From assembly GCF_024227715.1 (NCBI RefSeq), contig NZ_CP100448.1:620001-684000 (forward strand): a DNA stretch of 64,000 nucleotides, read 5' to 3'. Positions 1 through 64,000 of this stretch are shown one piece after another. Both the position numbers and the translations under genes were made by a program. This DNA comes from Halomarina litorea (lineage in GTDB: Archaea > Halobacteriota > Halobacteria > Halobacteriales > Haloarculaceae). Position 1 is the stretch's first letter, and each line of letters starts with the position of its first letter. Under the pieces are notes generated by a model. The model was not told the origin of the DNA. It did no database searches and saw only the letters and a program-made list of their open reading frames with translations.

Positions 1-454
1 GTTGCGCTCGGTGCGCACCTGTACCTCGCCGCTGTTCCGCGCGGTGGGCCGTCCCGACTACGTCGCGAAGATACACGCGATCCGACTGGCGGTCATGGCC
101 GCGGCCATCTACCCGTTAACCGATGCCTTCGGCCTCGCCGGGACCGCCCTGTCGGTCCTGCTCACGAGCGCCGTGGGCATCCCCATCGCGACGGCCCTGG
201 CGATTCGACTCGTCGACACCGACGTGCGCTCGCTGGTCGGCATCGTCGCCTTCCCCGCCGTCGGCAGCCTCACCATGGGTGCGTGCGCGTACACCGTCCG
301 GGAGTCCGTGACCCCGCTGTTCGGCGTGCTGGCGGGTTTCGTGGCGACCGTCGTCACCGGCGCGGTCGTCTACGGACTGGTCATGCTCGCGTTCGAACAG
401 CGCTTCGACATCGGCCTCTCCGAGTTCGTCGGGCAGGTCAAGGGGAGCTTCTGA
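1..454 (+). CDS. Polysaccharide flippase family protein, C-terminal part (5' truncated by window)
   Basis: The reading frame is open from the first base, so the gene starts before the window and only the last ~151 codons are seen. The visible part has about four hydrophobic segments: one after a conserved-looking GRPDYVAKIHAIRL stretch, then runs around residues 45-70, 78-98 and 105-130. A short cytoplasmic tail follows. The GRP/D-x-KIHAIRL pattern before a pair of helices is typical of Wzx/MurJ-type (MATE-like) oligosaccharide flippases that move lipid-linked glycans across the membrane. This fits a surface-glycan cluster lying upstream. The family call rests on the C-terminus only. Confidence 0.7.
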   Translation, partial: LRSVRTCTSPLFRAVGRPDYVAKIHAIRLAVMAAAIYPLTDAFGLAGTALSVLLTSAVGIPIATALAIRLVDTDVRSLVGIVAFPAVGSLTMGACAYTVRESVTPLFGVLAGFVATVVTGAVVYGLVMLAFEQRFDIGLSEFVGQVKGSF

Positions 455-511
455 GCGAGCGACGGCCCCTCCGGATGTCCCGGCCCTCGCAGGCCGCACC
501 ACCGCTCGATA

Positions 512-580
512 GGAGTAAATTACTCCATATACCGATAGGTAACACGGATATAACTATGCCCGTCTGTTACGATACCGATA
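512..580 (+). promoter_or_regulatory. Palindrome and direct repeats upstream of the ParB-like gene
   Basis: GGAGTAAATTACTCC (512-526) is a perfect palindrome with 7-bp arms around one central base. It is followed by two copies of ATACCGATA (529-537 and 572-580). Between the copies is an AT-rich GGATATAACTATG stretch (546-558) that could be the TATA element, about 30-39 nt before the ATG at 585. The local AT content is far above the surrounding sequence. A dimeric regulator bound at the palindrome is inferred, not shown. Confidence 0.45.
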
Positions 581-584
581 CAGT

Positions 585-1538
585 ATGGTCGTCGACCGTG
601 CTATCCGGCACTACCGCAAGGGGGGACTCCCCCGACTCCTGTCCAAGATGCGGGACCAGGCAGTCTTCAGCGCCGAACACGCGCTGTTCGCCCTCGAGCG
701 TGCCGCCCTGACCGACCGACAGTGGTTCGAGTACACCGTCTGGCGGAACCGACGCGGAGTCGATGCCGCCGCCGACCCGCGCCAACTGCGGTACGTGAAC
801 CCCGCGGAGATACTGTACACCTCGCCCTTCGAGACGCTGTTCTGCTTCCGGAAGTTCGGTGCCGTCCGGGGCGGTGACTGGGACCGCGACTGCGAACTGC
901 TCGCCGAGCGCTTCGACTACATCTGGGACGCCCTCGACGCCCGGTACGCCGAGGGCCGCGACTGGGAGGACGTCCCCCTCGTCCAGCAGGTGCTCGCCGG
1001 CGAGCGACGCTGGCGCTTCGCCACGGGCGAGGAGGTGTGGGACTGGGTCGAACGCCTCGACGAGGTCTACGACAGCATCCAGCGCGACGGCTACCGCTCC
1101 GCGCGCGAACTCCACGGTATCTCCTTCGAGGAGGCCGCGAGCGAGGAGTTCGACTCGCTCGCCGACCGCTTCCGCCCCGTCGCCAACGAGTCGATGCTCC
1201 TCGGCGACACCGACGACGTGACCATCTTCGACTGGATCGCCGATATCCAGGTGGACATCGGGCGCGACGGCGAGATACTCCAGCACAACGGCCGCCACCG
1301 GCTCTGGATGGCCCAGCACCTCGGCCTCGACGAGATTCCCGTCTGCGTCATCGTCCGCCACGAGGAGTGGCAGGCCCTGCGCGACGAGATCGCGAACGCG
1401 ACGAGCGTCGACGAGTTGAGCGACCGGGCGCGCCGCCACCTCGACCACCCCGACATGGTCGACGTCGCCGGCGGGTTGCGCACGGCCGAGTCCCCCCGCG
1501 CCGCCCCGAACCTCACCGCGACGCGCGCGGACGACTGA
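585..1538 (+). CDS. ParB/Srx-like domain hypothetical protein
   Basis: The product is 317 aa, soluble, without signal peptide or membrane segment. Residues 1-210 are helical, acidic and not recognised. Residues 223-260 read VDIGRDGEILQHNGRHRLW followed by a Leu-Gly and an IPVCVIVRH strand. This resembles the ParB/sulfiredoxin-fold core, in which a G-x-R/H-R motif binds nucleotide and a beta strand follows. Proteins of this size with such a core are commonly found in haloarchaeal glycan and glycosyltransferase regions, which agrees with the flippase 130 bp upstream. Function is unknown; CTPase, kinase or nuclease activity would all be guesses. The C-terminus (from ~290) looks disordered. Confidence 0.6.
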   Translation: MVVDRAIRHYRKGGLPRLLSKMRDQAVFSAEHALFALERAALTDRQWFEYTVWRNRRGVDAAADPRQLRYVNPAEILYTSPFETLFCFRKFGAVRGGDWDRDCELLAERFDYIWDALDARYAEGRDWEDVPLVQQVLAGERRWRFATGEEVWDWVERLDEVYDSIQRDGYRSARELHGISFEEAASEEFDSLADRFRPVANESMLLGDTDDVTIFDWIADIQVDIGRDGEILQHNGRHRLWMAQHLGLDEIPVCVIVRHEEWQALRDEIANATSVDELSDRARRHLDHPDMVDVAGGLRTAESPRAAPNLTATRADD

Positions 1539-1644
1539 GTCGAGACCGTCGATCCCGCGAACGGGACCGACTGGAGGACGGTCGACGAGCCGTCGGCTGC
1601 CCCGTCGAGGCCGACCACGGAAAAACGCGGGACGGTCGGTGCGG

Positions 1645-3825
<2,181 letters not shown>

Positions 3826-4064
3826 CTACTCCGGGCCGAGGGTTCGCTGTGGGCCAAACGAATCATCGGTTTCGCGAACTTCTGTTGGCGCGCGGGTCGT
3901 GTACATTACCCACGGGACAATGGTGCAGCCCCCTTCGCCCCCTGTCGGGTCGCCGGTCGTCGGGTCCTCGCGCCGGAGCGCGGTCACACACGGGGTCGCG
4001 GAGCGCTCGACGGAGTTCCCGGAACTGATCGACCCCGAGACGTCACGGTAGCGAGTAAGTGGAC

Positions 4065-4988
4065 TCAGACGACCCGATTGACCGGCCCCTCTCCACCGGC
4101 CAGTCGGTCGGCGTTCGTCGCCACGAGGTCCGCGACGGCCTCGTGGTAGTCGTTCGTCATCGCGGCGACGTGCGGCGTGAGGAGCACCTCGTCCATCCCC
4201 CACAGCGGCGAGTCCTCGGGGAGCGGTTCGGGGTCCAGCGCGTCCAGGCCCGCGCCCGCGATGCTCCCCGATTCGAGGGCCGCGACCAGCGCCGACTGCT
4301 CGACCACCTCGCCTCGCGCGACGTTGACGAGGTACGAGTCGGCGGGCATGGCGTCGAGTTCCGCCTCCCCGACCATCCCTCGCGTCTCCGCCGTGAGGGG
4401 GACGGTGAGGACGACGAACCGGGCGTCCGAGACGGCCTCGTGGAGTTCGTCGGGGGTGTACACCTCCCGCACGCCGGGGACGGGCGTGGGAGTCCGCCGG
4501 ACGCCCACCACGTCCATCCCGAGGGCGTCCAGTCGGGTGGCGACGCCCCGGCCGAGCGTCCCCAGTCCGACGACGCAGGCGCGTTCCCCGCCCAGCGTGA
4601 ACGCCGCCTCGTAGGGTTCGCGGTCCCACTCCGAACCCCGCTGTCGGTCCCGGTAGCGGTGCAGGCGGCGCGCGAAGGCCAGACACATCCCGCAGACCGT
4701 CTCGCCGACGCTCTCGCCGTGGATGCCCGTCGAGTTGGTGAACGTCACGCCGTACTCGCGGTAGGACTCGACGGGGTAGTCGTCGTACCCCGCGGTGATG
4801 GCGTGGACCCACGGCGCGTCGAGGAACGACTCGTCGTGGTCGAAGGCGACGACGCCGTCGAAGCCGGCCGGGTCGTCGGTCGTCTGGCTCTCGACGCCCC
4901 GCTCCGCGAGGGCGTCGACGAGGTACTGCGGGTCGAAGACAGGCTCGACTGAGGAGTGGACGGCGATGCGAGTTCCCGAAGTGGTCAT
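4065..4988 (-). CDS. D-2-hydroxyacid dehydrogenase (NAD-binding)
   Basis: The product is 307 aa, belonging to the D-isomer-specific 2-hydroxyacid dehydrogenase family, which reduces 2-keto acids with NAD(P)H. The NAD-binding Rossmann motif GLGTLG is at residues 141-146, inside ACVVGLGTLGRG. The catalytic triad is visible: Arg225 in NVARGEVVE, Glu254 in LDPEPLPEDSPLW and His273 in LLTPHVAAMT. NSTGIHGESVGE (85-96) is the conserved end of the substrate domain. Substrate cannot be told from sequence; phosphoglycerate, glyoxylate and other keto acids are all possible. It is transcribed in the same direction as katG but from its own region, and the upstream gene is 132 bp away. Confidence 0.9.
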   Translation of the reverse strand: MTTSGTRIAVHSSVEPVFDPQYLVDALAERGVESQTTDDPAGFDGVVAFDHDESFLDAPWVHAITAGYDDYPVESYREYGVTFTNSTGIHGESVGETVCGMCLAFARRLHRYRDRQRGSEWDREPYEAAFTLGGERACVVGLGTLGRGVATRLDALGMDVVGVRRTPTPVPGVREVYTPDELHEAVSDARFVVLTVPLTAETRGMVGEAELDAMPADSYLVNVARGEVVEQSALVAALESGSIAGAGLDALDPEPLPEDSPLWGMDEVLLTPHVAAMTNDYHEAVADLVATNADRLAGGEGPVNRVV

Positions 4989-5120
4989 GGTCGTTACTCC
5001 GGGCGAGGAGGTATGAATGTGAAGTGGGCGGCTCGGGTTGACTCCTCGTCACAAGGGGCTCGGTGGGGGTAACCCTCGTCACCGCCGCCCGGCGGTGGTT
5101 GACCCGCGCCCGGTATCCGC

Positions 5121-6425
5121 TTACTGGTTTCCGGTCCCCGCTACCCACCCCGCCCGCTCACGCGCATCGCGGGCGACCCGCGCCACGCCTGCCGCGTCGA
5201 GGACACCCACCTCGGTCACCAGCGAGACCACCTCCCCCGGCGTCACGTCGAACGTCGGGGCGAGTACCTCCAGCGAAGCGTCGCCGTCGTACACTTCGCT
5301 CGCCGGGCGGGGTTCGAGGTCGGGGTCCCCCGACTCGCCCTCGGGTCGTATCTTGTCTCGGGCCGTGACGACGACCGTCGGCACCCCCTCGTGGGCCGCC
5401 GCCAGCGCCGCCCCCCGCGTCCCGACCTTGTTCACCACGCGCCCGTCCGGGAGGACGGTATCCGCGCCGACGAGGACCGCGTCGATGGGTTCGGTGGCGA
5501 GGGCGTGCGCGACGGTCGAATCGGTGAGGAGCGTCACGGCCGTCGAGTCGGCGAGCGACTCGGCCACCCCGCGCCCCTCGCCACCGGGACGTGACTCGGC
5601 GACGAAGACTCGGTCTGGGGCGAGGCGGTCCAGCGTCTCGGCCACCGTCCCCGACCGCGAGAGCGTCAGGACCCGTTCCGCGCCGGCCAGTTCCTCGACG
5701 GCCCGGTCCGCGGCCGCTTCGTCCGCAGCGAGTGCGTCCTCGATGACCTCCTCGGCCCGGTTCCGAACCGCGGACGGGTCGCCGTCGGCGGCGTGCATGG
5801 CGCGGTCGATTCGCGTCACGACGACGGTCATGCTCGGTCTGGCCTCACGCAGGTCGCGGGCGAGTTCGGCCAGCGAGTCCCACTCAGCATCCCCCTCGTG
5901 TGCGTCTCGCGCCGCCCGGTCACGGAGGACTTCGAGCGCGCGCACCGACAGGTAGGCCGCGCCGTGGTCGCGGTCCTCCCGGACCGTCTCGACGGTGGGC
6001 GCGACGGCCTCGTAGGAGCGCCAGAGGTCGGGGACCGTCTCGCGGTCCAGCATCGCCGTCGGCGGGGCCCACTCGAACTCGCTCGTCTCCCGGTTCGTCT
6101 CGACGGCCCGCGAGTCGCACTCGAAGAGGAAGGGGTGGACGACCCACGTGCCGTGGTCGTCGTCGTGGGCGGGGAACGGGTCGCCCACGCGGACGAGGCT
6201 GACGCGGTCGCCGAGGCCCGTCTCCTGTCGAATCTCGGCGCGGGCGGCGTCGGCGGGTTCGCGGCCCGCGACTCCGTCCTCGCCGTCGCCCGGTTCGACG
6301 TGGCCCGCGACGCCGCCCCACCGGCCGGGGTAGGAGCCGACCGCGTCGGAGCGCCGCAGGAGGAGCACGTCGGTCCCGTTCCGCAGGAAGCAGGTGACGA
6401 CGGGGGTTCCCTCGGGGTCGGTCAT
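5121..6425 (-). CDS. NUDIX domain fused to eIF2B-alpha-like (ribose-1,5-bisphosphate isomerase-like) domain
   Basis: The product is 434 aa and has two domains. Residues 1-150 form a NUDIX hydrolase: VVTCFLRNGTDVLLLRR, a GGVAGHVEPGDGE loop and a Nudix helix AEIRQETGL. The Nudix box departs from consensus: there is an insertion before the helix, the first Arg is Ala and one Glu is Gln. Residues ~185-434 match the eIF2B alpha/beta/delta superfamily, which includes R15P isomerase: VFVAESRPGGEGRG, IDAVLVGADTVLPDGRVVNK, then GTRGAALAAAHEGVPTVVV. GADxVLxDG..NKVGT is the family substrate-site signature. It probably works on a sugar phosphate or nucleotide rather than in translation. Reaction unknown; haloarchaea metabolise nucleosides through R15P, so a role there is plausible. 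Confidence 0.85.
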   Translation of the reverse strand: MTDPEGTPVVTCFLRNGTDVLLLRRSDAVGSYPGRWGGVAGHVEPGDGEDGVAGREPADAARAEIRQETGLGDRVSLVRVGDPFPAHDDDHGTWVVHPFLFECDSRAVETNRETSEFEWAPPTAMLDRETVPDLWRSYEAVAPTVETVREDRDHGAAYLSVRALEVLRDRAARDAHEGDAEWDSLAELARDLREARPSMTVVVTRIDRAMHAADGDPSAVRNRAEEVIEDALAADEAAADRAVEELAGAERVLTLSRSGTVAETLDRLAPDRVFVAESRPGGEGRGVAESLADSTAVTLLTDSTVAHALATEPIDAVLVGADTVLPDGRVVNKVGTRGAALAAAHEGVPTVVVTARDKIRPEGESGDPDLEPRPASEVYDGDASLEVLAPTFDVTPGEVVSLVTEVGVLDAAGVARVARDARERAGWVAGTGNQ

Positions 6426-6503
6426 GCGCCGTGGTCGCGTCGCGGGGGCAAGAACCCGACGACCGGGTCATCGCTTAAGCCCCAGTGGGGTGAGATGCGG
6501 GGT

Positions 6504-7061
6504 ATGCAGCTAGCCATCCTCGCCGACACGCACGTCCCGTCGCGCGCCGACGCCATCCCCGACTGGGTCCGCGAGGCCGTCCGGGCGGCAGACCACGTCG
6601 TCCACGCCGGTGACTTCGACTCGCAGGAGACCTACGACCAGATAGCCGACCTCTCGGCGGAACTCACCGCCGTTCGGGGGAACATGGACCCCGAACTGGA
6701 CCCGGAACTCCCCGAGACGACGACGGTCGAACTCGGCGGCGTCCGGTTCGTCGTCACCCACGGGACCGGCCCCATCGAGGACAACCACGACCGCGTCGTC
6801 GGTATCGTCCGCGAGGTGGTGGCGGACACCGACGACGACCTGCCTCTCGTCGGCGTCTCGGGGCACACCCACCACCTCGTCGACGAGACAGTCGAGTCGG
6901 AAGACCGGGGCGACTCCGCCCGACAGACGCCCTTCGCGCCGACGGTGCGCCTGCTCAACCCCGGGAGCGCGACGGGTGCGGACCCCGCCGAGTTCCCCTC
7001 GATGTACCTCGTCGAGGTGGAAGACGGCGACCTCGAGGTGCACGTCGAGAAGCACGAGTGA
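6504..7061 (+). CDS. YfcE/MJ0936-type metallophosphoesterase
   Basis: The product is 185 aa, the normal size for this calcineurin-like phosphodiesterase family. The metal ligands are all visible: ADTHVPS (DxH, residues ~7-9), HAGDFDS (GD), VRGNMDPE (GNxD), VTHGTGP (H) and GHTHH (GHxH). It is a soluble two-metal enzyme and the natural substrate is unknown. The ATG at 6504 was chosen because GGTGAG (6489-6494) sits 9 nt upstream. An in-frame ATG at 6495 directly abuts that site. It is divergent from the NUDIX fusion gene, with a 78-bp shared promoter region. Confidence 0.88.
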   Translation: MQLAILADTHVPSRADAIPDWVREAVRAADHVVHAGDFDSQETYDQIADLSAELTAVRGNMDPELDPELPETTTVELGGVRFVVTHGTGPIEDNHDRVVGIVREVVADTDDDLPLVGVSGHTHHLVDETVESEDRGDSARQTPFAPTVRLLNPGSATGADPAEFPSMYLVEVEDGDLEVHVEKHE

Positions 7062-7086
7062 GGTAGGCCTCTCCGGTACCGGACCT

Positions 7087-7094
7087 GTTTATAC
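7087..7094 (+). promoter_or_regulatory. Probable cofE TATA box
   Basis: GTTTATAC lies 23-30 nt before the cofE ATG in otherwise GC-rich DNA, which predicts a leaderless cofE-mer transcript. Confidence 0.5.
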
Positions 7095-7116
7095 GGGCGG
7101 ATTCCGACCTCCCGGT

Positions 7117-7869
7117 ATGGAACTGTTCGCCGTCCCCGACCTGCCCGAGATACGGTCGGGCGACGACCTCGCGTCGCTGGTCGCGGACCGCGTCGACCTG
7201 CGGGCGGGCGACGTGGTCTGCGTAGCGAGTACGGTCGTCTCGAAGGCCGAGGGGCGCACCGTCGACCTCGCGGACGTGACGGCGGGCGAGCGCGCACGCT
7301 CGGTCGCCGCCCGCCTCGAACGCATCACCGGCGAGGAGAAGGACCCCCGGTTCGCGCAGGTCGTCATCGAGGAGTCGAGCGACCTCGTGATGGAGGCCCC
7401 GTTCCTCCTCACGGAGACGCGCTTCGGGCACATCACCGTCAACGCGGGCATCGACCGCTCGAACGTCCCCGGCGCGGACCTCCTCTTGCTCCCGGCGGAC
7501 CCGACGGCGAGTGCTGCGCGACTCCACGAGGAGTGGGGCGTCCCCGCCGTCGTGACCGACACCTGCGGGCGGCCCTTCCGGCACGGACAGCGCGGGGTCG
7601 CCATCGGGTGGGCCGGGATGCCCGCCTCGCGAGACTGGCGCGGCGAGACCGACCGCGACGGCCGGGAACTCGACGTCACCGTCGAGTCGGTGGTGGACGA
7701 ACTCGCCGCCGCCGCGAACCTCCTCTCGGGCGAGGGCGACGGCGGCACGCCCGTCGTCGTCGTCCGCGGCTTCGAGTTCGGCGACCACGCCGGCAGCGAC
7801 GAACTGTTCAGGAGCTACGAGGACGACCTCGTCCGGCAGGCCCTCCAGGAGTGGGAGTTCGACGGATGA
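7117..7869 (+). CDS. cofE: Coenzyme F420-0:L-glutamate ligase CofE
   Basis: The product is 250 aa, the usual length for archaeal CofE. CofE adds L-glutamates to F420-0 with GTP to build the poly-glutamate tail. The family pattern is clear: VCVASTVVSKAEGR near the N-terminus, then ITVNAGIDRSNVPG, LLPADPTASAARLHEEWG and VVTDTCGRPFRHGQRGVAIG, the last being the nucleotide/metal site. It ends in ATGA overlap with the next gene, a member of the F420-dependent luciferase-like family, so the two are almost certainly co-transcribed and linked to F420 metabolism. The start at 7117 follows a good TATA box. Confidence 0.93.
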   Translation: MELFAVPDLPEIRSGDDLASLVADRVDLRAGDVVCVASTVVSKAEGRTVDLADVTAGERARSVAARLERITGEEKDPRFAQVVIEESSDLVMEAPFLLTETRFGHITVNAGIDRSNVPGADLLLLPADPTASAARLHEEWGVPAVVTDTCGRPFRHGQRGVAIGWAGMPASRDWRGETDRDGRELDVTVESVVDELAAAANLLSGEGDGGTPVVVVRGFEFGDHAGSDELFRSYEDDLVRQALQEWEFDG

Positions 7870-8855
7870 GAGGTATCGAACTCACCCCCGAGCACCCGAC
7901 GGAGCGAATCGCGGGCCTCGCGGTCCGCGCCGAGGACGCGGGCTTCGACACCGTGTTCGCGACGTGTCACTACAACAACCGCGACCCGTTCGTCGCGCTG
8001 ACGCGAATCGCCGACGCCACCGAGTCGGTCAGGCTGGGACCGGGCGTCGCGAACCCCTACGAGACCCACCCCGTCCGCCTCGCCTCGCAGGTGGCGACCC
8101 TCGACGAGGCCAGCGGCGGGCGGGCGGTGTTCGGCGTCGGCCCCGGCGACCCCTCGACGCTCCGCAACCTCGGCATCGACCGCGAGCGGGGGCTGAGCGC
8201 GACGCTGGAGGCGTTCGAGACCGCACGGGACCTCTGGGCCGGCGAGCGCGTGAGCCACGAAGGGACCTTCGCGGCGACGGACGCGGGCCTGAACTACGAC
8301 CCCCCGAGCGGCGAGTCGATTCCGGTGTACGTCGGCGGCGAGGGCCCCCACATGTGTCGGATGGCCGCGAAACACGCCGACGGGTTGCTGTTCAACGGGT
8401 CGCACCCCGACGACCTCGCGTGGGCGCGCGCGCAGGTCGAGCAGGGGCTCGACGAGCGACCCGCGGGGCGGGGCGACTTCGACCTCGCGGCCTACGCGAG
8501 CGTCAGCGTGGCCGAGGACGCCGACGAGGCCCGTGAAGCGGCCCGTCCCCCGGCGGCGTTCATCGCGGCGGGGGCGGCTCCCCCCGTCCTGGACAGACAC
8601 GGCATCGACCGGGAGCGAGCGAGTGAAATCGGCGACGCCATCAGCGCCGGGGCGTTCTCCGAGGCGTTCGAGCGCGTGACGCCCGCGATGCTGGAGGCGT
8701 TCTGTGCGACGGGGACGGTCGAGACGGTGGCCGAACGGGTGGCGGACATCCTCGACCACGCCGACAGCGTGGTGGTGGGGTCGCCGCTCGGTCCCGACCT
8801 GGAAGCGGCGGTGGACCTCGCGGCGCGTGCGCTGGACGACGCGGGCGCGGAGTGA
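7866..8855 (+). CDS. mer: Mer-type 5,10-methylenetetrahydromethanopterin/folate reductase (luciferase-like)
   Basis: The product is 329 aa with a luciferase-like (LLM) TIM-barrel fold. Mer uses reduced F420 in methanogens. Halophiles lack methanopterin and the homologue is thought to act on folate C1 units; that part is family knowledge. Visible features: VFATCHYNNRDPFVALTRIA, LGPGVANPYETHPVRLASQ, GGRAVFGVGPGDPSTLRNLG and VPVYVGGEGPHM-like IPVYVGGEGP. The YVGGEGP and GVGPGD turns are cofactor-binding loops in this family. The start ATG overlaps the cofE stop (ATGA). Other F420-dependent LLM oxidoreductases are the main alternative, but the N-terminus and size favour Mer. Confidence 0.85.
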   Translation: MRGIELTPEHPTERIAGLAVRAEDAGFDTVFATCHYNNRDPFVALTRIADATESVRLGPGVANPYETHPVRLASQVATLDEASGGRAVFGVGPGDPSTLRNLGIDRERGLSATLEAFETARDLWAGERVSHEGTFAATDAGLNYDPPSGESIPVYVGGEGPHMCRMAAKHADGLLFNGSHPDDLAWARAQVEQGLDERPAGRGDFDLAAYASVSVAEDADEAREAARPPAAFIAAGAAPPVLDRHGIDRERASEIGDAISAGAFSEAFERVTPAMLEAFCATGTVETVAERVADILDHADSVVVGSPLGPDLEAAVDLAARALDDAGAE

Positions 8856-8865
8856 GGGTCCGAGA

Positions 8866-9108
8866 TTACCGGCCGCGGAACTCCTGTTCGCGGCGCTCGC
8901 GGTGGCCCTTGCCCGGCGTCGGGAGGTTGCCGGCGGGGCGGACGAGCGCACCGAAGACGAGGTAGCCGAAGACGACGCTGGCGACGACGAGGAAGATGGC
9001 CCCCGAGAGGAGCATGGCGCTCTGCATGACGCTCCCTCCCGCGATCTCGCCGAAGTTGACGACGAGGTCGACGACGCTCTGGACCAGTTCCACGGGTAGA
9101 CTCTGCAT
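8866..9108 (-). CDS. Small single-span membrane protein, unknown
   Basis: The product is 80 aa. One strong transmembrane helix covers about residues 30-56 (SAMLLSGAIFLVVASVVFGY onward). An amphipathic N-terminal stretch (PVELVQSVVDLVVNFGEIAG) precedes it. The tail (57-80) is very basic, with KGHRERREQEFRGR, so it should be cytoplasmic. It is convergent with mer, only 10 bp apart, and divergent from the next small zinc protein. I do not recognise a function. The length, composition and clean start support a real gene. Confidence 0.65.
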   Translation of the reverse strand: MQSLPVELVQSVVDLVVNFGEIAGGSVMQSAMLLSGAIFLVVASVVFGYLVFGALVRPAGNLPTPGKGHRERREQEFRGR

Positions 9109-9186
9109 ATCTCACGGTACAGGCGGGCCGGTACTTGTGTGTGTCCGTCCGTCACGGCTATACGTCGCGCGCCGCGAGTGCGGACG

Positions 9187-9495
9187 ATGAGTCCCGACCG
9201 CTCGCTCGACGACTTCCTCGGCCCCGGCGAGGACGACGGCACGGACGATGGCGGGGGCGACGAGACGACGGAGGACTCCGACCCGGTCGCGGAATCGGGC
9301 GACCCGACCGGAACCGACCCGACCGAGTCCGGCGCGCCGGAGGCCGACGCCCCCGCCGAACTCGTCGTGCGCCCGGCACGGTCCACGATGGACTGGACGC
9401 CGGGCGGTGCCCCCTGCGAGGCCTGCGGCGCGTCCGCCGACCGCCGCTGGCGCGACGGCGACCGACTGGTCTGTGCCGACTGCAAGGAGTGGTAG
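9187..9495 (+). CDS. Small acidic protein with C-terminal zinc ribbon
   Basis: The product is 102 aa. Residues 1-60 are an extremely acidic, probably disordered region rich in Asp, Glu, Thr and Pro. The C-terminus holds two knuckles, CEACG and CADC near the last residues, forming a likely four-Cys zinc site. The conserved-looking RPARSTMDWTPGGAPCEACG lies just before it. Haloarchaea encode many small zinc-knuckle proteins of unknown role, possibly regulators or RNA binders. The start was set at the ATG at 9187; the frame upstream has no better start. Confidence 0.7.
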   Translation: MSPDRSLDDFLGPGEDDGTDDGGGDETTEDSDPVAESGDPTGTDPTESGAPEADAPAELVVRPARSTMDWTPGGAPCEACGASADRRWRDGDRLVCADCKEW

Positions 9496-9639
9496 GTCGC
9501 GCGCCTCGACACCTGTTCTCACGACCGCACGAACCCAGCAAAGTTACTAATCCGCGGGCCGTGTTCCTCGTGTGAGAGACTGCCACGCTCGATATGCCCG
9601 ACAGAAGAGATATACGGCTCTCCGGAAGATCCTGTAACG

Positions 9640-10605
9640 ATGAGTGACAATCTCACCGCCGAGGCTGGCGGGGACGTCGACCCCGCCGACGTCGAGGCGG
9701 CGGGCGACCTCGCCCGACGGGTCACGGAGAACGTCGAACGCGTCATCGTCGGCCACCACGTGGTCGTCGAGCACCTCGTGACGGCGGTTCTGGCTCGCGG
9801 CCACGTGCTCCTCGAGGACGTCCCCGGCGTGGGCAAGACGATGCTCGCTCGTGCGGTCTCCCGCTCCGTGGACTGTTCGTTCAAGCGCGTCCAGTTCACC
9901 CCGGACCTCCTCCCCACCGACGTGACGGGCGTCAACGTGTTCAACCAGAAGACCCGCGAGTTCGACTTCCGGCCCGGTCCCATCTTCGCCAACGTGGTCC
10001 TCGCCGACGAGATCAACCGCGCGCCCCCCAAGACCCAGTCCGCGCTCCTCGAAGCGATGGAAGAAGAGCAGGTCACCGTCGACGGGACGACCCGTCGGGT
10101 CCCCGACCCCTTCACCGTCATCGCGACGCAGAACTCCGTCGAGCGCGACCGGACGTACGAACTGCCCGCCGCGGAACTCGACCGCTTTACGAAGAAGCTC
10201 CACCTCGGCTACCCGAGCGAGGCCGACGAGTCGCGGGTGCTCGCCCGCGTCGTCGGCGAACACCCCATCGAGTCGCTCGAACCCGTCACGACGGCGGCCG
10301 ACCTCGTCGCGGCGCGCCGCACCGTCGCCAACGTCCGCGTCGAGGACGCCGTCCGCGAGTACGTCACCCGACTCGCCCGCTACACCCGCGAACACGCCGA
10401 ACTCGGCGTGAGTCCCCGCGGGTCTATCGCCCTCCTCCGGGCCGCACAGGCCCGGGCGGCCCTCGACGGCCGCGACTACGTCGTCCCCGACGACGTGCAA
10501 CGCGAGGCCGTCGTGACGCTCGCGCACCGAATCCGCCCGGCCGCAGGCGGCGACCTCTCGGCCCGCGACCTCGTCCAGCGGGCGCTCGACACCGTCGACG
10601 TATGA
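9640..10605 (+). CDS. MoxR-family AAA+ ATPase
   Basis: The product is 321 aa. Walker A GVGKT is at residues 63-67 (EDVPGVGKTMLARAV). Walker B and the family-specific loop follow at ~121-135 (LADEINRAPPKTQSALLEAM). Sensor 1 is ATQNSVE, and the C-terminal lid includes SPRGSIALLRAAQARA. MoxR ATPases act as chaperones that fold or activate partner proteins and are typically encoded next to a DUF58 protein, as here. The gene is first in a three-gene operon with ATGA overlaps at both junctions. Membrane or cell-envelope protein maturation is the likely setting. Confidence 0.95.
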   Translation: MSDNLTAEAGGDVDPADVEAAGDLARRVTENVERVIVGHHVVVEHLVTAVLARGHVLLEDVPGVGKTMLARAVSRSVDCSFKRVQFTPDLLPTDVTGVNVFNQKTREFDFRPGPIFANVVLADEINRAPPKTQSALLEAMEEEQVTVDGTTRRVPDPFTVIATQNSVERDRTYELPAAELDRFTKKLHLGYPSEADESRVLARVVGEHPIESLEPVTTAADLVAARRTVANVRVEDAVREYVTRLARYTREHAELGVSPRGSIALLRAAQARAALDGRDYVVPDDVQREAVVTLAHRIRPAAGGDLSARDLVQRALDTVDV

Positions 10606-11591
10606 TGCTGACTCCCCGTGGCATCGTCGTCGCCCTCGCGGCCGTCGGCGCGTTCGCCGTCGGGACGATGTTCGGGCAACCGGGTCTCAACGCGGTGGCC
10701 GCCCCGGCGCTCATCGGCCTGCTGGTCGGCTTCGTACAGGTCTGGCGCGCCGACCGCCCCACCGTCGAACGTATCGCCCCCACCGCGGGCTTCCCCGGCG
10801 ACGTCCGGACGATGCGCCTCGACGTGACCGCGAGTGGCCCCGTCACCGTCCGTGACCGCCTCGGCGACGGCCTCCGTCCGACCGCCCACGTCGCCTCCCT
10901 CGGCGGGGGCGGCCGCGTCGAGTACGACCTCGAGTTCGCCCGCCGGGGGGTCCACGAAGTCGGTCCCACGACCGTTACCCTCCGCGACGCGCTCGGCCTC
11001 TTCACGCACGACTACGTCTACCGGAACACCGACGACGTCCTCGTCTACCCCTCGGTCCAGCCGGTCACCGCGGGCGGCGTGTTCGCCGGCCTCGTCGAGC
11101 GGGCGGGGTCGCCCGAACGCACGGCGTTCGACAGCCTCCGCGAGTACGTCCCCGGCGACGCCCTGCGCGACATCCACTGGAAGTCGAGCGCGAAGCGCGA
11201 CGACATCGTCGTCGTCGAGTTCGCCGCGGAGGACGAGGGGGCGGTGAGCGTCGTCGCGGAGGCGACGCCCGGTCCCGACGGGACCAACGCCGACGCGATG
11301 GCGACGGCCGCCGCGAGCGTCGTCGCCCACCTGCTGGACGCCGGCGTGGAGGTGTCGCTCGTCGCTCCCGGCGGGCGACTCGACCCCGGCATCGGCGAGC
11401 GCCAGCGGCGGGCCGCCTTCGAACTGCTCGCGCGCACGCCCCCCGGTCGCGTCGACAGCGAGACGCTAGAGGGGGCGGACGTGCGTATCGTCGCCGACGG
11501 CGAGACGACCGTCTCCGTCGGCGGCCAGCGCGTCCCGTTCGACCACGTCGCCGACGGGAGCGTCCGTCTCGGTCGGGAGGTGCCCGCATGA
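10602..11591 (+). CDS. DUF58 family protein
   Basis: The product is 329 aa. Two N-terminal hydrophobic segments (roughly 8-24 and 28-46) anchor it in the membrane. A beta-rich region (50-160) follows. The DUF58 signature is FDSLREYVPGDALRDIHWKS followed by SAKRDDIVVVEF (~180-215), and then a von Willebrand A-like fold. DUF58 proteins are the standard partners of MoxR ATPases. Start ATG overlaps the moxR stop; the TGA overlaps the next ATG. Precise function is unknown, but co-expression with a transglutaminase-like protein suggests an envelope function. Confidence 0.92.
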   Translation: MMLTPRGIVVALAAVGAFAVGTMFGQPGLNAVAAPALIGLLVGFVQVWRADRPTVERIAPTAGFPGDVRTMRLDVTASGPVTVRDRLGDGLRPTAHVASLGGGGRVEYDLEFARRGVHEVGPTTVTLRDALGLFTHDYVYRNTDDVLVYPSVQPVTAGGVFAGLVERAGSPERTAFDSLREYVPGDALRDIHWKSSAKRDDIVVVEFAAEDEGAVSVVAEATPGPDGTNADAMATAAASVVAHLLDAGVEVSLVAPGGRLDPGIGERQRRAAFELLARTPPGRVDSETLEGADVRIVADGETTVSVGGQRVPFDHVADGSVRLGREVPA

Positions 11592-13765
11592 GGCGGCGAC
11601 TCCGCGAGGGGGCGGCGGCGCTCGGCCCGCGGGCAGTCACCGCGGGCGCGCTGGCCGCGCTCACGGCGACGTACCTCGCGGTGCTGTACCGCGTCGTGGA
11701 CGTGGCCGGCGACCCGGCGCTGTTCGCGGGCGTCGTCGTCGGCGCGCTGGTGGGTGGCCTCGTCCTCGGCCGCGTCCTCCCCGACGCCCTCTCCCTGCCG
11801 CTGACGCTCGCCGTCGCCGCGGGGGGGATGGTGCTCTACCTCCCGACGGTCCCGAACGGCTGGGAACTGCTCGGCCAGTTCGACCTGCTGTGGGGGGACG
11901 TCGTCGCCCTGCTGACGGGGCTGAGCATCCTCCGGATCATCAACGCGGGGGTGTGGGCGACGGCGTTCGCCCCGGTCCCCGTCTTCCTCTCGTGGTTCCT
12001 CGCGGCCCGCCGACGCTACTCGCTGGCGGCGGCCGTGGGGCTGACGGCGCTCGTCTTCTTCGTCCTGACGGGCGACGTCAGCCCGCAGACGGCGCTGTTC
12101 GGCGTCATCGCCGCGGCCGCCGCTGTCGGCGTCGGCGACGTGGACCGGCGCGACGGGCGACTCGTCGACGCCGATGGGGTGGCCGTCGTCGTCGCCGCGA
12201 TGGTCGTCCTGACGGCGTCGGTGACGCTCGTGCCGACCGGCGCGGGCGAACCGCTGTTGAACACCGGCGGGACCGCGAACGCCGAGACCATCGAGGCGAG
12301 TCTGACGGGAACCGACGGCGAACTCGCCATCCAGGGGTCCATCAGCCTCAGCCCCGAGGTGCGCTTCCGTATCGAGAGCGACGAGGGCCGCTACTGGAAG
12401 GTCGGGTCCTACGACCGCTACAGCGGCGACGGCTGGGTCCGGACCGCGTCCACCGGGTCGTTCGAGGGACAGTCCGGGCCGCCCGGCGACAGCCGCCCGG
12501 TCGAACAGCGCGTCACCGTCGAGAGTCGGACGACGGTGATGCCCGCGGCGTGGAAACCCGTCGGCGTCGACGGCTACTCGACGCGTGTGACCGGGTTCGG
12601 GAGCGTCCTGCCGGCGAGTCCGATGGCCGAGGGCGACGAGTACGAGGTGCTGAGTCGGGTGTCGAACGCCCGGCCCGCCCAGTTGCGCGAGGCCGGGGAC
12701 GACTACTCGGCCATCGACGTCGAGCGCTACACCCAGTTGCCCTCCAGCACGCCCGACCAGTTGGGCGAGTACACGGGCCAGTTGACCGCGAACGCCGACA
12801 ACGCGTACGACGTGGCGCGCATCGTCGAGGTCCACCTGGAGGAGGAGAAGGAGTACTCCCTCGACGTGAACCGACCCAGCGGAGATATCGCCAGTTCGTT
12901 CCTCTTCGAGATGGAGGCCGGTTACTGCACCTACTTCGCGACGACGATGGTGTCGATGCTCCGCTCGCAGGGCATCCCCTCGCGCGTCGCGGTGGGCTAC
13001 ACCCCCGGCCAGCAGGTGGGGGCCAACGAGTGGGTCGTTCGCGGGCTGAACGCCCACATGTGGGTCGAGGTGTACTTCCCCGGCCACGGCTGGCAGCAGT
13101 TCGACCCGACGCCCGCCGGCCCCCGACAGGACGCCGAACGGCAGTCGCTCGACGACGCGCGAAGCGCGGGCAACCCCGACGTGGACGTGGCGGGGTCGAC
13201 GCCGACACCGACGCCCGAACCGACGCCCAACGGGACGGACGCGAACGGGACGGACGCGAACGGGACGGACGCCAACGGCTCGGGCGGCGACGGGACCATC
13301 GACCCGACGACGCCACCGACCGGTCCCGAACTCGGTGACGGGGCCGTCGGCGGCGGCGGTGGCGGTGACGGCGACGGGGGGTTCCAGTTGACGATGCCCT
13401 CGCGCGAGGAGACGGTCCTCGGATTCGTCGTCTTCCTCGGCGTCGCGGCCGTCGTCAGGCGGTCCGGGGCCGGCCAGCGGGCCTACCGCGAGGTGTGGCT
13501 CCGCCGTCAGCCGCGGACCGACGACCCCGCCGCCGACATCAAGGGGGCGTTCGACCGCATGGAGTACCTGCTCTCACGTCACCGCAGGGCACGCGCCCCG
13601 GGGGAGACGCCCCGGCGGTACCTCCGGTCGCTCGGGGACCCGGACGCCCGCCGCGTGGGGGAACTGTACGAGCGGGCGACCTACGCGGGGCGGGCGACGC
13701 GCGCCGACGCCGACGAGGCGTGTGCGCTCGTCGACGACCTGGTGGACAAGTACGCCCGGTTCTGA
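11588..13765 (+). CDS. Transglutaminase-like membrane protein (TgpA type) with C-terminal DUF4129-like region
   Basis: The product is 725 aa. About six transmembrane helices occupy residues 10-215, as in TgpA/DUF3488 proteins. The extracellular part holds the transglutaminase-like core: Cys in EAGYCTYFATTMVSMLRSQG, His in LNAHMWVEVYF and Asp in WQQFDPTPAG, a complete Cys-His-Asp triad. A Thr/Pro/Gly linker (~535-595) with three NGTDA repeats follows, then a further membrane segment (~602-620). The last ~100 residues (FDRMEYLLSRHRRARAPGET onward) match the DUF4129-type cytoplasmic end. It is the third gene of the moxR operon. Whether it crosslinks proteins or cleaves peptides is unknown. Confidence 0.92.
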   Translation: MRRRLREGAAALGPRAVTAGALAALTATYLAVLYRVVDVAGDPALFAGVVVGALVGGLVLGRVLPDALSLPLTLAVAAGGMVLYLPTVPNGWELLGQFDLLWGDVVALLTGLSILRIINAGVWATAFAPVPVFLSWFLAARRRYSLAAAVGLTALVFFVLTGDVSPQTALFGVIAAAAAVGVGDVDRRDGRLVDADGVAVVVAAMVVLTASVTLVPTGAGEPLLNTGGTANAETIEASLTGTDGELAIQGSISLSPEVRFRIESDEGRYWKVGSYDRYSGDGWVRTASTGSFEGQSGPPGDSRPVEQRVTVESRTTVMPAAWKPVGVDGYSTRVTGFGSVLPASPMAEGDEYEVLSRVSNARPAQLREAGDDYSAIDVERYTQLPSSTPDQLGEYTGQLTANADNAYDVARIVEVHLEEEKEYSLDVNRPSGDIASSFLFEMEAGYCTYFATTMVSMLRSQGIPSRVAVGYTPGQQVGANEWVVRGLNAHMWVEVYFPGHGWQQFDPTPAGPRQDAERQSLDDARSAGNPDVDVAGSTPTPTPEPTPNGTDANGTDANGTDANGSGGDGTIDPTTPPTGPELGDGAVGGGGGGDGDGGFQLTMPSREETVLGFVVFLGVAAVVRRSGAGQRAYREVWLRRQPRTDDPAADIKGAFDRMEYLLSRHRRARAPGETPRRYLRSLGDPDARRVGELYERATYAGRATRADADEACALVDDLVDKYARF
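13229..13273 (+). repeat. Three 15-bp tandem repeats encoding NGTDA
   Basis: The unit AACGGGACGGACGCG occurs three times without gaps (13229-13243, 13244-13258, 13259-13273; the last differs by one base). Each unit encodes Asn-Gly-Thr-Asp-Ala, and each Asn-Gly-Thr is an N-glycosylation sequon. A further Asn-Gly-Ser follows. Confidence 0.9.
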
Positions 13766-13810
13766 CCGGCCGCGGGCGACGAGGCCCGCGCGTGCCGGTT
13801 TCACCTCCCG

Positions 13811-14143
<333 letters not shown>

Positions 14144-14326
14144 CCTCCCGTCGGTCTCCACTTCCTTCCGTCTTTCTCGCCCGACGAGCGACGGCGTCGA
14201 GTCCGTCGGCTCTTGTGACTACAGTTCCCGCGTTATCTGCGACCCGTCGTTCTCGACGTTCGCGGTGGAGATGGTCGGGATACACTCGCCTGCGAACGGT
14301 CGTGTCTTCGAGAATGGACGAGCGCG

Positions 14327-14701
14327 TCAGAACGGCGCGTCCGGGCCCTCGCTCCCGCCGTCGGCCTCGGCCTGTTCGCCGCCCGCCCCGCTCTCGAAGC
14401 CGTACTCCCAGCCCTGCAGACCCTCGCGGAGGCTCTCGACTCGCGCCTCGCCCGCCCCCTCGTAGGACTTGATGAGGCGGGCGGCCTGGATGGAGGACTC
14501 GCCCATCGGGCAGATGGTGACGACGCGGTCCGCGCCGTCGAGTTCTTCGACCCGGCGGGGGAGTTCCGCGAAGGGGATGTTCTCGCTGCTGGGGATGTGA
14601 CCGCGCTCGAAGGCGGCCCGCGAGCGGATGTCGACCAGTCGGACCGCCTCGCCCTCGTCGATGAGCGCCTTCAGTTCCTCGACGCTGATCTCGTCGTCCA
14701 T
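14327..14701 (-). CDS. Rhodanese-like domain protein
   Basis: The product is 124 aa, a single rhodanese domain. VRLVDIRSRAAFERGHIPSS (20-39) is the typical N-terminal signature. The active-site cysteine is Cys64 in VTICPMGESS. The usual loop is CxxGxR[ST], and here the Arg position holds Ser, so sulfurtransferase activity or substrate may differ. After the domain comes an acidic Gly/Glu tail (from ~105). It is transcribed in the same direction as the NUDIX genes, with 58 bp to the next one. Confidence 0.9.
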   Translation of the reverse strand: MDDEISVEELKALIDEGEAVRLVDIRSRAAFERGHIPSSENIPFAELPRRVEELDGADRVVTICPMGESSIQAARLIKSYEGAGEARVESLREGLQGWEYGFESGAGGEQAEADGGSEGPDAPF

Positions 14702-14759
14702 ACTCGTACCTGCCGGTCGGGACGGATAAACCCTCCAGCCCGCCTCCCGGCGACACCAA

Positions 14760-15290
14760 TCACAGCAGGCCCGCGTCGCGCGCCACGAGCAGCGGGGTGA
14801 GCAACCAGCCGACGACGGGCGACTCGCGGGCGCGTGCGAGGGCGTCCTCGGGGGCGAGGTGCCGGACGGCGATGTCGCCCTCGCCGGCGTCGAGTGACTG
14901 CTCGCCCGGCGCGAGGTCGGTGGCGAAGACGACGTGCTTGCGGTTCCGTTCCCACCCGGAGACGTGGTAGCTCCTGAGGACGTCGAGGCGGCCGGCCCGG
15001 TAGCCCGTCTCCTCTTCGAGTTCGCGGGCGGCGGCCCGTTCCGGGGACTCCCCCGACTCGCACTTGCCCGAGGGACACTCGAGGAACGTCCCCCGGAGGC
15101 GCGGGCGGTACTGTTCGACGAGGGCGAGGTCGCCCTCGTCGGTCAGCGCCACCACGCAGACGTCGTCGGTCTGGTCCAGCCAGTAGTACTCGCCGGCCGT
15201 CCCGTCGGGGCGGCGGACCGTCTCGCGACACACCCGGAAGTAGGGGTTCTCGTACTCGACGCGGGTGTCGACGACCGGCCACTCGTCCAT
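14760..15290 (-). CDS. NUDIX hydrolase, paralogue 1
   Basis: The product is 176 aa with a perfect Nudix box: G-x5-E-x7-REUxEExGU in [20 protein letters not shown] followed by TGY. The fold starts [19 protein letters not shown] and ends [19 protein letters not shown]-ribose pyrophosphatase-like NUDIX proteins have this layout ([11 protein letters not shown] before the box), so a nucleoside diphosphate sugar is a likely substrate. It is close kin of the next gene, with long identical stretches such as [16 protein letters not shown]. The 30-bp spacing suggests co-transcription. Confidence 0.92.
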
Positions 15291-15320
15291 GTGGGAGCCA
15301 CCGGGGCGGGACGGATAACC

Positions 15321-15845
15321 CTATAGCAGGTCCGCGTCCCGCGCGACGAGCAGCGGGGTGAGGAGCCACCCCACCGCGCCCGCCTCGCGAGCGCGGTCGA
15401 ACGCCTCGGCGACGGGCAGTCGGTGGACCACGAGGCCCGCCTCCCCCGGGTCGAGTGACTGCTCGCCCGGCGCGAGGTCGGTGGCGAAGACGACGTGGCG
15501 GGTGTAGCGGTCCCACCCCGAGGGGCGGTAGCTGGCGAGGCGGCGAGTCTCGTGGGTTCGATAGCCGGTCTCCTCTTCGAGTTCCCGGACGGCGGCCGCC
15601 TCGGGCGACTCGCCGGGGTCGATGGCCCCGCTCGGACACTCGAGGGTCCGCGCGCGCTGGCGGGGCCGGTACTGTTCGACGAGGACCACCTCCCCGTCCC
15701 CGTGGGCCACGACCGCGACGGCGTCGGGCGGGTCGACCCAGAAGTAATCCGCCCGCTCGCCGTCCGGTCGCTCGACGCGGTCGTAGCCGACGGTGAAGAA
15801 GGGGTTCTCGTACTCGGTGACGGACTCGTGGTGGGGCCACTCCAT
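15321..15845 (-). CDS. NUDIX hydrolase, paralogue 2
   Basis: The product is 174 aa. Nudix box GAIDPGESPEAAAVRELEEE plus TGY is complete. It shares [42 protein letters not shown] and the C-terminal [17 protein letters not shown] with paralogue 1. A recent tandem duplication is the simplest reading. ADP-ribose-type substrate inferred from the EQYRP motif. The intergenic distance to paralogue 3 is 37 bp on the same strand. Confidence 0.92.
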   Translation of the reverse strand: MEWPHHESVTEYENPFFTVGYDRVERPDGERADYFWVDPPDAVAVVAHGDGEVVLVEQYRPRQRARTLECPSGAIDPGESPEAAAVRELEEETGYRTHETRRLASYRPSGWDRYTRHVVFATDLAPGEQSLDPGEAGLVVHRLPVAEAFDRAREAGAVGWLLTPLLVARDADLL

Positions 15846-15882
15846 GCCGCGGGGGCGGGCGGGCCATAGCTCTCCCGCCCGC

Positions 15883-16464
15883 TCAGGAGAGCAGGCCCTC
15901 GCGCTCGGCGAAGAGGACGCCCTCGATGGTGGCGTCGTTGGCCGGGTCCTCGCGGGCGCGGTCGAAGGCGTCCTCGACGGGCACGCGCGTCACCTCGATG
16001 AACTCGTTGGAGTCGAGTTCCCGGTCGGTCCCCGCGAGGTCGGTTGCGAAGACGAGACCCCGACGGTGGCGGAGGACGCCCGTCGACACCCAGAAGTCCG
16101 AGAGGAAGACGGTCGTCTCCGGGTGGCGGCCCGTCTCCTCGGCGAGTTCGCGGGCGGCCGCCGACTCGTAGGCCTCGGGTGCGACGTCGCTCCCGGCGGC
16201 CAGTTCGCCGTCCGGCGAGTCGACGTCTTCGACGATGCCCGCGGGCAGTTCGAGACAGTACTCGCGGATGGCCGGGCGGTACTGCTGGACCATCACGAGG
16301 TGGTCGCCCTCGCGGGCGACGACGACGACGGCGGGCGGGAGTTCCGCCCAGTAGTACTTCTTCTCCGTGCCGTCGGGCTGTCTGAGCAGGTCGTACCCGC
16401 CCGTGTACCACCCCGTCTCGTACTCCGCGACGCTCTCGACGCGCTCCCAGTCCTCAGGAACCAT
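15883..16464 (-). CDS. NUDIX hydrolase, paralogue 3 (divergent, with loop insertion)
   Basis: The product is 193 aa. The Nudix helix SAAARELAEETGRH is intact, but about 14 extra residues (DSPDGELAAGSDVAPEAY region) separate it from the Gly-containing start of the box. The N-terminus ESVAEYETGWYTGGYDLLRQ and VMVQQYRPAIREYCLELPAG parallel paralogues 1 and 2. The ATG at 16464 was chosen because GGTGAG lies 7 nt upstream. An alternative ATG at 16482 sits before that site. The start overlaps the end of the upstream membrane-protein gene by 11 bp, so it is the last-transcribed part of that gene's operon. Confidence 0.9.
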   Translation of the reverse strand: MVPEDWERVESVAEYETGWYTGGYDLLRQPDGTEKKYYWAELPPAVVVVAREGDHLVMVQQYRPAIREYCLELPAGIVEDVDSPDGELAAGSDVAPEAYESAAARELAEETGRHPETTVFLSDFWVSTGVLRHRRGLVFATDLAGTDRELDSNEFIEVTRVPVEDAFDRAREDPANDATIEGVLFAEREGLLS

Positions 16465-16876
16465 TGGGTGTCTCACCCCCACGGACGAGTTCGAGTCGGT
16501 AGACGGTGTCGCTCTTCCGGACGAACGCCGTCGATCCGTTCACCGCCCCGGCGTCTCGGTTGTCAGCGTCTCGGTCGCGCTGTTCGAGGGCGTCCAGTTC
16601 GTCGAACGGTGAGTGGGTGAACGACTCCTTGATGCCGACCGGCCCGTCGTAGTACGCCTCCGAGCGCCCCGTCTCGATGGCCCGCGTCGTGTACGGGAAG
16701 CGCCGCTCCGAGAAGTTCCCCACGTCGACGGCGGTCCGGTCGCCGTCGTCCACCTCGGTGGCGACGAGGTAGTACGGGTCGCCACTGGCGAGGAGGCTCG
16801 GGAGCGCCCCGAGCGCCAGCAGGAGGACGACGACGGCGAGCAGGCCGAGCAGGAAATTCTGCGTGACGGCGCGCAT
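16454..16876 (-). CDS. Conserved membrane-anchored protein, unknown
   Basis: The product is 140 aa. One N-terminal transmembrane helix (residues ~8-30, NFLLGLLAVVVLLLALGALP) is followed by an extracellular domain of about 105 residues. That part contains YYLVATEVDDGDRTAVDVGN and YDGPVGIKESFTHSPFDELD. No catalytic motif is seen. Its end overlaps the NUDIX 3 start and its start abuts the end of the next gene, so it sits in a compact unit with both. It looks like a haloarchaea-specific family; no function assigned. Confidence 0.75.
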   Translation of the reverse strand: MRAVTQNFLLGLLAVVVLLLALGALPSLLASGDPYYLVATEVDDGDRTAVDVGNFSERRFPYTTRAIETGRSEAYYDGPVGIKESFTHSPFDELDALEQRDRDADNRDAGAVNGSTAFVRKSDTVYRLELVRGGETPNGS

Positions 16877-17299
16877 CTACCCCTCCAGCGCGGGCCGATA
16901 GAACCGCCCGAAGGCGATGCGGCGCAGGGTGGCGACGGCGGCGTCCTCCTGCTTCTGGAACGTCGCGGCGACGACGCTCGAATCGTGGTCGACGGCGTGC
17001 CAGACGACGTGCTCGACGTTGTCGCTCCCCTCGACGTGGCGTTCGTACTCCGGATGCGAGTCGCACCACGACTCGAACTCCTCGTCGGTGCCGACGTGGA
17101 CCCGGAGGAGGGAGGCGAACAGGGCGTCGCGTGCCGTCTCGACGACGTCGCCCGTGACGCGGTCGGCGTACTCCTCGCGGTCGAAGTCCATCCGCTTCGT
17201 GACCTCGCGGACGACGGTCTGGGCGGCGGGGCCCATCGCGTCGTACTTCTCGCGGGCCGCCTCGGTCGTCTCGGGGGCCAAGAACCCCTCCGTGTGCAT
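16877..17299 (-). CDS. Conserved haloarchaeal protein (DUF5809-like)
   Basis: The product is 140 aa, soluble, acidic and helical. It opens MHTEGFLAPETTEAAREKYD and contains VVREVTKRMDFDREEYADRV and HVVWHAVDHDSSVVAATFQ. No cofactor or metal motif is evident. I recall an adjacent pair of haloarchaeal domains named DUF5809 and DUF5810, and this gene with its neighbour fits that pair; the name is from memory. The ATG at 17299 was chosen because it gives the conserved-looking N-terminus. The larger open frame upstream overlaps the next gene and is spurious. It ends right at the start of the membrane-anchored gene. Confidence 0.75.
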   Translation of the reverse strand: MHTEGFLAPETTEAAREKYDAMGPAAQTVVREVTKRMDFDREEYADRVTGDVVETARDALFASLLRVHVGTDEEFESWCDSHPEYERHVEGSDNVEHVVWHAVDHDSSVVAATFQKQEDAAVATLRRIAFGRFYRPALEG

Positions 17300-17361
17300 A
17301 CCCGGGGGTACGCGGGGGCGGTAGTTAGTAGTCGTGAAAGCGGGTCGTGGGGGCGGGGGAC

Positions 17362-17838
17362 CTACTCCTCGTCGCGCTCGGCGTCGTCCGTGGTCGCGTC
17401 CGTCGCTTCGCTCTCCTCGCCTTCCTCCTCGTCTGCGAGCATCCGCTCGGTCAGTTCGCGGGCCTCCTCCACGATGGCCTCCGTCTCCTCGTCCATCGGG
17501 GCCGGCGGGGGGGTCGGGGTACCGTGGCCGTGTGTGGGGCTGTGGTCGTGGGCGTGGCCGGCGTCCTCGAACAGTCGCCCGGAGCGCTCGTCGTCGTGCT
17601 GGTGTTCCCCGGCCTCGTTCACCGTATCCTCGAACACCTGCGGGAACTCCTCCTCCTCGGCGTACTCGACGACGGCCTCGGCGAGTTCGGCCTCGCCCCG
17701 TTCGCCCCATCCCGGAACGTGGTCGTCCAGCCACGCCTCGTGGTCGTCGTTCCTGATGAGCGCCGTGAACGCGAGGTGGTTCGCGAGGTGCGTCGCGTCC
17801 GCCTGCGGCGTCCCACAGACCGGACAGGCGTATCCCAT
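17362..17838 (-). CDS. Conserved haloarchaeal zinc-finger protein (DUF5810-like)
   Basis: The product is 158 aa. The N-terminus MGYACPVCGTPQADATHLAN is a C2H2-like knuckle: Cys5, Cys8, then HLANHLAF with two His, so a zinc finger of about 25 residues is likely. A helical part (30-80) follows, with VPGWGERGEAELAEAV. A His/Asp-rich linker and a Glu/Asp-rich C-terminus come last. Nucleic-acid binding is possible but not shown. Start set at 17838, which gives the Cys-rich N-terminus. It is 62 bp upstream of its partner gene and probably in one operon with it. Confidence 0.75.
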   Translation of the reverse strand: MGYACPVCGTPQADATHLANHLAFTALIRNDDHEAWLDDHVPGWGERGEAELAEAVVEYAEEEEFPQVFEDTVNEAGEHQHDDERSGRLFEDAGHAHDHSPTHGHGTPTPPPAPMDEETEAIVEEARELTERMLADEEEGEESEATDATTDDAERDEE

Positions 17839-17930
17839 ACACCCCGAGAGCGCCGCCAGCGGGAAAGCGGTGGCGCTGTCGGCACGAGTTTGTGATGAAC
17901 AACCGTGCTCATCTCTCCCCCGCAACTGTG

Positions 17931-17965
17931 TTAATATAGCATATATAGATTAATATTATATGTAT
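17931..17965 (+). promoter_or_regulatory. AT-rich promoter of the glutamate dehydrogenase gene
   Basis: A 35-nt run of almost pure A/T stands out in GC-rich DNA. It contains the perfect palindrome TAATATTA (17951-17958) and CATATATAG just upstream. A TATA box here predicts transcription starting near 17980-17985, about 90 nt before the gdh ATG. Confidence 0.6.
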
Positions 17966-17984
17966 CGTCGGAATAGCGGTGCAC

Positions 17985-18071
17985 ATGACACCGATGCGGG
18001 TCGCGAGGGCGGTCGGCGAGGGCGCGAATCGCAACCGACGGACCACCGACGGACCTGCGGGGTGGCGCTGA
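17985..18071 (+). other. Possible 28-codon upstream ORF in the gdh leader
   Basis: An ATG at 17985 opens a 28-codon frame ([20 protein letters not shown] then eight more residues). It ends in TGA at 18069-18071, one base before the gdh ATG. It is Arg-rich. The ATG falls at the expected start of the transcript, so it could be translated as a leaderless leader peptide. Chance open frames are common at this GC content, so this is tentative. Confidence 0.3.
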
Positions 18072-18072
18072 G

Positions 18073-19368
18073 ATGGCCACCGCACCAGAGACGGCCGAGC
18101 GTCCCGAGGAACCGGACGCGGAACCCGAGTCGGCCGTCGCGACGGCCCGCCGCCAGCTGGAGCGGGCCGCCGCGCACCTCGACATCGACGGCAACGTCGT
18201 CGAGCGCCTCAAACACCCCCGGCGCGTCTCACGCGTCTCGCTGCCCCTCGAACGCGACGACGGGAGCGTGACGGTGTACACGGGCTACCGCGCACAGCAC
18301 GACAGCGTCCGCGGCCCCTACAAGGGCGGCCTCCGGTACCACCCCGAGGTCAGCGAGGACGAGTGCGTCGGCCTCGCGATGTGGATGACCTGGAAGTGCG
18401 CCGTGATGGACCTCCCCTTCGGCGGCGCGAAGGGCGGCGTCGTCGTCGACCCGAAGGACCTCTCGTCGGGCGAGAAGGAACGGCTGACCCGTCGGTTCGC
18501 ACAGGAACTGCGCGCCGACGTCGGCCCCATGACCGACATCCCCGCCCCCGACATGGGCACCGACCCCGAGACGATGGGCTGGTTTATGGACGCCTACTCC
18601 ATGCAGGAGGGCGAGACCACCCCCGGCGTCGTCACCGGCAAGCCGCCGGTCATCGGTGGCTCGTACGGCCGCGAGGAGGCCCCCGGTCGCTCCGTGGCCA
18701 TCATCACCCGCGAGGCCGTCGACTACTACGACTGGGACCTCACCGACACCACCGTCGCCGTACAGGGCTTCGGGAGCGTCGGCGCGAACGCCGCCCGCCT
18801 CCTCGACGAGTGGGGTGCCACCGTCGTCGCCGTGAGCGACGTCGACGGGGCCATCTACGACCCCGACGGCCTCGACACGAACGACGTGATGGGCCACGAC
18901 GAGCGCCCCGGCATGGTGTCGGGCTACGACGCCCCCGAGACGCTCTCGAACGAGGCGCTCCTCGAACTCGACGTGGACGTCCTCATCCCCGCCGCCATCG
19001 GCAACGTCGTCACCGAATCGAACGTCGCCGACGTCCGGGCGGACATGGTCGTGGAGGGCGCCAACGGGCCGACGACGTTCGCCGCCGACGAGATTCTCGA
19101 GTCCCGCGGCGTCCCCGTCATCCCGGACATCCTCGCGAACGCGGGCGGCGTCACCGTGAGCTACTTCGAGTGGCTCCAGGACATCAACCGCCGGTCGTGG
19201 TCGCTCGAACGCGTCAACCAGGAACTCGAGACGGAGATGCTCGCCGCGTGGGACGACGTCCGCTCCACGTTCGACCGCAGCGATGACCTCTCGTGGCGCG
19301 ACGCCGCCTACGTCGTCGGCCTCCAGCGAGTCGTCGACGCCCACACCGCCCGCGGCCTCTGGCCGTAG
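18073..19368 (+). CDS. Glutamate dehydrogenase
   Basis: The product is 431 aa, the normal length of hexameric GDH, which interconverts glutamate and 2-oxoglutarate plus ammonia. The substrate site is [14 protein letters not shown], and the catalytic Lys lies in [14 protein letters not shown]. The dinucleotide-binding domain has [29 protein letters not shown] and [15 protein letters not shown] are also typical. The first ~35 residues are an acidic, Glu/Pro-rich extension. GGGGTGG (18059-18065) with 7-nt spacing supports the ATG at 18073. NAD versus NADP preference is not decided. Haloarchaea usually carry several GDHs. Confidence 0.95.
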
Positions 19369-19497
19369 GCGGGCGACGGAGGGTGTGGTTCGTACAGGGC
19401 TAGCCGAGCGTCATCCGTCGTCGGTCGGGGACCGACGGGAGTATGTCGTACGGTTGCGGGGGTCCGGATCGCACCCCAGTTCGTGGTTCGGTACCAC

Positions 19498-19517
19498 AAT
19501 TCGTTACGAATTTATTA
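19498..19517 (+). promoter_or_regulatory. Palindrome joined to TATA box of the methyltransferase gene
   Basis: AATTCGTTACGAATT (19498-19512) is an inverted repeat with perfect 6-bp arms and a 3-nt centre. It runs directly into TTTATTA (19511-19517), 24-30 nt before the ATG at 19541. The position fits an operator overlapping the BRE/TATA region of a leaderless gene. Confidence 0.5.
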
Positions 19518-19540
19518 CAAATGATACGCTCTGTCGTGGT

Positions 19541-20287
19541 ATGGAGTCCGACGAGGACGCGCTCGGGACGGCGATGCTCGACTTCCAGCGCGGCGGCCTG
19601 CGCGGCGAGGCCGTCCACCGCGACGGGGGCGAGGTGTGGCCGGCGTACATCGAGGAGAACTACTTCGGCTCCCCGAGGGACTGGCACCCCGACAGCCGGG
19701 TCCTGTACGACTCGCTCGACGGTCCCGTCCTCGACGTGGGCTGTGGCGCGGGGCAACACGCCCTGACCTTCCAGCACCGGGGCACGGAGGTGACGGCCTT
19801 CGACGTCTCGCCGAACGCCGTCCGGGCGGCCCGCGAACGCGGCGTCGAGGACGCCCGCGTGGCCGACATGTTCGACCTGCCCGGGGAGTTCCCGCGGGAG
19901 GCGTTCCGGACCGCCCTCCTCAACGGGACGCAACTCGGCCTCGGCGGGTCGCTCGCGGGCGTCTCGGAACTGCTCGCGGACCTCGCGCGGGTCACGGACG
20001 AGTCCGGGGTCGCCGTCGCCGACAGCTACGACCCGGCGCGCATCGACGCCCCCGACGAGTTCGGCGGCCACCGGCCCGACCCCCGCGAGGGCGTCTGCCG
20101 ACGGGCGTTCCACGTCGAGTACGACCGCGCGGGTGAGCGACTGGTCGGGCCGTCGCTCTCGTTCGTCCTGTTCTCGCCGGCCCGCCTCCGGGACGCCTGC
20201 GTGGGGACGCCCTGGTCGGTGCGGGAGGTGCGGCGGAGGGACCCGGAGGCGCCGTACTACAAGGCGGTACTGGCGAAGCGGACCTGA
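19541..20287 (+). CDS. Class I SAM-dependent methyltransferase
   Basis: The product is 248 aa. Motif I is VLDVGCGAGQHALTF near residue 65. The acidic loop VTAFDVSPNAVRAARERGVE (motif II) follows, then FRTALLNGTQLGLGGSLAGV as motif IV-like. The C-terminal half (CRRAFHVEYDRAGERLVGPS) lacks known substrate motifs, so the target could be a small molecule, RNA or protein. The start matches the strong promoter immediately upstream. It is convergent with rimI, one base apart. Confidence 0.88.
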   Translation: MESDEDALGTAMLDFQRGGLRGEAVHRDGGEVWPAYIEENYFGSPRDWHPDSRVLYDSLDGPVLDVGCGAGQHALTFQHRGTEVTAFDVSPNAVRAARERGVEDARVADMFDLPGEFPREAFRTALLNGTQLGLGGSLAGVSELLADLARVTDESGVAVADSYDPARIDAPDEFGGHRPDPREGVCRRAFHVEYDRAGERLVGPSLSFVLFSPARLRDACVGTPWSVREVRRRDPEAPYYKAVLAKRT

Positions 20288-20288
20288 C

Positions 20289-20834
20289 TCACTCGCGCGT
20301 GCGGACCAGCACCAGCGCGTTCGTCCCGTCGGCGTAGTACCGGGGGACGGTCCGCCGGTGTTCGAACCCGTGTCGCCGGTAGAGCGCGAGCGCGGGGTCG
20401 TTGTCCTCGCGCACCTCGAGTTTCGTCGCGTGGGCGCCCTGCGCTTCGACCGTCGCCAGCGCGTGGTTCAGGAGGAGGGTCCCGACGCCCCGCCCCTGGA
20501 ACTCGGGGTCGACCGCGAGGTCCTTCACGTGGCCGATGTCCCGCCCGAAGTTGGGCGTGAGGTCCGCGACGACGTAGCCCGCGACGGCGCGTTCGCCCCG
20601 TCGCCAGTCGCGCGACCCGTCGCTGTCGCCGTCGGCCGCGCACTCGGCGACCATGAACCCCGGTTCGTCGAGGAAGCGCTCGAACGCCTCGAAGGGCCAC
20701 GGCTGGGGGAACACCCGGCGCTCGATGCGAAACACCTCCAGCAGGTCGCCGCGCTCCGCCTGCCGGACCGTAGGGGTGGCGTCCGCGTCGCGGGGCGTGG
20801 TCGTCACGACACCCCGTAGAACGTCGACCGGCAT
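20289..20834 (-). CDS. rimI: RimI-type N-acetyltransferase (GNAT)
   Basis: The product is up to 181 aa. The GNAT acetyl-CoA loop is VDPEFQGRGVGTLLLNHAL (Q-G-R-G-V-G). The RimI family pattern DLLEVFRIERRVFPQPWPFE and the end EVREDNDPALALYRRHGFEH are present. Archaeal RimI-like enzymes acetylate protein N-termini. The ATG at 20834 gives an extra 9 residues; an in-frame GTG nine codons in (start of VTTTPRD) may be the true start. Two genes converge here. Confidence 0.88.
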   Translation of the reverse strand: MPVDVLRGVVTTTPRDADATPTVRQAERGDLLEVFRIERRVFPQPWPFEAFERFLDEPGFMVAECAADGDSDGSRDWRRGERAVAGYVVADLTPNFGRDIGHVKDLAVDPEFQGRGVGTLLLNHALATVEAQGAHATKLEVREDNDPALALYRRHGFEHRRTVPRYYADGTNALVLVRTRE

Positions 20835-20897
20835 GAGTGGTCGGGGTGAGCGCGGTCGCTCGGTGAGGCGAAAAAATCGGAGAAATCGGGAGCGGTC

Positions 20898-22871
20898 TCA
20901 GTCGTCGGCGGGTGCCGCGCCGCCCTCCTCGTCGTACTGCTGGCGGGTCAGCGACAGCTTGCCGCCGGCGGCGAGGATGCGGCGCTCGCGCTCGGAGGCC
21001 TCCAGCCGGCCGGTGGCCTCCCAGTCGTCGTTGACGCGGAAGGTGAACTCCTCCTGGCCGGACTCGACGGCCTCGCTCACGTCGTCGACGATCTCGATGT
21101 CGTCGCCCTGCTCGAAGCGCTCGTAGGTCTCCTCGTCGATGACGAGGGGGAGCAGGCCGAAGTTGAAGAGGTTCGCCTTGTGGATGCGGGCGAAGCTCTG
21201 GGCGAAGACGCCCTGAATGCCGAGGTACATCGGACACAGGGCGGCGTGCTCACGCGAGGAGCCCTGCCCGTAGTTCTCGCCGGCGACGAGGAAGCCGCCG
21301 TCGCTCTCCAGTGCGCGCTCCGCGAACGTGTCGTCGACGCGCGAGAGCGTGAACTCGCTCAGTTTGGGGATGTTCGACCGGTACATCAGGATGTCCTGCG
21401 TGGCAGGGATGATGTGGTCGGTCGTGATGTTGTCCTCCATCTTGAGGAGGGCCGGCCCCTCGAGGTCGGACTCGAGGGAGTCCTTCAGCGGCACGTCGCC
21501 GATGTTGGGGCCCTTGACGAGGTCGTCGTCGACGGCCTCGTCGGGCGCGATGAGGTCCGCCTTCGAGCCGTCGTACTGCTCTGGCAGTTCGAGGCCGGGC
21601 GCCTCGAGGTCGCCGAGTTCGTCGGCGAGGTCGCGCGGGTCGACGATCTCGCCCTTGAGGGCGGCCGCGGTCGCGACTTCCGGCGAGCAGAGGTAGACGT
21701 TGTCGTCCTCGATGCCGGAGCGACCCTCGAAGTTGCGGTTGAACGTCCGCAGCGAGACGGAGTCGGAGGCGGGAACGTGGCCGATGCCGATGCAGGCACC
21801 GCACGTCGCCTCGGAGAAGTTGACGCCGGCCGCCATCATCTCCGCCGTCCAGCCCTCGCGGGCGAGCAGTTCGCTGGCCTGCTTGGAGCCGGGCGCGACG
21901 ATCATCTCCGTCTTCTTGTTGATCTCGCGGCCCTCGAGCATCTTCGCGCCGGGGAGGATGTCCTCGTAGCCGCCGTTCGTACAGGAGCCGATGATGACCT
22001 GGTCGACGGACTGGCCGGCGACCTCGCGGACGGGCACCACGTTGTCGGGCATCGACGGCTTGGCGATGAGCGGTTCGAGGTCCGCGAGGTCGATGGTGAT
22101 CTCGTCGGCGTACTCGGCGTCGTCGTCGGGCGAGAGTTCGACGTACTCGTCCTCACGGCCCTGCTTCGCGAGGTACTCCTTCGTCTTCTCGTCGGTGCCG
22201 AACAGCGAGGAGGTCGCGCCGAGTTCCGTCCCCATGTTCGTGATGGTCGTCCGCTCGGGCACGGAGAGGCTCTCCGCGCCGGGGCCGGTGTACTCGAAGA
22301 TCTTGCCGACGCCGCCCTTCACGGAGAGACGACGGAGCATCTCGAGGATGACGTCCTTCGCGGTGGCCCACTCGGGCAGTTCGCCCTCGAGTCGCACGTT
22401 GACGACCTCGGGCATCTCGATGTAGTAGGGGCCGCCGCCCATCGCGACGGCGACGTCCAGCCCACCGGACCCGATGGCGAGCTGGCCGAGGCCGCCGGGC
22501 GTCGGCGTGTGGGAGTCCGAACCGAGGAGCGTCTTGCCGGGCGCGGCGAAGTTCTCCTTGTGGACGTTGTGGCAGATACCGTTGCCGGGGCGAGAGAAGT
22601 GCGCCCCGAACGTGCCGGCCGCAGAGCGGAGGAAGCGGTGGTCGTCCGTGTTCTTGAAGTCGAACTGGTAGGTCTGGTGGTCACAGTACTGCGCGGCGAG
22701 TTCCGTCTGGACCTCGTCGAGGCCGAGGGCCTCGAACTGGAGCCAGACCAGCGTGCCGGTCGTGTCCTGGGTGAGCACCTGGTCGATCTCGATGCCGATC
22801 TCCTCTCCCGTCTCGAGTTCTCCCTCGACGAGGTGGTCGGCGAGAATCTTCTCGGTGAGCGTCTGTCCCAT
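20898..22871 (-). CDS. acn: Aconitate hydratase
   Basis: The product is 657 aa. It interconverts citrate and isocitrate in the TCA cycle using a [4Fe-4S] cluster. Cluster cysteines are visible in IIGSCTNGGYEDI and EATCGACIGIGH. Other signatures are LGSDSHTPTPGGLGQLAIGS and, in the swivelling domain, GENYGQGSSREHAALCP and ARIHKANLFNFGLLPL. The ATG at 22871 (MGQTLTEKILADHL) was chosen; an ATG 8 codons upstream adds residues unlike the family. TATA-like TTTATAT is 27-34 nt before it. Length matches the haloarchaeal enzyme. Confidence 0.96.
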   Translation of the reverse strand: MGQTLTEKILADHLVEGELETGEEIGIEIDQVLTQDTTGTLVWLQFEALGLDEVQTELAAQYCDHQTYQFDFKNTDDHRFLRSAAGTFGAHFSRPGNGICHNVHKENFAAPGKTLLGSDSHTPTPGGLGQLAIGSGGLDVAVAMGGGPYYIEMPEVVNVRLEGELPEWATAKDVILEMLRRLSVKGGVGKIFEYTGPGAESLSVPERTTITNMGTELGATSSLFGTDEKTKEYLAKQGREDEYVELSPDDDAEYADEITIDLADLEPLIAKPSMPDNVVPVREVAGQSVDQVIIGSCTNGGYEDILPGAKMLEGREINKKTEMIVAPGSKQASELLAREGWTAEMMAAGVNFSEATCGACIGIGHVPASDSVSLRTFNRNFEGRSGIEDDNVYLCSPEVATAAALKGEIVDPRDLADELGDLEAPGLELPEQYDGSKADLIAPDEAVDDDLVKGPNIGDVPLKDSLESDLEGPALLKMEDNITTDHIIPATQDILMYRSNIPKLSEFTLSRVDDTFAERALESDGGFLVAGENYGQGSSREHAALCPMYLGIQGVFAQSFARIHKANLFNFGLLPLVIDEETYERFEQGDDIEIVDDVSEAVESGQEEFTFRVNDDWEATGRLEASERERRILAAGGKLSLTRQQYDEEGGAAPADD

Positions 22872-22897
22872 ATCGTGCGAACCTCGACTGCCCACGG

Positions 22898-22905
22898 ATA
22901 TAAAT
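22898..22905 (-). promoter_or_regulatory. Probable aconitase TATA box
   Basis: ATTTATAT on the minus strand lies 27-34 nt upstream of the ATG at 22871. No Shine-Dalgarno sequence precedes the ATG, which fits a leaderless mRNA. Confidence 0.5.
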
Positions 22906-23086
22906 CACCCGTGTTCGGCCACGTTTGCGCTAGGATGGCCTAAAACCCCTGAATTCGGCAGTTCTGACCCTGAACAATCGTCGAATCCCCACGAACGATA
23001 ACGAAGGTTCCGTCCCCGGAAAACCGCCAGACGGTGCCGCGGGCGCGTTCGGAAAGCGTCATGTGGTCGCTCCCGTCATCCTGCCC

Positions 23087-23554
23087 ATGTTCAGAAGCGG
23101 CGCGTTCGTCGCAGAGCAGTGTTCGCCGGTGTCCGAAGACCAGGTCCAGCCCAACGGTCTCGACCTGACGCTCGACACCGTCTTCGAGCAGGTCACACCC
23201 GGTCGAATCGGCCGCGAAGGGAAAGACATCGGTGAGCGCCGCGAACTCGCTGCCGAGGACGACACCTTCACGCTCCCGTCGGGCGGGTACGTCCTCCGGT
23301 ACGCCGAGACGGTCGGCATCCCCGCCGAGCACGTCGGGTTCATCTACCCCCGGTCGTCGCTCATGCGCAACTCCTGTATGCTCAACACGGCCGTCTGGGA
23401 CGCGGGCTACCGGGGGCGGGGGGAGGGCCTCCTGCAGGTCCACCACCCGGTCGAACTGGAGGCAGGCGCGCGCGTCGCCCAGTTGGTCCTCGCGCGTGCG
23501 GACCACGAGGGGACCTACGAGGGGTCCTATCAGGGCGAGAACGTCGAGGAGTAG
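23087..23554 (+). CDS. dUTPase / dCTP deaminase family protein
   Basis: The product is 155 aa, shorter than typical dCTP deaminase (~190 aa). Family motifs are VQPNGLDLTLDTVFE near residue 22, the substrate loop VGFIYPRSSLMRNSCM (~85-100), NTAVWDAGYRGRGEG (~102-116) and GARVAQLVLA. The C-terminal GSYQGENVEE matches haloarchaeal enzymes annotated as deoxyuridine triphosphatase. It keeps dUTP out of DNA. Whether it deaminates dCTP, hydrolyses dUTP or both cannot be told here. The ATG at 23087 gives the family N-terminus MFRSGAFVAEQ. Confidence 0.88.
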   Translation: MFRSGAFVAEQCSPVSEDQVQPNGLDLTLDTVFEQVTPGRIGREGKDIGERRELAAEDDTFTLPSGGYVLRYAETVGIPAEHVGFIYPRSSLMRNSCMLNTAVWDAGYRGRGEGLLQVHHPVELEAGARVAQLVLARADHEGTYEGSYQGENVEE

Positions 23555-23566
23555 GTCCGCGGGCAG

Positions 23567-24799
23567 TCAGTAGGCGGTACTCGATGCGTTCGCCGACGAG
23601 TCGGCGCCCGCCTCGACGGTGTGTGTCGCGAGGACGACGGTGCCCCCGCAGCTGTTCTCCGCGACGGCCTCCACGACGGTGCCGGGTTCGAGCCCCTTCG
23701 TCCGGGCGACGTCGTCCGAGAAGTACGCCGCCCGCTGGATGTAGTTCTCGTAGCCCACACCCTCGTAGGTGAGGCGGACGACGGTGTCCTGGCCGACGGA
23801 CGCGGCCTCGAAGGTCACGTTGTACGTGCCGTCGCCGGCGGGCGTCTGCCCGATGGTGCCCTCGGCGCTCGGTGCGGAGCAGTTCGTCGGCGTCTCGTAG
23901 CCGGGACCGCTGTCGTCGACGTACTGGAGCCAGCCGGGTTCCTCCACGACGACTTCGCCGACCGCCGAAATCTCGTGGCGCACCCCGAGTTCGTAGGCCG
24001 TCCCGTTCGCGGTGTCGACGAACTCGATGTGCCAGTCGGTGAGGCGGACGATCCCCTCGCCGTCCACGAGGAGCGTCGCGGTGAAGTTCTCGACGCGCGT
24101 GTCCTCGCCCTCGATGGTGCCGTTGCCGAGCAGGTTCTCGCCGCTCAACTGCTCGACGCCGCTGGTCTCGTAGCGCGTGACCGTGACGCCGTCGACCGTC
24201 TCGGTCCCGACGGCCTCGTAGCTGACATTCTCGCCGACGACGAGGGCGTCGGTCCCGATGGCCTCCGTGACGTTGACGGGGTCGAGGCCGAACAGGCTGT
24301 CGTCGTCGGGGTCGCTCACGCTGTACGACGCGTCCTCGGGCGAGGCGTCCTCGGAGAGCATCTGCTGCCGGTAGGTCGTCCCGTTGGCGGCCGTGTAGGT
24401 CACCGTCGTCCCGAAGAACGAGGAGCGCTCTATCGACCGGTTGGACTCGAAGTCGACCGAGAACTCGCTGGTGAGCGAGAACGTGCTGAACGGGTTCGTG
24501 GAGTCGTTCGAGGCGATGGTTATCGACCGGGTCGCGTTGAACGACCCCGCCTCACGGAGCCCCTCGGTGTGGCGCGCGCGGACGGCGTCGGGTGCGAGCG
24601 ACGACAGGTCGGTCTCGGCGGGGGTAGCCGTCGCGGTCGAGTCGTTCGTCGCGGTCGCGTCCGTCGCGTTCGTATCCGTCGTTCGGTCGACTGCGGGCGT
24701 CTCCCCGGGGGTGGACGCGTCGCCCAGCAGACCGGAACAGCCGGCGGTCGTCACGAGGACCGCGAGCAAGACGACCGACAAGATGCGAGTGTGTGCCAT
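23567..24799 (-). CDS. Secreted lipoprotein, unknown (haloarchaeal DUF7537-like)
   Basis: The product is 410 aa. An N-terminal hydrophobic stretch ends in a lipobox TTAGCSG (Cys ~21), so it should be lipid-anchored outside the cell. A Thr/Ala/Asp-rich linker (25-65) follows. The rest is beta-rich with many Asn-x-Thr sequons (NATRS, NGTTY, NVTEA, NGTIE), fitting a glycosylated surface protein. A LolA/LppX-like shape is common in such proteins (SYEAVGTETVDGVTVTRYE). The signal has no twin arginine, so the Sec route is likely. It is divergent from the SDR gene. Confidence 0.75.
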   Translation of the reverse strand: MAHTRILSVVLLAVLVTTAGCSGLLGDASTPGETPAVDRTTDTNATDATATNDSTATATPAETDLSSLAPDAVRARHTEGLREAGSFNATRSITIASNDSTNPFSTFSLTSEFSVDFESNRSIERSSFFGTTVTYTAANGTTYRQQMLSEDASPEDASYSVSDPDDDSLFGLDPVNVTEAIGTDALVVGENVSYEAVGTETVDGVTVTRYETSGVEQLSGENLLGNGTIEGEDTRVENFTATLLVDGEGIVRLTDWHIEFVDTANGTAYELGVRHEISAVGEVVVEEPGWLQYVDDSGPGYETPTNCSAPSAEGTIGQTPAGDGTYNVTFEAASVGQDTVVRLTYEGVGYENYIQRAAYFSDDVARTKGLEPGTVVEAVAENSCGGTVVLATHTVEAGADSSANASSTAY

Positions 24800-24884
24800 A
24801 TCCGATAGAAATTATCTATTCAGAGACTATCATTCTTGCTGTTATCACGCCAAACCATTTGACGGTCGCCCGCGTCTCCCGGTC

Positions 24885-25637
24885 ATGACACGAACCGCGG
24901 TCATCGCCGGCGTCGGCCCGGGACTCGGGGAGTCGCTCGCCCGTCGCTTCGTCGAGGAGGGGTGTCGGGTGGGGTTGTTCGCCCGGTCGGCGGACTACCT
25001 GGAGGACCTCGCGGACGACCTCGGCGCGGACGCCCTCGCCGTCCCGACGGACCTCACCGACCCCGCCGAGGTCCGACGCGGGTTCGAGGCGGTCCGCGAC
25101 GCCTTCGGCCCCGTCGACGTCCTCGTCAACCACGCGAGCGGTGCCCCGTGGAAGGGGACGATGGAGGTGTCCCCGGAGGCCTTCGAGGACGCCCTGCGGG
25201 TCGGGCCGATGGGTGCGCTCTACTGCTCGCAGGAGGCGGTCAGGGACATGCTGGACAACTACGCCGAGGAAACCTCGGCGAGCGACCAGAACGCGGGGCG
25301 TTCTGGTAGCGAGGGTGGGACGGTCGTCTTCACGGGCGCGACCACCTCCGTCCGGGGCCGTGGCGGTGCCGTCGCCTTCTCGGCGGCGAAGTTCGCCTGT
25401 CGGGGGATGGCCGAGTCGATGGCCCGCGAACTCGGCCCCGAGGGAATCCACGTCGCGCACGTCGTCATCGACGGCCAGATTCTCACCCCGAGTGCGCGCG
25501 AGTCGATGGGCGACCGCGAGGCGGACGCCTACCTCGACCCGGACGAGGTGGCAAGGCAGTACTGGAACCTCGTCGAACAGGACCGGACGGCGTGGACGCT
25601 GGAACTCGACCTCCGGCCGTCCGTCGAGGAGTTCTGA
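24885..25637 (+). CDS. Short-chain dehydrogenase/reductase with catalytic Tyr replaced and an in-frame palindromic insertion
   Basis: The product is 250 aa. The cofactor motif is IAGVGPGLGESLARRF (residues 7-22), and VDVLVNHASGAPWKG (78-91) is the NAG-like motif. The active-site region is VVFTGATTSVRGRGGAVAFS followed by AAK. Ser is present and Lys169 is in place, but the Tyr of YxxxK is Phe165, so classical SDR catalysis would be impaired or altered. Residues ~125-144 (NYAEETSASDQNAGRSGSE) form an insertion not expected between the helix AVRDMLD and the strand GGTVVFTGA. It is encoded by two back-to-back hairpins (25262-25307). No operon partner is evident. Confidence 0.85.
   Translation: MTRTAVIAGVGPGLGESLARRFVEEGCRVGLFARSADYLEDLADDLGADALAVPTDLTDPAEVRRGFEAVRDAFGPVDVLVNHASGAPWKGTMEVSPEAFEDALRVGPMGALYCSQEAVRDMLDNYAEETSASDQNAGRSGSEGGTVVFTGATTSVRGRGGAVAFSAAKFACRGMAESMARELGPEGIHVAHVVIDGQILTPSARESMGDREADAYLDPDEVARQYWNLVEQDRTAWTLELDLRPSVEEF
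25262..25307 (+). repeat. Two adjacent perfect hairpins inside the SDR coding region
   Basis: Hairpin 1: 8-bp arms CGCCGAGG and CCTCGGCG around loop AAA (25262-25280). Hairpin 2: 10-bp arms ACCAGAACGC and GCGTTCTGGT around loop GGG (25285-25307). Together they encode the extra loop of the SDR. Hairpin 2 is close in sequence to the intergenic hairpin at 39686-39706 (CAGAAC/GTTCTG arms, CGCGGRGCG core). Confidence 0.75.
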
Positions 25638-25640
25638 CCC

Positions 25641-26876
25641 CTACAGCGACACCAGTTCGCCGCTCTTGTACACCGCCTCGACGTCCCTGAGCGCCCCGAT
25701 GTCCGCCAGCGGGTCCGACTCAAGGGCGACGAGGTCGGCGAACCGTCCCTCCTCTACGATGCCGACGTCGTCGCCGGGGACGGTCCGGGCCGCGACGCCC
25801 GTTCCCGCCCGTATCGCGTCCATCTCGTCCACCCCCACCTCGGAGACGAGCAGTTCCGCCTCCAGCGCGTTCTCGCCGTGCGGGACGAGGGCTGGGCCGA
25901 TGAAGTCCGTCCCGAGGGCGATAGGGACGCCCGCGTCGTAGGCCCGTTCGACCGACTCGAAGTGCGCCGCCTGCGCCTCGCGGGCCTTCCGCAGGCCCCA
26001 CTCAGGCATGTCGTACTCGTCGCCGTACTCCACGATGCGATGCATGATGGCGAGCGTCGGGACGAAGGTGGCGTCCGTCTCCAGAAAGAGGGCGATGGCC
26101 TCGTCGTCCACGTAGAAGCCGTGTTCGATGGTGTCGACGCCGTTCTCCAGTGCGCTCTTGATGCCCGGAGCGCCCTGCGCGTGCGAGGCGACGGGGATGC
26201 CCACGCGGTGGGCCTCCTCGGTGAACGCCCGAATCTCGCGGTCCGTAAACTGGCTCTGGTCGGGGGCGTCCTTCTCCGAGAGGACGCCGCCGGTGGTCAT
26301 TATCTTCAGACAGTCGACGCCCTGCCGGATGCGTCGCCGGGCCTCCTTGCGGCACTCGTCCTCGCCGTCGGCCAGCGTCGAGAGGAAGGTGCCGTTCTCC
26401 ACCCACTCCAGCGGGAGGAAATGGGAGTCGCCGTGGCCCGCCGTCTGGGAGATGCTCCGCCCCGAGGTGTAGACCCGGGGGCCGGGCACCTCGCCCTCCT
26501 CGACGCCGCGCTTGAGCGCCAGTCCTGCCGTACTTCCCACGTCGCGGACGCTCGTGAAGCCCGCCGCGAGCAGTTTCCGGAGGTCGGCGGTGGCCCGCAC
26601 TGCGAGCGTCGACTCGTCGGCGCGGACCCAGCGCATCGGGTCCATCGTCCGGATGCCCGAGAGGTGGACGTGGGCGTCGACGAGGCCCGGGATCACTACA
26701 TCGTGTTCGTAGTGTTCGTCGTGGGCGTCGGTCGAATTGGGGTCGCCCACCTCGGCGATTCGCCCGTCCTCGTCGACGACGAGGCGGACGTCGTGGCGCG
26801 GTTCGTCGCTGGTCCCGTCGATGAGCGTGCCGCAGTCGAACGTGGTCACGTCACCCCCTGTGGGTGGTGGGGACAT
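25641..26876 (-). CDS. Amidohydrolase family protein (imidazolonepropionase/prolidase-like)
   Basis: The product is about 411 aa. The metal-dependent hydrolase motifs are VDAHVHLSG (HxH), the Lys region DCLKIMTTGGVL, VASHAQGAPG (His), VDTIEHGFYVDD (His) and IALGTDFIGP (Asp). This set is typical of the subgroup that includes Xaa-Pro dipeptidase and aryldialkylphosphatase-like amidohydrolases. The substrate is unknown. Start uncertain: the ATG at 26876 or a GTG at 26849 (VTTFDCGTLIDG); frames further upstream are unlikely. Convergent with the SDR, 3 bp apart. Confidence 0.85.
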   Translation of the reverse strand: MSPPPTGGDVTTFDCGTLIDGTSDEPRHDVRLVVDEDGRIAEVGDPNSTDAHDEHYEHDVVIPGLVDAHVHLSGIRTMDPMRWVRADESTLAVRATADLRKLLAAGFTSVRDVGSTAGLALKRGVEEGEVPGPRVYTSGRSISQTAGHGDSHFLPLEWVENGTFLSTLADGEDECRKEARRRIRQGVDCLKIMTTGGVLSEKDAPDQSQFTDREIRAFTEEAHRVGIPVASHAQGAPGIKSALENGVDTIEHGFYVDDEAIALFLETDATFVPTLAIMHRIVEYGDEYDMPEWGLRKAREAQAAHFESVERAYDAGVPIALGTDFIGPALVPHGENALEAELLVSEVGVDEMDAIRAGTGVAARTVPGDDVGIVEEGRFADLVALESDPLADIGALRDVEAVYKSGELVSL

Positions 26877-26979
26877 AGCTCTCGCGACCGGTGACCGGCG
26901 ACCGCTCGGTTCCCGAGGAGGCGGTGACACCAACCGGCACTCGAACCTTTCTCCCCCTCACGCCCCTCGCGTCGAACGC

Positions 26980-27741
26980 ATGACCCACACAGCCGAGGTC
27001 GTCTCCGTGGTCCAGTTGACCCCGACGGTCAAGCAGTTCCGCCTGCGCGTGCCGGGCCACGAGTTCGACTTCGACCCGGGCCAGCACACCACCGTCCAGT
27101 TCGACTTCGAGGGGCAGGGGCCGGAGGACACCGCCCGCGGGAACGACGACGCCGACCCGACCGGCGAACACGTCGTCCGCCCCTACACGGCGACGAACAC
27201 GCCCGGGACCGACCAGATAACCCTCGCCATCAAGGCCTACGACGAGGGCCTCGCCTCGGCGTATATGCACCAGCGCCGACCGGGCGACGAGGTCGAACTC
27301 GGCGAGTTCGCGGGGAACCTCGCCGTCGAATCGTTCGAGGAGGACGTCGCCTTCGTCTCGACGGGGACGGGCATCACGCCCATGCTGGCGATGCTGAAGG
27401 CGTACCTCGAACGCGGCGAGGGCCACGTCCACTTCCTCTACGGCGAGAAGAGCGAGGAGCACGTCATCTACCGCGAGACGCTCGAACAACTGGCGAGCGA
27501 ACACGAGAACCTCGACCTCACCGTCGTCCTCTCGGAGAGCGACCACACGTGGAACGGGCCGACCGGCCACGTTCAGGAGCACCTGAGCGCCCTGTTCGAG
27601 ACGTTCGACGACCGCGACTTCTACGTCTGTGGCGTCCCCGAGATGGTCGTCGAGACGGCGAAGGAACTATCGGACCTCGGCGCGCCCGACGACCGGGTCC
27701 ACACCGAGGGCTGGGAGGACGGGGCCGTCGAAGGGGAGTAG
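26980..27741 (+). CDS. FAD-binding ferredoxin-NADP reductase-type oxidoreductase
   Basis: The product is 253 aa. The FAD-binding barrel has VKQFRLRVPG, FDPGQHTTVQF and RPYTATNTPG (RxYS/T motif). The NAD(P) domain has VAFVSTGTGITPMLAMLKAY and ends in FYVCGVPEMVVETAK. This is the soluble FNR-like flavodehydrogenase family that passes electrons between NAD(P)H and iron-sulfur or haem partners. No fused iron-sulfur domain is present and the partner is unknown. The insert GQGPEDTARGNDDADPTGEH is an acidic haloadapted loop. Start at the ATG giving MTHTAEVVSV. Confidence 0.9.
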   Translation: MTHTAEVVSVVQLTPTVKQFRLRVPGHEFDFDPGQHTTVQFDFEGQGPEDTARGNDDADPTGEHVVRPYTATNTPGTDQITLAIKAYDEGLASAYMHQRRPGDEVELGEFAGNLAVESFEEDVAFVSTGTGITPMLAMLKAYLERGEGHVHFLYGEKSEEHVIYRETLEQLASEHENLDLTVVLSESDHTWNGPTGHVQEHLSALFETFDDRDFYVCGVPEMVVETAKELSDLGAPDDRVHTEGWEDGAVEGE

Positions 27742-27787
27742 CGCGGCTGTCGAGCGAGAGCGGGCGGAGGAGGACCCCGGCCTCGAC

Positions 27788-28192
27788 TTACGTCTCGGCT
27801 TCCTCGACGCCGGCCAGCAGGCCGCCGTAGCCCTCGTTCTCCGGGAACTGCGAGACGACGTCCTGTATCTGCCCCGTGCCGGTCGCCTCGACGGCGACGC
27901 TCGCGACCGCCTGCGCGGCGGTCTCGGGGTCGTCCTCAACGTCGCTCGCCTCGGCGGTGTCGGCCACGCGCTGCTTGAACGTCGGGAAGTCGAACTGCTG
28001 GCCGTGTTCGACGTCGTCGTTCAGGTAGCGCCCGATCTCCATGGGGAGCTGGGCGGCTACGTCCTCGGCTTCCTCTTCGGTGATGCGCTGACCGAGCGTC
28101 GTGAGGACCGCGCGGGTGGCGCTGTCGGCCTCGCCACGGCCGGCGAGGTCGGCGCGCTGCTGGACGGTCCCGATGAACTCGTCGTGGTCCAT
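27788..28192 (-). CDS. DUF2267 family protein
   Basis: The product is 134 aa, helical and acidic. The DUF2267 pattern is MDHDEFIGTVQQRADL, RAVLTTLGQRITEEEAEDVA, AQLPMEIGRYL and FDFPTFKQRV, then a second helical set ending in VVSQFPENEGYGGLLAGVE. It resembles two domain-like repeats. Function of the family is unknown. Start at the ATG 28192, since the long frame upstream overlaps the metzincin gene. The 71-bp gap to that gene is on the same strand. Confidence 0.85.
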   Translation of the reverse strand: MDHDEFIGTVQQRADLAGRGEADSATRAVLTTLGQRITEEEAEDVAAQLPMEIGRYLNDDVEHGQQFDFPTFKQRVADTAEASDVEDDPETAAQAVASVAVEATGTGQIQDVVSQFPENEGYGGLLAGVEEAET

Positions 28193-28263
28193 AGCGTCCG
28201 GGAGAACTCGCGTCAGCCACAACAGCGCTCGGCCCGCACGTGCGCGGTGTCGGCGCGCCCCGC

Positions 28264-29028
28264 CTACCAGGGAGTGACGCCGCCCCGGTAGTTCGCGATG
28301 CGGTCGGCCTCGCACTCCGAGAAGACGAGCATGAGCCGGGGGGAGCGACCCTCCGGCTCGACGTACCGACAGCCACAGACGCTCTCCTCGTGGTCGAACT
28401 CCTGGGCTTTCACCTGCTCGGTCTCCCACGGGTAGCCGCTGACCATCGGACTGACGACGAGGGAGTCGCCCTCCCCCGCCATGTAGCCGTGGTCGTGGCC
28501 CAGCCCGAGGGCGTGTCCGACCTCGTGGAGGAGGACCTGCAGGGCGTAGGTCGCCGTCGTGCGCTCGACGACCGGGTCGGTCTCCTCGACCGGCGGGAGC
28601 CGCGACAGCGCCTTCGCCCCGCCGACGGCCGCGACGTGCGGGACGCCGGCCCCCGTCGGGAACTCCTGCATGCTCCGGTCGGTCACGAGGAGGTTCACGT
28701 CGTCGCTGGGCGAGGGGGACCCGCGGACGGTCCCTTCGAGGAGCCGTTGGGGCCACTCGCCCCCGACGACGAGTTCGTAGGCGTTCTCCGTCGAGGTGTC
28801 GACGCGCCCGCCGAACTCGAGGACCATCGCGTCGTGACTCCCCTCGAACGCCCGTTCGAGGTAGCCCCGGACCCGGTCCCAGAGGCCGTCGTACCGGGCG
28901 GCCCCGGGGGTCAGCCAGACCTTGACGTTCAGCTGCGTCTCGGGGCCGCGGAGTCGGCCGCCGCCGAGCCCCAGCGAGCCGAGCGCGCCCACCGAGGCGA
29001 CGAACGACCGCCGCGTCAGCTCTGCCAT
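28264..29028 (-). CDS. Tat-exported metzincin-type zinc metalloprotease
   Basis: The product is 254 aa. The N-terminus LTRRSFVASVGALGSLGLGG is a twin-arginine signal, so the folded enzyme is exported. The zinc site is HEVGHALGLGHDH, with His168, Glu169, His172 and His178 of HExxHxxGxxH. A Met-turn follows, SPMVSGY (Met195). The motif and turn define metzincins, of the matrixin or archaemetzincin kind. Two later Cys (CGCRY) may form a disulfide or metal site. Substrate unknown. The downstream neighbour is the DUF2267 gene. Confidence 0.85.
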   Translation of the reverse strand: MAELTRRSFVASVGALGSLGLGGGRLRGPETQLNVKVWLTPGAARYDGLWDRVRGYLERAFEGSHDAMVLEFGGRVDTSTENAYELVVGGEWPQRLLEGTVRGSPSPSDDVNLLVTDRSMQEFPTGAGVPHVAAVGGAKALSRLPPVEETDPVVERTTATYALQVLLHEVGHALGLGHDHGYMAGEGDSLVVSPMVSGYPWETEQVKAQEFDHEESVCGCRYVEPEGRSPRLMLVFSECEADRIANYRGGVTPW

Positions 29029-29253
29029 CGTCCACTGCGACCGCGGTCGGGTGCCAGCCGACCGCGTCCCGCGTCCGCCGTCCGGTCGTGTTCCAGTTCG
29101 TGTGCCATGTGTGCCACCGCCCGTGCCACCGGGCTTGCACTACCGTACCGACGACGTGACTATCCGAATTACAGCTACACTGAGAGCGCGGGCGTCCGCT
29201 GTCGGCTATGTGTATTGCGAGCGGCGTCGGGCCGCGGACGGCCCGGTGTCCGC

Positions 29254-29421
29254 TCAGGAAGTCTCTGCTGCGGCCTCGACCGGGGCGACCAGGCGCTCGA
29301 AGGCCCGCCCGCCACAGCCACACGCGCCGGTTTTGGTCGGGATGATGAACCGCTCACCGTCGACTCGCACGACGTAGAGGTGCGCACAGTCGACACAGCG
29401 AGCGAAGACACGTTCCCACAT
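29254..29421 (-). CDS. Small zinc-binding protein, unknown
   Basis: The product is 55 aa. CVDCAHLYVVRVDGERFIIP followed by CGCGG makes a likely four-Cys zinc site (Cys9, Cys12 and the CGC pair). The C-terminus is Ala/Glu-rich. The reading frame extends far upstream in shadow of the DNA ligase, but the ATG at 29421 gives a compact protein. It is divergent from the DNA ligase, 177 bp apart. Many haloarchaea have such tiny zinc proteins; no role known. Confidence 0.65.
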   Translation of the reverse strand: MWERVFARCVDCAHLYVVRVDGERFIIPTKTGACGCGGRAFERLVAPVEAAAETS

Positions 29422-29598
29422 GGGGTACGTATGAGGCCCCGCGAGCGGATATACCCGGTTCGGTATTTCAGGACGGTCGGTTCGGGCCTCGCCGAAGACG
29501 CACACGCGAGCACCGAATCGATCGTGCGCGCCCTCCGCCCGGTCGTCCCGGACGGTGCCGGGAAGGGATTTTCCCCCGTGGCGCTCCTCTCTCCGGCG

Positions 29599-31323
29599 AT
29601 GGAGTACGCCGCGCTGGTCGACGTCTACCGCCGCCTCGACGCGACGGCGTCGAACAACGAGAAGACGGCCATCCTCGCGGGAACGTTCGCGGACGCCGAC
29701 GCCGACCACCTTCCCCTGCTGGTGACGCTCGTCCGCGGGAGCGTGTTCGCGGCGTGGGAACCGGACGAACTCGGCGTCTCGTCCAGTCTGGCCACCGACG
29801 CCGTCGTGCGCGCGACGGGCGTGGACGCGGACCGGGTCGCCGCGTGGGAGGAGGCGAGCGGCGACCTGGGGAACGCCGCCGCCCGCGCCGCCGAGAACGC
29901 CACCCAGCAGACGCTCTTCTCGACCCCGCTTGACGTGCGGTCGGTGGTCGAGACGTTCCGCGAGACGGCGGGCTACGAGGGCGCGGGGAGCCAGGGCCGG
30001 CGCGTCGACGCCGTCGCCAACCTGCTGTCGCGTGCCGACCCCGAGGAGGCGCGCTACGTCGTCCGCACCACCCTCGGCCACCTGCGCGTCGGCGTCGGTG
30101 AGGGGACGGTCCGCGACGCCATCGCGCTGGCGTTCCTCACCGACCTCGACCCGACGGACCCGGACTCGGTCTCGGACCTGCCCGACGGGGCGGTCGCGTC
30201 GGTCGAACGCGCCCACCAGGTGACCAACGACTTCCGCGTCGTCGCGACCACGGCCCGCGACGCGGGCGAGACGGGCCTCGCCGACCTCGACGTCGAACTG
30301 TTCCGGCCCGTCGGCGCGATGCTGGCGCGCAAGGCCGACTCGCTCGCCGCGGGTGTCGACGCCGTCGCCCCGGCGGGGAGCGCCCTCCTCGAACACAAGT
30401 ACGACGGCGCGCGGGTCCAGGTTCACAAGCGAGGCGAGGAGGTGCGGGTGTTCACCCGCCGCCTTGCCGACGTCACCGCGCAGTTCCCGGATCTCGTGGC
30501 GGCGGTCCGCGAGGGCGTCAGCGCCGACGCCTGCATCCTCGACGGGGAGGCGGTCGGCGTCGACCCCGACACCGGCCGGCCCGTCCCCTTCCAGGAGTTC
30601 TCCCGGCGCATCAAGCGCGAACACGACGTCCGGGAACTGGTCGAGGCGATACCGGTGGCGCTCTACTGTTTCGACTGCCTCGTCGTCGACGGCGAGTCGC
30701 TGCTGGACGCCCCCCTCGACGAGCGACTGGCCCGACTGGACGCGGTCCTCGACCCGGTCCCGGGGGACATCGAGCGGGCGGCCCACGTCCGGCCCGGGGG
30801 CGAGGCGGACGCCGAGGCGTTCTACCGCGAGGCGGTCGACGCCGGCCACGAAGGGGTGATGCTCAAGAATCTGGAGGCGACCTACCAGCCCGGGCGGCGA
30901 GTCGGGACGATGATGAAGGTGAAACCGACGATGGAGACGCTGGACCTCGTCGTCCCGCGCGCCCAGCGTTCCAGCGGGCGGCGCAGCGACTACCTCGGTC
31001 GCCTCTTCCTCGCGTGCTACGACGCCGAGGCCGACGCCTTCCGCGAGGTGGGCCGCCTCTCGACGGGCTACACCGACGAGGAACTCGAAGCCCTCACCGC
31101 GCGCCTCGAACCGCTGGTCGAGGGGCGGGAGGGGCCCATCCTCGACGTGCGACCCGAGGTGGTCCTCGAAATCGAGTACGAGGAGATACAGGCCTCCACC
31201 GAGTACGACTCCGGGTTCGCGCTGCGCTTCCCCCGGTTCCTGCGAGTGCGCGAGGACCTCGCGCCCACCGACGCGGACACCCTCGACCGAGTCACCGACC
31301 GCTACGAGTCACAGTCGGCGTGA
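29599..31323 (+). CDS. ligA: ATP-dependent DNA ligase
   Basis: The product is 574 aa, the size of archaeal/eukaryotic-type ligase I. The DNA-binding domain spans ~1-230 (EEARYVVRTTLGHLRVGVGE, ERAHQVTNDF). The adenylated lysine is Lys267 in LEHKYDGARVQVHK (motif I KxDG). ILDGEAVGVD is motif III, YCFDCLVVDG motif IIIa, HEGVMLKNL motif IV and MMKVKPTMETLDLVV motif V. The OB fold ends with LRFPRFLRVRED. It seals nicks in replication and repair. The ATG at 29599 gives MEYAALVDVY, the family N-terminus. Confidence 0.95.
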   Translation: MEYAALVDVYRRLDATASNNEKTAILAGTFADADADHLPLLVTLVRGSVFAAWEPDELGVSSSLATDAVVRATGVDADRVAAWEEASGDLGNAAARAAENATQQTLFSTPLDVRSVVETFRETAGYEGAGSQGRRVDAVANLLSRADPEEARYVVRTTLGHLRVGVGEGTVRDAIALAFLTDLDPTDPDSVSDLPDGAVASVERAHQVTNDFRVVATTARDAGETGLADLDVELFRPVGAMLARKADSLAAGVDAVAPAGSALLEHKYDGARVQVHKRGEEVRVFTRRLADVTAQFPDLVAAVREGVSADACILDGEAVGVDPDTGRPVPFQEFSRRIKREHDVRELVEAIPVALYCFDCLVVDGESLLDAPLDERLARLDAVLDPVPGDIERAAHVRPGGEADAEAFYREAVDAGHEGVMLKNLEATYQPGRRVGTMMKVKPTMETLDLVVPRAQRSSGRRSDYLGRLFLACYDAEADAFREVGRLSTGYTDEELEALTARLEPLVEGREGPILDVRPEVVLEIEYEEIQASTEYDSGFALRFPRFLRVREDLAPTDADTLDRVTDRYESQSA

Positions 31324-31389
31324 GCCGTCCCCGGACGGCACGCCGACGCGCGGACAACGCCCATACCCTTCCGGCCCCTCGGTTCACGG

Positions 31390-32373
31390 GTGCAGGAGAC
31401 GGTCCGATACCGCGACGGCATCCAGTTCGACCGCTCGTCCGGCGAGACGGTGGTGGCCGACGCGAACCGGCCGACGGGCGACGTGAACGTGCTCACCCAC
31501 GCCCACGGCGACCACCTCTTCCGGGAAGCCCCCGACGAGGTGGTCTGTTCGCCCCTGACGGCGGACCTCGCGCGCGCCCGCCGCGAGGACGCCGCGTTCT
31601 CGGTCGCGGGCCACCCCGCGATCGACCTCCTCCCCTCGGGGCACGTCGCCGGGTCGACGGCAGCGCTGGTCACCGACGAGGCCACGGGCGAGCGACTGCT
31701 CTACACGGGCGACGTCTCCACGCGCGACCGGGACTATCTGACGGGGTTCGACCCCGTCCCCGCCGACGCCCTCGTCGTGGAGACGACCTACGGGAAACCG
31801 GAGTACGTCTTCCCCGAGCAGTCGGCGCTCGAGGCCGAAATCGTCGACTGGCTTGACGACACGGACGCCCCGGTGCTCCTGTTCGGCTACTCGCTCGGGC
31901 GCGCCCAGAAACTCCAGTCGCTCGTCGGGCGCTCCGACCGGTCTCGCCTGTTCGTCACGCGGGCCGTCGCGCGAATCAACGAGGTGGTCGAGGCCCACCT
32001 CGACGTGGACTTCGGCGCGCAACGCTACACGGAGGACGTGGAACTGGGGCCGGGCGACGCCCTCGTCCTCCCCACGCAGACGAACAACCTGCGCTTCGTC
32101 GACCACATCGCGCGGAACACGGGGGCGGTGAAGGCGGGCTTCTCGGGGTGGGCCGTCGAGGAGTCGTTCCGGTACCGGGGCGACTACGACGAGACGTTCG
32201 TCCTCTCGGACCACTGTGACTTCCGCGAACTGGTCGACCTCGTCCGGGCCGTCGACCCGGAGGTGGTGTACACCCACCACGGGTTCGCCGACGAGTTCGC
32301 CACCCACCTGGCGCGCGAGGGGTACACGTCGCGGACGCTCAAACGAAACCAGACCTCGCTCGGCGACTTCTGA
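31390..32373 (+). CDS. Beta-lactamase-fold RNA/DNA-processing exonuclease (mRNA 3'-end processing factor-like)
   Basis: The product is 327 aa from a GTG start. The metallo-beta-lactamase motif is THAHGDHLF (HxHxDH). Further ligands are in SGHVAGS and YTGDVSTRD. The CPSF73/SNM1-type end is visible: VLLFGYSLGRAQKLQSLVG, then SDHCDFRELV and VYTHHGFADEFATHL. It lacks the N-terminal KH domains of archaeal aCPSF1, so it is the shorter type annotated as exonuclease of the beta-lactamase fold. It probably matures RNA ends. No better ATG is found nearby. Confidence 0.85.
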   Translation: MQETVRYRDGIQFDRSSGETVVADANRPTGDVNVLTHAHGDHLFREAPDEVVCSPLTADLARARREDAAFSVAGHPAIDLLPSGHVAGSTAALVTDEATGERLLYTGDVSTRDRDYLTGFDPVPADALVVETTYGKPEYVFPEQSALEAEIVDWLDDTDAPVLLFGYSLGRAQKLQSLVGRSDRSRLFVTRAVARINEVVEAHLDVDFGAQRYTEDVELGPGDALVLPTQTNNLRFVDHIARNTGAVKAGFSGWAVEESFRYRGDYDETFVLSDHCDFRELVDLVRAVDPEVVYTHHGFADEFATHLAREGYTSRTLKRNQTSLGDF

Positions 32374-32556
32374 CTACTCTGCGGGTTCGCAGGCCGTCGC
32401 GCCGCAGTCGTCGCAGACGACTTCCGCGGGTGGGTCCGTGGTCGTCCGCTCCGCCCCGCAGGCCGTACACCGAACCCGACGCCCGTCAACCACTCCTTCG
32501 TCGCCGGTGGGCGCGCCGTCGCTCAGGATGTCGTCGATGTCGTCTGCGAGCCCCAT
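32374..32556 (-). CDS. Small zinc-ribbon protein, unknown
   Basis: The product is 60 aa. A helical N-terminus MGLADDIDDILSDG precedes a four-Cys ribbon: CTACGAERT and, 17 residues later, CDDCGATAC. It converges with the beta-lactamase-fold gene with no gap (32373/32374). The upstream in-frame extension through the next gene is not real. Function unknown. Confidence 0.7.
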   Translation of the reverse strand: MGLADDIDDILSDGAPTGDEGVVDGRRVRCTACGAERTTTDPPAEVVCDDCGATACEPAE

Positions 32557-32630
32557 GATACGTGACACTCTCTCGTACGAGAACTTATCTGTTCCCCTCG
32601 GACGCCCTCGTCTTCTCACACCGCTCCGGC

Positions 32631-33356
32631 TCAGTCGAGGGTGACCCGCGAGAGGTCCGCGTCGAGTGCGTCGACGTGGGCGTTGAACGCGTCGACGAAC
32701 CCGGCGAAGTCGTCGGCGAGTGCGCGCACGTCGGGGGCCGAGGCGGGGCCGTACTGCGAGAGGAGGTAGACGCCGCCCTCGCCGCCGACCCGGAGGTACG
32801 ACGCCCGGTCGCGCTCCCACTTCAGTTCCCAGCGGGTCCCGCCCACTCGCGTCGCGTACGTCCCGTACTCGTCGCCCCCGAAGCGGTGGAGTTCGCCGGC
32901 CATCGCGTCGGCCGCCTCGCGCATCCGACCCGCGATGCGGTCGCGTTCCGCGACGACGGACTCCGCGGAGGCCACCTCGGGGAACTCGTCGGCCGCGTCG
33001 TCGAAGAGTCCATCGAGGGACTCGACGTAGTCGTTGAACGCCTCGACGAACGCGTCGTAGTCGGCCCTCGCCCGGGCGAGGGCCTCCGGGTCCGGCGGGC
33101 GGTGCGTCGAGACGACGTACGTCTCCCCCCCGGACTTCCCCTCGAATCGGAGGTACTGGACGGCCCCCGCCTCGTACTTGAGCGTCCACTTGCCCCGGTC
33201 GGTGCTGAACGACCGCTGGCCGTAGTCCCCGCCGTCCAGCAAGGCGAGTTCGCGGGCCATCTCCCCGGCGTGTTCGGTCATCCGTGCCACCACCTCGTCG
33301 CGTTCCGCGGCGGCGTCCTCGGCCCCCGACACCGGCGTCTCCGTCCCCTCTGTCAT
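32631..33356 (-). CDS. Hypothetical acidic protein with tandem internal duplication
   Basis: The product is 241 aa and consists of two similar halves of about 100 residues. Half 1 (~17-115) has ERDEVVARMTEHAGEMAREL, RGKWTLKYEAGAVQYLRFEG and YDAFVEAFNDYVESLDG. Half 2 (~137-235) has ERDRIAGRMREAADAMAGEL, GTRWELKWERDRASYLRVGG and FAGFVDAFNAHVDALDA. Each half is helix, beta meander, helix, which resembles a profilin- or roadblock-like layout; this is a guess from pattern. No catalytic motif. The start at 33356 excludes an unlikely Arg/Pro-rich extension. It is divergent from the lipid kinase, 103 bp apart. Confidence 0.7.
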   Translation of the reverse strand: MTEGTETPVSGAEDAAAERDEVVARMTEHAGEMARELALLDGGDYGQRSFSTDRGKWTLKYEAGAVQYLRFEGKSGGETYVVSTHRPPDPEALARARADYDAFVEAFNDYVESLDGLFDDAADEFPEVASAESVVAERDRIAGRMREAADAMAGELHRFGGDEYGTYATRVGGTRWELKWERDRASYLRVGGEGGVYLLSQYGPASAPDVRALADDFAGFVDAFNAHVDALDADLSRVTLD

Positions 33357-33459
33357 CCCTCGAACCGAGGGGTGGCGAGCGGATAACGCCTCTGGACGCG
33401 GGGTCGGACGGGTCGCCGGCGAGGGCGAGACTCTTTGCCCTCGACGTGGGAGTACGGGT

Positions 33460-34428
33460 ATGGGAGAGACGAACGGGCCGTCGGCGGACCTGTTCGACCC
33501 GATGACGACGCCGCAGGCAGACCGCGAGCGGTGGCTCGTCCTCAACCCGACCAGCGGAACCGCCGACCACACCGACCACGTCCGGGCGCTCGCGGAGGAA
33601 CACGGCTACCACGTCGAGGAGACGGAGTGGGCGGGCCACGCCGTCGACCTCGCCGAAATCGCCGCCGAGGAGGGCGCCGACGTGGTGGCCGCCGCGGGCG
33701 GCGACGGCACGGTCCACGAGGTGGTCCAGGGCCTCGCCCGGACGGACGCCCTCGACACGACGACGCTCGCCGTCGTCCCCACCGGGACGGAGAACATCTT
33801 CGCGTCGAACCTCGGCATCCACGACGCCGAACAGGCCTTCGGCGTGGTCGAGACGGGCGCCCGCCGCTACCTCGACGTGGGTGTCACCGACGACGACGAA
33901 CCGTTCGTGATGTCCTGTATCGCCGGTCTCCCGGCCGACGCGAGCGTCGGCGCCACCGACGAGATGAAAGAGCGCTTCGGGTCGCTCGCGTTCGTCATCA
34001 GCGGGATACAGGAGATGGCGACCTTCGACGGACTCCACATCGACCTCTCGCTGGTCGTCGACGGCGAGGAGCGCACGTGGTCCGGCGACGCCCTCTGTAC
34101 CCTCGTCGGGAACGTCCGACGGTTCACCGGCGAGGGCGGACAGGCGAACATCGAGGACGGCCGGTTCGAGGTCGTCGTCATCGAGCAGATGCCGACGAGC
34201 AACGTCGTCGCCGAGGGTATCGCCCACCGACTGCTGGGACAGGACACCGAACACGTTCACCACTTCCAGGCGAGTCAGGTCGAAATCGCCTCGCGAGAGG
34301 GCGACGACATCGACTTCAGCCTCGACGGAGAACTGCGCTCGCACGACGGCCTCTACTTGCACACCTACCCCACGGCCCTCCGCGTCTGCGTCGGCCCGGA
34401 CTACGACCCGTTCGTGGGCGACACCTGA
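33460..34428 (+). CDS. Diacylglycerol/lipid kinase family protein
   Basis: The product is 322 aa. The DAGK catalytic signature is LVLNPTSGTADHTDH (phosphate loop region), VVAAAGGDGTVHEVVQGLA (GGDGT) and VVPTGTENIFASNL (PxGTxN). The C-terminal half with FEVVVIEQMPTSNVV and ISREGDDIDFSLDGE-like EIASREGDDIDFSLDGELRS is also typical. These kinases phosphorylate lipids or sphingoid bases; for archaea the substrate is probably a diether or polyprenol lipid. Convergent with the MscS gene, 9 bp apart. Confidence 0.9.
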   Translation: MGETNGPSADLFDPMTTPQADRERWLVLNPTSGTADHTDHVRALAEEHGYHVEETEWAGHAVDLAEIAAEEGADVVAAAGGDGTVHEVVQGLARTDALDTTTLAVVPTGTENIFASNLGIHDAEQAFGVVETGARRYLDVGVTDDDEPFVMSCIAGLPADASVGATDEMKERFGSLAFVISGIQEMATFDGLHIDLSLVVDGEERTWSGDALCTLVGNVRRFTGEGGQANIEDGRFEVVVIEQMPTSNVVAEGIAHRLLGQDTEHVHHFQASQVEIASREGDDIDFSLDGELRSHDGLYLHTYPTALRVCVGPDYDPFVGDT

Positions 34429-34437
34429 CCGTCCCTT

Positions 34438-35448
34438 TCAGACACCCTCGTCGGGGAGGCGTCGCGTCGCCACGCTCCCCGAGAGGTCGACCTGCGGGTA
34501 GGGGATGTCGATGCCCGCCTCGTCGAAGCGTTCCTTGACCGCCCTGACGTACTCGCTCTGGACCGTCAGGTAGTCCCGACGGTTGGGGTTCGAAATCCAG
34601 AACAGGGCGACGAGGCCCACGTAGGAGTCGGCGAGGGGGTTCTCGCTCAGTTGGACCGCCGGGGCGGGGTGTTCGAGGATATCCGGGTGCGCGATGGCCT
34701 CCTCGACGATGATGTCCGATGCCCGCTCGATGTCGTCCTCGTAGCCGATACCGAAGGTGAAGCTGATGCGGAGTTTGTCGCGGGCCGTGGGGTTGAGCAC
34801 CTCGTTCTGCGTGAGTTTCGAGTTGGGGACGGTGATGATCTCGTTGTTGAAGGTGCGGATGCGCGTCACGCGAAGCGAGATGTCCGTGACGATGCCCTCG
34901 TTCGGGAGGTCACCGCTCGCGGGCCACTTGATCCAGTGGCCCACCCGGAAGGGGCGGTCGACGAAGATGAACACGCCGGCGACGAAGTTCGCCAGCAGGT
35001 CCCGGAGGGCGAAGCCCACCGCGAGCGTCGCCGCCGCGCCGACGGTGGTGAACGACGCGAGGAGGCTGCCGTACCCACCGACGGCGAACCCGACGGCGAA
35101 CGCGAGGAAGCCGACAGCCAGTCTGAGGATGCGGAGGAGGGGTCGCTGGGCGTCCCCCTCGACCCCCCGGGCGTCCAGTCCGCGACGGGCGAGTGGGACG
35201 AGGACCGCCCGCCCGAGGAGGTAGACGACGGCGGCGACGACGACCAGCGTGACCACCCCACCGACCGCCTCCGCGTACGGGACGCCGAGGTCACGGAGGG
35301 ACTCGCCGACGGGGCCGACCTCCTCGGGGTTCAGGTCGATGCCGGACCCGGAGTCGTTGCCCGAGTCGTTACCCGTGCCGTTTGCGGGGTCCGTCTGTGC
35401 GTTCGTCGGGAGTGGAGCGGTTGTCGTGGAAGCGTTCGGGACGGCCAC
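34438..35448 (-). CDS. MscS-type mechanosensitive channel
   Basis: The product is 336 aa. A Thr/Asn/Gly-rich N-terminal region (1-45) lies outside. Three transmembrane helices follow (~58-82, ~100-125 and the pore helix). The pore-lining helix VGAAATLAVGFALRDLLANF is rich in Ala and Gly as in MscS TM3. The beta domain starts at VAGVFIFVDRPFRVGHWIKW and the alpha/beta domain ends near the C-terminus. It relieves turgor on osmotic down-shock, a plain need for a halophile. Single gene. Confidence 0.92.
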   Translation of the reverse strand: MAVPNASTTTAPLPTNAQTDPANGTGNDSGNDSGSGIDLNPEEVGPVGESLRDLGVPYAEAVGGVVTLVVVAAVVYLLGRAVLVPLARRGLDARGVEGDAQRPLLRILRLAVGFLAFAVGFAVGGYGSLLASFTTVGAAATLAVGFALRDLLANFVAGVFIFVDRPFRVGHWIKWPASGDLPNEGIVTDISLRVTRIRTFNNEIITVPNSKLTQNEVLNPTARDKLRISFTFGIGYEDDIERASDIIVEEAIAHPDILEHPAPAVQLSENPLADSYVGLVALFWISNPNRRDYLTVQSEYVRAVKERFDEAGIDIPYPQVDLSGSVATRRLPDEGV

Positions 35449-35592
35449 TGGTAGGGGTCACTCGCGCCGGTGGTATTACCATCGGTGTGGCAGTGGCAAG
35501 TCGAAGGCTGCCCCTTCCGACGCGGCGTGTCGAAAACACTCACATTCTCAGAACCAAATGTGTTAAGGGGACGATGCCGAAACCCGCAGACC

Positions 35593-36849
35593 ATGTCCGA
35601 AGACGACACGTCCGAGTCGGCCCCCTCGCGGCGGACTCGCCGACCGACCCGTCCAGCCCCGACCCGCCGGCGGTACCTCGCGGCGTCGGGGGCGGCCCTC
35701 GCATCCGCCCTCGCGGGGTGTGGCGGTACCGACCCCTCCGGTGGGCGAGAGTCGACCCCGGAGCGGAGCACCGACTCGAGTGAGACGCGGACGTCGACCG
35801 GCACCCCCGAACCCGCCGCGTTCGCCACGCCGGTCGTCGAGGGGCCGGACGCCGTCGCCATCGACGAGACGTTCGCGCTGTCGGTCACCGTCGAGAACAC
35901 CGGCGGGACCAAGGGGACCTACGAGGGGGCCGTCGCCGTCACCGAGGGCAACCTGCAGTACGAGGAGGAGTTCGAGGCGACGGTCGCCGCCGGGTCGTCC
36001 GCGACGGTTGCCCTCGACGACCTGACCGTCGAGTACGCCGACGACTACACCTTCGCGGTCGACGGGACCGACGCCGAGACCACCGTCTCGGTTACCCCCC
36101 TCACCGCGTCGCCCGGCGAGTCGCTCCGGGTCGAGGAGGGACTCGACGTGACCGTAGCGGGCGTGACGCTCCGGGACTCGGTGTTCACCACGGTCACGTA
36201 CGCCGGCGACGACCGGACGACGGACGTCCACTCCGCCCCGTCGGGCGAGGTGCTGGCGGTCTTCGAACTGGGGATAGAGAACGTCGGAACCGAGCGGGTG
36301 ACCTTCCGGAGCGAGTCCGTGGCCGTCGCCGGCGGCGACCTGTACCACGAACCGCCGGGGGACGCGCGTGATCTCTCGGAGTTCGACGGGTCGCTCATCG
36401 ACGACTGGCGGCGGCTCGGCCCGAGCGAGACGGCCTCCACCCTCCTCGTGGCGCAGATCCCCGTCGAACGAGTCCCCGAGGGGTTCTCGCTGACCGTTCA
36501 GCGTGACTCCTCGAACACGCCGCCCGAGTTCGAGTGGGCGTTCGGGGACGTCGCCCCCGTCGAGGTACCCGCCTTCGAACTGCAGTCGGCGGACGTCCCC
36601 GAGGAGGTGTCCGAAAACGAGGAGTTCGAGGTGCGCTTCGAGGTGACGAACACCGGCGCACCGGGCACCTTCCGGGGGGTACTCCAGTCCGAGGAAGGGG
36701 CCTACTGGCTCGCGGACGCCACGTTCGAAGCCGCGTTCGACGCGGGCGAGACGAAGACGCTGGGAGCGACGACGAGTGCGGGCGGGTTCGGGTCGACGCA
36801 GAGCTTCCGACTCGTTCCGTTCGGCGAGGCGTGGACCGTCCGGTTCTGA
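35593..36849 (+). CDS. Tat-exported lipoprotein with repeated beta domains, unknown
   Basis: The product is 418 aa. The signal has twin Arg (TRRRYLAASGAALASALAGC) and a lipobox ending in Cys, so it is a Tat lipoprotein. After a Ser/Thr/Glu-rich linker come three beta domains. The first (FALSVTVENTGGTKGTYEGA) and third (FEVRFEVTNTGAPGTFRGVL) are similar CARDB-like modules. The middle one (SLRVEEGLDVTVAGVTLRDS, EVLAVFELGIENVGTERVTF) resembles DUF4352. Such modules occur in surface adhesins and sensors. The ATG at 35593 was chosen because the residues upstream are not signal-like. Confidence 0.78.
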   Translation: MSEDDTSESAPSRRTRRPTRPAPTRRRYLAASGAALASALAGCGGTDPSGGRESTPERSTDSSETRTSTGTPEPAAFATPVVEGPDAVAIDETFALSVTVENTGGTKGTYEGAVAVTEGNLQYEEEFEATVAAGSSATVALDDLTVEYADDYTFAVDGTDAETTVSVTPLTASPGESLRVEEGLDVTVAGVTLRDSVFTTVTYAGDDRTTDVHSAPSGEVLAVFELGIENVGTERVTFRSESVAVAGGDLYHEPPGDARDLSEFDGSLIDDWRRLGPSETASTLLVAQIPVERVPEGFSLTVQRDSSNTPPEFEWAFGDVAPVEVPAFELQSADVPEEVSENEEFEVRFEVTNTGAPGTFRGVLQSEEGAYWLADATFEAAFDAGETKTLGATTSAGGFGSTQSFRLVPFGEAWTVRF

Positions 36850-37187
36850 GGGACGCCGGGTCACTCGCCGGTGGCTCCCTCGACTCCGGAGGTCACCGCT
36901 AGGGCCGTGTCTCCCTACGGGGAATCGCCAATCGTGGGGGGAACCGAGTCGTGAGCGCCGCGTGGGATACCGAACTCTCGGAGGAGTGTGCCGGCTCCTG
37001 TCTCGGAACGAGGATCTAGCGGAACGAAACGGGCAGGAAGGGGGTGGAACCACGGTCGCTCACCGCGCGAGACGCCCCACGTCTCACTGGCTTCCGCTCG
37101 CTTCACTCGCGGGAACTCCGTTCGCTCCCTGCTTCAAATCCCGCCCGGGTCAGTGATTCGTCTCTCACTTCGTTCGAGACAGAATCA
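36850..37187. other. 338-bp gene-free stretch with short inverted repeats
   Basis: No credible gene. It contains GAGACG/CGTCTC (6-bp hairpin, ~37070-37086) and an imperfect long hairpin GTGATTCGTCTC... GAGACAGAATCAC (37153-37188) whose arm touches the tRNA-Arg 3' end. The 16-mer CGCTCGCTTCACTCGC (37095-37110) recurs exactly at 39755-39770. CTTCAAATCCCGCCCGGG (37130-37147) looks like a tRNA T-arm and 3' acceptor remnant on the plus strand. Confidence 0.5.
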
Positions 37188-37260
37188 CGAGCTCGACGGG
37201 ATTTGAACCCGCGACATCTTGGTCCGGAACCAAGCACTCTGTCCACTGAGCTACGAGCCC
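37188..37260 (-). tRNA. tRNA-Arg(CCG)
   Basis: Read on the minus strand from 37260, the 73-nt sequence folds as a full cloverleaf. The acceptor stem GGGCTCG pairs with CGAGCTC (one G-U pair) and the discriminator is G. The anticodon stem CTTGG/CCAAG encloses TTCCGGA, giving anticodon CCG for arginine. The T-arm is GCGGG-TTCAAAT-CCCGT (one G-U pair). No intron and no encoded CCA. A TATA box stands at 37285-37292. Confidence 0.93.
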
Positions 37261-37284
37261 TTGCCCACAGGTATCCGAGCGAGC

Positions 37285-37292
37285 GGTATAAC
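37285..37292 (-). promoter_or_regulatory. tRNA-Arg TATA box
   Basis: GTTATACC on the minus strand lies 25-32 nt upstream of the tRNA 5' end, the usual distance for archaeal tRNA promoters. Confidence 0.6.
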
Positions 37293-37306
37293 GGTTGTCG
37301 TTCGGT

Positions 37307-38797
37307 TCAGTCCTCGGCCGCAACGGTCCCGCCGGCGGGCGACTCCTCGACGACCGTCTCCTTCCACGTCCCGCGGAGGAACCACGCGCCGGCGGCGATG
37401 GCCCCGACGACGTTGCCGAGGGCCATCCCGGTCCAGAGGCCCGTCGGACCCCACTCGGCGACGAACGCGAGGTAGGCGACGGTCGGGACGCGGCCGACCC
37501 AGAGGGCGACCAGCGAGAACGCGAGGGCGGTCTTCGTGTTGCCCGCGCCGCGGTACGCCCCGAGGAGGACCTGCAGGACGCCGATGAAGGCGAACTCGAC
37601 GGTCCGGATGCGGAGGTACTCCGTCCCGTGGCGGATGGTCTCGACGGCGTCCTGCGTCCCGGTGGTCATGAACACCGAGACGATGGGTTCGGCGAACAGG
37701 TAGGCGACGACGGCGACGACGAGCATCACGCTCGCGCCGACGCCCGCCGCGAGGCCCACCGCGCGCTCCGCGCGGTCGGGCTTGCGCGCCCCGAGGTTCT
37801 GACCGACCATGGTGTTGGTCGCCCGGCCGAGTCCCATCGCGGGGAGGAACACGAGCGAGATGAGGCGGTTGCCGAGGCCGTACGCCGCCACCACCGGCGT
37901 GGTGAACGTGACGACCATCGCGGTGAGGGTGATCATCGCCAGCGCACTCGTCGACTGTTCGAGGGCGCTCGGCGTGCCGATGGAGACGATCTTGCGAATC
38001 GTCTCGCCGTCGGGCCACAGGTGGGCCAGTTCGACGTCCGGGCCGAGGTCCGTCCAGAAGATGAGATAGAGGCCGACGGCAGTGGCGACGACCCGCGAGA
38101 GGAGCGTCGCGAGCGCCGCACCTTCGACGCCCGACCCGACGTACCCCGTCGCGGCGAACAGCGACGCCTGCAGACCGCCGAGGCCGAGCATGGCGAACAG
38201 CGGGTTCCCGTCGAACCCGAAGATGAGGACGGGGTCGAGCAGGACGTTGAGCGTCACCGACAGCACCATCACGAGCATCGGCGTGCGGGTGTCGCCGTAG
38301 CCGCGCATCAGCGCGGAGAAGACGAAGAAGCCGAACAGGAACGGCGTCCCGAGGAAGAACACCTCCATGTAGTCGGCCGCCAGCGGCACGACCTCCCTCG
38401 CGGTCTCGGGGTCGGTCGGCAACACGCCGAGCATCGGCCCCGTCGCCACGTACCCCAGCGCGCCCAGCACTATCGCCAAGAGCGTGACGAACGAGAGCGT
38501 CTGTCCGGCCACCTTGCCGGCCGACTCGCCGCCGCCCGCGCCGGTGTACTGCGCGACCAGCGTGCTCCCCGCCACGGTGAAGCCGCCGCCGACCGACAGC
38601 AGGAGGAAGATGAGCGGGAAGGCGAGGCTCATCGCGCCGACGGCGGCCGCCGAGTAGCGGCCGAGCCAGAGGGTGTCGGCGAGGTTGTACGCCACCTGAA
38701 GGAGTTCGGTGACGACGATGGGCCAGGCGAGGGCGAACAGCGGCCTCGCTAGCCCGCCCTCCGTGATACTACTCTCTGTGGGACCGGAACTGCTCAC
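37307..38797 (-). CDS. MATE-family efflux transporter
   Basis: The product is 496 aa with twelve predicted helices in two similar bundles, the MATE layout. Start motif PLFALAWPIVVTELLQVAYN and the loop LADTLWLGRYSAAAVGAMSL are typical. MRGYGDTRTPMLVMVLSVTL matches the conserved R-G-x-G-D-x-x-T/P loop, and QNLGARKPDRAERAVGLAAG is the matching loop of the second half. Exports organic cations or drugs with Na+ or H+ antiport; the substrate is unknown. Same strand as tRNA-Arg. Confidence 0.93.
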   Translation of the reverse strand: MSSSGPTESSITEGGLARPLFALAWPIVVTELLQVAYNLADTLWLGRYSAAAVGAMSLAFPLIFLLLSVGGGFTVAGSTLVAQYTGAGGGESAGKVAGQTLSFVTLLAIVLGALGYVATGPMLGVLPTDPETAREVVPLAADYMEVFFLGTPFLFGFFVFSALMRGYGDTRTPMLVMVLSVTLNVLLDPVLIFGFDGNPLFAMLGLGGLQASLFAATGYVGSGVEGAALATLLSRVVATAVGLYLIFWTDLGPDVELAHLWPDGETIRKIVSIGTPSALEQSTSALAMITLTAMVVTFTTPVVAAYGLGNRLISLVFLPAMGLGRATNTMVGQNLGARKPDRAERAVGLAAGVGASVMLVVAVVAYLFAEPIVSVFMTTGTQDAVETIRHGTEYLRIRTVEFAFIGVLQVLLGAYRGAGNTKTALAFSLVALWVGRVPTVAYLAFVAEWGPTGLWTGMALGNVVGAIAAGAWFLRGTWKETVVEESPAGGTVAAED

Positions 38798-38933
38798 TGC
38801 GGGGACTCACCGTCTCTGAGAAGGCGACTGGGGTACTATAGGCCTACTGTGAGTGTGTGTCGCGTGGGCGTGCCGGACGCGAGCGTCGGGGACGGTCGGA
38901 ACCCCCGAAGAACGAAAGAGCGGAGGTGACCGG

Positions 38934-39524
38934 TTACGGGCTCTCGCCCGTCTCGATGGAGAAGTCGGAGATGGGGTAGGCGACGCAGGTGAGCGTGTAG
39001 CCCTCCGACATCTCCTCGTCGCCGAGCATCTCGTTCGTGTGGTGTTTGATGTAGTCCTCGGAGTGGCCGCCGTCCGTGATGTGGCCGGCACAGGAGATAC
39101 ACTGGCCCTGCCGGCAGGCGTAGGGCAGGTCCCAGCCCTCGTCCTCACCGGCGTCGAGCACCGTCTCGTTCTCCTTGATTTCGATGGTTTGGCCCTCCTT
39201 CACGAACTCTATCTCGAAGGTCTCGGCCTCGTCGTCCGGGATAGCCGACGGGTCGTCGTCGTCCGCCGCCTCGGCCTCGCCCTCTTCCAGTTCGCCACCC
39301 GCTTCGCCCCCGGCGGCGACCGCACCCGCGGCGGCAGCGCCGCCGCCGATGGAGCGGTTCATCGGCTCGGGGAAGTCCGTCTCGGGGACCGTCGCGGCAC
39401 GCCGTTCGAGGAGTTTCTCGGAGATGTCCTCGGCCGGCTGCCACTCGGTCCCCCGGGAGAAGTGCAGCGCGACCACGATGAGAACGAGCGTGGCCCCGAC
39501 GCTGATTCCCAGTACGTCTACCAT
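38934..39524 (-). CDS. Membrane-anchored halophilic [2Fe-2S] ferredoxin
   Basis: The product is 196 aa. One N-terminal helix (residues ~3-21) anchors it. A Gly/Ala- and Asp/Glu-rich linker (58-100) follows, then a plant-type [2Fe-2S] domain. The cluster ligands are Cys137, Cys142 and Cys145 (YACRQGQCISCAGHI) and Cys180 (TLTCVAYP). The acidic insert between them (DGGHSEDYIKHHTNEMLGDE) is a halophile trait. The membrane anchor suggests coupling to a respiratory or membrane reductase. Start at 39524 gives the anchor; longer frames are not convincing. Upstream lies a hairpin-rich gap. Confidence 0.9.
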   Translation of the reverse strand: MVDVLGISVGATLVLIVVALHFSRGTEWQPAEDISEKLLERRAATVPETDFPEPMNRSIGGGAAAAGAVAAGGEAGGELEEGEAEAADDDDPSAIPDDEAETFEIEFVKEGQTIEIKENETVLDAGEDEGWDLPYACRQGQCISCAGHITDGGHSEDYIKHHTNEMLGDEEMSEGYTLTCVAYPISDFSIETGESP

Positions 39525-39847
39525 GCTGAGCGGTTGGGAAGGGTGGCATAACAGCGTTGTGATTACCCCGCCCCACGTTTTGCTGCACTCGCGGGCGGGC
39601 GGCACGCTTCGCGTTCGCTCAGCGGTCGCCCGCCGGCTCGCTGGCAAAACCTGCATTGCGAGACGCTCCGCGTCTCGCAGGCACCCAGAACCGCGGAGCG
39701 GTTCTGAGAGGACGAAAAACCTCGTCGTTCCCTTCGGTCACTCCTCGGCCCGCTCGCTCGCTTCACTCGCTCGCGGCGGGTCGTAGGTGAAGAACCGCCC
39801 CGCCGACCGCGACCGACCGCCTCCGCACCGCGCCGAACTGTCTTCGT
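39525..39847. other. 323-bp gene-free stretch with three strong hairpins
   Basis: No gene is visible. Hairpin A is nested: GTTTTGC/GCAAAAC (39577-39583, 39644-39650) around GCGGGCG/CGCCCGC (39591-39597, 39627-39633). Hairpin B has 10-bp arms TGCGAGACGC/GCGTCTCGCA (39657-39679, loop TCC). Hairpin C has 9-bp arms CAGAACCGC/GCGGTTCTG (39686-39706, loop GGA). After them comes the repeated 16-mer CGCTCGCTTCACTCGC (39755-39770). Confidence 0.6.
39657..39706. repeat. Pair of palindromic repeats with CGCGGAGCG-type core
   Basis: Two adjacent hairpins, 39657-39679 and 39686-39706. The first has core CGCTCCGCG, the second CGCGGAGCG, which are reverse complements of each other. Hairpin 2 shares CAGAAC/GTTCTG arms with the hairpin inside the SDR gene at 25285-25307. 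Confidence 0.7.
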
Positions 39848-40753
39848 CTACTCCTCCATCCGTGGCACTTCGTGGCGACCGAACCCGTACCGGAGTCGGT
39901 TTGCGAGGCGGCGCGAGAAGCGCCCCTCGTCGGGCGAGCGAGAGCCGAACCGTTCGGCGAGGGCGGCGTAGATGAGTGGGAGGGGCACCTCCTGTTCGAG
40001 GGCCTCTTGGACCGTCCACGTGCCCGTCGAGCCACCCTCGATTCGGTCGGCGACGGTGCCCAGCGAGGACCCCTCCTCGCGGAACGCCTCCTCACAGAGT
40101 TCGAGGAGCCACGACCGGATGACCGCGCCGTTGTTCCACGTCCGGGCGACCGCTTCGAGGTCGAGGTCGTAGCGGCCCTCGTGGAGCAGTTCGAAGCCCT
40201 CGCCGTAGGCCTGCATGAGGGCGTACTCGACGCCGTTGTGGACCATCTTCACGTAGTGGCCCGACCCGGCGGGACCCATCCGGTCGTGGCCGTCGGGACC
40301 GGTGGCAACGGCGTCGAACACGGGCACGAGTTCGTCGTAGGCCCACTCGGGACCGCCGACCATCAGCGAGAAGCCCTCCTCAGCGCTGGCGGGACCGCCC
40401 GAGGTGCCGCAGTCGAGGTAGGCCACCTCGCAGGACTCGGCGCGGCGCGTCGAGTCCTCGAAGTGGGAGTTGCCGCCGTCGACGACCACGTCGTCCGCGT
40501 CGAGGTGGGGTGCGAGTTCGTCGAGGGCGGCGTCCACGGCGTCGCCAGCCGGGACCATGAGCCAGACGCGCTTCTCCTCGCCCAGTTCGTCGGCCAGTTC
40601 GGGAAGCGAGAGCGCAGGCGTCGCACCCGCCTCCGCGGCCGAGTCGACGGCCGACTCGTCCACGTCGAAGGCCACCACGTCGTGGCCGGCGTCCATGGCG
40701 CGGTCGGCGACGATACGCCCCATCCGTCCGAGACCGACGACTCCCAGTTGCAT
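39848..40753 (-). CDS. gnd: 6-phosphogluconate dehydrogenase (decarboxylating)
   Basis: The product is 301 aa, the short (GndB-like) form known in archaea and some bacteria. The NAD(P) motif GLGRMGRIVADRAM is at the N-terminus. The substrate-binding motifs are VVDGGNSHFEDSTRRA, DCGTSGGPASAEEGFSLMVG and SGHYVKMVHNGVEYALMQAY, which holds the catalytic Lys. It converts 6-phosphogluconate to ribulose 5-phosphate with NAD(P)+, giving pentoses. Start at 40753 gives the clean MQLGVVGLGRMG. It is divergent from the next gene, 108 bp apart. Confidence 0.92.
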   Translation of the reverse strand: MQLGVVGLGRMGRIVADRAMDAGHDVVAFDVDESAVDSAAEAGATPALSLPELADELGEEKRVWLMVPAGDAVDAALDELAPHLDADDVVVDGGNSHFEDSTRRAESCEVAYLDCGTSGGPASAEEGFSLMVGGPEWAYDELVPVFDAVATGPDGHDRMGPAGSGHYVKMVHNGVEYALMQAYGEGFELLHEGRYDLDLEAVARTWNNGAVIRSWLLELCEEAFREEGSSLGTVADRIEGGSTGTWTVQEALEQEVPLPLIYAALAERFGSRSPDEGRFSRRLANRLRYGFGRHEVPRMEE

Positions 40754-40861
40754 ACCCGCGAGTCCGGGTGCGGGGAGGTAGTGGTTGTGGTTCCGCCCGC
40801 CTGTGAGGGCCGGGATACCACGTTCCGGAAGGTTGATTTGAGGAGATTTACTCTCGGAAGC

Positions 40862-41254
40862 ATGGACTACGCGGACAACATGTGCGCCATCGTCACGGAT
40901 CACGCCGGGGACCTGGTTCGCTACTTCGTCCGGGTGGACCCCGACACTCGGGAACAGGACCTGCTCCACCTCAGGGCAGACCTGAGGTGGACCGACCACC
41001 GCCGGGCGGAGGTCGACTCCGAACTCCTCGAACTGGTCGCCAAGGAGGCCTACGAGTCGAAGATGGACGCAACGAACGTCACCCAGATAATCAAGGTCGC
41101 CGACACCAAGGTGCTGTTCACCGGGTTCATCGAGGAGGAGGTGGTCGTCGCCGCGTTCGACCGGGGCATCTTCGGCGTACTTTCCGGCATCGTCACGGAG
41201 TTCCGCGAGTACATGCTGGCGAACGACATCGAGTTCACCGAACTGAGCCTCTGA
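40862..41254 (+). CDS. Conserved haloarchaeal protein, unknown (DUF7522-like)
   Basis: The product is 130 aa, soluble, acidic and alpha/beta. It opens MDYADNMCAIVTDHAGDLVR and contains ATNVTQIIKVADTKVLFTGF and VVVAAFDRGIFGVLSGIVTE. The pattern helix-strand-strand-helix resembles a small sensor or regulator. No metal or nucleotide motif is visible. I recall a haloarchaeal family of this size but have no function for it. It is followed by the valS leader. Confidence 0.7.
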   Translation: MDYADNMCAIVTDHAGDLVRYFVRVDPDTREQDLLHLRADLRWTDHRRAEVDSELLELVAKEAYESKMDATNVTQIIKVADTKVLFTGFIEEEVVVAAFDRGIFGVLSGIVTEFREYMLANDIEFTELSL

Positions 41255-41272
41255 CGGCGACCGAGGACACGA

Positions 41273-41366
41273 AGATTTATCCTATCCACTCGATTACGCT
41301 CTCCTATGTACCGGTCGCCAGTAGTACGTGTGTAAGCTCCTTCTCTCAGAGCACCGCAGGCGACCG
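41273..41366 (+). promoter_or_regulatory. valS promoter and structured leader
   Basis: AGATTTAT (41273-41280) is a likely TATA box. Transcription would start near 41300-41305, leaving ~90 nt before the valS ATG. That leader has perfect 8-bp arms CGGTCGCC (41312-41319) and GGCGACCG (41359-41366), able to close a hairpin. Leaders of this length are unusual in haloarchaea. Confidence 0.4.
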
Positions 41367-41392
41367 ACCGCATCCAGCAGATTCAGTAGACC

Positions 41393-44020
41393 ATGACCGA
41401 CCTACCGGACGAGTACGACCCGGACCGTATCGAGCGCAAGTGGCGAGACGAGTGGCGCGACAGCGACCTCTACGCCTACACCGACGACGAGGACCGCCCC
41501 GACTACGTCATCGACACGCCGCCGCCGTACCCCACCGGCGACTTCCACATCGGGAGCGCGCTGGGGTGGTGTTACATGGACTTCGCCGCCCGCTACCACC
41601 GACTCAAGGGCGACGACGTCCTCTTCCCGCAGGGGTGGGACTGCCACGGCCTCCCGACCGAGGTCAAGGTCGAGGAGAACCACGGCATCAACCGCCACGA
41701 CGTCTCCCGCGAGGAGTTCCGGGACCTGTGCATCGAGCACACCGAAGACCAGATCGACTCCATGCGCGAGACGATGGACGTCCTCGGCTTCTCGCAGGAC
41801 TGGAACCACGAGTTCCGCACGATGGACCCCGAGTACTGGGGGGAGACCCAGCGCTCGTTCGTCCGGATGGCCGACTCCGACTACGTCTATCGCGACGAAC
41901 ACCCCGTCAACTGGTGTCCGCGCTGTGAGACGGCCATCGCGGACGCCGAAGTCGAGAACATCGACCGCGAGGGCACCCTCCACTACGTCACCTTCGAGGG
42001 CGTCGGGAACGACGACATCGAGATCGCGACGACCCGCCCCGAACTGCTCGCGGCCTGCGTCGGGATGGCCGTCGACCCCGACGACGAACGCTACGCGGAC
42101 CGAATCGGCGACACCTTCGAGGTGCCCCTGTTCGGCCAGGAGGTCGAACTGCTCGCCGACGACGACGTCGACGGCGACTTCGGGACGGGCGCGGTGATGA
42201 TCTGTACGTTCGGCGACAAACAGGACGTGACGTGGTGGGCCGAGTACGACCTCGACCTGCGCGCGGTGTTCACCGAGGACGGCCGCCTCAACGACCTCGC
42301 CGACGAGTACGCCGGTCTCACCGTCGACGAGGCCAAGAAGCAAATCGCCGCCGACCTCGAATCGGAGGGCTACCTCAACGACACCGAACCACTCGAACAG
42401 TCCGTCGGCGCCTGCTGGCGGTGTGACACCCCCATCGAGATTCTCTCGAAGGAACAGTGGTTCGTCCGGGTCGACCAGGACGAGATCCTCAGCTACGCCC
42501 GGGAGGTCGAGTGGATCCCCGAGCACATGTACACCCGACTGGAGGAGTGGACCGAGGGGATGGACTGGGACTGGGTCATCTCCCGCCAGCGCGTGTTCGC
42601 CACCCCCATCCCGGCGTGGTTCTGTGGTGACTGCGGCGAACCGTACATCGCACGCGAGGACGACCTGCCCGTCGAACCCACCGAGGAGGACCCCGAAGTC
42701 GGCGAGTGTCCCGAGTGCGGTGGCGACCGCTGGCACGGCGAGACGGACGTCATGGACACGTGGATGGATTCCTCCATCAGCGCGATGTACGTCAACGGCT
42801 GGCCCGACGAGGCGTTCTCGCCCGTCCAGTTGCGCGAACAGGGCCACGACATCATCCGGACGTGGGCGTTCTACACCATCCTCCGGACCGCGGCGCTCGA
42901 AGAGGAGATTCCGTGGGAGGAGGCGTTGGTCAACGGGATGGTCTTCGGCGACGACGGCTACAAGATGTCGAAGTCGCGGGACAACTCCGTCGCGCCCGAG
43001 GAGGCCGTCTCCGAGTACTCCGCCGACGCCTTCCGGCAGGCGATGGCCCTCGGCGGCCAGCCCGGTGCCGACATCCAGTTCCAGTGGAAGGAGGTCAAGT
43101 CGGCCTCCCGCCTGCTGACGAAGCTCTGGAACATCACGAAGTTCGCCGCCGGCCACGTCGACGAGCGGACTCCCGAGGTCGAGGACCCGGCGTACCGCGA
43201 CGCCGACGCGTGGATTCTCGCACGGTCGGCACAGGTCGCGAACGACGTGCAGAGCCACATGGACGAGTACCGCTTCGACGCCGCCCTCCGCGAGATTCGG
43301 GAGTTCGTCTGGCACGACCTCGCCGACGACTACCTCGAACTCATCAAGGGGCGCCTCTACGAAGGTCGCCCGGGCGAGCGCAACGCGGCGCGACACGCGC
43401 TGTTCACCGTCCTGACGGCGTCGCTCCGCATGCTCTCGCCGTTCGCGCCCTTCCTCACCGAGGAGGCCTACTCGGCGCTCCCCGGCACCGAGGGGAGCGT
43501 CCACGTCGCCGGGTGGCCGGCGACCGAGTTCGACGCGGACGGGGCGGACGTCCGCGGCCAACTCGTCGCCGACGTCGCCAGTCGCATCCGCGGGTGGAAG
43601 TCCGAGCAGGGGATGGCGCTCAACGCCGAACTCGAACGCGTCGAGGTGTTCCCCGACGAGGCCGACCGCGCACTCGACACGTACGACCTCTCCGGGGCCG
43701 TCAACGCCCCGGTGTACGTCGAGACGGGCCGTCCGAACGTCGAGATGGTCCCGGTCGGCGTCGACCCCGACCACGCGACCATCGGCCCCGAGTTCCGCGA
43801 CCGGGCGGGGGCGGTCATCGCGGCGCTCGAATCGACGGACCCGGGCGAACTGAAGGCCCAGAAGGACATGGCCGACGAACTCGAACTGGACGTCGACGGC
43901 GAGACGGTCTCGCTCGACACGGACGCTTTCGACGTCCTCGAAGAACAGCGTGCGGCCAGCGGCGAGGAGGTCGTCGTCCTCGAACTGGACGACGCGACGG
44001 TCCTCATCTACGAGGGCTGA
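41393..44020 (+). CDS. valS: Valyl-tRNA synthetase
   Basis: The product is 875 aa, typical for archaeal ValS. The catalytic site holds the HIGH motif as HIGS (residues 52-55) in [14 protein letters not shown], and KMSKS (~524-528) in [14 protein letters not shown]. Zinc knuckles appear at CPRCETA and CGDCGEPY...CPECGGD. The editing domain and [20 protein letters not shown] fit ValS rather than IleS, which has a different tail. It charges tRNA-Val. A leader of ~90 nt precedes it. Confidence 0.95.
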
Positions 44021-44084
44021 CCGGCACTGTCGGTACTCCACGCGACACCGACCCCTCTTTGTGGCTCCCCGTCCGCCTCCGGGT

Positions 44085-45191
44085 ATGGACGAGCGCATCC
44101 ACGAACACGCACGCATCCTCGTCGAGTGGAGCGCCCGCATCGAGGCGGGCGACGACGTGGTCGTACAGGTCGACGAGGACGCACACGAACTGGGCGTCGC
44201 GGTCGCCGCCCAACTCGGCGAGAAGGGCGCGAACCCCGTCACCGTCTATCGCTCCGGCGAGATGGAGCGGTCGTACCTCTCCTCCCACGACGGCGAGTTC
44301 GACCAGGACCCCGACCACGCGCTCTCGCTGTACGAGAACGCCGACAGCGTCCTCTCGCTTCGTGGGGGGCGCAACACGAGCGCCATGGCCGACGTGGACG
44401 GTGACATCCGGCAGGCGTACTCGAAGGCCCGCATGGGCGTCCACGAGGCCCGCCTCGACACCGACTGGGTGGCGACGGTCCACCCCAACCGCTCGCTGGC
44501 CCAGCAGGCCGGCATGGCTTTCGAGGAGTACCAGGAGTTCGCGTACGCGGCCATCCTCCGTGACTGGGAGTCCCTGGCCGAGGAGATGCAGCGGATGAAG
44601 GAGATCCTCGACGCGGGCAGCGAAGTCCGACTCGTCAAGGAGAGTACGGATATCACGATGTCCATCGAGGACCGCATCGCGGTCAACAGCGCCGCGAGCG
44701 TCGCCTACGACAGCCACAACCTCCCCTCCGGGGAGGTGTTCACGGCCCCCTACGACACCGAGGGGACGGTGCTGTTCGACGTGCCGATGACGCTCAACGG
44801 CAGGCACGTCCGGAACGCACGCCTCACCTTCGAGGACGGCGAGGTGGTCGACTACGCGGCGGAGGCCGGCGAGGCCGCACTCGCGGAGGTCCTCGACACC
44901 GACGAGGGGGCCCGGCGGCTCGGCGAACTCGGCGTCGGGATGAACCGCGGCATCGACCGGTTCACGGACAACATCCTCTTCGACGAGAAGATGGGCGACA
45001 CCGTCCACCTCGCGCTCGGTCGGTCGTACGACTCGAACGTCCCCGAGGGCGAGACGGGCAACGACTCGGCGGTTCACGTCGACCTCATCACGGATGTGAG
45101 CGGGGACTCGCGCATGGAGGTAGACGGTGAGGTCGTCCAGCGGAACGGTCGGTTCCGGTGGGAGGTGGGGTTCTCCGAGAGCGAGAGCTGA
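44085..45191 (+). CDS. Aminopeptidase, M29 family
   Basis: The product is 368 aa, the usual length for thermophilic-type aminopeptidase (M29, AmpS). Family motifs are NLPSGEVFTAPYDTEGTVLF (first metal Glu), then GARRLGELGVGMNRGIDRFT, ILFDEKMGDTVHLALGRSYD (Glu, His) and VHVDLITD (Asp). It frees N-terminal residues from peptides in the cytoplasm. ATG at 44085 starts MDERIHEHARILVEWS. It follows valS by 64 bp on the same strand. Confidence 0.9.
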   Translation: MDERIHEHARILVEWSARIEAGDDVVVQVDEDAHELGVAVAAQLGEKGANPVTVYRSGEMERSYLSSHDGEFDQDPDHALSLYENADSVLSLRGGRNTSAMADVDGDIRQAYSKARMGVHEARLDTDWVATVHPNRSLAQQAGMAFEEYQEFAYAAILRDWESLAEEMQRMKEILDAGSEVRLVKESTDITMSIEDRIAVNSAASVAYDSHNLPSGEVFTAPYDTEGTVLFDVPMTLNGRHVRNARLTFEDGEVVDYAAEAGEAALAEVLDTDEGARRLGELGVGMNRGIDRFTDNILFDEKMGDTVHLALGRSYDSNVPEGETGNDSAVHVDLITDVSGDSRMEVDGEVVQRNGRFRWEVGFSESES

Positions 45192-45580
45192 GCGAGCATC
45201 GCGGTCCGACTGGGTTGGAACGGAGCGGCCCGCGAGCAGGGAGTGCCTCCGAACCCCGGCCGACGCGGTCGCTCTCGACCGCCAGAGCACCACGACGGGG
45301 CTTAGCGCTTTTCGCTCCGACACTCGAAGCACGACGGTGCCCTCCAGTTGAAGGAGAACGCGCGAATCTCCACGCTCTCCTCGCCGCCGAACTAGGGCGA
45401 AAGCGAACAGGCGACGCCACCGCTCTCCACGGGGAGTGGCGTCGCACACCCGCTCCGTTCCCCGTGGCGGCTCTCAGACCACGGGGTGTGTGGTCCCGTC
45501 ACGCTACTTGAGGGCTCGGAGCGATGGAGCCGTCGCTCCGGGTGGGATGAAAGAACGAGAGAAGCGCTGTTGCGGACGTT
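45192..45580. other. 389-bp gene-free region with three perfect hairpins; possible structured RNA or mobile-element remnant
   Basis: No intact gene. Hairpin 1: GCGACGCCAC/GTGGCGTCGC (10 bp; 45411-45420 and 45436-45445). Hairpin 2: GACCAC/GTGGTC (6 bp; 45477-45482, 45490-45495). Hairpin 3: CGGAGCGA/TCGCTCCG (8 bp; 45517-45524, 45533-45540). In addition AGCGCTTTTCGC (45304-45315) could pair with GGCGAAAGCG near 45396. The plus frame starting at 45192 is open for ~130 codons except two TAG stops (45303, 45393), and contains protein-like stretches such as WNGAAREQGVPPNPG. It may be a decayed coding tail, for example of a transposon. Confidence 0.45.
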
Positions 45581-47767
45581 CTAGAAGTAGTCGACGCCCT
45601 CGGGCAGTTCCGTCTTCATGCCCTTGCGCTCGCGGATGGCCATGATGGTCTCCGGCTGGAGGTTGTCGGCCATGACCTGGAACCCGGCGTTCTCCGTGTT
45701 CCACGACGCGCGACCCTCGGTGGCCGAGCGGATGTCGGAGGAGAACCCGATCATCTCGTCGACGGGCGCGATACCCTCGACGACCATGAGGTCACCCTCC
45801 TGATACATGTCGTCGACGCGGCCACGGCGACCCTGAATCTCGCCGGAGGCGGCGCCCATGTGCTCGTTGGGCACGTCGATGCGGACGTTCTGGATGGGTT
45901 CGAGGAGCTTGACGCGCGCGGCGATGAGACCACGGTGGACGGCCTCGCGGACGGCGGGGATGACCTGCGCCGGACCGCGGTGGATGGCGTCCTCGTGGAG
46001 GCGAGCGTCGTTCAGACGGATGAGCGTCCCCTGGACCGGTTCGGCGGCCAGCGGCCCGTCGTCGAGGGCCTCCTCGAGGCCCTCGATGACGAGTTCCATC
46101 GTCTCGTTGAGGTGCTGAATCCCCTTCGTGTCGTCGATGAGGATGTTCGTCCCGTGGATGTGCTCGACGTTCTGGGACGTGTCCTTGTCCATGCCGGCCT
46201 CCTGCAGCGCCTCGCGGCGCTCCAGTTCGGGCATGTCCATCGACGCCTCACCGAGGCGGAGCTTCTCGACGATGTCCTCCGAGAGCGGCTCGACGGTCAG
46301 GTAGAACCGGTTGTGACGGTTCGGCGAGATGCCCTCGACGGTGTCGCAGGCCCCGGTGACCTGCTCGCGGAACACGACGATGGGTTCGCCGGTCACGACC
46401 GGGATGCCCTGGTTGCGCTCGATACGCTGGGTGATGACCTCCAGGTGGAGTTCACCCTGCCCGGAGATGAGGTGCTCCCCGGTGTCCTCGTTGATGGTGA
46501 TCTGGATGGTCGGGTCCTCCTTCGAGACCTGACGGAGCGTCTCGATGAGCTTCGGGAGGTCGTCCATGCTCTTCGCCTCCACGCTCTTCGTGATGACCGG
46601 TTCCGAGATGTGCTCGATGGACTCGAAGGGGGTCATCTCGATGGAGGAGACGGTCGAGCCGGCGATGGCGTCGCGCAGGCCGGTGACGGCCGCGATGTTC
46701 CCCGCGGGAACGCGGTCGACCTCCTCGCGCTCGCCACCCATGTAGATGCCGACGGACTGGACGCGGTTCTTGCCCGCGGTGCCGGAGACGTACAGCTCCT
46801 GGCCCTTCTCGATGGTGCCCGAGAAGACACGACCGGCGGCGATCTCGCCGGCGTGGGGGTCGATGCCGATGTCGGTGACCATCAGGACGACTTCGCCGTC
46901 GTCGTCGACCAGGCGCATCTGCTCTGCGACGTCCGAGGTGTCGTCACCGCGCCAGATGCGCGGGATACGACGGGGCTGGGCGTCGAGCGGGTCCGGGAAG
47001 TGCTCACAGACCATGTCGAGGACGACGTTCGACAGCGGCGTCTGCTCGTGGAGCTCCTGGCGCTGGTCGTTGCGCTCCATGTCGATGATGTCGCCGAAGT
47101 CGAGCCCGGTGCGCTGCATCGACGGCATGGAGACGCCCCACTTGTAGAGGGCGGATCCGAAGCCGACGGTGCCCTCCTCGACGCTGACGGTCCAGTCGCC
47201 GACGTCGTCCATGTCCTCGGTCATGCCGCGAATGAGGTCGTTGACGTCGCGGATGACCTTGAGGAGGCGCTGTTGCATCTCCTGGGGCCCCTCCTGGAGC
47301 TCGGAGATGAGGCGGTCGACCTTGTTGATGAACAGCGCGGGCTTGACGCCCTCGCGGAGCGCCTGCCGGAGCACCGTCTCCGTCTGGGGCATCGCGCCCT
47401 CGACGGCGTCCACGACGACGAGCGCACCGTCGACGGCGCGCATCGCGCGGGTCACGTCGCCACCGAAGTCGACGTGGCCCGGCGTGTCGATGAGGTTGAT
47501 GAGGTGGTTCTTCCCCTCGTACTCGTGGGTCATCGAGACGTTCGCCGCGTCGATGGTGATGCCGCGTTCCTGTTCGTCCTCCTCGGTGTCCATCGCGAGC
47601 TGCTGGCCCGCGGTTTCGTCCGAAATCATCCCGGCACCGGCCAGGAGGTTGTCCGAAAGTGTCGTCTTTCCGTGGTCGACGTGAGCCGCGATGGCGATGT
47701 TCCGGATCTGCTCCGGCTTGTCCATCAGCTTCTCACATTCCTGTACGATTTTCTTACGTCGGCCCAT
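45581..47767 (-). CDS. fusA: Translation elongation factor EF-2
   Basis: The product is 728 aa, archaeal/eukaryotic type EF-2. GTPase motifs are AHVDHGKT (28-35), [10 protein letters not shown] and [23 protein letters not shown] near the end contains the His that is made into diphthamide. It drives ribosome translocation. Promoter: a CTTTTCAC box is about 25-32 nt upstream. In most archaea it lies in the str-type cluster with rps12 and rps7; here it is on the same strand but three genes apart from them. Confidence 0.97.
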
Positions 47768-47948
47768 TACCGTGTTCTACCGACAGCGTAGTGAAAAGGG
47801 TAGTGTTTCCGCCGAGTGAGCGCGCACACGCCCGGAACCGGAGCGGTCACGCGGACCTGGTCGTCACCGGCGCTGAGCGGCACGATTTCGGTCGGTCCCG
47901 ACCCGCTTACCGTGCGGTCCCGTCCCGGGGGACGCTCGACGGCCCGAC

Positions 47949-48590
47949 TCACTCCCGGAGGTGGTCGTAGGCCTCCTTGACGCGCCGGAACGCCGCCTCG
48001 CTCCCCCCACGGTCGGGGTGGGTCTCCTTGACCCGGCGTCGGTAGGCGCGTCGCAGTTCCCCCTCGCCGGCGTCCGGGTCCACGCCGAGGACCTCGCAGG
48101 CCGCCGCAGTCGCCCGGTCGACCGTCTCGGCACTCCCGCTCCCGTCGGTCCGCGTGCCGGTCGCTCGGTCGCCACCCCGCCGGGTCCCGTCACCTCTCCG
48201 GTCGTCGCTCCGGGCTCGCTCCTCGCGCGAGCGCTCCCACTCGCGCCAGAACTCGTCGTCGAAGAACGACGCCTCGGGGTCGACGTCGCTCGGTTCCCAC
48301 CAGTCGTCCCACCCGCCCGGGTCCACGTCGGCGTAGCGAAAACCCTCGCGGTGCCAGTCCTCGGGGTCGGCGGCCTCGCCGTCGTCCTCGAACGTCGCCT
48401 CGCCGACGTCCGCGTAGATGTGGGCTATCATGCGGTCCCGGCCGACCCGCCAGAGCGCGTAGCTCGCGAGCGCGCACGCGAACGCGACGGGGAGTGCCGG
48501 ACCGTGTCCCCCGAGGCCCGCCGCGCCCAGCACCACCGCTAGGCCCGCCAGGACCGCCGAGAGCACGACGAGGAACCACGCACCCTTCAC
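47949..48590 (-). CDS. Membrane-anchored J-domain protein
   Basis: The product is 213 aa. Two N-terminal hydrophobic segments (~5-28 and ~33-46) anchor it. A long acidic and then Arg/Asp-rich linker (70-160) follows. The C-terminal J-domain is CEVLGVDPDAGEGELRRAYR and KETHPDRGGSEAAFRRV, with the HPD tripeptide that stimulates Hsp70. This is a one-J-domain co-chaperone, not a full DnaJ, as zinc and G/F regions are missing. It probably recruits DnaK to the membrane. It is 181 bp upstream of EF-2 on the same strand. Confidence 0.88.
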   Translation of the reverse strand: MKGAWFLVVLSAVLAGLAVVLGAAGLGGHGPALPVAFACALASYALWRVGRDRMIAHIYADVGEATFEDDGEAADPEDWHREGFRYADVDPGGWDDWWEPSDVDPEASFFDDEFWREWERSREERARSDDRRGDGTRRGGDRATGTRTDGSGSAETVDRATAAACEVLGVDPDAGEGELRRAYRRRVKETHPDRGGSEAAFRRVKEAYDHLRE

Positions 48591-48678
48591 AGCCGTCTAT
48601 CACGGCCCTCGTCACCTAAGCTTCTCGGCGCTCACCGACACAAGAGTCATACGCCCCGCAACCGTGGTACACTACAGC

Positions 48679-49431
48679 ATGGACGTTCGAGTGCTGGGTG
48701 GTGCGCCCGCGGAGCCGTTTCTGAGCGCCCGTGACCTGTTCGAGACCGAACACGACCTCTCGATGCCCGTCCGCGTCCGCGTCAGAGCCGACCCCGACGA
48801 GCGGACCTACACCGCGCACTACCCGGACCACCACGTGTTGAACATCTCCGCGCAGGCCGCCTCCAGTGCGATGGCCCGCGAACTCGCCCTCCACGAGTAC
48901 GCCCACATGCGCCGCAACGAGGAGGACCACCCCTCGCACGTGCAGTCCACCGAGGAGGCCCTCTACCTCGCGCTCGCCGGTCAGCGCGTGGAGCGACGGA
49001 AGCTCTCGCACTGCTATCAGATCGCCAACCACATGAAGGACATCTACGCGGACGACATCACCCTCGACGTGGCCCCCGCCGACAAACTCGTCGCGTTCCT
49101 CGAAGCCAGCCTCGCAGCCGCCCTCGCGGACAGACCGGCGCAGGCCCCCCAGGGCTGGCAGCGCCGCACCGCCGCCGCCGACCCCGAGATAACCGCCGTC
49201 AACGCCGCCTTCGCGCTGGCACTCGTCGAGCGACACGACCTCGTCGGCCCCGACCACCGCCTCTACGACCTCGCGCACGCGGCCGCCGACGACGCCCCCG
49301 GCGTCTCGCTCGCGGGGTTCAAACACCGCTTCAAGTCGCTCGTCGACGATCCCGACACGAGCGAGTACCGCAAGGCGCTGGTCGACGTGACCCGTGCGTA
49401 CGCTGTCAACACCGGACAGGCCGCGGACTGA
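48679..49431 (+). CDS. Conserved haloarchaeal HExxH protein (DUF5781-like)
   Basis: The product is 250 aa, soluble. LHEYAHMRRNEEDHPSHVQS holds HEYAH (His72, Glu73, His76), and TEEAL 16-17 residues later could give a third ligand Glu92 or Glu93. That would be a gluzincin-like zinc protease site. I recall this family as DUF5781, always close to ribosomal protein and EF-2 genes in haloarchaea; the name and synteny are from memory. No signal peptide, so it is cytoplasmic. Start at the ATG 48679; a GTG at 48664 is the alternative. It is the plus-strand gene within the otherwise minus-strand block. Confidence 0.72.
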   Translation: MDVRVLGGAPAEPFLSARDLFETEHDLSMPVRVRVRADPDERTYTAHYPDHHVLNISAQAASSAMARELALHEYAHMRRNEEDHPSHVQSTEEALYLALAGQRVERRKLSHCYQIANHMKDIYADDITLDVAPADKLVAFLEASLAAALADRPAQAPQGWQRRTAAADPEITAVNAAFALALVERHDLVGPDHRLYDLAHAAADDAPGVSLAGFKHRFKSLVDDPDTSEYRKALVDVTRAYAVNTGQAAD

Positions 49432-49514
49432 CCGCTCCCCTCGTCCTCACCCGACCCGCTCGTCATCACCGGCCTCTGCGACCGGGACGGGGGAAGAACC
49501 GAGCGACCGGTCGA

Positions 49515-50075
49515 CTACTGGACGTCCTTGTCGTCCGCCAGCCCCGCGTCCTCCTCCGAGAGGTAGACGTTCGCGTCGGGGTGCTGGTCGGCGTCCTCGA
49601 CGACCGCGCCCTCCTCGCGGAGGGTCTCGAGGGTCGCCTTCGCCTCGTCGTACCCCACGCCCCCGACGACGGTGACGAGGTGCAGGAGGGTGGACTCGGG
49701 GACGCTCTTGCCGTAGTCGTCCACCTCGCCGAGGAGGAACTGGAGGTGTTCGCGGGGGTCGGTGACGCCGCCGAGCGTCTCGTGCCAGTGGCGCGGGTAG
49801 ACGCTGATTCGGTCGTCGCCGAGGTCGTAGACGGCCTCCCCGCCGCCCCATCGGTCGGACGTGGTGAGGCCGTCCGAGAGGGGACCAGTGAACTCGTCGG
49901 TCGACCGCGCGGTGCGGTCGGCGACGCCCTCGGCGTACGCCTCGAACGTCTCACGGTCCACGCCCGCCCCCTCGTGTGGGTGGTGGCGTTCGACCAGCGA
50001 GAGCAGTTCCCTCGCGGTCAGGTACTTGCTCCGCTGGCCGGCCTCGTCGAGTACGTCGTCACGGAGTTCTGTCAT
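49515..50075 (-). CDS. Conserved haloarchaeal hypothetical protein (DUF5797-like)
   Basis: The product is 186 aa, acidic and soluble. It opens MTELRDDVLDEAGQRSKYLT, then ARELLSLVERHHPHEG, and has a middle part VYDLGDDRISVYPRHWHETL. The C-terminal ~50 residues (LLHLVTVVGGVGYDEAKATL, ETLREEGAVVEDADQHPDAN) look like a winged-helix domain, so it may bind DNA. Recalled family name DUF5797 is tentative. It lies between rps7 and the convergent HExxH gene, and 157 bp from rps7. Confidence 0.7.
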   Translation of the reverse strand: MTELRDDVLDEAGQRSKYLTARELLSLVERHHPHEGAGVDRETFEAYAEGVADRTARSTDEFTGPLSDGLTTSDRWGGGEAVYDLGDDRISVYPRHWHETLGGVTDPREHLQFLLGEVDDYGKSVPESTLLHLVTVVGGVGYDEAKATLETLREEGAVVEDADQHPDANVYLSEEDAGLADDKDVQ

Positions 50076-50232
50076 CGGCTTCGACTTGGGGTGCCGGAGT
50101 CATAAGCCCGCCGCGTGTGTCGATTTCCCACACGGCGGCGCGTCGGCTCACGTGGCACGACGAGAGGCCGCGGCGACGGGGGATCCCGGTGGCCGCGGGA
50201 GTAGACAGAGAGTCGCGAGCGGTCTCGCGAGG

Positions 50233-50853
50233 TTACCGGGCGGCGGCGGCGACGCGCTCTTTCTCCTCTTTCTGGTTGATGGCGTACGTCTGCACGTCGT
50301 AGTCCGCGGCGCCGATGAGCTGGCGGGCGAGCGCCTCGGGGGCGCTCGTCTTCGTCTTGTACGACGCGCTGTGGGTGCCCTCGGCGATGAACTTCAGCGC
50401 CTGGTCGACCCGGCGCTGGGGGGCGACGTCGACGGCCTTCGGGACGGAGATGCCACCGTACTTCAGGCGGACGGTCTCCTCGCGGGGGCCGCTGTGTTCG
50501 ACGGCCTGGACGAGCACCTGCACGGGGCTCTCGTCGGTGCGCTCGTGGACGATGTCGAACGCCTCGCGGACGATGCGCGTGGTGCGCTGTTTCTGGCCCG
50601 TGTTCTCCTCGGTCTGCATGAGGCGGTTGATGAGCCGCTCGACGATGCTGATCTCGCTCTTCTTGAACTGCTTGTTCGCGTGGCGGCCCATCGTGTGGGC
50701 GACCGGCGAGACCGTGATGTAGCGCTGCGTCGAGGGGTCGGAGTACGCGATGTCGGAGACGTCCCACTTACCGAACAGCAGGGCGTCGACCGTCTCCTCC
50801 TCGTCGTCGGTGCCGGCGGGCGGCTCCGGCTCGGGTGCTTCGGACTCGGACAT
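50233..50853 (-). CDS. rps7: 30S ribosomal protein S7
   Basis: The product is 206 aa, archaeal uS7. It binds the 3' domain of 16S rRNA and starts head assembly. The N-terminal ~25 residues are an acidic Glu/Pro extension. The core shows KWDVSDIAYSDPSTQRYITV, RHANKQFKKSEISIVERLIN and QVLVQAVEHSGPREETVRLK. It starts in a one-base overlap with the rps12 stop (TAATG), so the two are translationally coupled. Confidence 0.97.
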   Translation of the reverse strand: MSESEAPEPEPPAGTDDEEETVDALLFGKWDVSDIAYSDPSTQRYITVSPVAHTMGRHANKQFKKSEISIVERLINRLMQTEENTGQKQRTTRIVREAFDIVHERTDESPVQVLVQAVEHSGPREETVRLKYGGISVPKAVDVAPQRRVDQALKFIAEGTHSASYKTKTSAPEALARQLIGAADYDVQTYAINQKEEKERVAAAAR

Positions 50854-51281
50854 TATCGGACGGGTTTCTCCGCGTTCCCGCGGACGAGTTCGATCATGGA
50901 GACGCCGTTGACCTTCTCGACCTTGTAGTTGACACCGGAGAGGTCGCCCATCGCGCGACCCTTCGCCCCACCGATACCGGCGATGGTGACCTCGTCGTGC
51001 TCGTCGATGAACGAGATGGCACCGTCACCGGGACAGAACGCGGTGACCTGCTTGCCGTTCTTGATGAGCTGGACTCGGACGCACTTCCGGATGGCCGAGT
51101 TGGGCTGTTTGGCCTCGATGCCCACCTTCTCCAGTACGATACCGCGGCCCTGCGGGGCCCCTTCGAGCGGGTCCGACTTCTTGCCGAGCCCGCGAGCGCG
51201 ACGCGCGTACTTCGAGTCGGACCACCGGTGTTTCTGGCGGTCCTTCTGAAGCTTCCGCGCGGCGTACTTGCCGTTCGCCAT
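50853..51281 (-). CDS. rps12: 30S ribosomal protein S12
   Basis: The product is 142 aa, archaeal uS12, at the decoding centre. The C-terminal core has [20 protein letters not shown], with the conserved PNSA loop, and [20 protein letters not shown]. The N-terminus is basic ([20 protein letters not shown]). It starts the rps12-rps7 operon and has its own promoter region, separating it from nusA upstream. Confidence 0.97.
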
Positions 51282-51288
51282 AGTAGCG

Positions 51289-51314
51289 CGAGCTACCGGA
51301 CCGAGCTACTTAAG
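51289..51314 (-). promoter_or_regulatory. rps12 promoter: TATA box and 13-nt-spaced direct repeats
   Basis: On the minus strand CTTAAG (51309-51314) is 28-33 nt before the ATG at 51281. Two copies of GTAGCTCG (51302-51309 and 51289-51296) are 13 nt apart start to start. Same geometry as in the eIF1 promoter, with a different repeat unit. Confidence 0.45.
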
Positions 51315-51405
51315 GCTCCCTTTTCGACGCGACTCGCCCGTGCGAGGCGTCGACACCCGTTCCGTCTCCGAACGCTCTTGTATCTCCACCCTGTACCGGG
51401 CGGAC

Positions 51406-51666
51406 ATGGCAAACGCATCCTCCGACGGGGCCGTCGACTCCCGCCCCGCCGACGCCAGTTCCTCGCTCGGGACCGCGATGCTCATCCGGGCCGGCGTGTT
51501 CATCCTCGGGACGTTCGCCCTCGCGTTCCTCGTGACCGTCACCATGGGCGACGACGGGATGTCCGGCGTCCTCGTCGGTATCCTCCTCAGCCTCTCGGGA
51601 CTCGCGTTCGTCGGAACGGTCGTCGCCGCCGTCCTCGCGGCGGTCCGGAGCTACCGTCGCGGCTGA
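51406..51666 (+). CDS. Small two-span membrane protein, unknown
   Basis: The product is 86 aa. A Ser/Asp-rich N-terminus (1-20) precedes two helices, ~24-46 (AMLILRAGVFILG-like LIRAGVFILGTFALAFLVTV) and ~52-80 (GVLVGILLSLSGLAFVGTVV). They are joined by a short loop TMGDDGM. The tail RSYRRG is basic. It is the only plus-strand gene between nusA and rps12. No family recognised with confidence. Confidence 0.62.
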   Translation: MANASSDGAVDSRPADASSSLGTAMLIRAGVFILGTFALAFLVTVTMGDDGMSGVLVGILLSLSGLAFVGTVVAAVLAAVRSYRRG

Positions 51667-51812
51667 CGCGCCGACTCCCGAACCAACCCCGCCGCTCCTC
51701 GTAGCAGTCACGTCCCCGGAGCCGTCCCCCGCAAAGTGGTCGCTCCTCGTGCGATACATCGCAACGGGAATCGGGTTCCGCGGTCCAGCGGGGACGGCGT
51801 CGCCCGCTCAGT

Positions 51813-52232
51813 TCACGTCAGTTCGACGTCGTCGATGTCGAAGTGCCGGGCCGCGAGCGTCCGGGCGCGGTCGATGGTCCGTCCCTCCTTGCCGATGGCG
51901 ACGCCGCGGTCCTCGCTCGCCACCTCGACGTACGCGACGGTGTCCTCGTTCTCGCTGATGGTCACGTTGTACACCGCCGCCGGCGCCAGCGCGTTCGCGA
52001 CGAACGCCTCCGGCGTGTCCGCGTCCTCGACGAGTTCGACCGACCGTCCCACGCGGGATTCGACGCGCTTGACGCGCTCGCCGGCCGACCCGATGGCCTT
52101 GCCCATCTCCCCCGGCGGGACGAGGAAGACGATGCGGTCGTTCTCGACGACGCAGTCGCGTGCCGCCACGTCCGTCTCGTCTTCGAACAGGGCGATGAAC
52201 TGCCGTGCCTCGTCCGTGAGGGTGACGCGCAT
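51813..52232 (-). CDS. nusA: NusA-like transcription factor (KH domains)
   Basis: The product is 139 aa, the short archaeal NusA of two KH domains without the bacterial N-terminal polymerase-binding domain. KH signature loops are visible: PPGEMGKAIGSAGERVKRVE (GxxG) in the first and VAIGKEGRTIDRARTLAARH in the second. It starts in a one-base overlap with the rpoA2 stop (TGATG). It likely acts with RNA polymerase in termination or RNA folding. Confidence 0.95.
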   Translation of the reverse strand: MRVTLTDEARQFIALFEDETDVAARDCVVENDRIVFLVPPGEMGKAIGSAGERVKRVESRVGRSVELVEDADTPEAFVANALAPAAVYNVTISENEDTVAYVEVASEDRGVAIGKEGRTIDRARTLAARHFDIDDVELT

Positions 52233-53428
52233 CAGTCGGCGCTCTCTTCGCGACGCGACCCCATCCGAAGGGTCACGTCACCCGTGCCCAGCTTGATGGG
52301 CTTGCCGACGATGACGTTCTCCGTGACGCCGTTCAGGTCGTCCACCTCGCCGTGGATGGCGGCGTCCAGCAGGTGGTTGACGGTGACCTCGAACGCCGCA
52401 CGCGCGAGGACGCTGTCCTTGTCGCCGGAGATGCCGTGGCGACCGATGGACTCGATGGTCCCGGGGTTGGTCATGATGTCCGCCACGAGCATGAGGTGGC
52501 GGATGTTCACGTCGCCCAGCCCCTGCTCTTCGAGCGTGTTCATCGTCTCCTCGATGATGGCCTCGCGGGCGGCCTCCACGCCGAGCTGTCGGTAGATCTC
52601 GTGGATGTTGTTACACGTCGTCCGGGAGGCGTCGACGCCCTCGATGTCGAGCACCTTGCCGAAGGCCGACCCCTCGGTGTAGAGGACGAACTCCTCGCGG
52701 TCGTCCTCCAGTTTCTCCTTGCGGATGACGACGCGGGAGACGTCGTCGATGCCCTTGAAGACGACGTCGCGCAGCTCCTCGACCAGCTGGAGCAGGCCGC
52801 GATACGAGGGTTCCTCGGGGCCGAACTCGATGACCGTCCCCTCGGGGGTGACGGTGTCGACGCCGAGTTTCGACTCGATAGTCTCGGCGATCTCCTGCGT
52901 GACCTCCTCGGTGTGCGAGACGGTCGGCCAGCGCTCCTCCAGGGTCTCCTCGTTGAGGTCGATGCGGACGAGCATGTCCGCGACGTTCGTCGAGACGTCA
53001 CCCAGCGCGAGGATGCGCGTCGCCTCGATCTTCCAGACGACCTCGTGGGCCTTCTCGCGGTCCTCGGCGTACTCGTCTTCGAGGTGGACCGTCATCATCG
53101 GGGTGTCCGGGGTCTTCCGGGCGTCCACGAGTTCGATGAGGCGCGGCAGCCCCTGCGTCACGTCGATCTCGGCGACGCCCGCGTAGTGGAACGTGTTCAT
53201 CGTCATCTGCGTCCCCGGTTCCCCGATGGACTGCGCGGAGACGGTTCCGACGGGGTCGAGCGGGTCGACCCGCGTGTCGAGGTAGCGTCGCTCGACCCGG
53301 TCGAGGACGCGAACCGCCGTCTCGGTGTCCGCGATGTCCTTCTCGTCGATGACCCGGTACACCTCGTCTTTCAGCCGCTTCGGGAGTTCGCTCCCCTCGA
53401 CGGCCGTCTCGATGTCGTCGCTCACCAT
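52232..53428 (-). CDS. rpoA2: RNA polymerase subunit A''
   Basis: The product is 398 aa, the C-terminal part of the largest subunit, split from A'. It includes the bridge-helix end and jaw: [20 protein letters not shown] and [20 protein letters not shown] are the conserved beta'-like region G. The C-terminus contains [20 protein letters not shown] and [20 protein letters not shown]. It overlaps the rpoA1 stop by one base (TGATG). No intein. Confidence 0.97.
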
Positions 53429-56382
53429 CAGTCGTCACCCGTCGCGAAGTGGTCCATGTGTTCGGAGAGGTTGGTCTGCTTGTCCTGTGCGTCGAGGAAC
53501 TCGTCACCGTCGTCGTCGAACTCCGCCTCGAGGACGCCCTCGGCGATGGCCTCGACGTCGATGTCGTTCTCCTCGTCCGAGGAGACGGTCACGGGCGAGG
53601 TGCCGTCCTCGCCGAACTCGAACTGCACGATGGTGTCCGAGGTGTCCCGGACGGTGCCGTCGTACTGCGTCTCCAGTTCGGAGAGCGCGTTGATGAGGCG
53701 ACGCTGGAGGTAGCCGGACTTCGAGGTCCGGACCGCCGTGTCCACCAGCCCCTCGCGGCCACCCATCGCGTGGAAGAAGAACTCCCGCGGGGTCAGCCCC
53801 GACCGGTAGGACGACTCCACGAAGCCGTGGGCGTCCGCGCTCAGGTCGTCGGGCTGGTAGTGGCTCAGCGTGCGGTCCTCGTAGCCGCGGTTGATGCGCT
53901 CGCCGCGCACCGCCTGCTGGCCGACACAGCCGGCCATCTGCGTGAGGTTCAGCATCGACCCACGCGCCCCCGACCGGGCCATGACCACTGCCGGGTTGTC
54001 GTCCTCGAGGTACTCGTCGGCGATGTCACCCGCGCTGTCGCGGGCCTTGCCGAGCGTCTGCATGATCTTCATCTCGAGGGTCTCGTCGACGGTCCGACCG
54101 GGCAGGCTCTCCAAGTCGCCGTTCTCGTAGGTCTCGATGAGTTCCTGCACCCGTTCGTACGCGTTGTCGATGGCCTCGGTGATCTGTTCTTCCGCCTCCC
54201 GCGGGACCGACTCGTCGTCGATACCGATGGAGAACCCGAAGTGCATGATGGAGCGCATCGCGAGCGTCGCCACCTCGTTGATGAACATCCGGGCGCGCGT
54301 CGTCGAGTACTGCTTGCAGATGGTATCAACCACTTCCCCGCCGAACGCCCCGACGGCGTCCTCGTCCACCGTGCCCTCGACGTGTTGGCCGTCCTCGATG
54401 AGGACGGTGTCGCCCGTCGATGAGGTGAACTCCAGGTCCAGACCGTCCGGCAGGAGTTCCGAGAAGATGGTCCGGCCCGTCCAGTAGGCCTTGCCCTCCT
54501 CGTCCTCGCCGTCGGGTTCGGGCAGTTCGTCCACCCGCGTCGCACGCAGGAGGTCGAGCGCCTGCGTCTCGTTGAACTGGGGGTTCTCGTTGGTCAGCAG
54601 GTACGTCCCGCTGATGTGGTCCTGAATCGCCCCGATGATGTTCTCGCCGAAGCGCGGGGAGAGAATCTGCTCCTGTACGCGCATGAGGACGCGCGCCTCC
54701 GCGCGGGCCTCCTCGTTCTGGAGGGCGTGCATGTTCATCTCGTCCCCGTCGAAGTCGGCGTTGTACGGGGGACAGACGACGGTGTTCAGCCGGAACGTCT
54801 TGTACGGCATCACGACCACTTCGTGGGCCATGATGGACATCCGGTGGAGCGAGGGCTGTCGGTTGAAGATGACGATGTCCCCGTCGATGAGGTGTCGGTT
54901 GACCTCCCAACCGGGTTTGACGAACTGCTCGATTTCGTTGTCCTCGTCCATCCCCGCCAGCGCCTTGCAGTTCTTCTCGGTCACCTTCAGTCGGCGGCCG
55001 TCGGGCCGCTTGACGTAGTTCGCGCCGGGGTGCTTCTCCGGGCCGTTCGCGACGTAGCGGCGAGCCTCCTCGACGTTGCGCTCGGTGACGTTCATCGTCT
55101 GGGTCATCTCCGTCGCGACGCGGTCCGGGACGCCCACCTCGTTCAGCGAGAGGGTGGGGTCCGGGGAGATGACGGTCCGCGCGGAGAAGTTCACACGCTT
55201 GCCGGACAGCGAGCCACGGAAGCGCCCCTCCTTGCCCTTCAGCCGCTGGCTGAGCGTCTTCAGCGGACGCCCGGAGCGGTGACGGGCGGGCGGCGTGCCC
55301 GAGATCTCGTTGTCCATGAACGTCGTGACGTGGTACTGCAGCAGTTCCCAGAGGTCCTCGATGATCAACTGCGGGGCCCCCGCCTCGCGGTTCTCCATGA
55401 ACCGCTGGTTGATGCGGATGATGTCCACCAGCTTGTGGGTCAGGTCGTCCTCCGAACGCTGGCCGTTGTCCAGCGTGATGGAGGGACGGGCGGTGACCGG
55501 CGGCACCGGCAGGACGGTCAGAATCATCCACTCCGGTCGGGACTTCTCGGCGTCGATGCCGATGGCCGCGATGTCCTCGTCGGGGATGTCCTCGAACCAG
55601 TCGCGGATGTCCGAGGGCATCAGCTTGTTCATGTCCTCCTCGGTCAGGTCGACGTCCAGCGCCTTCTCCAGGGCCTTCCGGTCGTCGGGCCGCGGACGGA
55701 ACTCGCCCGAGAGGATGTCGCTGATGCGCCCCGAGTCGATGCCCGTCTCGTCGGCGAGGTCCGTCGGCGACTTCGGGGCCCGGTCCACGTCGCCCTCCTC
55801 CTCGTCACCGACCGGCCGGCCCTCCATGGCCGCCGCGATGCGCTCGGCGTAGTCCGAGGAGAGCACGTCCTGTACCTCGTAGTACGTCGTGGGCTTCTCG
55901 TGGTTGATGTCGTACTGCTTCTCGCCGCAGTACGGACAGCGGTTCTTCTTTCTGGCCTGCCGGATGGCGGCCTTCGTCACGTCGTTCAGGTCGTCGCCCA
56001 GCTGGCGGGTGCGCGTGAGTCGGTCGCGGAACTCCGCCTTCTCGTCCTCGGTGAGACAGAGCCGCGAGCACTCGCGACAGGTGCCGCGCAGGAGCCGGCG
56101 GATGAGCTTCGAGAACCCGACGTGGATGACGGGCGCGGCCAGTTCGATGTGGCCGAAGTGCCCGTTGCACGACCCCGAGTGCTTCCCGCAGGTCTTGCAC
56201 TCCAGCCCGGGGTCGATGACGCCCAGACGCGGGTCCATCAGCCCCATGTCGATGGGGAAGCCGTCGTCGTCGTAGGTGTCGGCCGTGATGACCTTCGTGG
56301 CCGACATCTCGCGGTACTCCTCGGGGTTCATCAGCCCGAAGCTGAGCTTCCCGATGGTCTTGGGGGATTGGTTGACACTCAT
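53428..56382 (-). CDS. rpoA1: RNA polymerase subunit A'
   Basis: The product is 984 aa. The N-terminal zinc site is [20 protein letters not shown] and CRECSRLC. The active-site triad of aspartates is in [11 protein letters not shown] (~residue 542). Further conserved regions are [20 protein letters not shown] and VSNQPSLHRM-like [20 protein letters not shown]. It forms the catalytic core with B'/B''. An acidic helical insert at ~195-255 ([20 protein letters not shown] onward) includes a Cro/XRE-like helix typical of haloarchaeal A'. It is followed without gap by rpoA2. Confidence 0.97.
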
Positions 56383-56385
56383 GGG

Positions 56386-58212
56386 TTAGACTGCGTCCTC
56401 CAGTTCGATTCGCGGGGCGATGCCGAGCGCCTTCATCTCGTCGAGCAGCAGCTTGAACGCGTAGCTCATCTCCACCTCGTGGATGTCGGTCTCCTCCTCG
56501 CAGTTCGGACAGTAGATGCGGCGCTGTTCGACGTTCTCGACGGCGGTCATCCCGCAGTTCCCGCAGATGTCGATGAACTCGCGGTCGGACTCGTCGAGGA
56601 GGCGCTCTTTGAGCGCCATCGCCGCGCCGTGTCCGATGAGCACGTCGCGCTCCATCTCCCCGACGCGCAGCCCACCTTCACGCGCGCGCCCCTCCGTGGG
56701 CTGGCGCGTGAGCACCTGTACGGGCCCGCGCGAGCGCGCGTGAATCTTGTTCGAGACCATGTGGTAGAGCTTCTGGTAGAAGATGACCCCGACGAAGATC
56801 TCGGCCTCGACCTTCTCGCCGGTGACGCCCGAGTACATGACCTCCTTGCCCGCGGAGTTGTACCCGTGTTCTTCCAGCGCCGAGCGCAGTTCGTCCTCGT
56901 CCTCGCCCTGGAAGGCCGTCCCGTCGACACGCCGGCCCTCGAACGCGCCGACCTTCCCGCCGAGCATCTCCAGAACGTGACCCACCGTCATCCGCGACGG
57001 CAGGGCGTGCGGGTTGAGGATGAGGTCGGGCACGACGCCCTCCTGCGTGAACGGCATGTCCTCCTGCGGGGCGATGTGGCCGACGACGCCCTTCTGGCCG
57101 TGTCGCGACGCGAACTTGTCCCCGAGTTCGGGGATGCGCTCGTCGCGCACGCTCACCTTCGAGAGCTTCGAGCCGTCCTCGCCCTCCATCAGCGTGACCG
57201 TGTCGACGACGCCGTTCTCGCCCGAGCGCATCGTCACGCTCGTCTCCCGGCGCTTCTGGGGCGACAGGCCGCCCATGTCGTCTGGCTCTTCGAGGAAGCG
57301 CGGCGGCGACGTCTTCCCGAGAAGCACGTCGTTCTCGCCGACGATCGTCTCGGGGTTGACCAGACCGTCCTCGTCGAGGTGGGTGTAGGCTTCCTCGCCG
57401 CGAGCGCCGCGGACCTCGTCGTCGGGCACCTCGAAGCGGTCCTCCTGCCCGCCGGGATAGCGGCGCTCCTCGCCCTCGTACGTCCGGAAGAAGTGCGAGC
57501 GGCCGAGCGCGCGGTCGACTGAGCCGCCGTTGAGGACGAGTGCGTCCTCGATGTTGAACCCCTCGTAGCTCATCACCGCGACGACGAAGTTCTGGGCGGC
57601 GGGGCGATCGTCGAACCCGATCTGCTCGGTGGTCTGGGTCTTGACCATCGAGAGCTGCGGGTAGTGCAGCAGGTGCTGGCGGGTGTCGGGGCGGATGCGG
57701 TAGTTCGCGCTCGGCAGGCCGAGCGACTGCTTGATCATCCCCGACCCCATCGTGATACGGGGTGACGCGTTGTGCTCGGGGTACGGAATCATCCCGGCAC
57801 CGATACCGAAGATGAGCTGTGGGTCGATCTCGAGGTGGGTGTGTTCCGTCGTGAGTTCCTCCTCGTCGACCGCGACGTAGATGTCCTCCTCCTCCTCGGC
57901 GTCGATGAACTCGATGGCCCCCGTCTCGACGAGGTCCTCGAACTCCAGCTGGCCGTTCCGGACGGCCTCGATGTCCTCGTCGCTGACGCGGGGTTCGCCG
58001 TCCTCGATGACGATGAGGGGGCGGCGCGCCCGCCCCGCGTCGGCGTTGACGATGACCTCGCCGGTGCGTTCTTTCACGCTCACGTTGACCATCTGGCTGA
58101 CGTCGCCACGGCGGCGGGCCTGCCGGATGTCGCTCGCGAGCTTGTTCGGGTCGGGGTGCGTCCCGACCAGACTCCCGTTGACGTAGACTTTGGCTTCTCG
58201 TCCCTGACTCAT
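56386..58212 (-). CDS. rpoB1: RNA polymerase subunit B'
   Basis: The product is 608 aa, the C-terminal half of the second-largest subunit. It has [20 protein letters not shown] at the start, [20 protein letters not shown] (conserved region), [20 protein letters not shown] and [15 protein letters not shown]-like [20 protein letters not shown]. The C-terminal zinc ribbon is CGNCGM and CPNCEEE. Split from B'' as in other Euryarchaeota. It is 1 bp from the B'' stop and 3 bp before rpoA1. Confidence 0.97.
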
Positions 58213-58213
58213 G

Positions 58214-59779
58214 TTAGTCGTCCGCTGGCTGCTGTTCGAACGTCTCGATGCCCGGGATGCCCTCGACGCCCATCGCCGAGAGCTCCCGTTTCAGACCGCG
58301 TTCGTCCTCCACGTTCTGGCTCAGCTCCATCGCCTGCGCGAAGTTCTTCACCAGCCCACAGTTCGGCCCCTCGGGGGTCTCCGAGGGACAGATGCGACCC
58401 CACTGGGTCGCGTGCAGGTCACGCGCCTCGAAGTGGGGCTGACTGCGCGACAGCGGCGAGCGGAGCCGCCGGAGGTGCGAGAGCACGCCCATGAAGTCCG
58501 TCCGGTCGACGAGCTGGCTCACGCCGGAGCGCCCGCCCACCCAGTTCCCGGTGGCGATGGGATGTTCGAGGCGCTCGGTCAGCACGTCCGAACGAACCAC
58601 CGTGCTCACCGAGAGCTTCCGGTTGCGCATGTTCGCGCGTTCGAGCTGGTACTTCACGTCGCGTGCCAGCTTGTTCAGCGCGGTGCGGAACAGGTCGCGC
58701 ATCAGGTCGCCCGAGACCTTCAGGCGCTTGTTGGCGTAGTGGTCCTTGTCGTCGGCCTCCCGCCGGTCGAGCGCGAGTTCGAAACACGCCTCGGCCATCC
58801 GGCAGAGGTAGTACGCCTTGTTCATCCGCACTTCCTCCTCGTCGACACCGTCCTCGTGGAGGTGCGGGAGCAGGTAGCGGTCGATGACGTAGTTCGCCCG
58901 CTTCAGCTGGTAGTTCTTGCCCTGACCCGAGGCGACGCGCTTGCCCAGCGTCTCGATGGCCTCCGCCGTGGACTGCACCTCGGCGGCCTCCAGGTTCTCC
59001 AGCATGAACTTCACGATCTCGGGGTCGTCGCTGACCCGGTGGACGATCTCCTCGTCCGATTCGAGACCGAGTGCGCGAACGAGGGTGACGAAGTTGATGC
59101 TTCCCGAGACCGAGGGGAAGGAGACTTCGAGCAGGCCCTCGCGGTTGCGCTCACAGAGCACCAGCGCGCGGTACCCGCGACGCTGGCTGAACGTCTTGGC
59201 GACCTGGATGTCGTCGCCGTACTTGGTGTCGTGTTCGGCGAGGATCTTGTTGGGCGCGAGGTCCTCGCTCGTCATCAACACGCGCTCGGAGCCGTTGACG
59301 ATGAAGTAGCCGCCGGGGTCGGCGGGGTCCTCCCCGATCTCGATGAGTTCGTCCTCGGAGAAGCCGGCGATGTTGCACTTCGAGGACCCGACCATGATGG
59401 GCATCCGACCCACCTTCGTCTCGGCGGTGTCCACGACGTGTTCTTCCTCCTCTTTCCCGCCGCGGATGATAGTCATCTCCATGAACACCGGCGCGGCGTA
59501 GGTGATGTTTCGCAGGCGGGCCTCCTGCGGGTACTGTAGCTCCTCGGAGCCGTCCGCCTCGCGCACTCGCGGCGTGGTGATGCGGACGTCGCCCAGTTCG
59601 ACGTACACCGGCTCCTGCCCCTCCTTGTCGCCGATGTCGGTGTCGATGGTCTCTTTCTCGTCGACGACCTCCTGCATCCCCCGTTCGAGGAACGCGTTGA
59701 ACGAGCGGAAGTGGTGTTCCGCCAGGCGGTCGCGCGAGAAGTACTCTCTCGAGATGGCGCGTCGGTCTTGTCTATTCAT
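58214..59779 (-). CDS. rpoB2: RNA polymerase subunit B''
   Basis: The product is 521 aa, the N-terminal half of the second-largest subunit. It carries [20 protein letters not shown]-like start [20 protein letters not shown], the protrusion ([20 protein letters not shown]), lobe and fork regions, and ends with [20 protein letters not shown], where the two halves are cut in euryarchaea. Its start ATG overlaps the rpoH stop by 4 bp (ATGA). Confidence 0.97.
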
Positions 59780-60006
59780 TCGATTACGAGTCGGTAAACG
59801 ATGGCACGGTCGGTGGTTCGCGAGTCGCGTTCGATGCGGACGACGTCGCCCGGTTCCGCGTCGAGGTCGCGGATGGCCGGGTCACGGCGCTTGATCTTCG
59901 GCAGGTCTGTACGGTCGATGTCGTACTCGTCCAGCACAGCCTCGAGGTCCTCCTCGTCGACGAGGGTGTGCTCCGGAACGAGGTCGTGTTCTGTTGCGTC
60001 TACCAT
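59776..60006 (-). CDS. rpoH: RNA polymerase subunit H
   Basis: The product is 76 aa, archaeal Rpb5 C-terminal domain. The pattern [20 protein letters not shown], then [20 protein letters not shown] and [20 protein letters not shown] is complete. It is the first gene of the RNAP operon: rpoH-rpoB''-rpoB'-rpoA'-rpoA''-nusA, all overlapping or nearly so. A leader of ~35 nt with TATA-like TTATGTG (60066-60072, minus strand) precedes it. Confidence 0.97.
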
Positions 60007-60065
60007 GGGTTCCTGACGGTGGAGAAGGCTATCACGAGATACTACAGCGCGCTACTTGTCCTGTA

Positions 60066-60072
60066 CACATAA
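60066..60072 (-). promoter_or_regulatory. Possible RNAP operon TATA element
   Basis: TTATGTG on the minus strand about 60 nt upstream of rpoH, in the only AT-rich patch of the gap. The predicted leader is about 35 nt. Confidence 0.35.
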
Positions 60073-60212
60073 CGCTTACTAACGACGGGCAGCGGCGCTG
60101 CTGAACCCGGGTTTCCCCGGCGGTTGCTGTGCGATTCGTGACCCACCACCGTCAATCTGCCTCCTCCGTGAGCGGCGGTACCACGACTGCTACCGCTCCC
60201 GTTTGGAAAGGG

Positions 60213-60218
60213 TTAAAT
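60213..60218 (+). promoter_or_regulatory. tRNA-Asp TATA box
   Basis: TTAAAT lies 31-36 nt before the tRNA 5' end, giving a short 5' leader for RNase P to remove. Confidence 0.5.
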
Positions 60219-60248
60219 GTGGAACCGCGCTACGATTGAATGCGTTCA

Positions 60249-60321
60249 GCCCGGGTGGTGTAGTGGCCCATCATACGACCCTGTCACGGTCGTGACGCGG
60301 GTTCAAATCCCGCCTCGGGCG
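60249..60321 (+). tRNA. tRNA-Asp(GTC)
   Basis: 73 nt cloverleaf. The acceptor stem GCCCGGG pairs with CTCGGGC, with one G-U pair, and the discriminator is G. The anticodon stem CGACC/GGTCG encloses CTGTCAC, so the anticodon is GTC for aspartate. T-arm GCGGG-TTCAAAT-CCCGC. No intron, no encoded CCA. Its 3' end is duplicated 134 bp downstream. Confidence 0.95.
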
Positions 60322-60325
60322 CTTT
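60299..60325 (+). repeat. att-like repeat, copy 1 (tRNA-Asp 3' end)
   Basis: 27 nt covering the T-arm, acceptor 3' strand and four flanking bases. It matches copy 2 (60433-60459) with one mismatch (A versus G at position 7). Confidence 0.7.
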
Positions 60326-60341
60326 CTGTTGCGAACAACTC

Positions 60342-60369
60342 GCCGAGCACCGCGGAGCGTGTGCTCGGC
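60342..60369. repeat. Hairpin with CGCGGAGCG loop between the att-like repeats
   Basis: 9-bp arms GCCGAGCAC and GTGCTCGGC around a 10-nt loop CGCGGAGCGT. The loop core CGCGGAGCG also forms the centre of the hairpin at 39686-39706. A perfect palindrome GCTCACGTGAGC (60368-60379) follows. Confidence 0.65.
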
Positions 60370-60432
60370 TCACGTGAGCAACGAAACGACGACAGATGAT
60401 TTGAACCAGAGAGCGACTGGAAGGAGCGACCA

Positions 60433-60459
60433 GGGTTCGAATCCCGCCTCGGGCGCTTT
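60433..60459 (+). repeat. att-like repeat, copy 2 (duplicated tRNA 3' end)
   Basis: 26 of 27 bases match the 3' end of tRNA-Asp. There is no tRNA body before it. Such direct repeats mark the right border of elements that integrate at tRNA genes by tyrosine recombinase; here only ~110 bp remain between the copies and no integrase is seen. Confidence 0.6.
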
Positions 60460-60540
60460 TCAGGAACCAACGCACCCAGCGAGGCGTCCAGCCTCGCTCG
60501 TACCGAGATAATAGATACCGAGGGGGGTGAGGTCTCGGAT

Positions 60541-60956
60541 ATGAACACGCCACGGCGAGGCGACGAGGCAGAGGCCAGAGTGCTGCCGGCACTGATGGAC
60601 CGTGGTCCGTCAGTGTCGGTTCCGTTCGGCGACAGCGACCGGTACGACCTCGTCGCTGACGACGGTGACGAACTCTACCGCGTCCAGTGCAAGACCGGAA
60701 GTCGAGTGAACGGGACGGTCCGGTTCAAGCTCTACAGTTCGACGGTGAACGGCGGCGACCGTGTGGATACCGGGTACTCGACCGACGAAGTAGACGCGTA
60801 CGCGGTGGCCGCCCCCGACGACACCGTCTACTGGGTCGACATCGCCGAGAGCGAGCGTGGCGAGATGCGACTCAGGGTCGAAGAACCACATCCCAAGGCC
60901 CGAAGTCGTCCATCAACTGGGCCGCAGACTTCGAACTCGGTGAACGGTTCGACTGA
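60541..60956 (+). pseudogene. Frameshifted PD-(D/E)XK endonuclease-like gene (group I intron-associated type)
   Basis: The first 119 codons encode MNTPRRGDEAEARVLPALMD, then DRYDLVADDGDELYRVQCKT with Asp36, Gln49 and Lys51 as the PD-(D/E)XK catalytic pattern. They continue to MRLRVEEPHPK. There the frame breaks: the family's C-terminus GPKSSINWAADFELGERFD is in the -1 frame, ending at 60956. A single missing G in the AAGG-CCC run at 60895-60902 explains this. Read without correction it continues to 61050 with unrelated residues and runs into crcB. SD-like GGGGGGTGA is 10 nt upstream. Next to the att-like repeats, so a relic of a mobile element. Confidence 0.75.
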
Positions 60957-61034
60957 CGGGGTTCGAGTCGCGCTCTCGTCCCGTCTCGAACGCACAACCG
61001 CTAAACCCCCTCGCTCCGACCCTCGGACGAACGG

Positions 61035-61460
61035 GTGCCCAGACTGGTGAAGACGACGACGCTCCGGCGACTCGAAGTCCTCGCGCTGGTCGCAATCGGC
61101 GGGTTCGCCGGGGCGAACCTGCGCTACTTCGTGGGACTGGTCACGCCCGACGTGGCCGGGACGCTCCTCGTGAACGTCCTCGGGAGCTTCGCCCTCGGAT
61201 TCGTCCTCTACGAGGCCATCCACACCGGGGCCCTCGCGGACGAGACGCGGGCCGTCGTGGGAACGGGTTTTCTCTCCTCCTTTACCACCTACAGCACGTT
61301 CGCACTCCAGACGGTCCAACTGGAGCCGCTGTGGATGCTCGGCAACGTCGTCGCGAGCTACGCGCTCGGGTTCGGCGGCGTGCTGATGGGCCGGTGGCTG
61401 GCGCTCCGTCTCGACGGGAGCGACGCGTCCGGGGTCATCGCCGAATGGGGTGAGCCGTAG
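61035..61460 (+). CDS. crcB: Fluoride exporter CrcB/Fluc, subunit 1
   Basis: The product is 141 aa with four helices. The family pattern is GGFAGANLRYFVGL, LLVNVLGSFALGFVLYE and VGTGFLSSFTTYSTF, with the conserved Phe and Thr of the fluoride path. Fluc channels are dual-topology dimers; two adjacent genes usually encode a heterodimer with opposite orientation, as here. GTG starts at 61035 or 61047 (both in frame). CTAAAC ~28 nt before 61035 may be the TATA box. No fluoride riboswitch is recognisable upstream. Confidence 0.93.
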   Translation: MPRLVKTTTLRRLEVLALVAIGGFAGANLRYFVGLVTPDVAGTLLVNVLGSFALGFVLYEAIHTGALADETRAVVGTGFLSSFTTYSTFALQTVQLEPLWMLGNVVASYALGFGGVLMGRWLALRLDGSDASGVIAEWGEP

Positions 61461-61834
61461 TGGTCGAGTTCGACCCGGCGCACGTCGTCGGGACGGGCGG
61501 GGCCGTCGGTGCGCTCTTGCGCCACGCCGTCGCCCAGCGACTCGACGGCGAGCGGTTCCCAGTGGCAACGCTCGCGGTGAACGTCCTCGGGAGTTTCGCG
61601 CTCGCGGCGTTCGTCTTCGCGGGGGTGGGCGGGGACCTGCTCCTGTTGCTCGGCACCGGCGCGTGCGGGTCGTTCACGACGTTCTCGTCGTTCTCCTTCG
61701 AGACGGTCCGCCTCTGGGAGACGGGTGCCCGCCGGCGAGCGGCCGCCAACGCCCTCGGGAACCTCCTCGGAGCGGGCCTCGCCATCGGCCTCGCGTGGGT
61801 CCTCGTCCGCGTCGTGTTCGGGTTCGGCGGGTGA
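61460..61834 (+). CDS. crcB: Fluoride exporter CrcB/Fluc, subunit 2
   Basis: The product is 124 aa with four helices. Signatures: GTGGAVGALLRHAVAQRL, LAVNVLGSFALAAFVFAG and GACGSFTTFSSFSFETV. It starts with GTG overlapping the stop of the first crcB by one base (TAGTG). Likely the opposite-topology partner in the dimer. Confidence 0.93.
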   Translation: MVEFDPAHVVGTGGAVGALLRHAVAQRLDGERFPVATLAVNVLGSFALAAFVFAGVGGDLLLLLGTGACGSFTTFSSFSFETVRLWETGARRRAAANALGNLLGAGLAIGLAWVLVRVVFGFGG

Positions 61835-61858
61835 CGGGCGAGGGGCGACGGGCGCTCG

Positions 61859-62881
61859 TCACTCCCCGCTGATACGAGGACTCGCGCCGCCGTGGCCCGT
61901 CACGCGCTCGCGGACGCGAATCGCGTGGAGGCCCTCCGTCGCGTCGTCGACGACGAGGGCGTCGCCCGGTCGCTCCGGCATCCGAGAGGCCAGCGACTCG
62001 TCGACGTAGGTGGGCCGCGCATCGCGCAGGGCGGCGAGGTCCGCCCGGCCGGTGAGTCGGTGGCTCACGAGCAGGTCGGCCTGCGAGACGGCCACCGCGG
62101 GGAGTGCGCTCGGGCGCTGGGTGGCCGCCGCGAGGCTCACGCCCGGCCCGCGCCCCCGCGTGAGGAGTCGCCGGAGCGCGGGGGCCGCGAGGCCGTCGAA
62201 GAAGGCGTGGGCCTCGTCGACGACGAGCCACGGGTGCCGGTCCGTGCTCCCCTCGACGCGCGCCCGGTAGCAGTCGTCCGCGACGGCCCGACAGACGGCG
62301 TTCATCGGGGCGCGGTCGAGGCCCGAGCAGTCGAGGACGGTCACCTCGGGACCGAAGAGGTCCGGCGCATCGGCGTCGAAGACGCCCCACGAGGCGGCGA
62401 GCGCGAGGTGGTTCGCGGCCGCGCGGCGCGTGTCCCCGTCGGCCCGCGCGTTCGCGACGAACTCGTGCATCCCGGCGAACGTGTCGCACTCCGTCGCGGC
62501 CCGCCAGACCAGCGCCCCCGTCGCGCCCGTCGGGTCGAGGCCAAGGAGATCACACCACGAGCGCGGGTCGAGGGCGTCCGCGCGGACCGAGGGGTCGACG
62601 ACCGACGCGGGAACGTCGCCGGGGGCGTCAGCGAGCGTCCGGAACGCACCCATCGGGTCCACGACGACCGGCGCGATGGCGTCCACGCGGGCGAGTTCCT
62701 CGCAGAGGACGCCGAGCGTGTAGGTCTTTCCCGCCCCGCGCTTGCCGACGACGAGGGCGGCGTGGGGGCCGCCGAGGTCGAGTCCCACCTCCTCGCCGAG
62801 GCTCCCGTCGCGGGCGCGGTACGCGCCGAGGTGCCCGACGGGGCCGCGCAGGTCGCCCGCCGGGGCGCCGAGTACGTGCAT
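61859..62881 (-). CDS. HerA/FtsK-like ATP-binding protein
   Basis: The product is 340 aa. Walker A GKRGAGKT is at 46-53 (LVVGKRGAGKTYTLGVLCEE). Walker B is HPWLVVDEAHAFFDG (~225-240). A sensor-like ATQRPSALPAVAVSQADLLV and an Arg finger region RLLTRGRGPGVSLAA follow. HerA-like ATPases pump DNA or act on replication forks; this one lacks the N-terminal HAS barrel and is not next to nurA, so its role is unknown. Convergent with crcB2 (24 bp) and divergent from the next gene. Confidence 0.82.
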   Translation of the reverse strand: MHVLGAPAGDLRGPVGHLGAYRARDGSLGEEVGLDLGGPHAALVVGKRGAGKTYTLGVLCEELARVDAIAPVVVDPMGAFRTLADAPGDVPASVVDPSVRADALDPRSWCDLLGLDPTGATGALVWRAATECDTFAGMHEFVANARADGDTRRAAANHLALAASWGVFDADAPDLFGPEVTVLDCSGLDRAPMNAVCRAVADDCYRARVEGSTDRHPWLVVDEAHAFFDGLAAPALRRLLTRGRGPGVSLAAATQRPSALPAVAVSQADLLVSHRLTGRADLAALRDARPTYVDESLASRMPERPGDALVVDDATEGLHAIRVRERVTGHGGASPRISGE

Positions 62882-62956
62882 GGGGCGGGGTGGTCCCGTG
62901 AACCGATTTCAACGCTCGCACGAGGGTTCAAGTACCGAGACGGGACCACCGGCGGT

Positions 62957-63424
62957 ATGCGACAGCGACTCCGCGAGCGACTCCGTGCACTCGTCCGCGA
63001 CGACCGCGCCATCGAGGGACTGCCCATCAGACTCGTCATCGCCCTCGTGGTTGGGGTGGCCAGCCTCAGCGTGATGATGAACATGCTCTCGGGCGTGCAG
63101 GGCCTCGCGGTGGTGGAACTGGACACGAAACCCGTCCCCGAGGTGGTCGGAGAGGGAGACGAGGAACTCGCGGTACAGGTCGTGACGCCGGACGGAACGC
63201 CCGTCGAGGGGGCGACCGTCATCGCGAAGAGCGGGACCGCGCGGCTCGACGGCGTGAAAGACGACAGGACGAACGCGAGCGGGTTCGCGACGTTCGACGT
63301 CGCCCCGAGACTCGGACCGAATCAGGTCGACGGGACGGTGAAGTTCACCGTCAAACCCCCCGCCGGGAGTGAGTACGTCGACCGCCGGGAGAACACGGTC
63401 GTGCTGGTGGTCGAGGGGAAGTAG
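62957..63424 (+). CDS. Membrane-anchored protein with Ig-like/carboxypeptidase regulatory-like domain
   Basis: The product is 155 aa. A very basic N-terminus (RQRLRERLRALVRDD) precedes AIEGLPIRLVIALVVGVASL (22-41), a hydrophobic segment with a prepilin-like E-G-L-P-I start. The remainder (~60-155) is a beta-sandwich: LAVQVVTPDGTPVEGATVIA, then TNASGFATFDVAP and FTVKPPAGSEYVDRRE. It could be a pilin-like or surface protein. No partner genes. Divergent from the HerA-like gene by 75 bp. Confidence 0.7.
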   Translation: MRQRLRERLRALVRDDRAIEGLPIRLVIALVVGVASLSVMMNMLSGVQGLAVVELDTKPVPEVVGEGDEELAVQVVTPDGTPVEGATVIAKSGTARLDGVKDDRTNASGFATFDVAPRLGPNQVDGTVKFTVKPPAGSEYVDRRENTVVLVVEGK

Positions 63425-63425
63425 G

Positions 63426-64000
63426 TCACCGCGAGTCGAGGCGCTCGTCCCAGTCGAGCCACTCCTGTTCCCACCCGCGCCGGCCGTGGGAGTTGCGCTC
63501 GGCGTGTTCACGGTCCTCGCGGACCGTCCGGTTGCGCTCGACGGTACCCGACTGCTCGCCGTCGACGAGCATTGGCTGGAACGCGATGGGGCCGAAGCGC
63601 TCCGACACCCGCCCGGCGGCGTCTACCGCGACGAGCGACTGCTGGTTCCCGCCGAGTGGCATCACGAGGCGGCCCTCGTCGGCCAGTTGTCGGACGAGTG
63701 CCCGGGGCGGTTCGAGCGCGGCCGCTTCGAGGAGAATCCGGTCGTAGGGGGCGTACTCGGGGAGGCCGTCGCCGCCGTTGCGGCAGTCGACGAGTACCGC
63801 GCCGTAGCCGGCGGCGGCGAGATTCGCCCGCGCGTCGAGGACCATCCGGCGGGAGATGTCGACGGCCTGTACCGTCGAGGCCCCGGCTATCTCGGCGACG
63901 ACGGCGGTGGTGTAGCCGACGCCCGCGCCCACGACGAGGACGTTGTCGTCGGGTTCCGTCTCCAGCGCTTCCAGCAGGCGGGCGGCGGTACTCGGCGCGA
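63426..64000 (-). CDS. PCMT-family protein-L-isoaspartate O-methyltransferase-like (5' truncated by window)
   Basis: 191 codons are visible; the start lies beyond the window. SAM motif I is NVLVVGAGVGYTTAVVAEIA, with a following acidic strand VQAVDISRRMVLDARANLAA. APYDRILLEAAALEPPRALV and EGRLVMPLGGNQQSLVAVDA match the family's post-motifs. The C-terminal tail (GTVERNRTVREDREHAERNS onward) is unlike canonical Pcm. Haloarchaea often encode two adjacent PCMT-like genes, one atypical; this is probably the atypical one. Convergent with the previous gene by one base. Confidence 0.85.
   Translation of the reverse strand, partial: APSTAARLLEALETEPDDNVLVVGAGVGYTTAVVAEIAGASTVQAVDISRRMVLDARANLAAAGYGAVLVDCRNGGDGLPEYAPYDRILLEAAALEPPRALVRQLADEGRLVMPLGGNQQSLVAVDAAGRVSERFGPIAFQPMLVDGEQSGTVERNRTVREDREHAERNSHGRRGWEQEWLDWDERLDSR

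Follow-up and report, generated by a model that had tools for sequence, protein, structure and literature searches.

Two back-to-back hairpins in a haloarchaeal SDR gene, very probably one copy of a short mobile element that enters coding sequence in frame

Introduction

The nearest described haloarchaeal relatives of the element considered here, compared by description, are the palindrome-associated transposable elements (PATEs) of Haloquadratum walsbyi, which are derived from IS605, occur in terminal-only forms of 52 bp and are apparently mobile (PMC3119063, in the part of the paper accessible). Both are haloarchaeal and non-coding, have palindromes near their ends and a link to IS605-type elements, and the length of the terminal-only PATEs, about 50 bp, is similar; with 46–57 bp the element is too short for a transposase, and its palindromes lie close to its ends. 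In the accessible part of PMC3119063 PATEs are described without target duplication, whereas the junctions of the element fit either a 2-bp repeat or a target preference together with a fixed end, and in-frame insertion into genes is not mentioned there for PATEs. PATEs originate from IS605 ends; copies of the element are found beside tnpA and tnpB genes, but one pair of paralogues (L278/L279) records an insertion into TnpB. The SMR-A elements of Haloquadratum are likewise short, often lie in IS605-type elements and have no known mobiliser, but according to the same part of PMC3119063 they measure about 110 bp, carry prominent terminal inverted repeats and preferentially target the palindromes of PATEs and IS605.

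Outside the archaea, the Rickettsia palindromic element (RPE), about 150 bp in length, has in-frame copies in numerous unrelated genes, to each of which it contributes a similar peptide (PMC10969869, in the part accessible). The element resembles it by description in being palindromic and in having in-frame copies in many unrelated genes with a common peptide; it differs in its length, in consisting of two hairpins and in its haloarchaeal hosts. The bacterial REP and REPIN sequences with their RAYT (Y1) enzymes are also short repeated hairpins, some of them paired, and mobilisation in trans is a feature of REPs. REPs, however, are mainly extragenic, and the Pfam profile PF01797 detected no Y1 transposase gene in the genome studied here (G000). 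Palindromic insertion in frame into archaeal genes was not encountered in the open-access literature searched, including a MITE review, two palindrome surveys and the PATE paper as far as accessible, and RPE-like behaviour in archaea is provisionally regarded as new.

The SDR Gene and Its Additional Residues

The window, which is the whole analysed stretch of 64,000 nucleotides, belongs to a haloarchaeal genome of 3.88 Mb. One of its ORFs, encoding 250 amino acids, had been reported in the initial annotation to contain two perfect back-to-back hairpins with about 18 extra residues at their position. The hairpins are there with the arms and loops described (Table 1). Folded as RNA the pair yields −34.2 kcal/mol (z = −6.1), and none of 200 shuffles was equally stable. 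An alignment with orthologues, which had been suggested as a check, was run with 29 sequences 63–79% identical to the window protein. Residues N125–S142 face a single glycine in the nearest orthologue, so that 17 residues are extra and lie on the hairpins; the close haloarchaeal orthologues are devoid of them, and at the insertion point most of the 29 read DMxxx-GGT. In the AlphaFold2 model the stretch comprises the end of a helix (97–133) and a low-confidence loop preceding a strand (146–150), and solved SDRs have a gap at this position.

Table 1. Coordinates of the features in the window
Feature	Position	Strand	Description
SDR gene, host of the element	24885-25637	+	ORF and orthologues; Pfam adh_short, PF00106
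Stretch without counterpart in close orthologues	25257-25310	+	residues N125-S142; protein alignment
Proposed SDR element	25262-25311	+	CG at each end (25262-25263, 25310-25311); 48-nt (16-codon) period; deduced from junctions elsewhere
First SDR hairpin	25262-25280	+	CGCCGAGG-AAA-CCTCGGCG; 8-bp arms, loop AAA, perfect
Linker AGCG	25281-25284	+	common to copy G000:C1:960307 (L038)
Second SDR hairpin, recurrent CAGAAC type	25285-25307	+	ACCAGAACGC-GGG-GCGTTCTGGT; 10-bp arms, loop GGG, perfect
First hairpin of related intergenic pair	39657-39679	+	TGCGAGACGC-TCC-GCGTCTCGCA
Second hairpin of same intergenic pair	39686-39706	+	CAGAACCGC-GGA-GCGGTTCTG

Anatomy and Recurrence of the Element

The element spans about 46–57 bp, nearly all of which is taken up by its two hairpins. 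In oriented copies the first hairpin is usually followed by a linker of 4–7 nt and then by the CAGAAC triloop hairpin. The arms of the first hairpin, 8–11 bp long and usually enclosing a 3-nt loop, differ between copies yet pair. The common form reads CG-TTCACGAGAGC-NNN-GCTCTCGTGA-GCCA-ACCAGAACGC-NNN-GCGTTCTGGT-GA-CG; another common form, which is intergenic, has GCCRGAAATC arms. The SDR copy departs from the common form in its first hairpin and right end and is, judged by its sequence, a diverged subtype closest to L038, an intergenic near twin of the SDR hairpin pair with which it shares a CGAGCGACCAGAAC stretch, the linker and a GGTARCGA right end. A MITE would have terminal inverted repeats related to those of a known transposon; here the ends TTCACGAG and TCACCAG are by eye loosely inverted repeats, and no parent transposon was found for them. 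Derivation of a first-hairpin arm from the target, an idea taken from the DsbA-like site described below, was rejected, the same arms being present at unrelated sites. Two paralogous copies (L043 and L044; G000:C1:2708195 and 2711545) have loops which are exact reverse complements, GTA and TAC, and this suggests loop inversion and copying across the hairpin; in another paralogous pair (L031 and L037; C1:46484 and 921165) the 3-nt hairpin loops differ.

Further genomic copies of the second hairpin had been expected, and the CAGAAC/GTTCTG arms which it was said to share with the hairpin at 39686-39706 occur in both. By pattern search CAGAAC-N1-9-GTTCTG has 20 occurrences in the genome, as compared to 0 for a reversed-pattern control, and the intergenic pair at 39657-39706 has a near-identical counterpart at C1:611691 (L034). 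Of 145 relatives, 30 contain the pattern ACCAGAAC..GTTCTGGT, and its control yields 0 hits. Within the order, a directional form of the hairpin, AACCAGAAC..GTTCTGGTGAC, is present in 72 of the 392 genomes and in 32 of the 95 genera, whereas the 312 genomes of a phylum sample that fall outside the order all lack it. The family was followed by such patterns and not by a covariance model, as a MAFFT alignment misaligned the variable first hairpin; copies devoid of CAGAAC arms are therefore undercounted. One genus (g69, family f4) is rich in copies, three of its genomes (G402, G247, and G202) having 22, 13, and 12 exact ones, and the typical element there is 57 nt long, which is divisible by three.

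Hairpins in general were surveyed in sampled stretches amounting to 400 kb, the rest of the genome being searched by pattern. Those in coding DNA with arms of at least 10 bp match a protein-preserving (synonymous-codon) null with no clear excess, and hairpin pairs in coding DNA number 3 as compared to 1-2 under this null. Intergenic triloop hairpins, on the other hand, amount to 30 versus about 6 under the null, and those with 10-bp arms to 9 versus 0.2. It is by the recurrence of their sequence, and not by hairpin geometry in coding DNA, that the hairpins of the element go beyond chance.

Empty Sites and Junctions

The proposal that the element can enter coding sequence without breaking the frame is borne out by other genes, in which filled and empty sites can be compared base by base. 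In the EndoIII gene of this genome an insert of 57 nt is absent in eight relatives; a DsbA-like gene has an insert of 57 nt absent in four genus-mates, and a thioredoxin reductase (TrxB) gene one of 51 nt absent in a relative with a 98% identical protein. The UspA insert of this genome has 54 nt and reads, with slashes at its ends, ACGGACG/TTCAC...GGTGA/CGGGAGC, as compared to ACCGACGGGAGC in a homologue. Two TnpB paralogues of this genome, L278 (G000:C1:2754006) with the element in its C-terminal codons and L279 (C3:89899) without it, read GCCAGCG/TTCACG...GGGGA/CGACGACTGA and GCCAGCGACGACTAA, respectively. For GlyRS the insert of one Halomarina is absent in the relatives aligning there, with a less clear exact boundary. 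At sites aligned to the base the clean insertions comprise 51–57 nt. TnpB genes from further genomes (L145, L164, L262) carry the element at the site by which the two paralogues differ.

The junctions fit insertion at a YG dinucleotide, mostly CG, which is afterwards present on both sides; the fit of EndoIII needs one later substitution, and the left end in thioredoxin reductase is blurred. The YG at both ends could reflect a true 2-bp duplication or a target preference combined with a fixed element end, both of which fit the sequences. For the SDR gene this model would give GACAACTA-CG-AGGG plus 48 nt, a junction taken over from the other sites because no base-level empty site is available among the orthologues found, the nearest of which is 79% identical. 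At three further loci (L148, L149, L163), which belong to different families (f14 and f1), the element occupies the same conserved site GTGGGACG..TTGAACGGC, and a TnpB-like gene is located near it in L148 and L163.

Copies in Unrelated Genes

Coding copies were called with a home-made codon model. They are located in unrelated ORFs, to which they add about 16–19 residues with a similar peptide. In this genome the hosts are the SDR, EndoIII (TYG[VRESQSDSRANQNAERSGD]GQDAFECLV), UspA (VPTD[VHESEALVSQPEPSRSGD]GSD), and TnpB (SAS[VHETRGLVQPTRTEGSGD]DD-stop). Elsewhere they include GlyRS, AroE, a DsbA-like protein, FAA hydrolase, thioredoxin reductase, glutaredoxin-thioredoxin reductase, an alpha/beta hydrolase, another SDR, a HAD hydrolase with two copies, a Cu-ATPase, and histidine kinases, named by Pfam where scanned and otherwise by eye from sequence. 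The directional pattern defines 70 distinct loci, 17 of which are coding by a strict test, and all 17 are in sense orientation and in the NQN frame. The length is divisible by three in 12 of 14 measurable coding copies and in 23 of 43 of the rest, a group that includes gene-end coding copies missed by the strict test, for example, L150 and L162. Read in the sense frame, the element encodes a hydrophilic peptide; its other readings contain hydrophobic runs (VLV, AFWLA) or a stop. That genes contain one orientation and one frame would most simply mean that harmful orientations and frames have been purged.

In the HAD-type hydrolase mentioned above (L199, G247:C1:1409514-1412540) one of the two in-frame copies has an extra ACCGGAAGCC hairpin with the peptide GNRKPTASGD. 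Another double hairpin, with the different arms GTCGCGCGGC/GCCGCGCGAC and CGCGGAAC/GTTCCGCG, is found in the leucyl-tRNA synthetase gene of this genome (L096:59-104, G000:C1:300059-300104), where it encodes a hydrophilic stretch in the anticodon-binding region; it possibly represents another in-frame element family. A double hairpin in coding DNA at L098 was read as chance.

Origin of the SDR Hairpins

The recurrence with a reversed control of zero, the common order of hairpin, linker, and hairpin, the in-frame copies, the empty sites, and the absence outside the order together argue that the SDR hairpins very probably represent a single copy of a haloarchaeal mobile element which is short, non-autonomous and composed of two hairpins. 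For the SDR itself, the lack of the residues in close orthologues, the linker and right end in common with L038, and the loop position in the model point the same way; the differing first hairpin and right end and the unrelated extra residues of other orthologues in this loop speak against it. The element would have been moved by a transposase supplied in trans, and copies in genes would survive when their length, orientation, and frame give the hydrophilic loop peptide V(H/R/D)ES...(A/G)NQNAxRSGD. Pairing of the arms may persist because mobility requires the hairpin or because copying from arm to arm mends them. The SDR stretch would have arisen by the same insertion route. Of the earlier suggestion of a small mobile palindromic element comparable to REP-like elements or RPEs, recurrence and empty sites uphold the mobile palindromic character and the RPE-like insertion into coding sequence. 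Neither condition named for its refutation held, as the orthologues are devoid of these residues and the hairpin has many further copies. The REP label is not retained, no Y1 gene having been found in the genome, and by sequence or host the element is not an RPE. The chances appear about even that it is an order-wide archaeal counterpart of RPEs, 46–57 bp in length, which is moved by an unrecognised enzyme, repeats a 2-bp YG and has a soluble-linker reading that adds 16–19 residues to conserved, probably essential proteins.

A variant of the mobile-element explanation, with a different origin and mobiliser, takes the element as a PATE in the strict sense, that is, a terminal-only derivative of an IS605-type element moved as single-stranded DNA by a hairpin-recognising Y1 (HUH) TnpA with no true target duplication. 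It can build on the 52-bp terminal-only PATEs of Haloquadratum, for which signs of mobility have been published (PMC3119063, in the part accessible), on double hairpins which adjoin Y1 tnpA genes (L258, L259, L260) and on the 4 of 20 copies in this genome that are at or in tnpB genes. In this genome, however, no PF01797 gene was found, the presence of this gene in many other genomes does not track copy number, and the L278/L279 comparison shows the element as an insertion within TnpB, with a separate terminal hairpin lying downstream of it. We consider this variant tentative and somewhat improbable; IS605-type elements may be the source of the element or only a safe landing place for it. L261 was discarded as a TnpB neighbour, as the gene there is not TnpB.

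The SDR stretch could also be a naturally variable surface loop with GC-rich codons that form hairpins by chance. The SDR loop tolerates insertions generally, since other orthologues have unrelated extra residues there without these hairpins (12 in L005, 9 in L028, and 3 in L003 and L004), and coding hairpins overall are at the level of chance; that the 23-nt hairpin is of the recurrent type and that the pair has its near twin in intergenic L038 nevertheless makes this very unlikely. A regulatory role as a structured RNA or as a transcription terminator, for which the hairpins would have been retained, would suit the intergenic excess of hairpins (30 to 6) and the location of most copies in this genome, which are intergenic and often 40–160 nt from a predicted gene end, but it leaves the clean in-frame insertions with their common linkers and junctions unexplained, purging from genes yields the same intergenic excess, and we regard it as highly improbable. 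Local formation of the hairpins in replication, through template-switch (quasi-palindrome) copying, is scarcely credible: perfect arms and 3-nt loops would be in line with it, and the reversed GTA/TAC loops suggest that such copying acts on these hairpins, but it is largely refuted by recurrence, since unrelated sites and many genera have the CAGAAC hairpin, the linker, and the junctions in common. Removal of the transcribed element, or skipping by the ribosome as in the mitochondrial bypassing elements (byps), which contain hairpins, would agree with stable mRNA hairpins within conserved genes but has hardly any probability, as copies are in frame, stop-free, and always in the same hydrophilic frame, none of which a skipped element would need.

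Significance

In-frame palindromic insertion, of which Rickettsia is the best-known case, is now found across haloarchaea. As haloarchaea can be grown and edited, they offer a tractable system for asking how new segments of proteins arise from mobile DNA, by what means hairpin elements of about 50 bp are moved, and how proteins come to tolerate such inserts. The mobile double-hairpin element would in addition account for odd loop insertions in alignments of haloarchaeal proteins.
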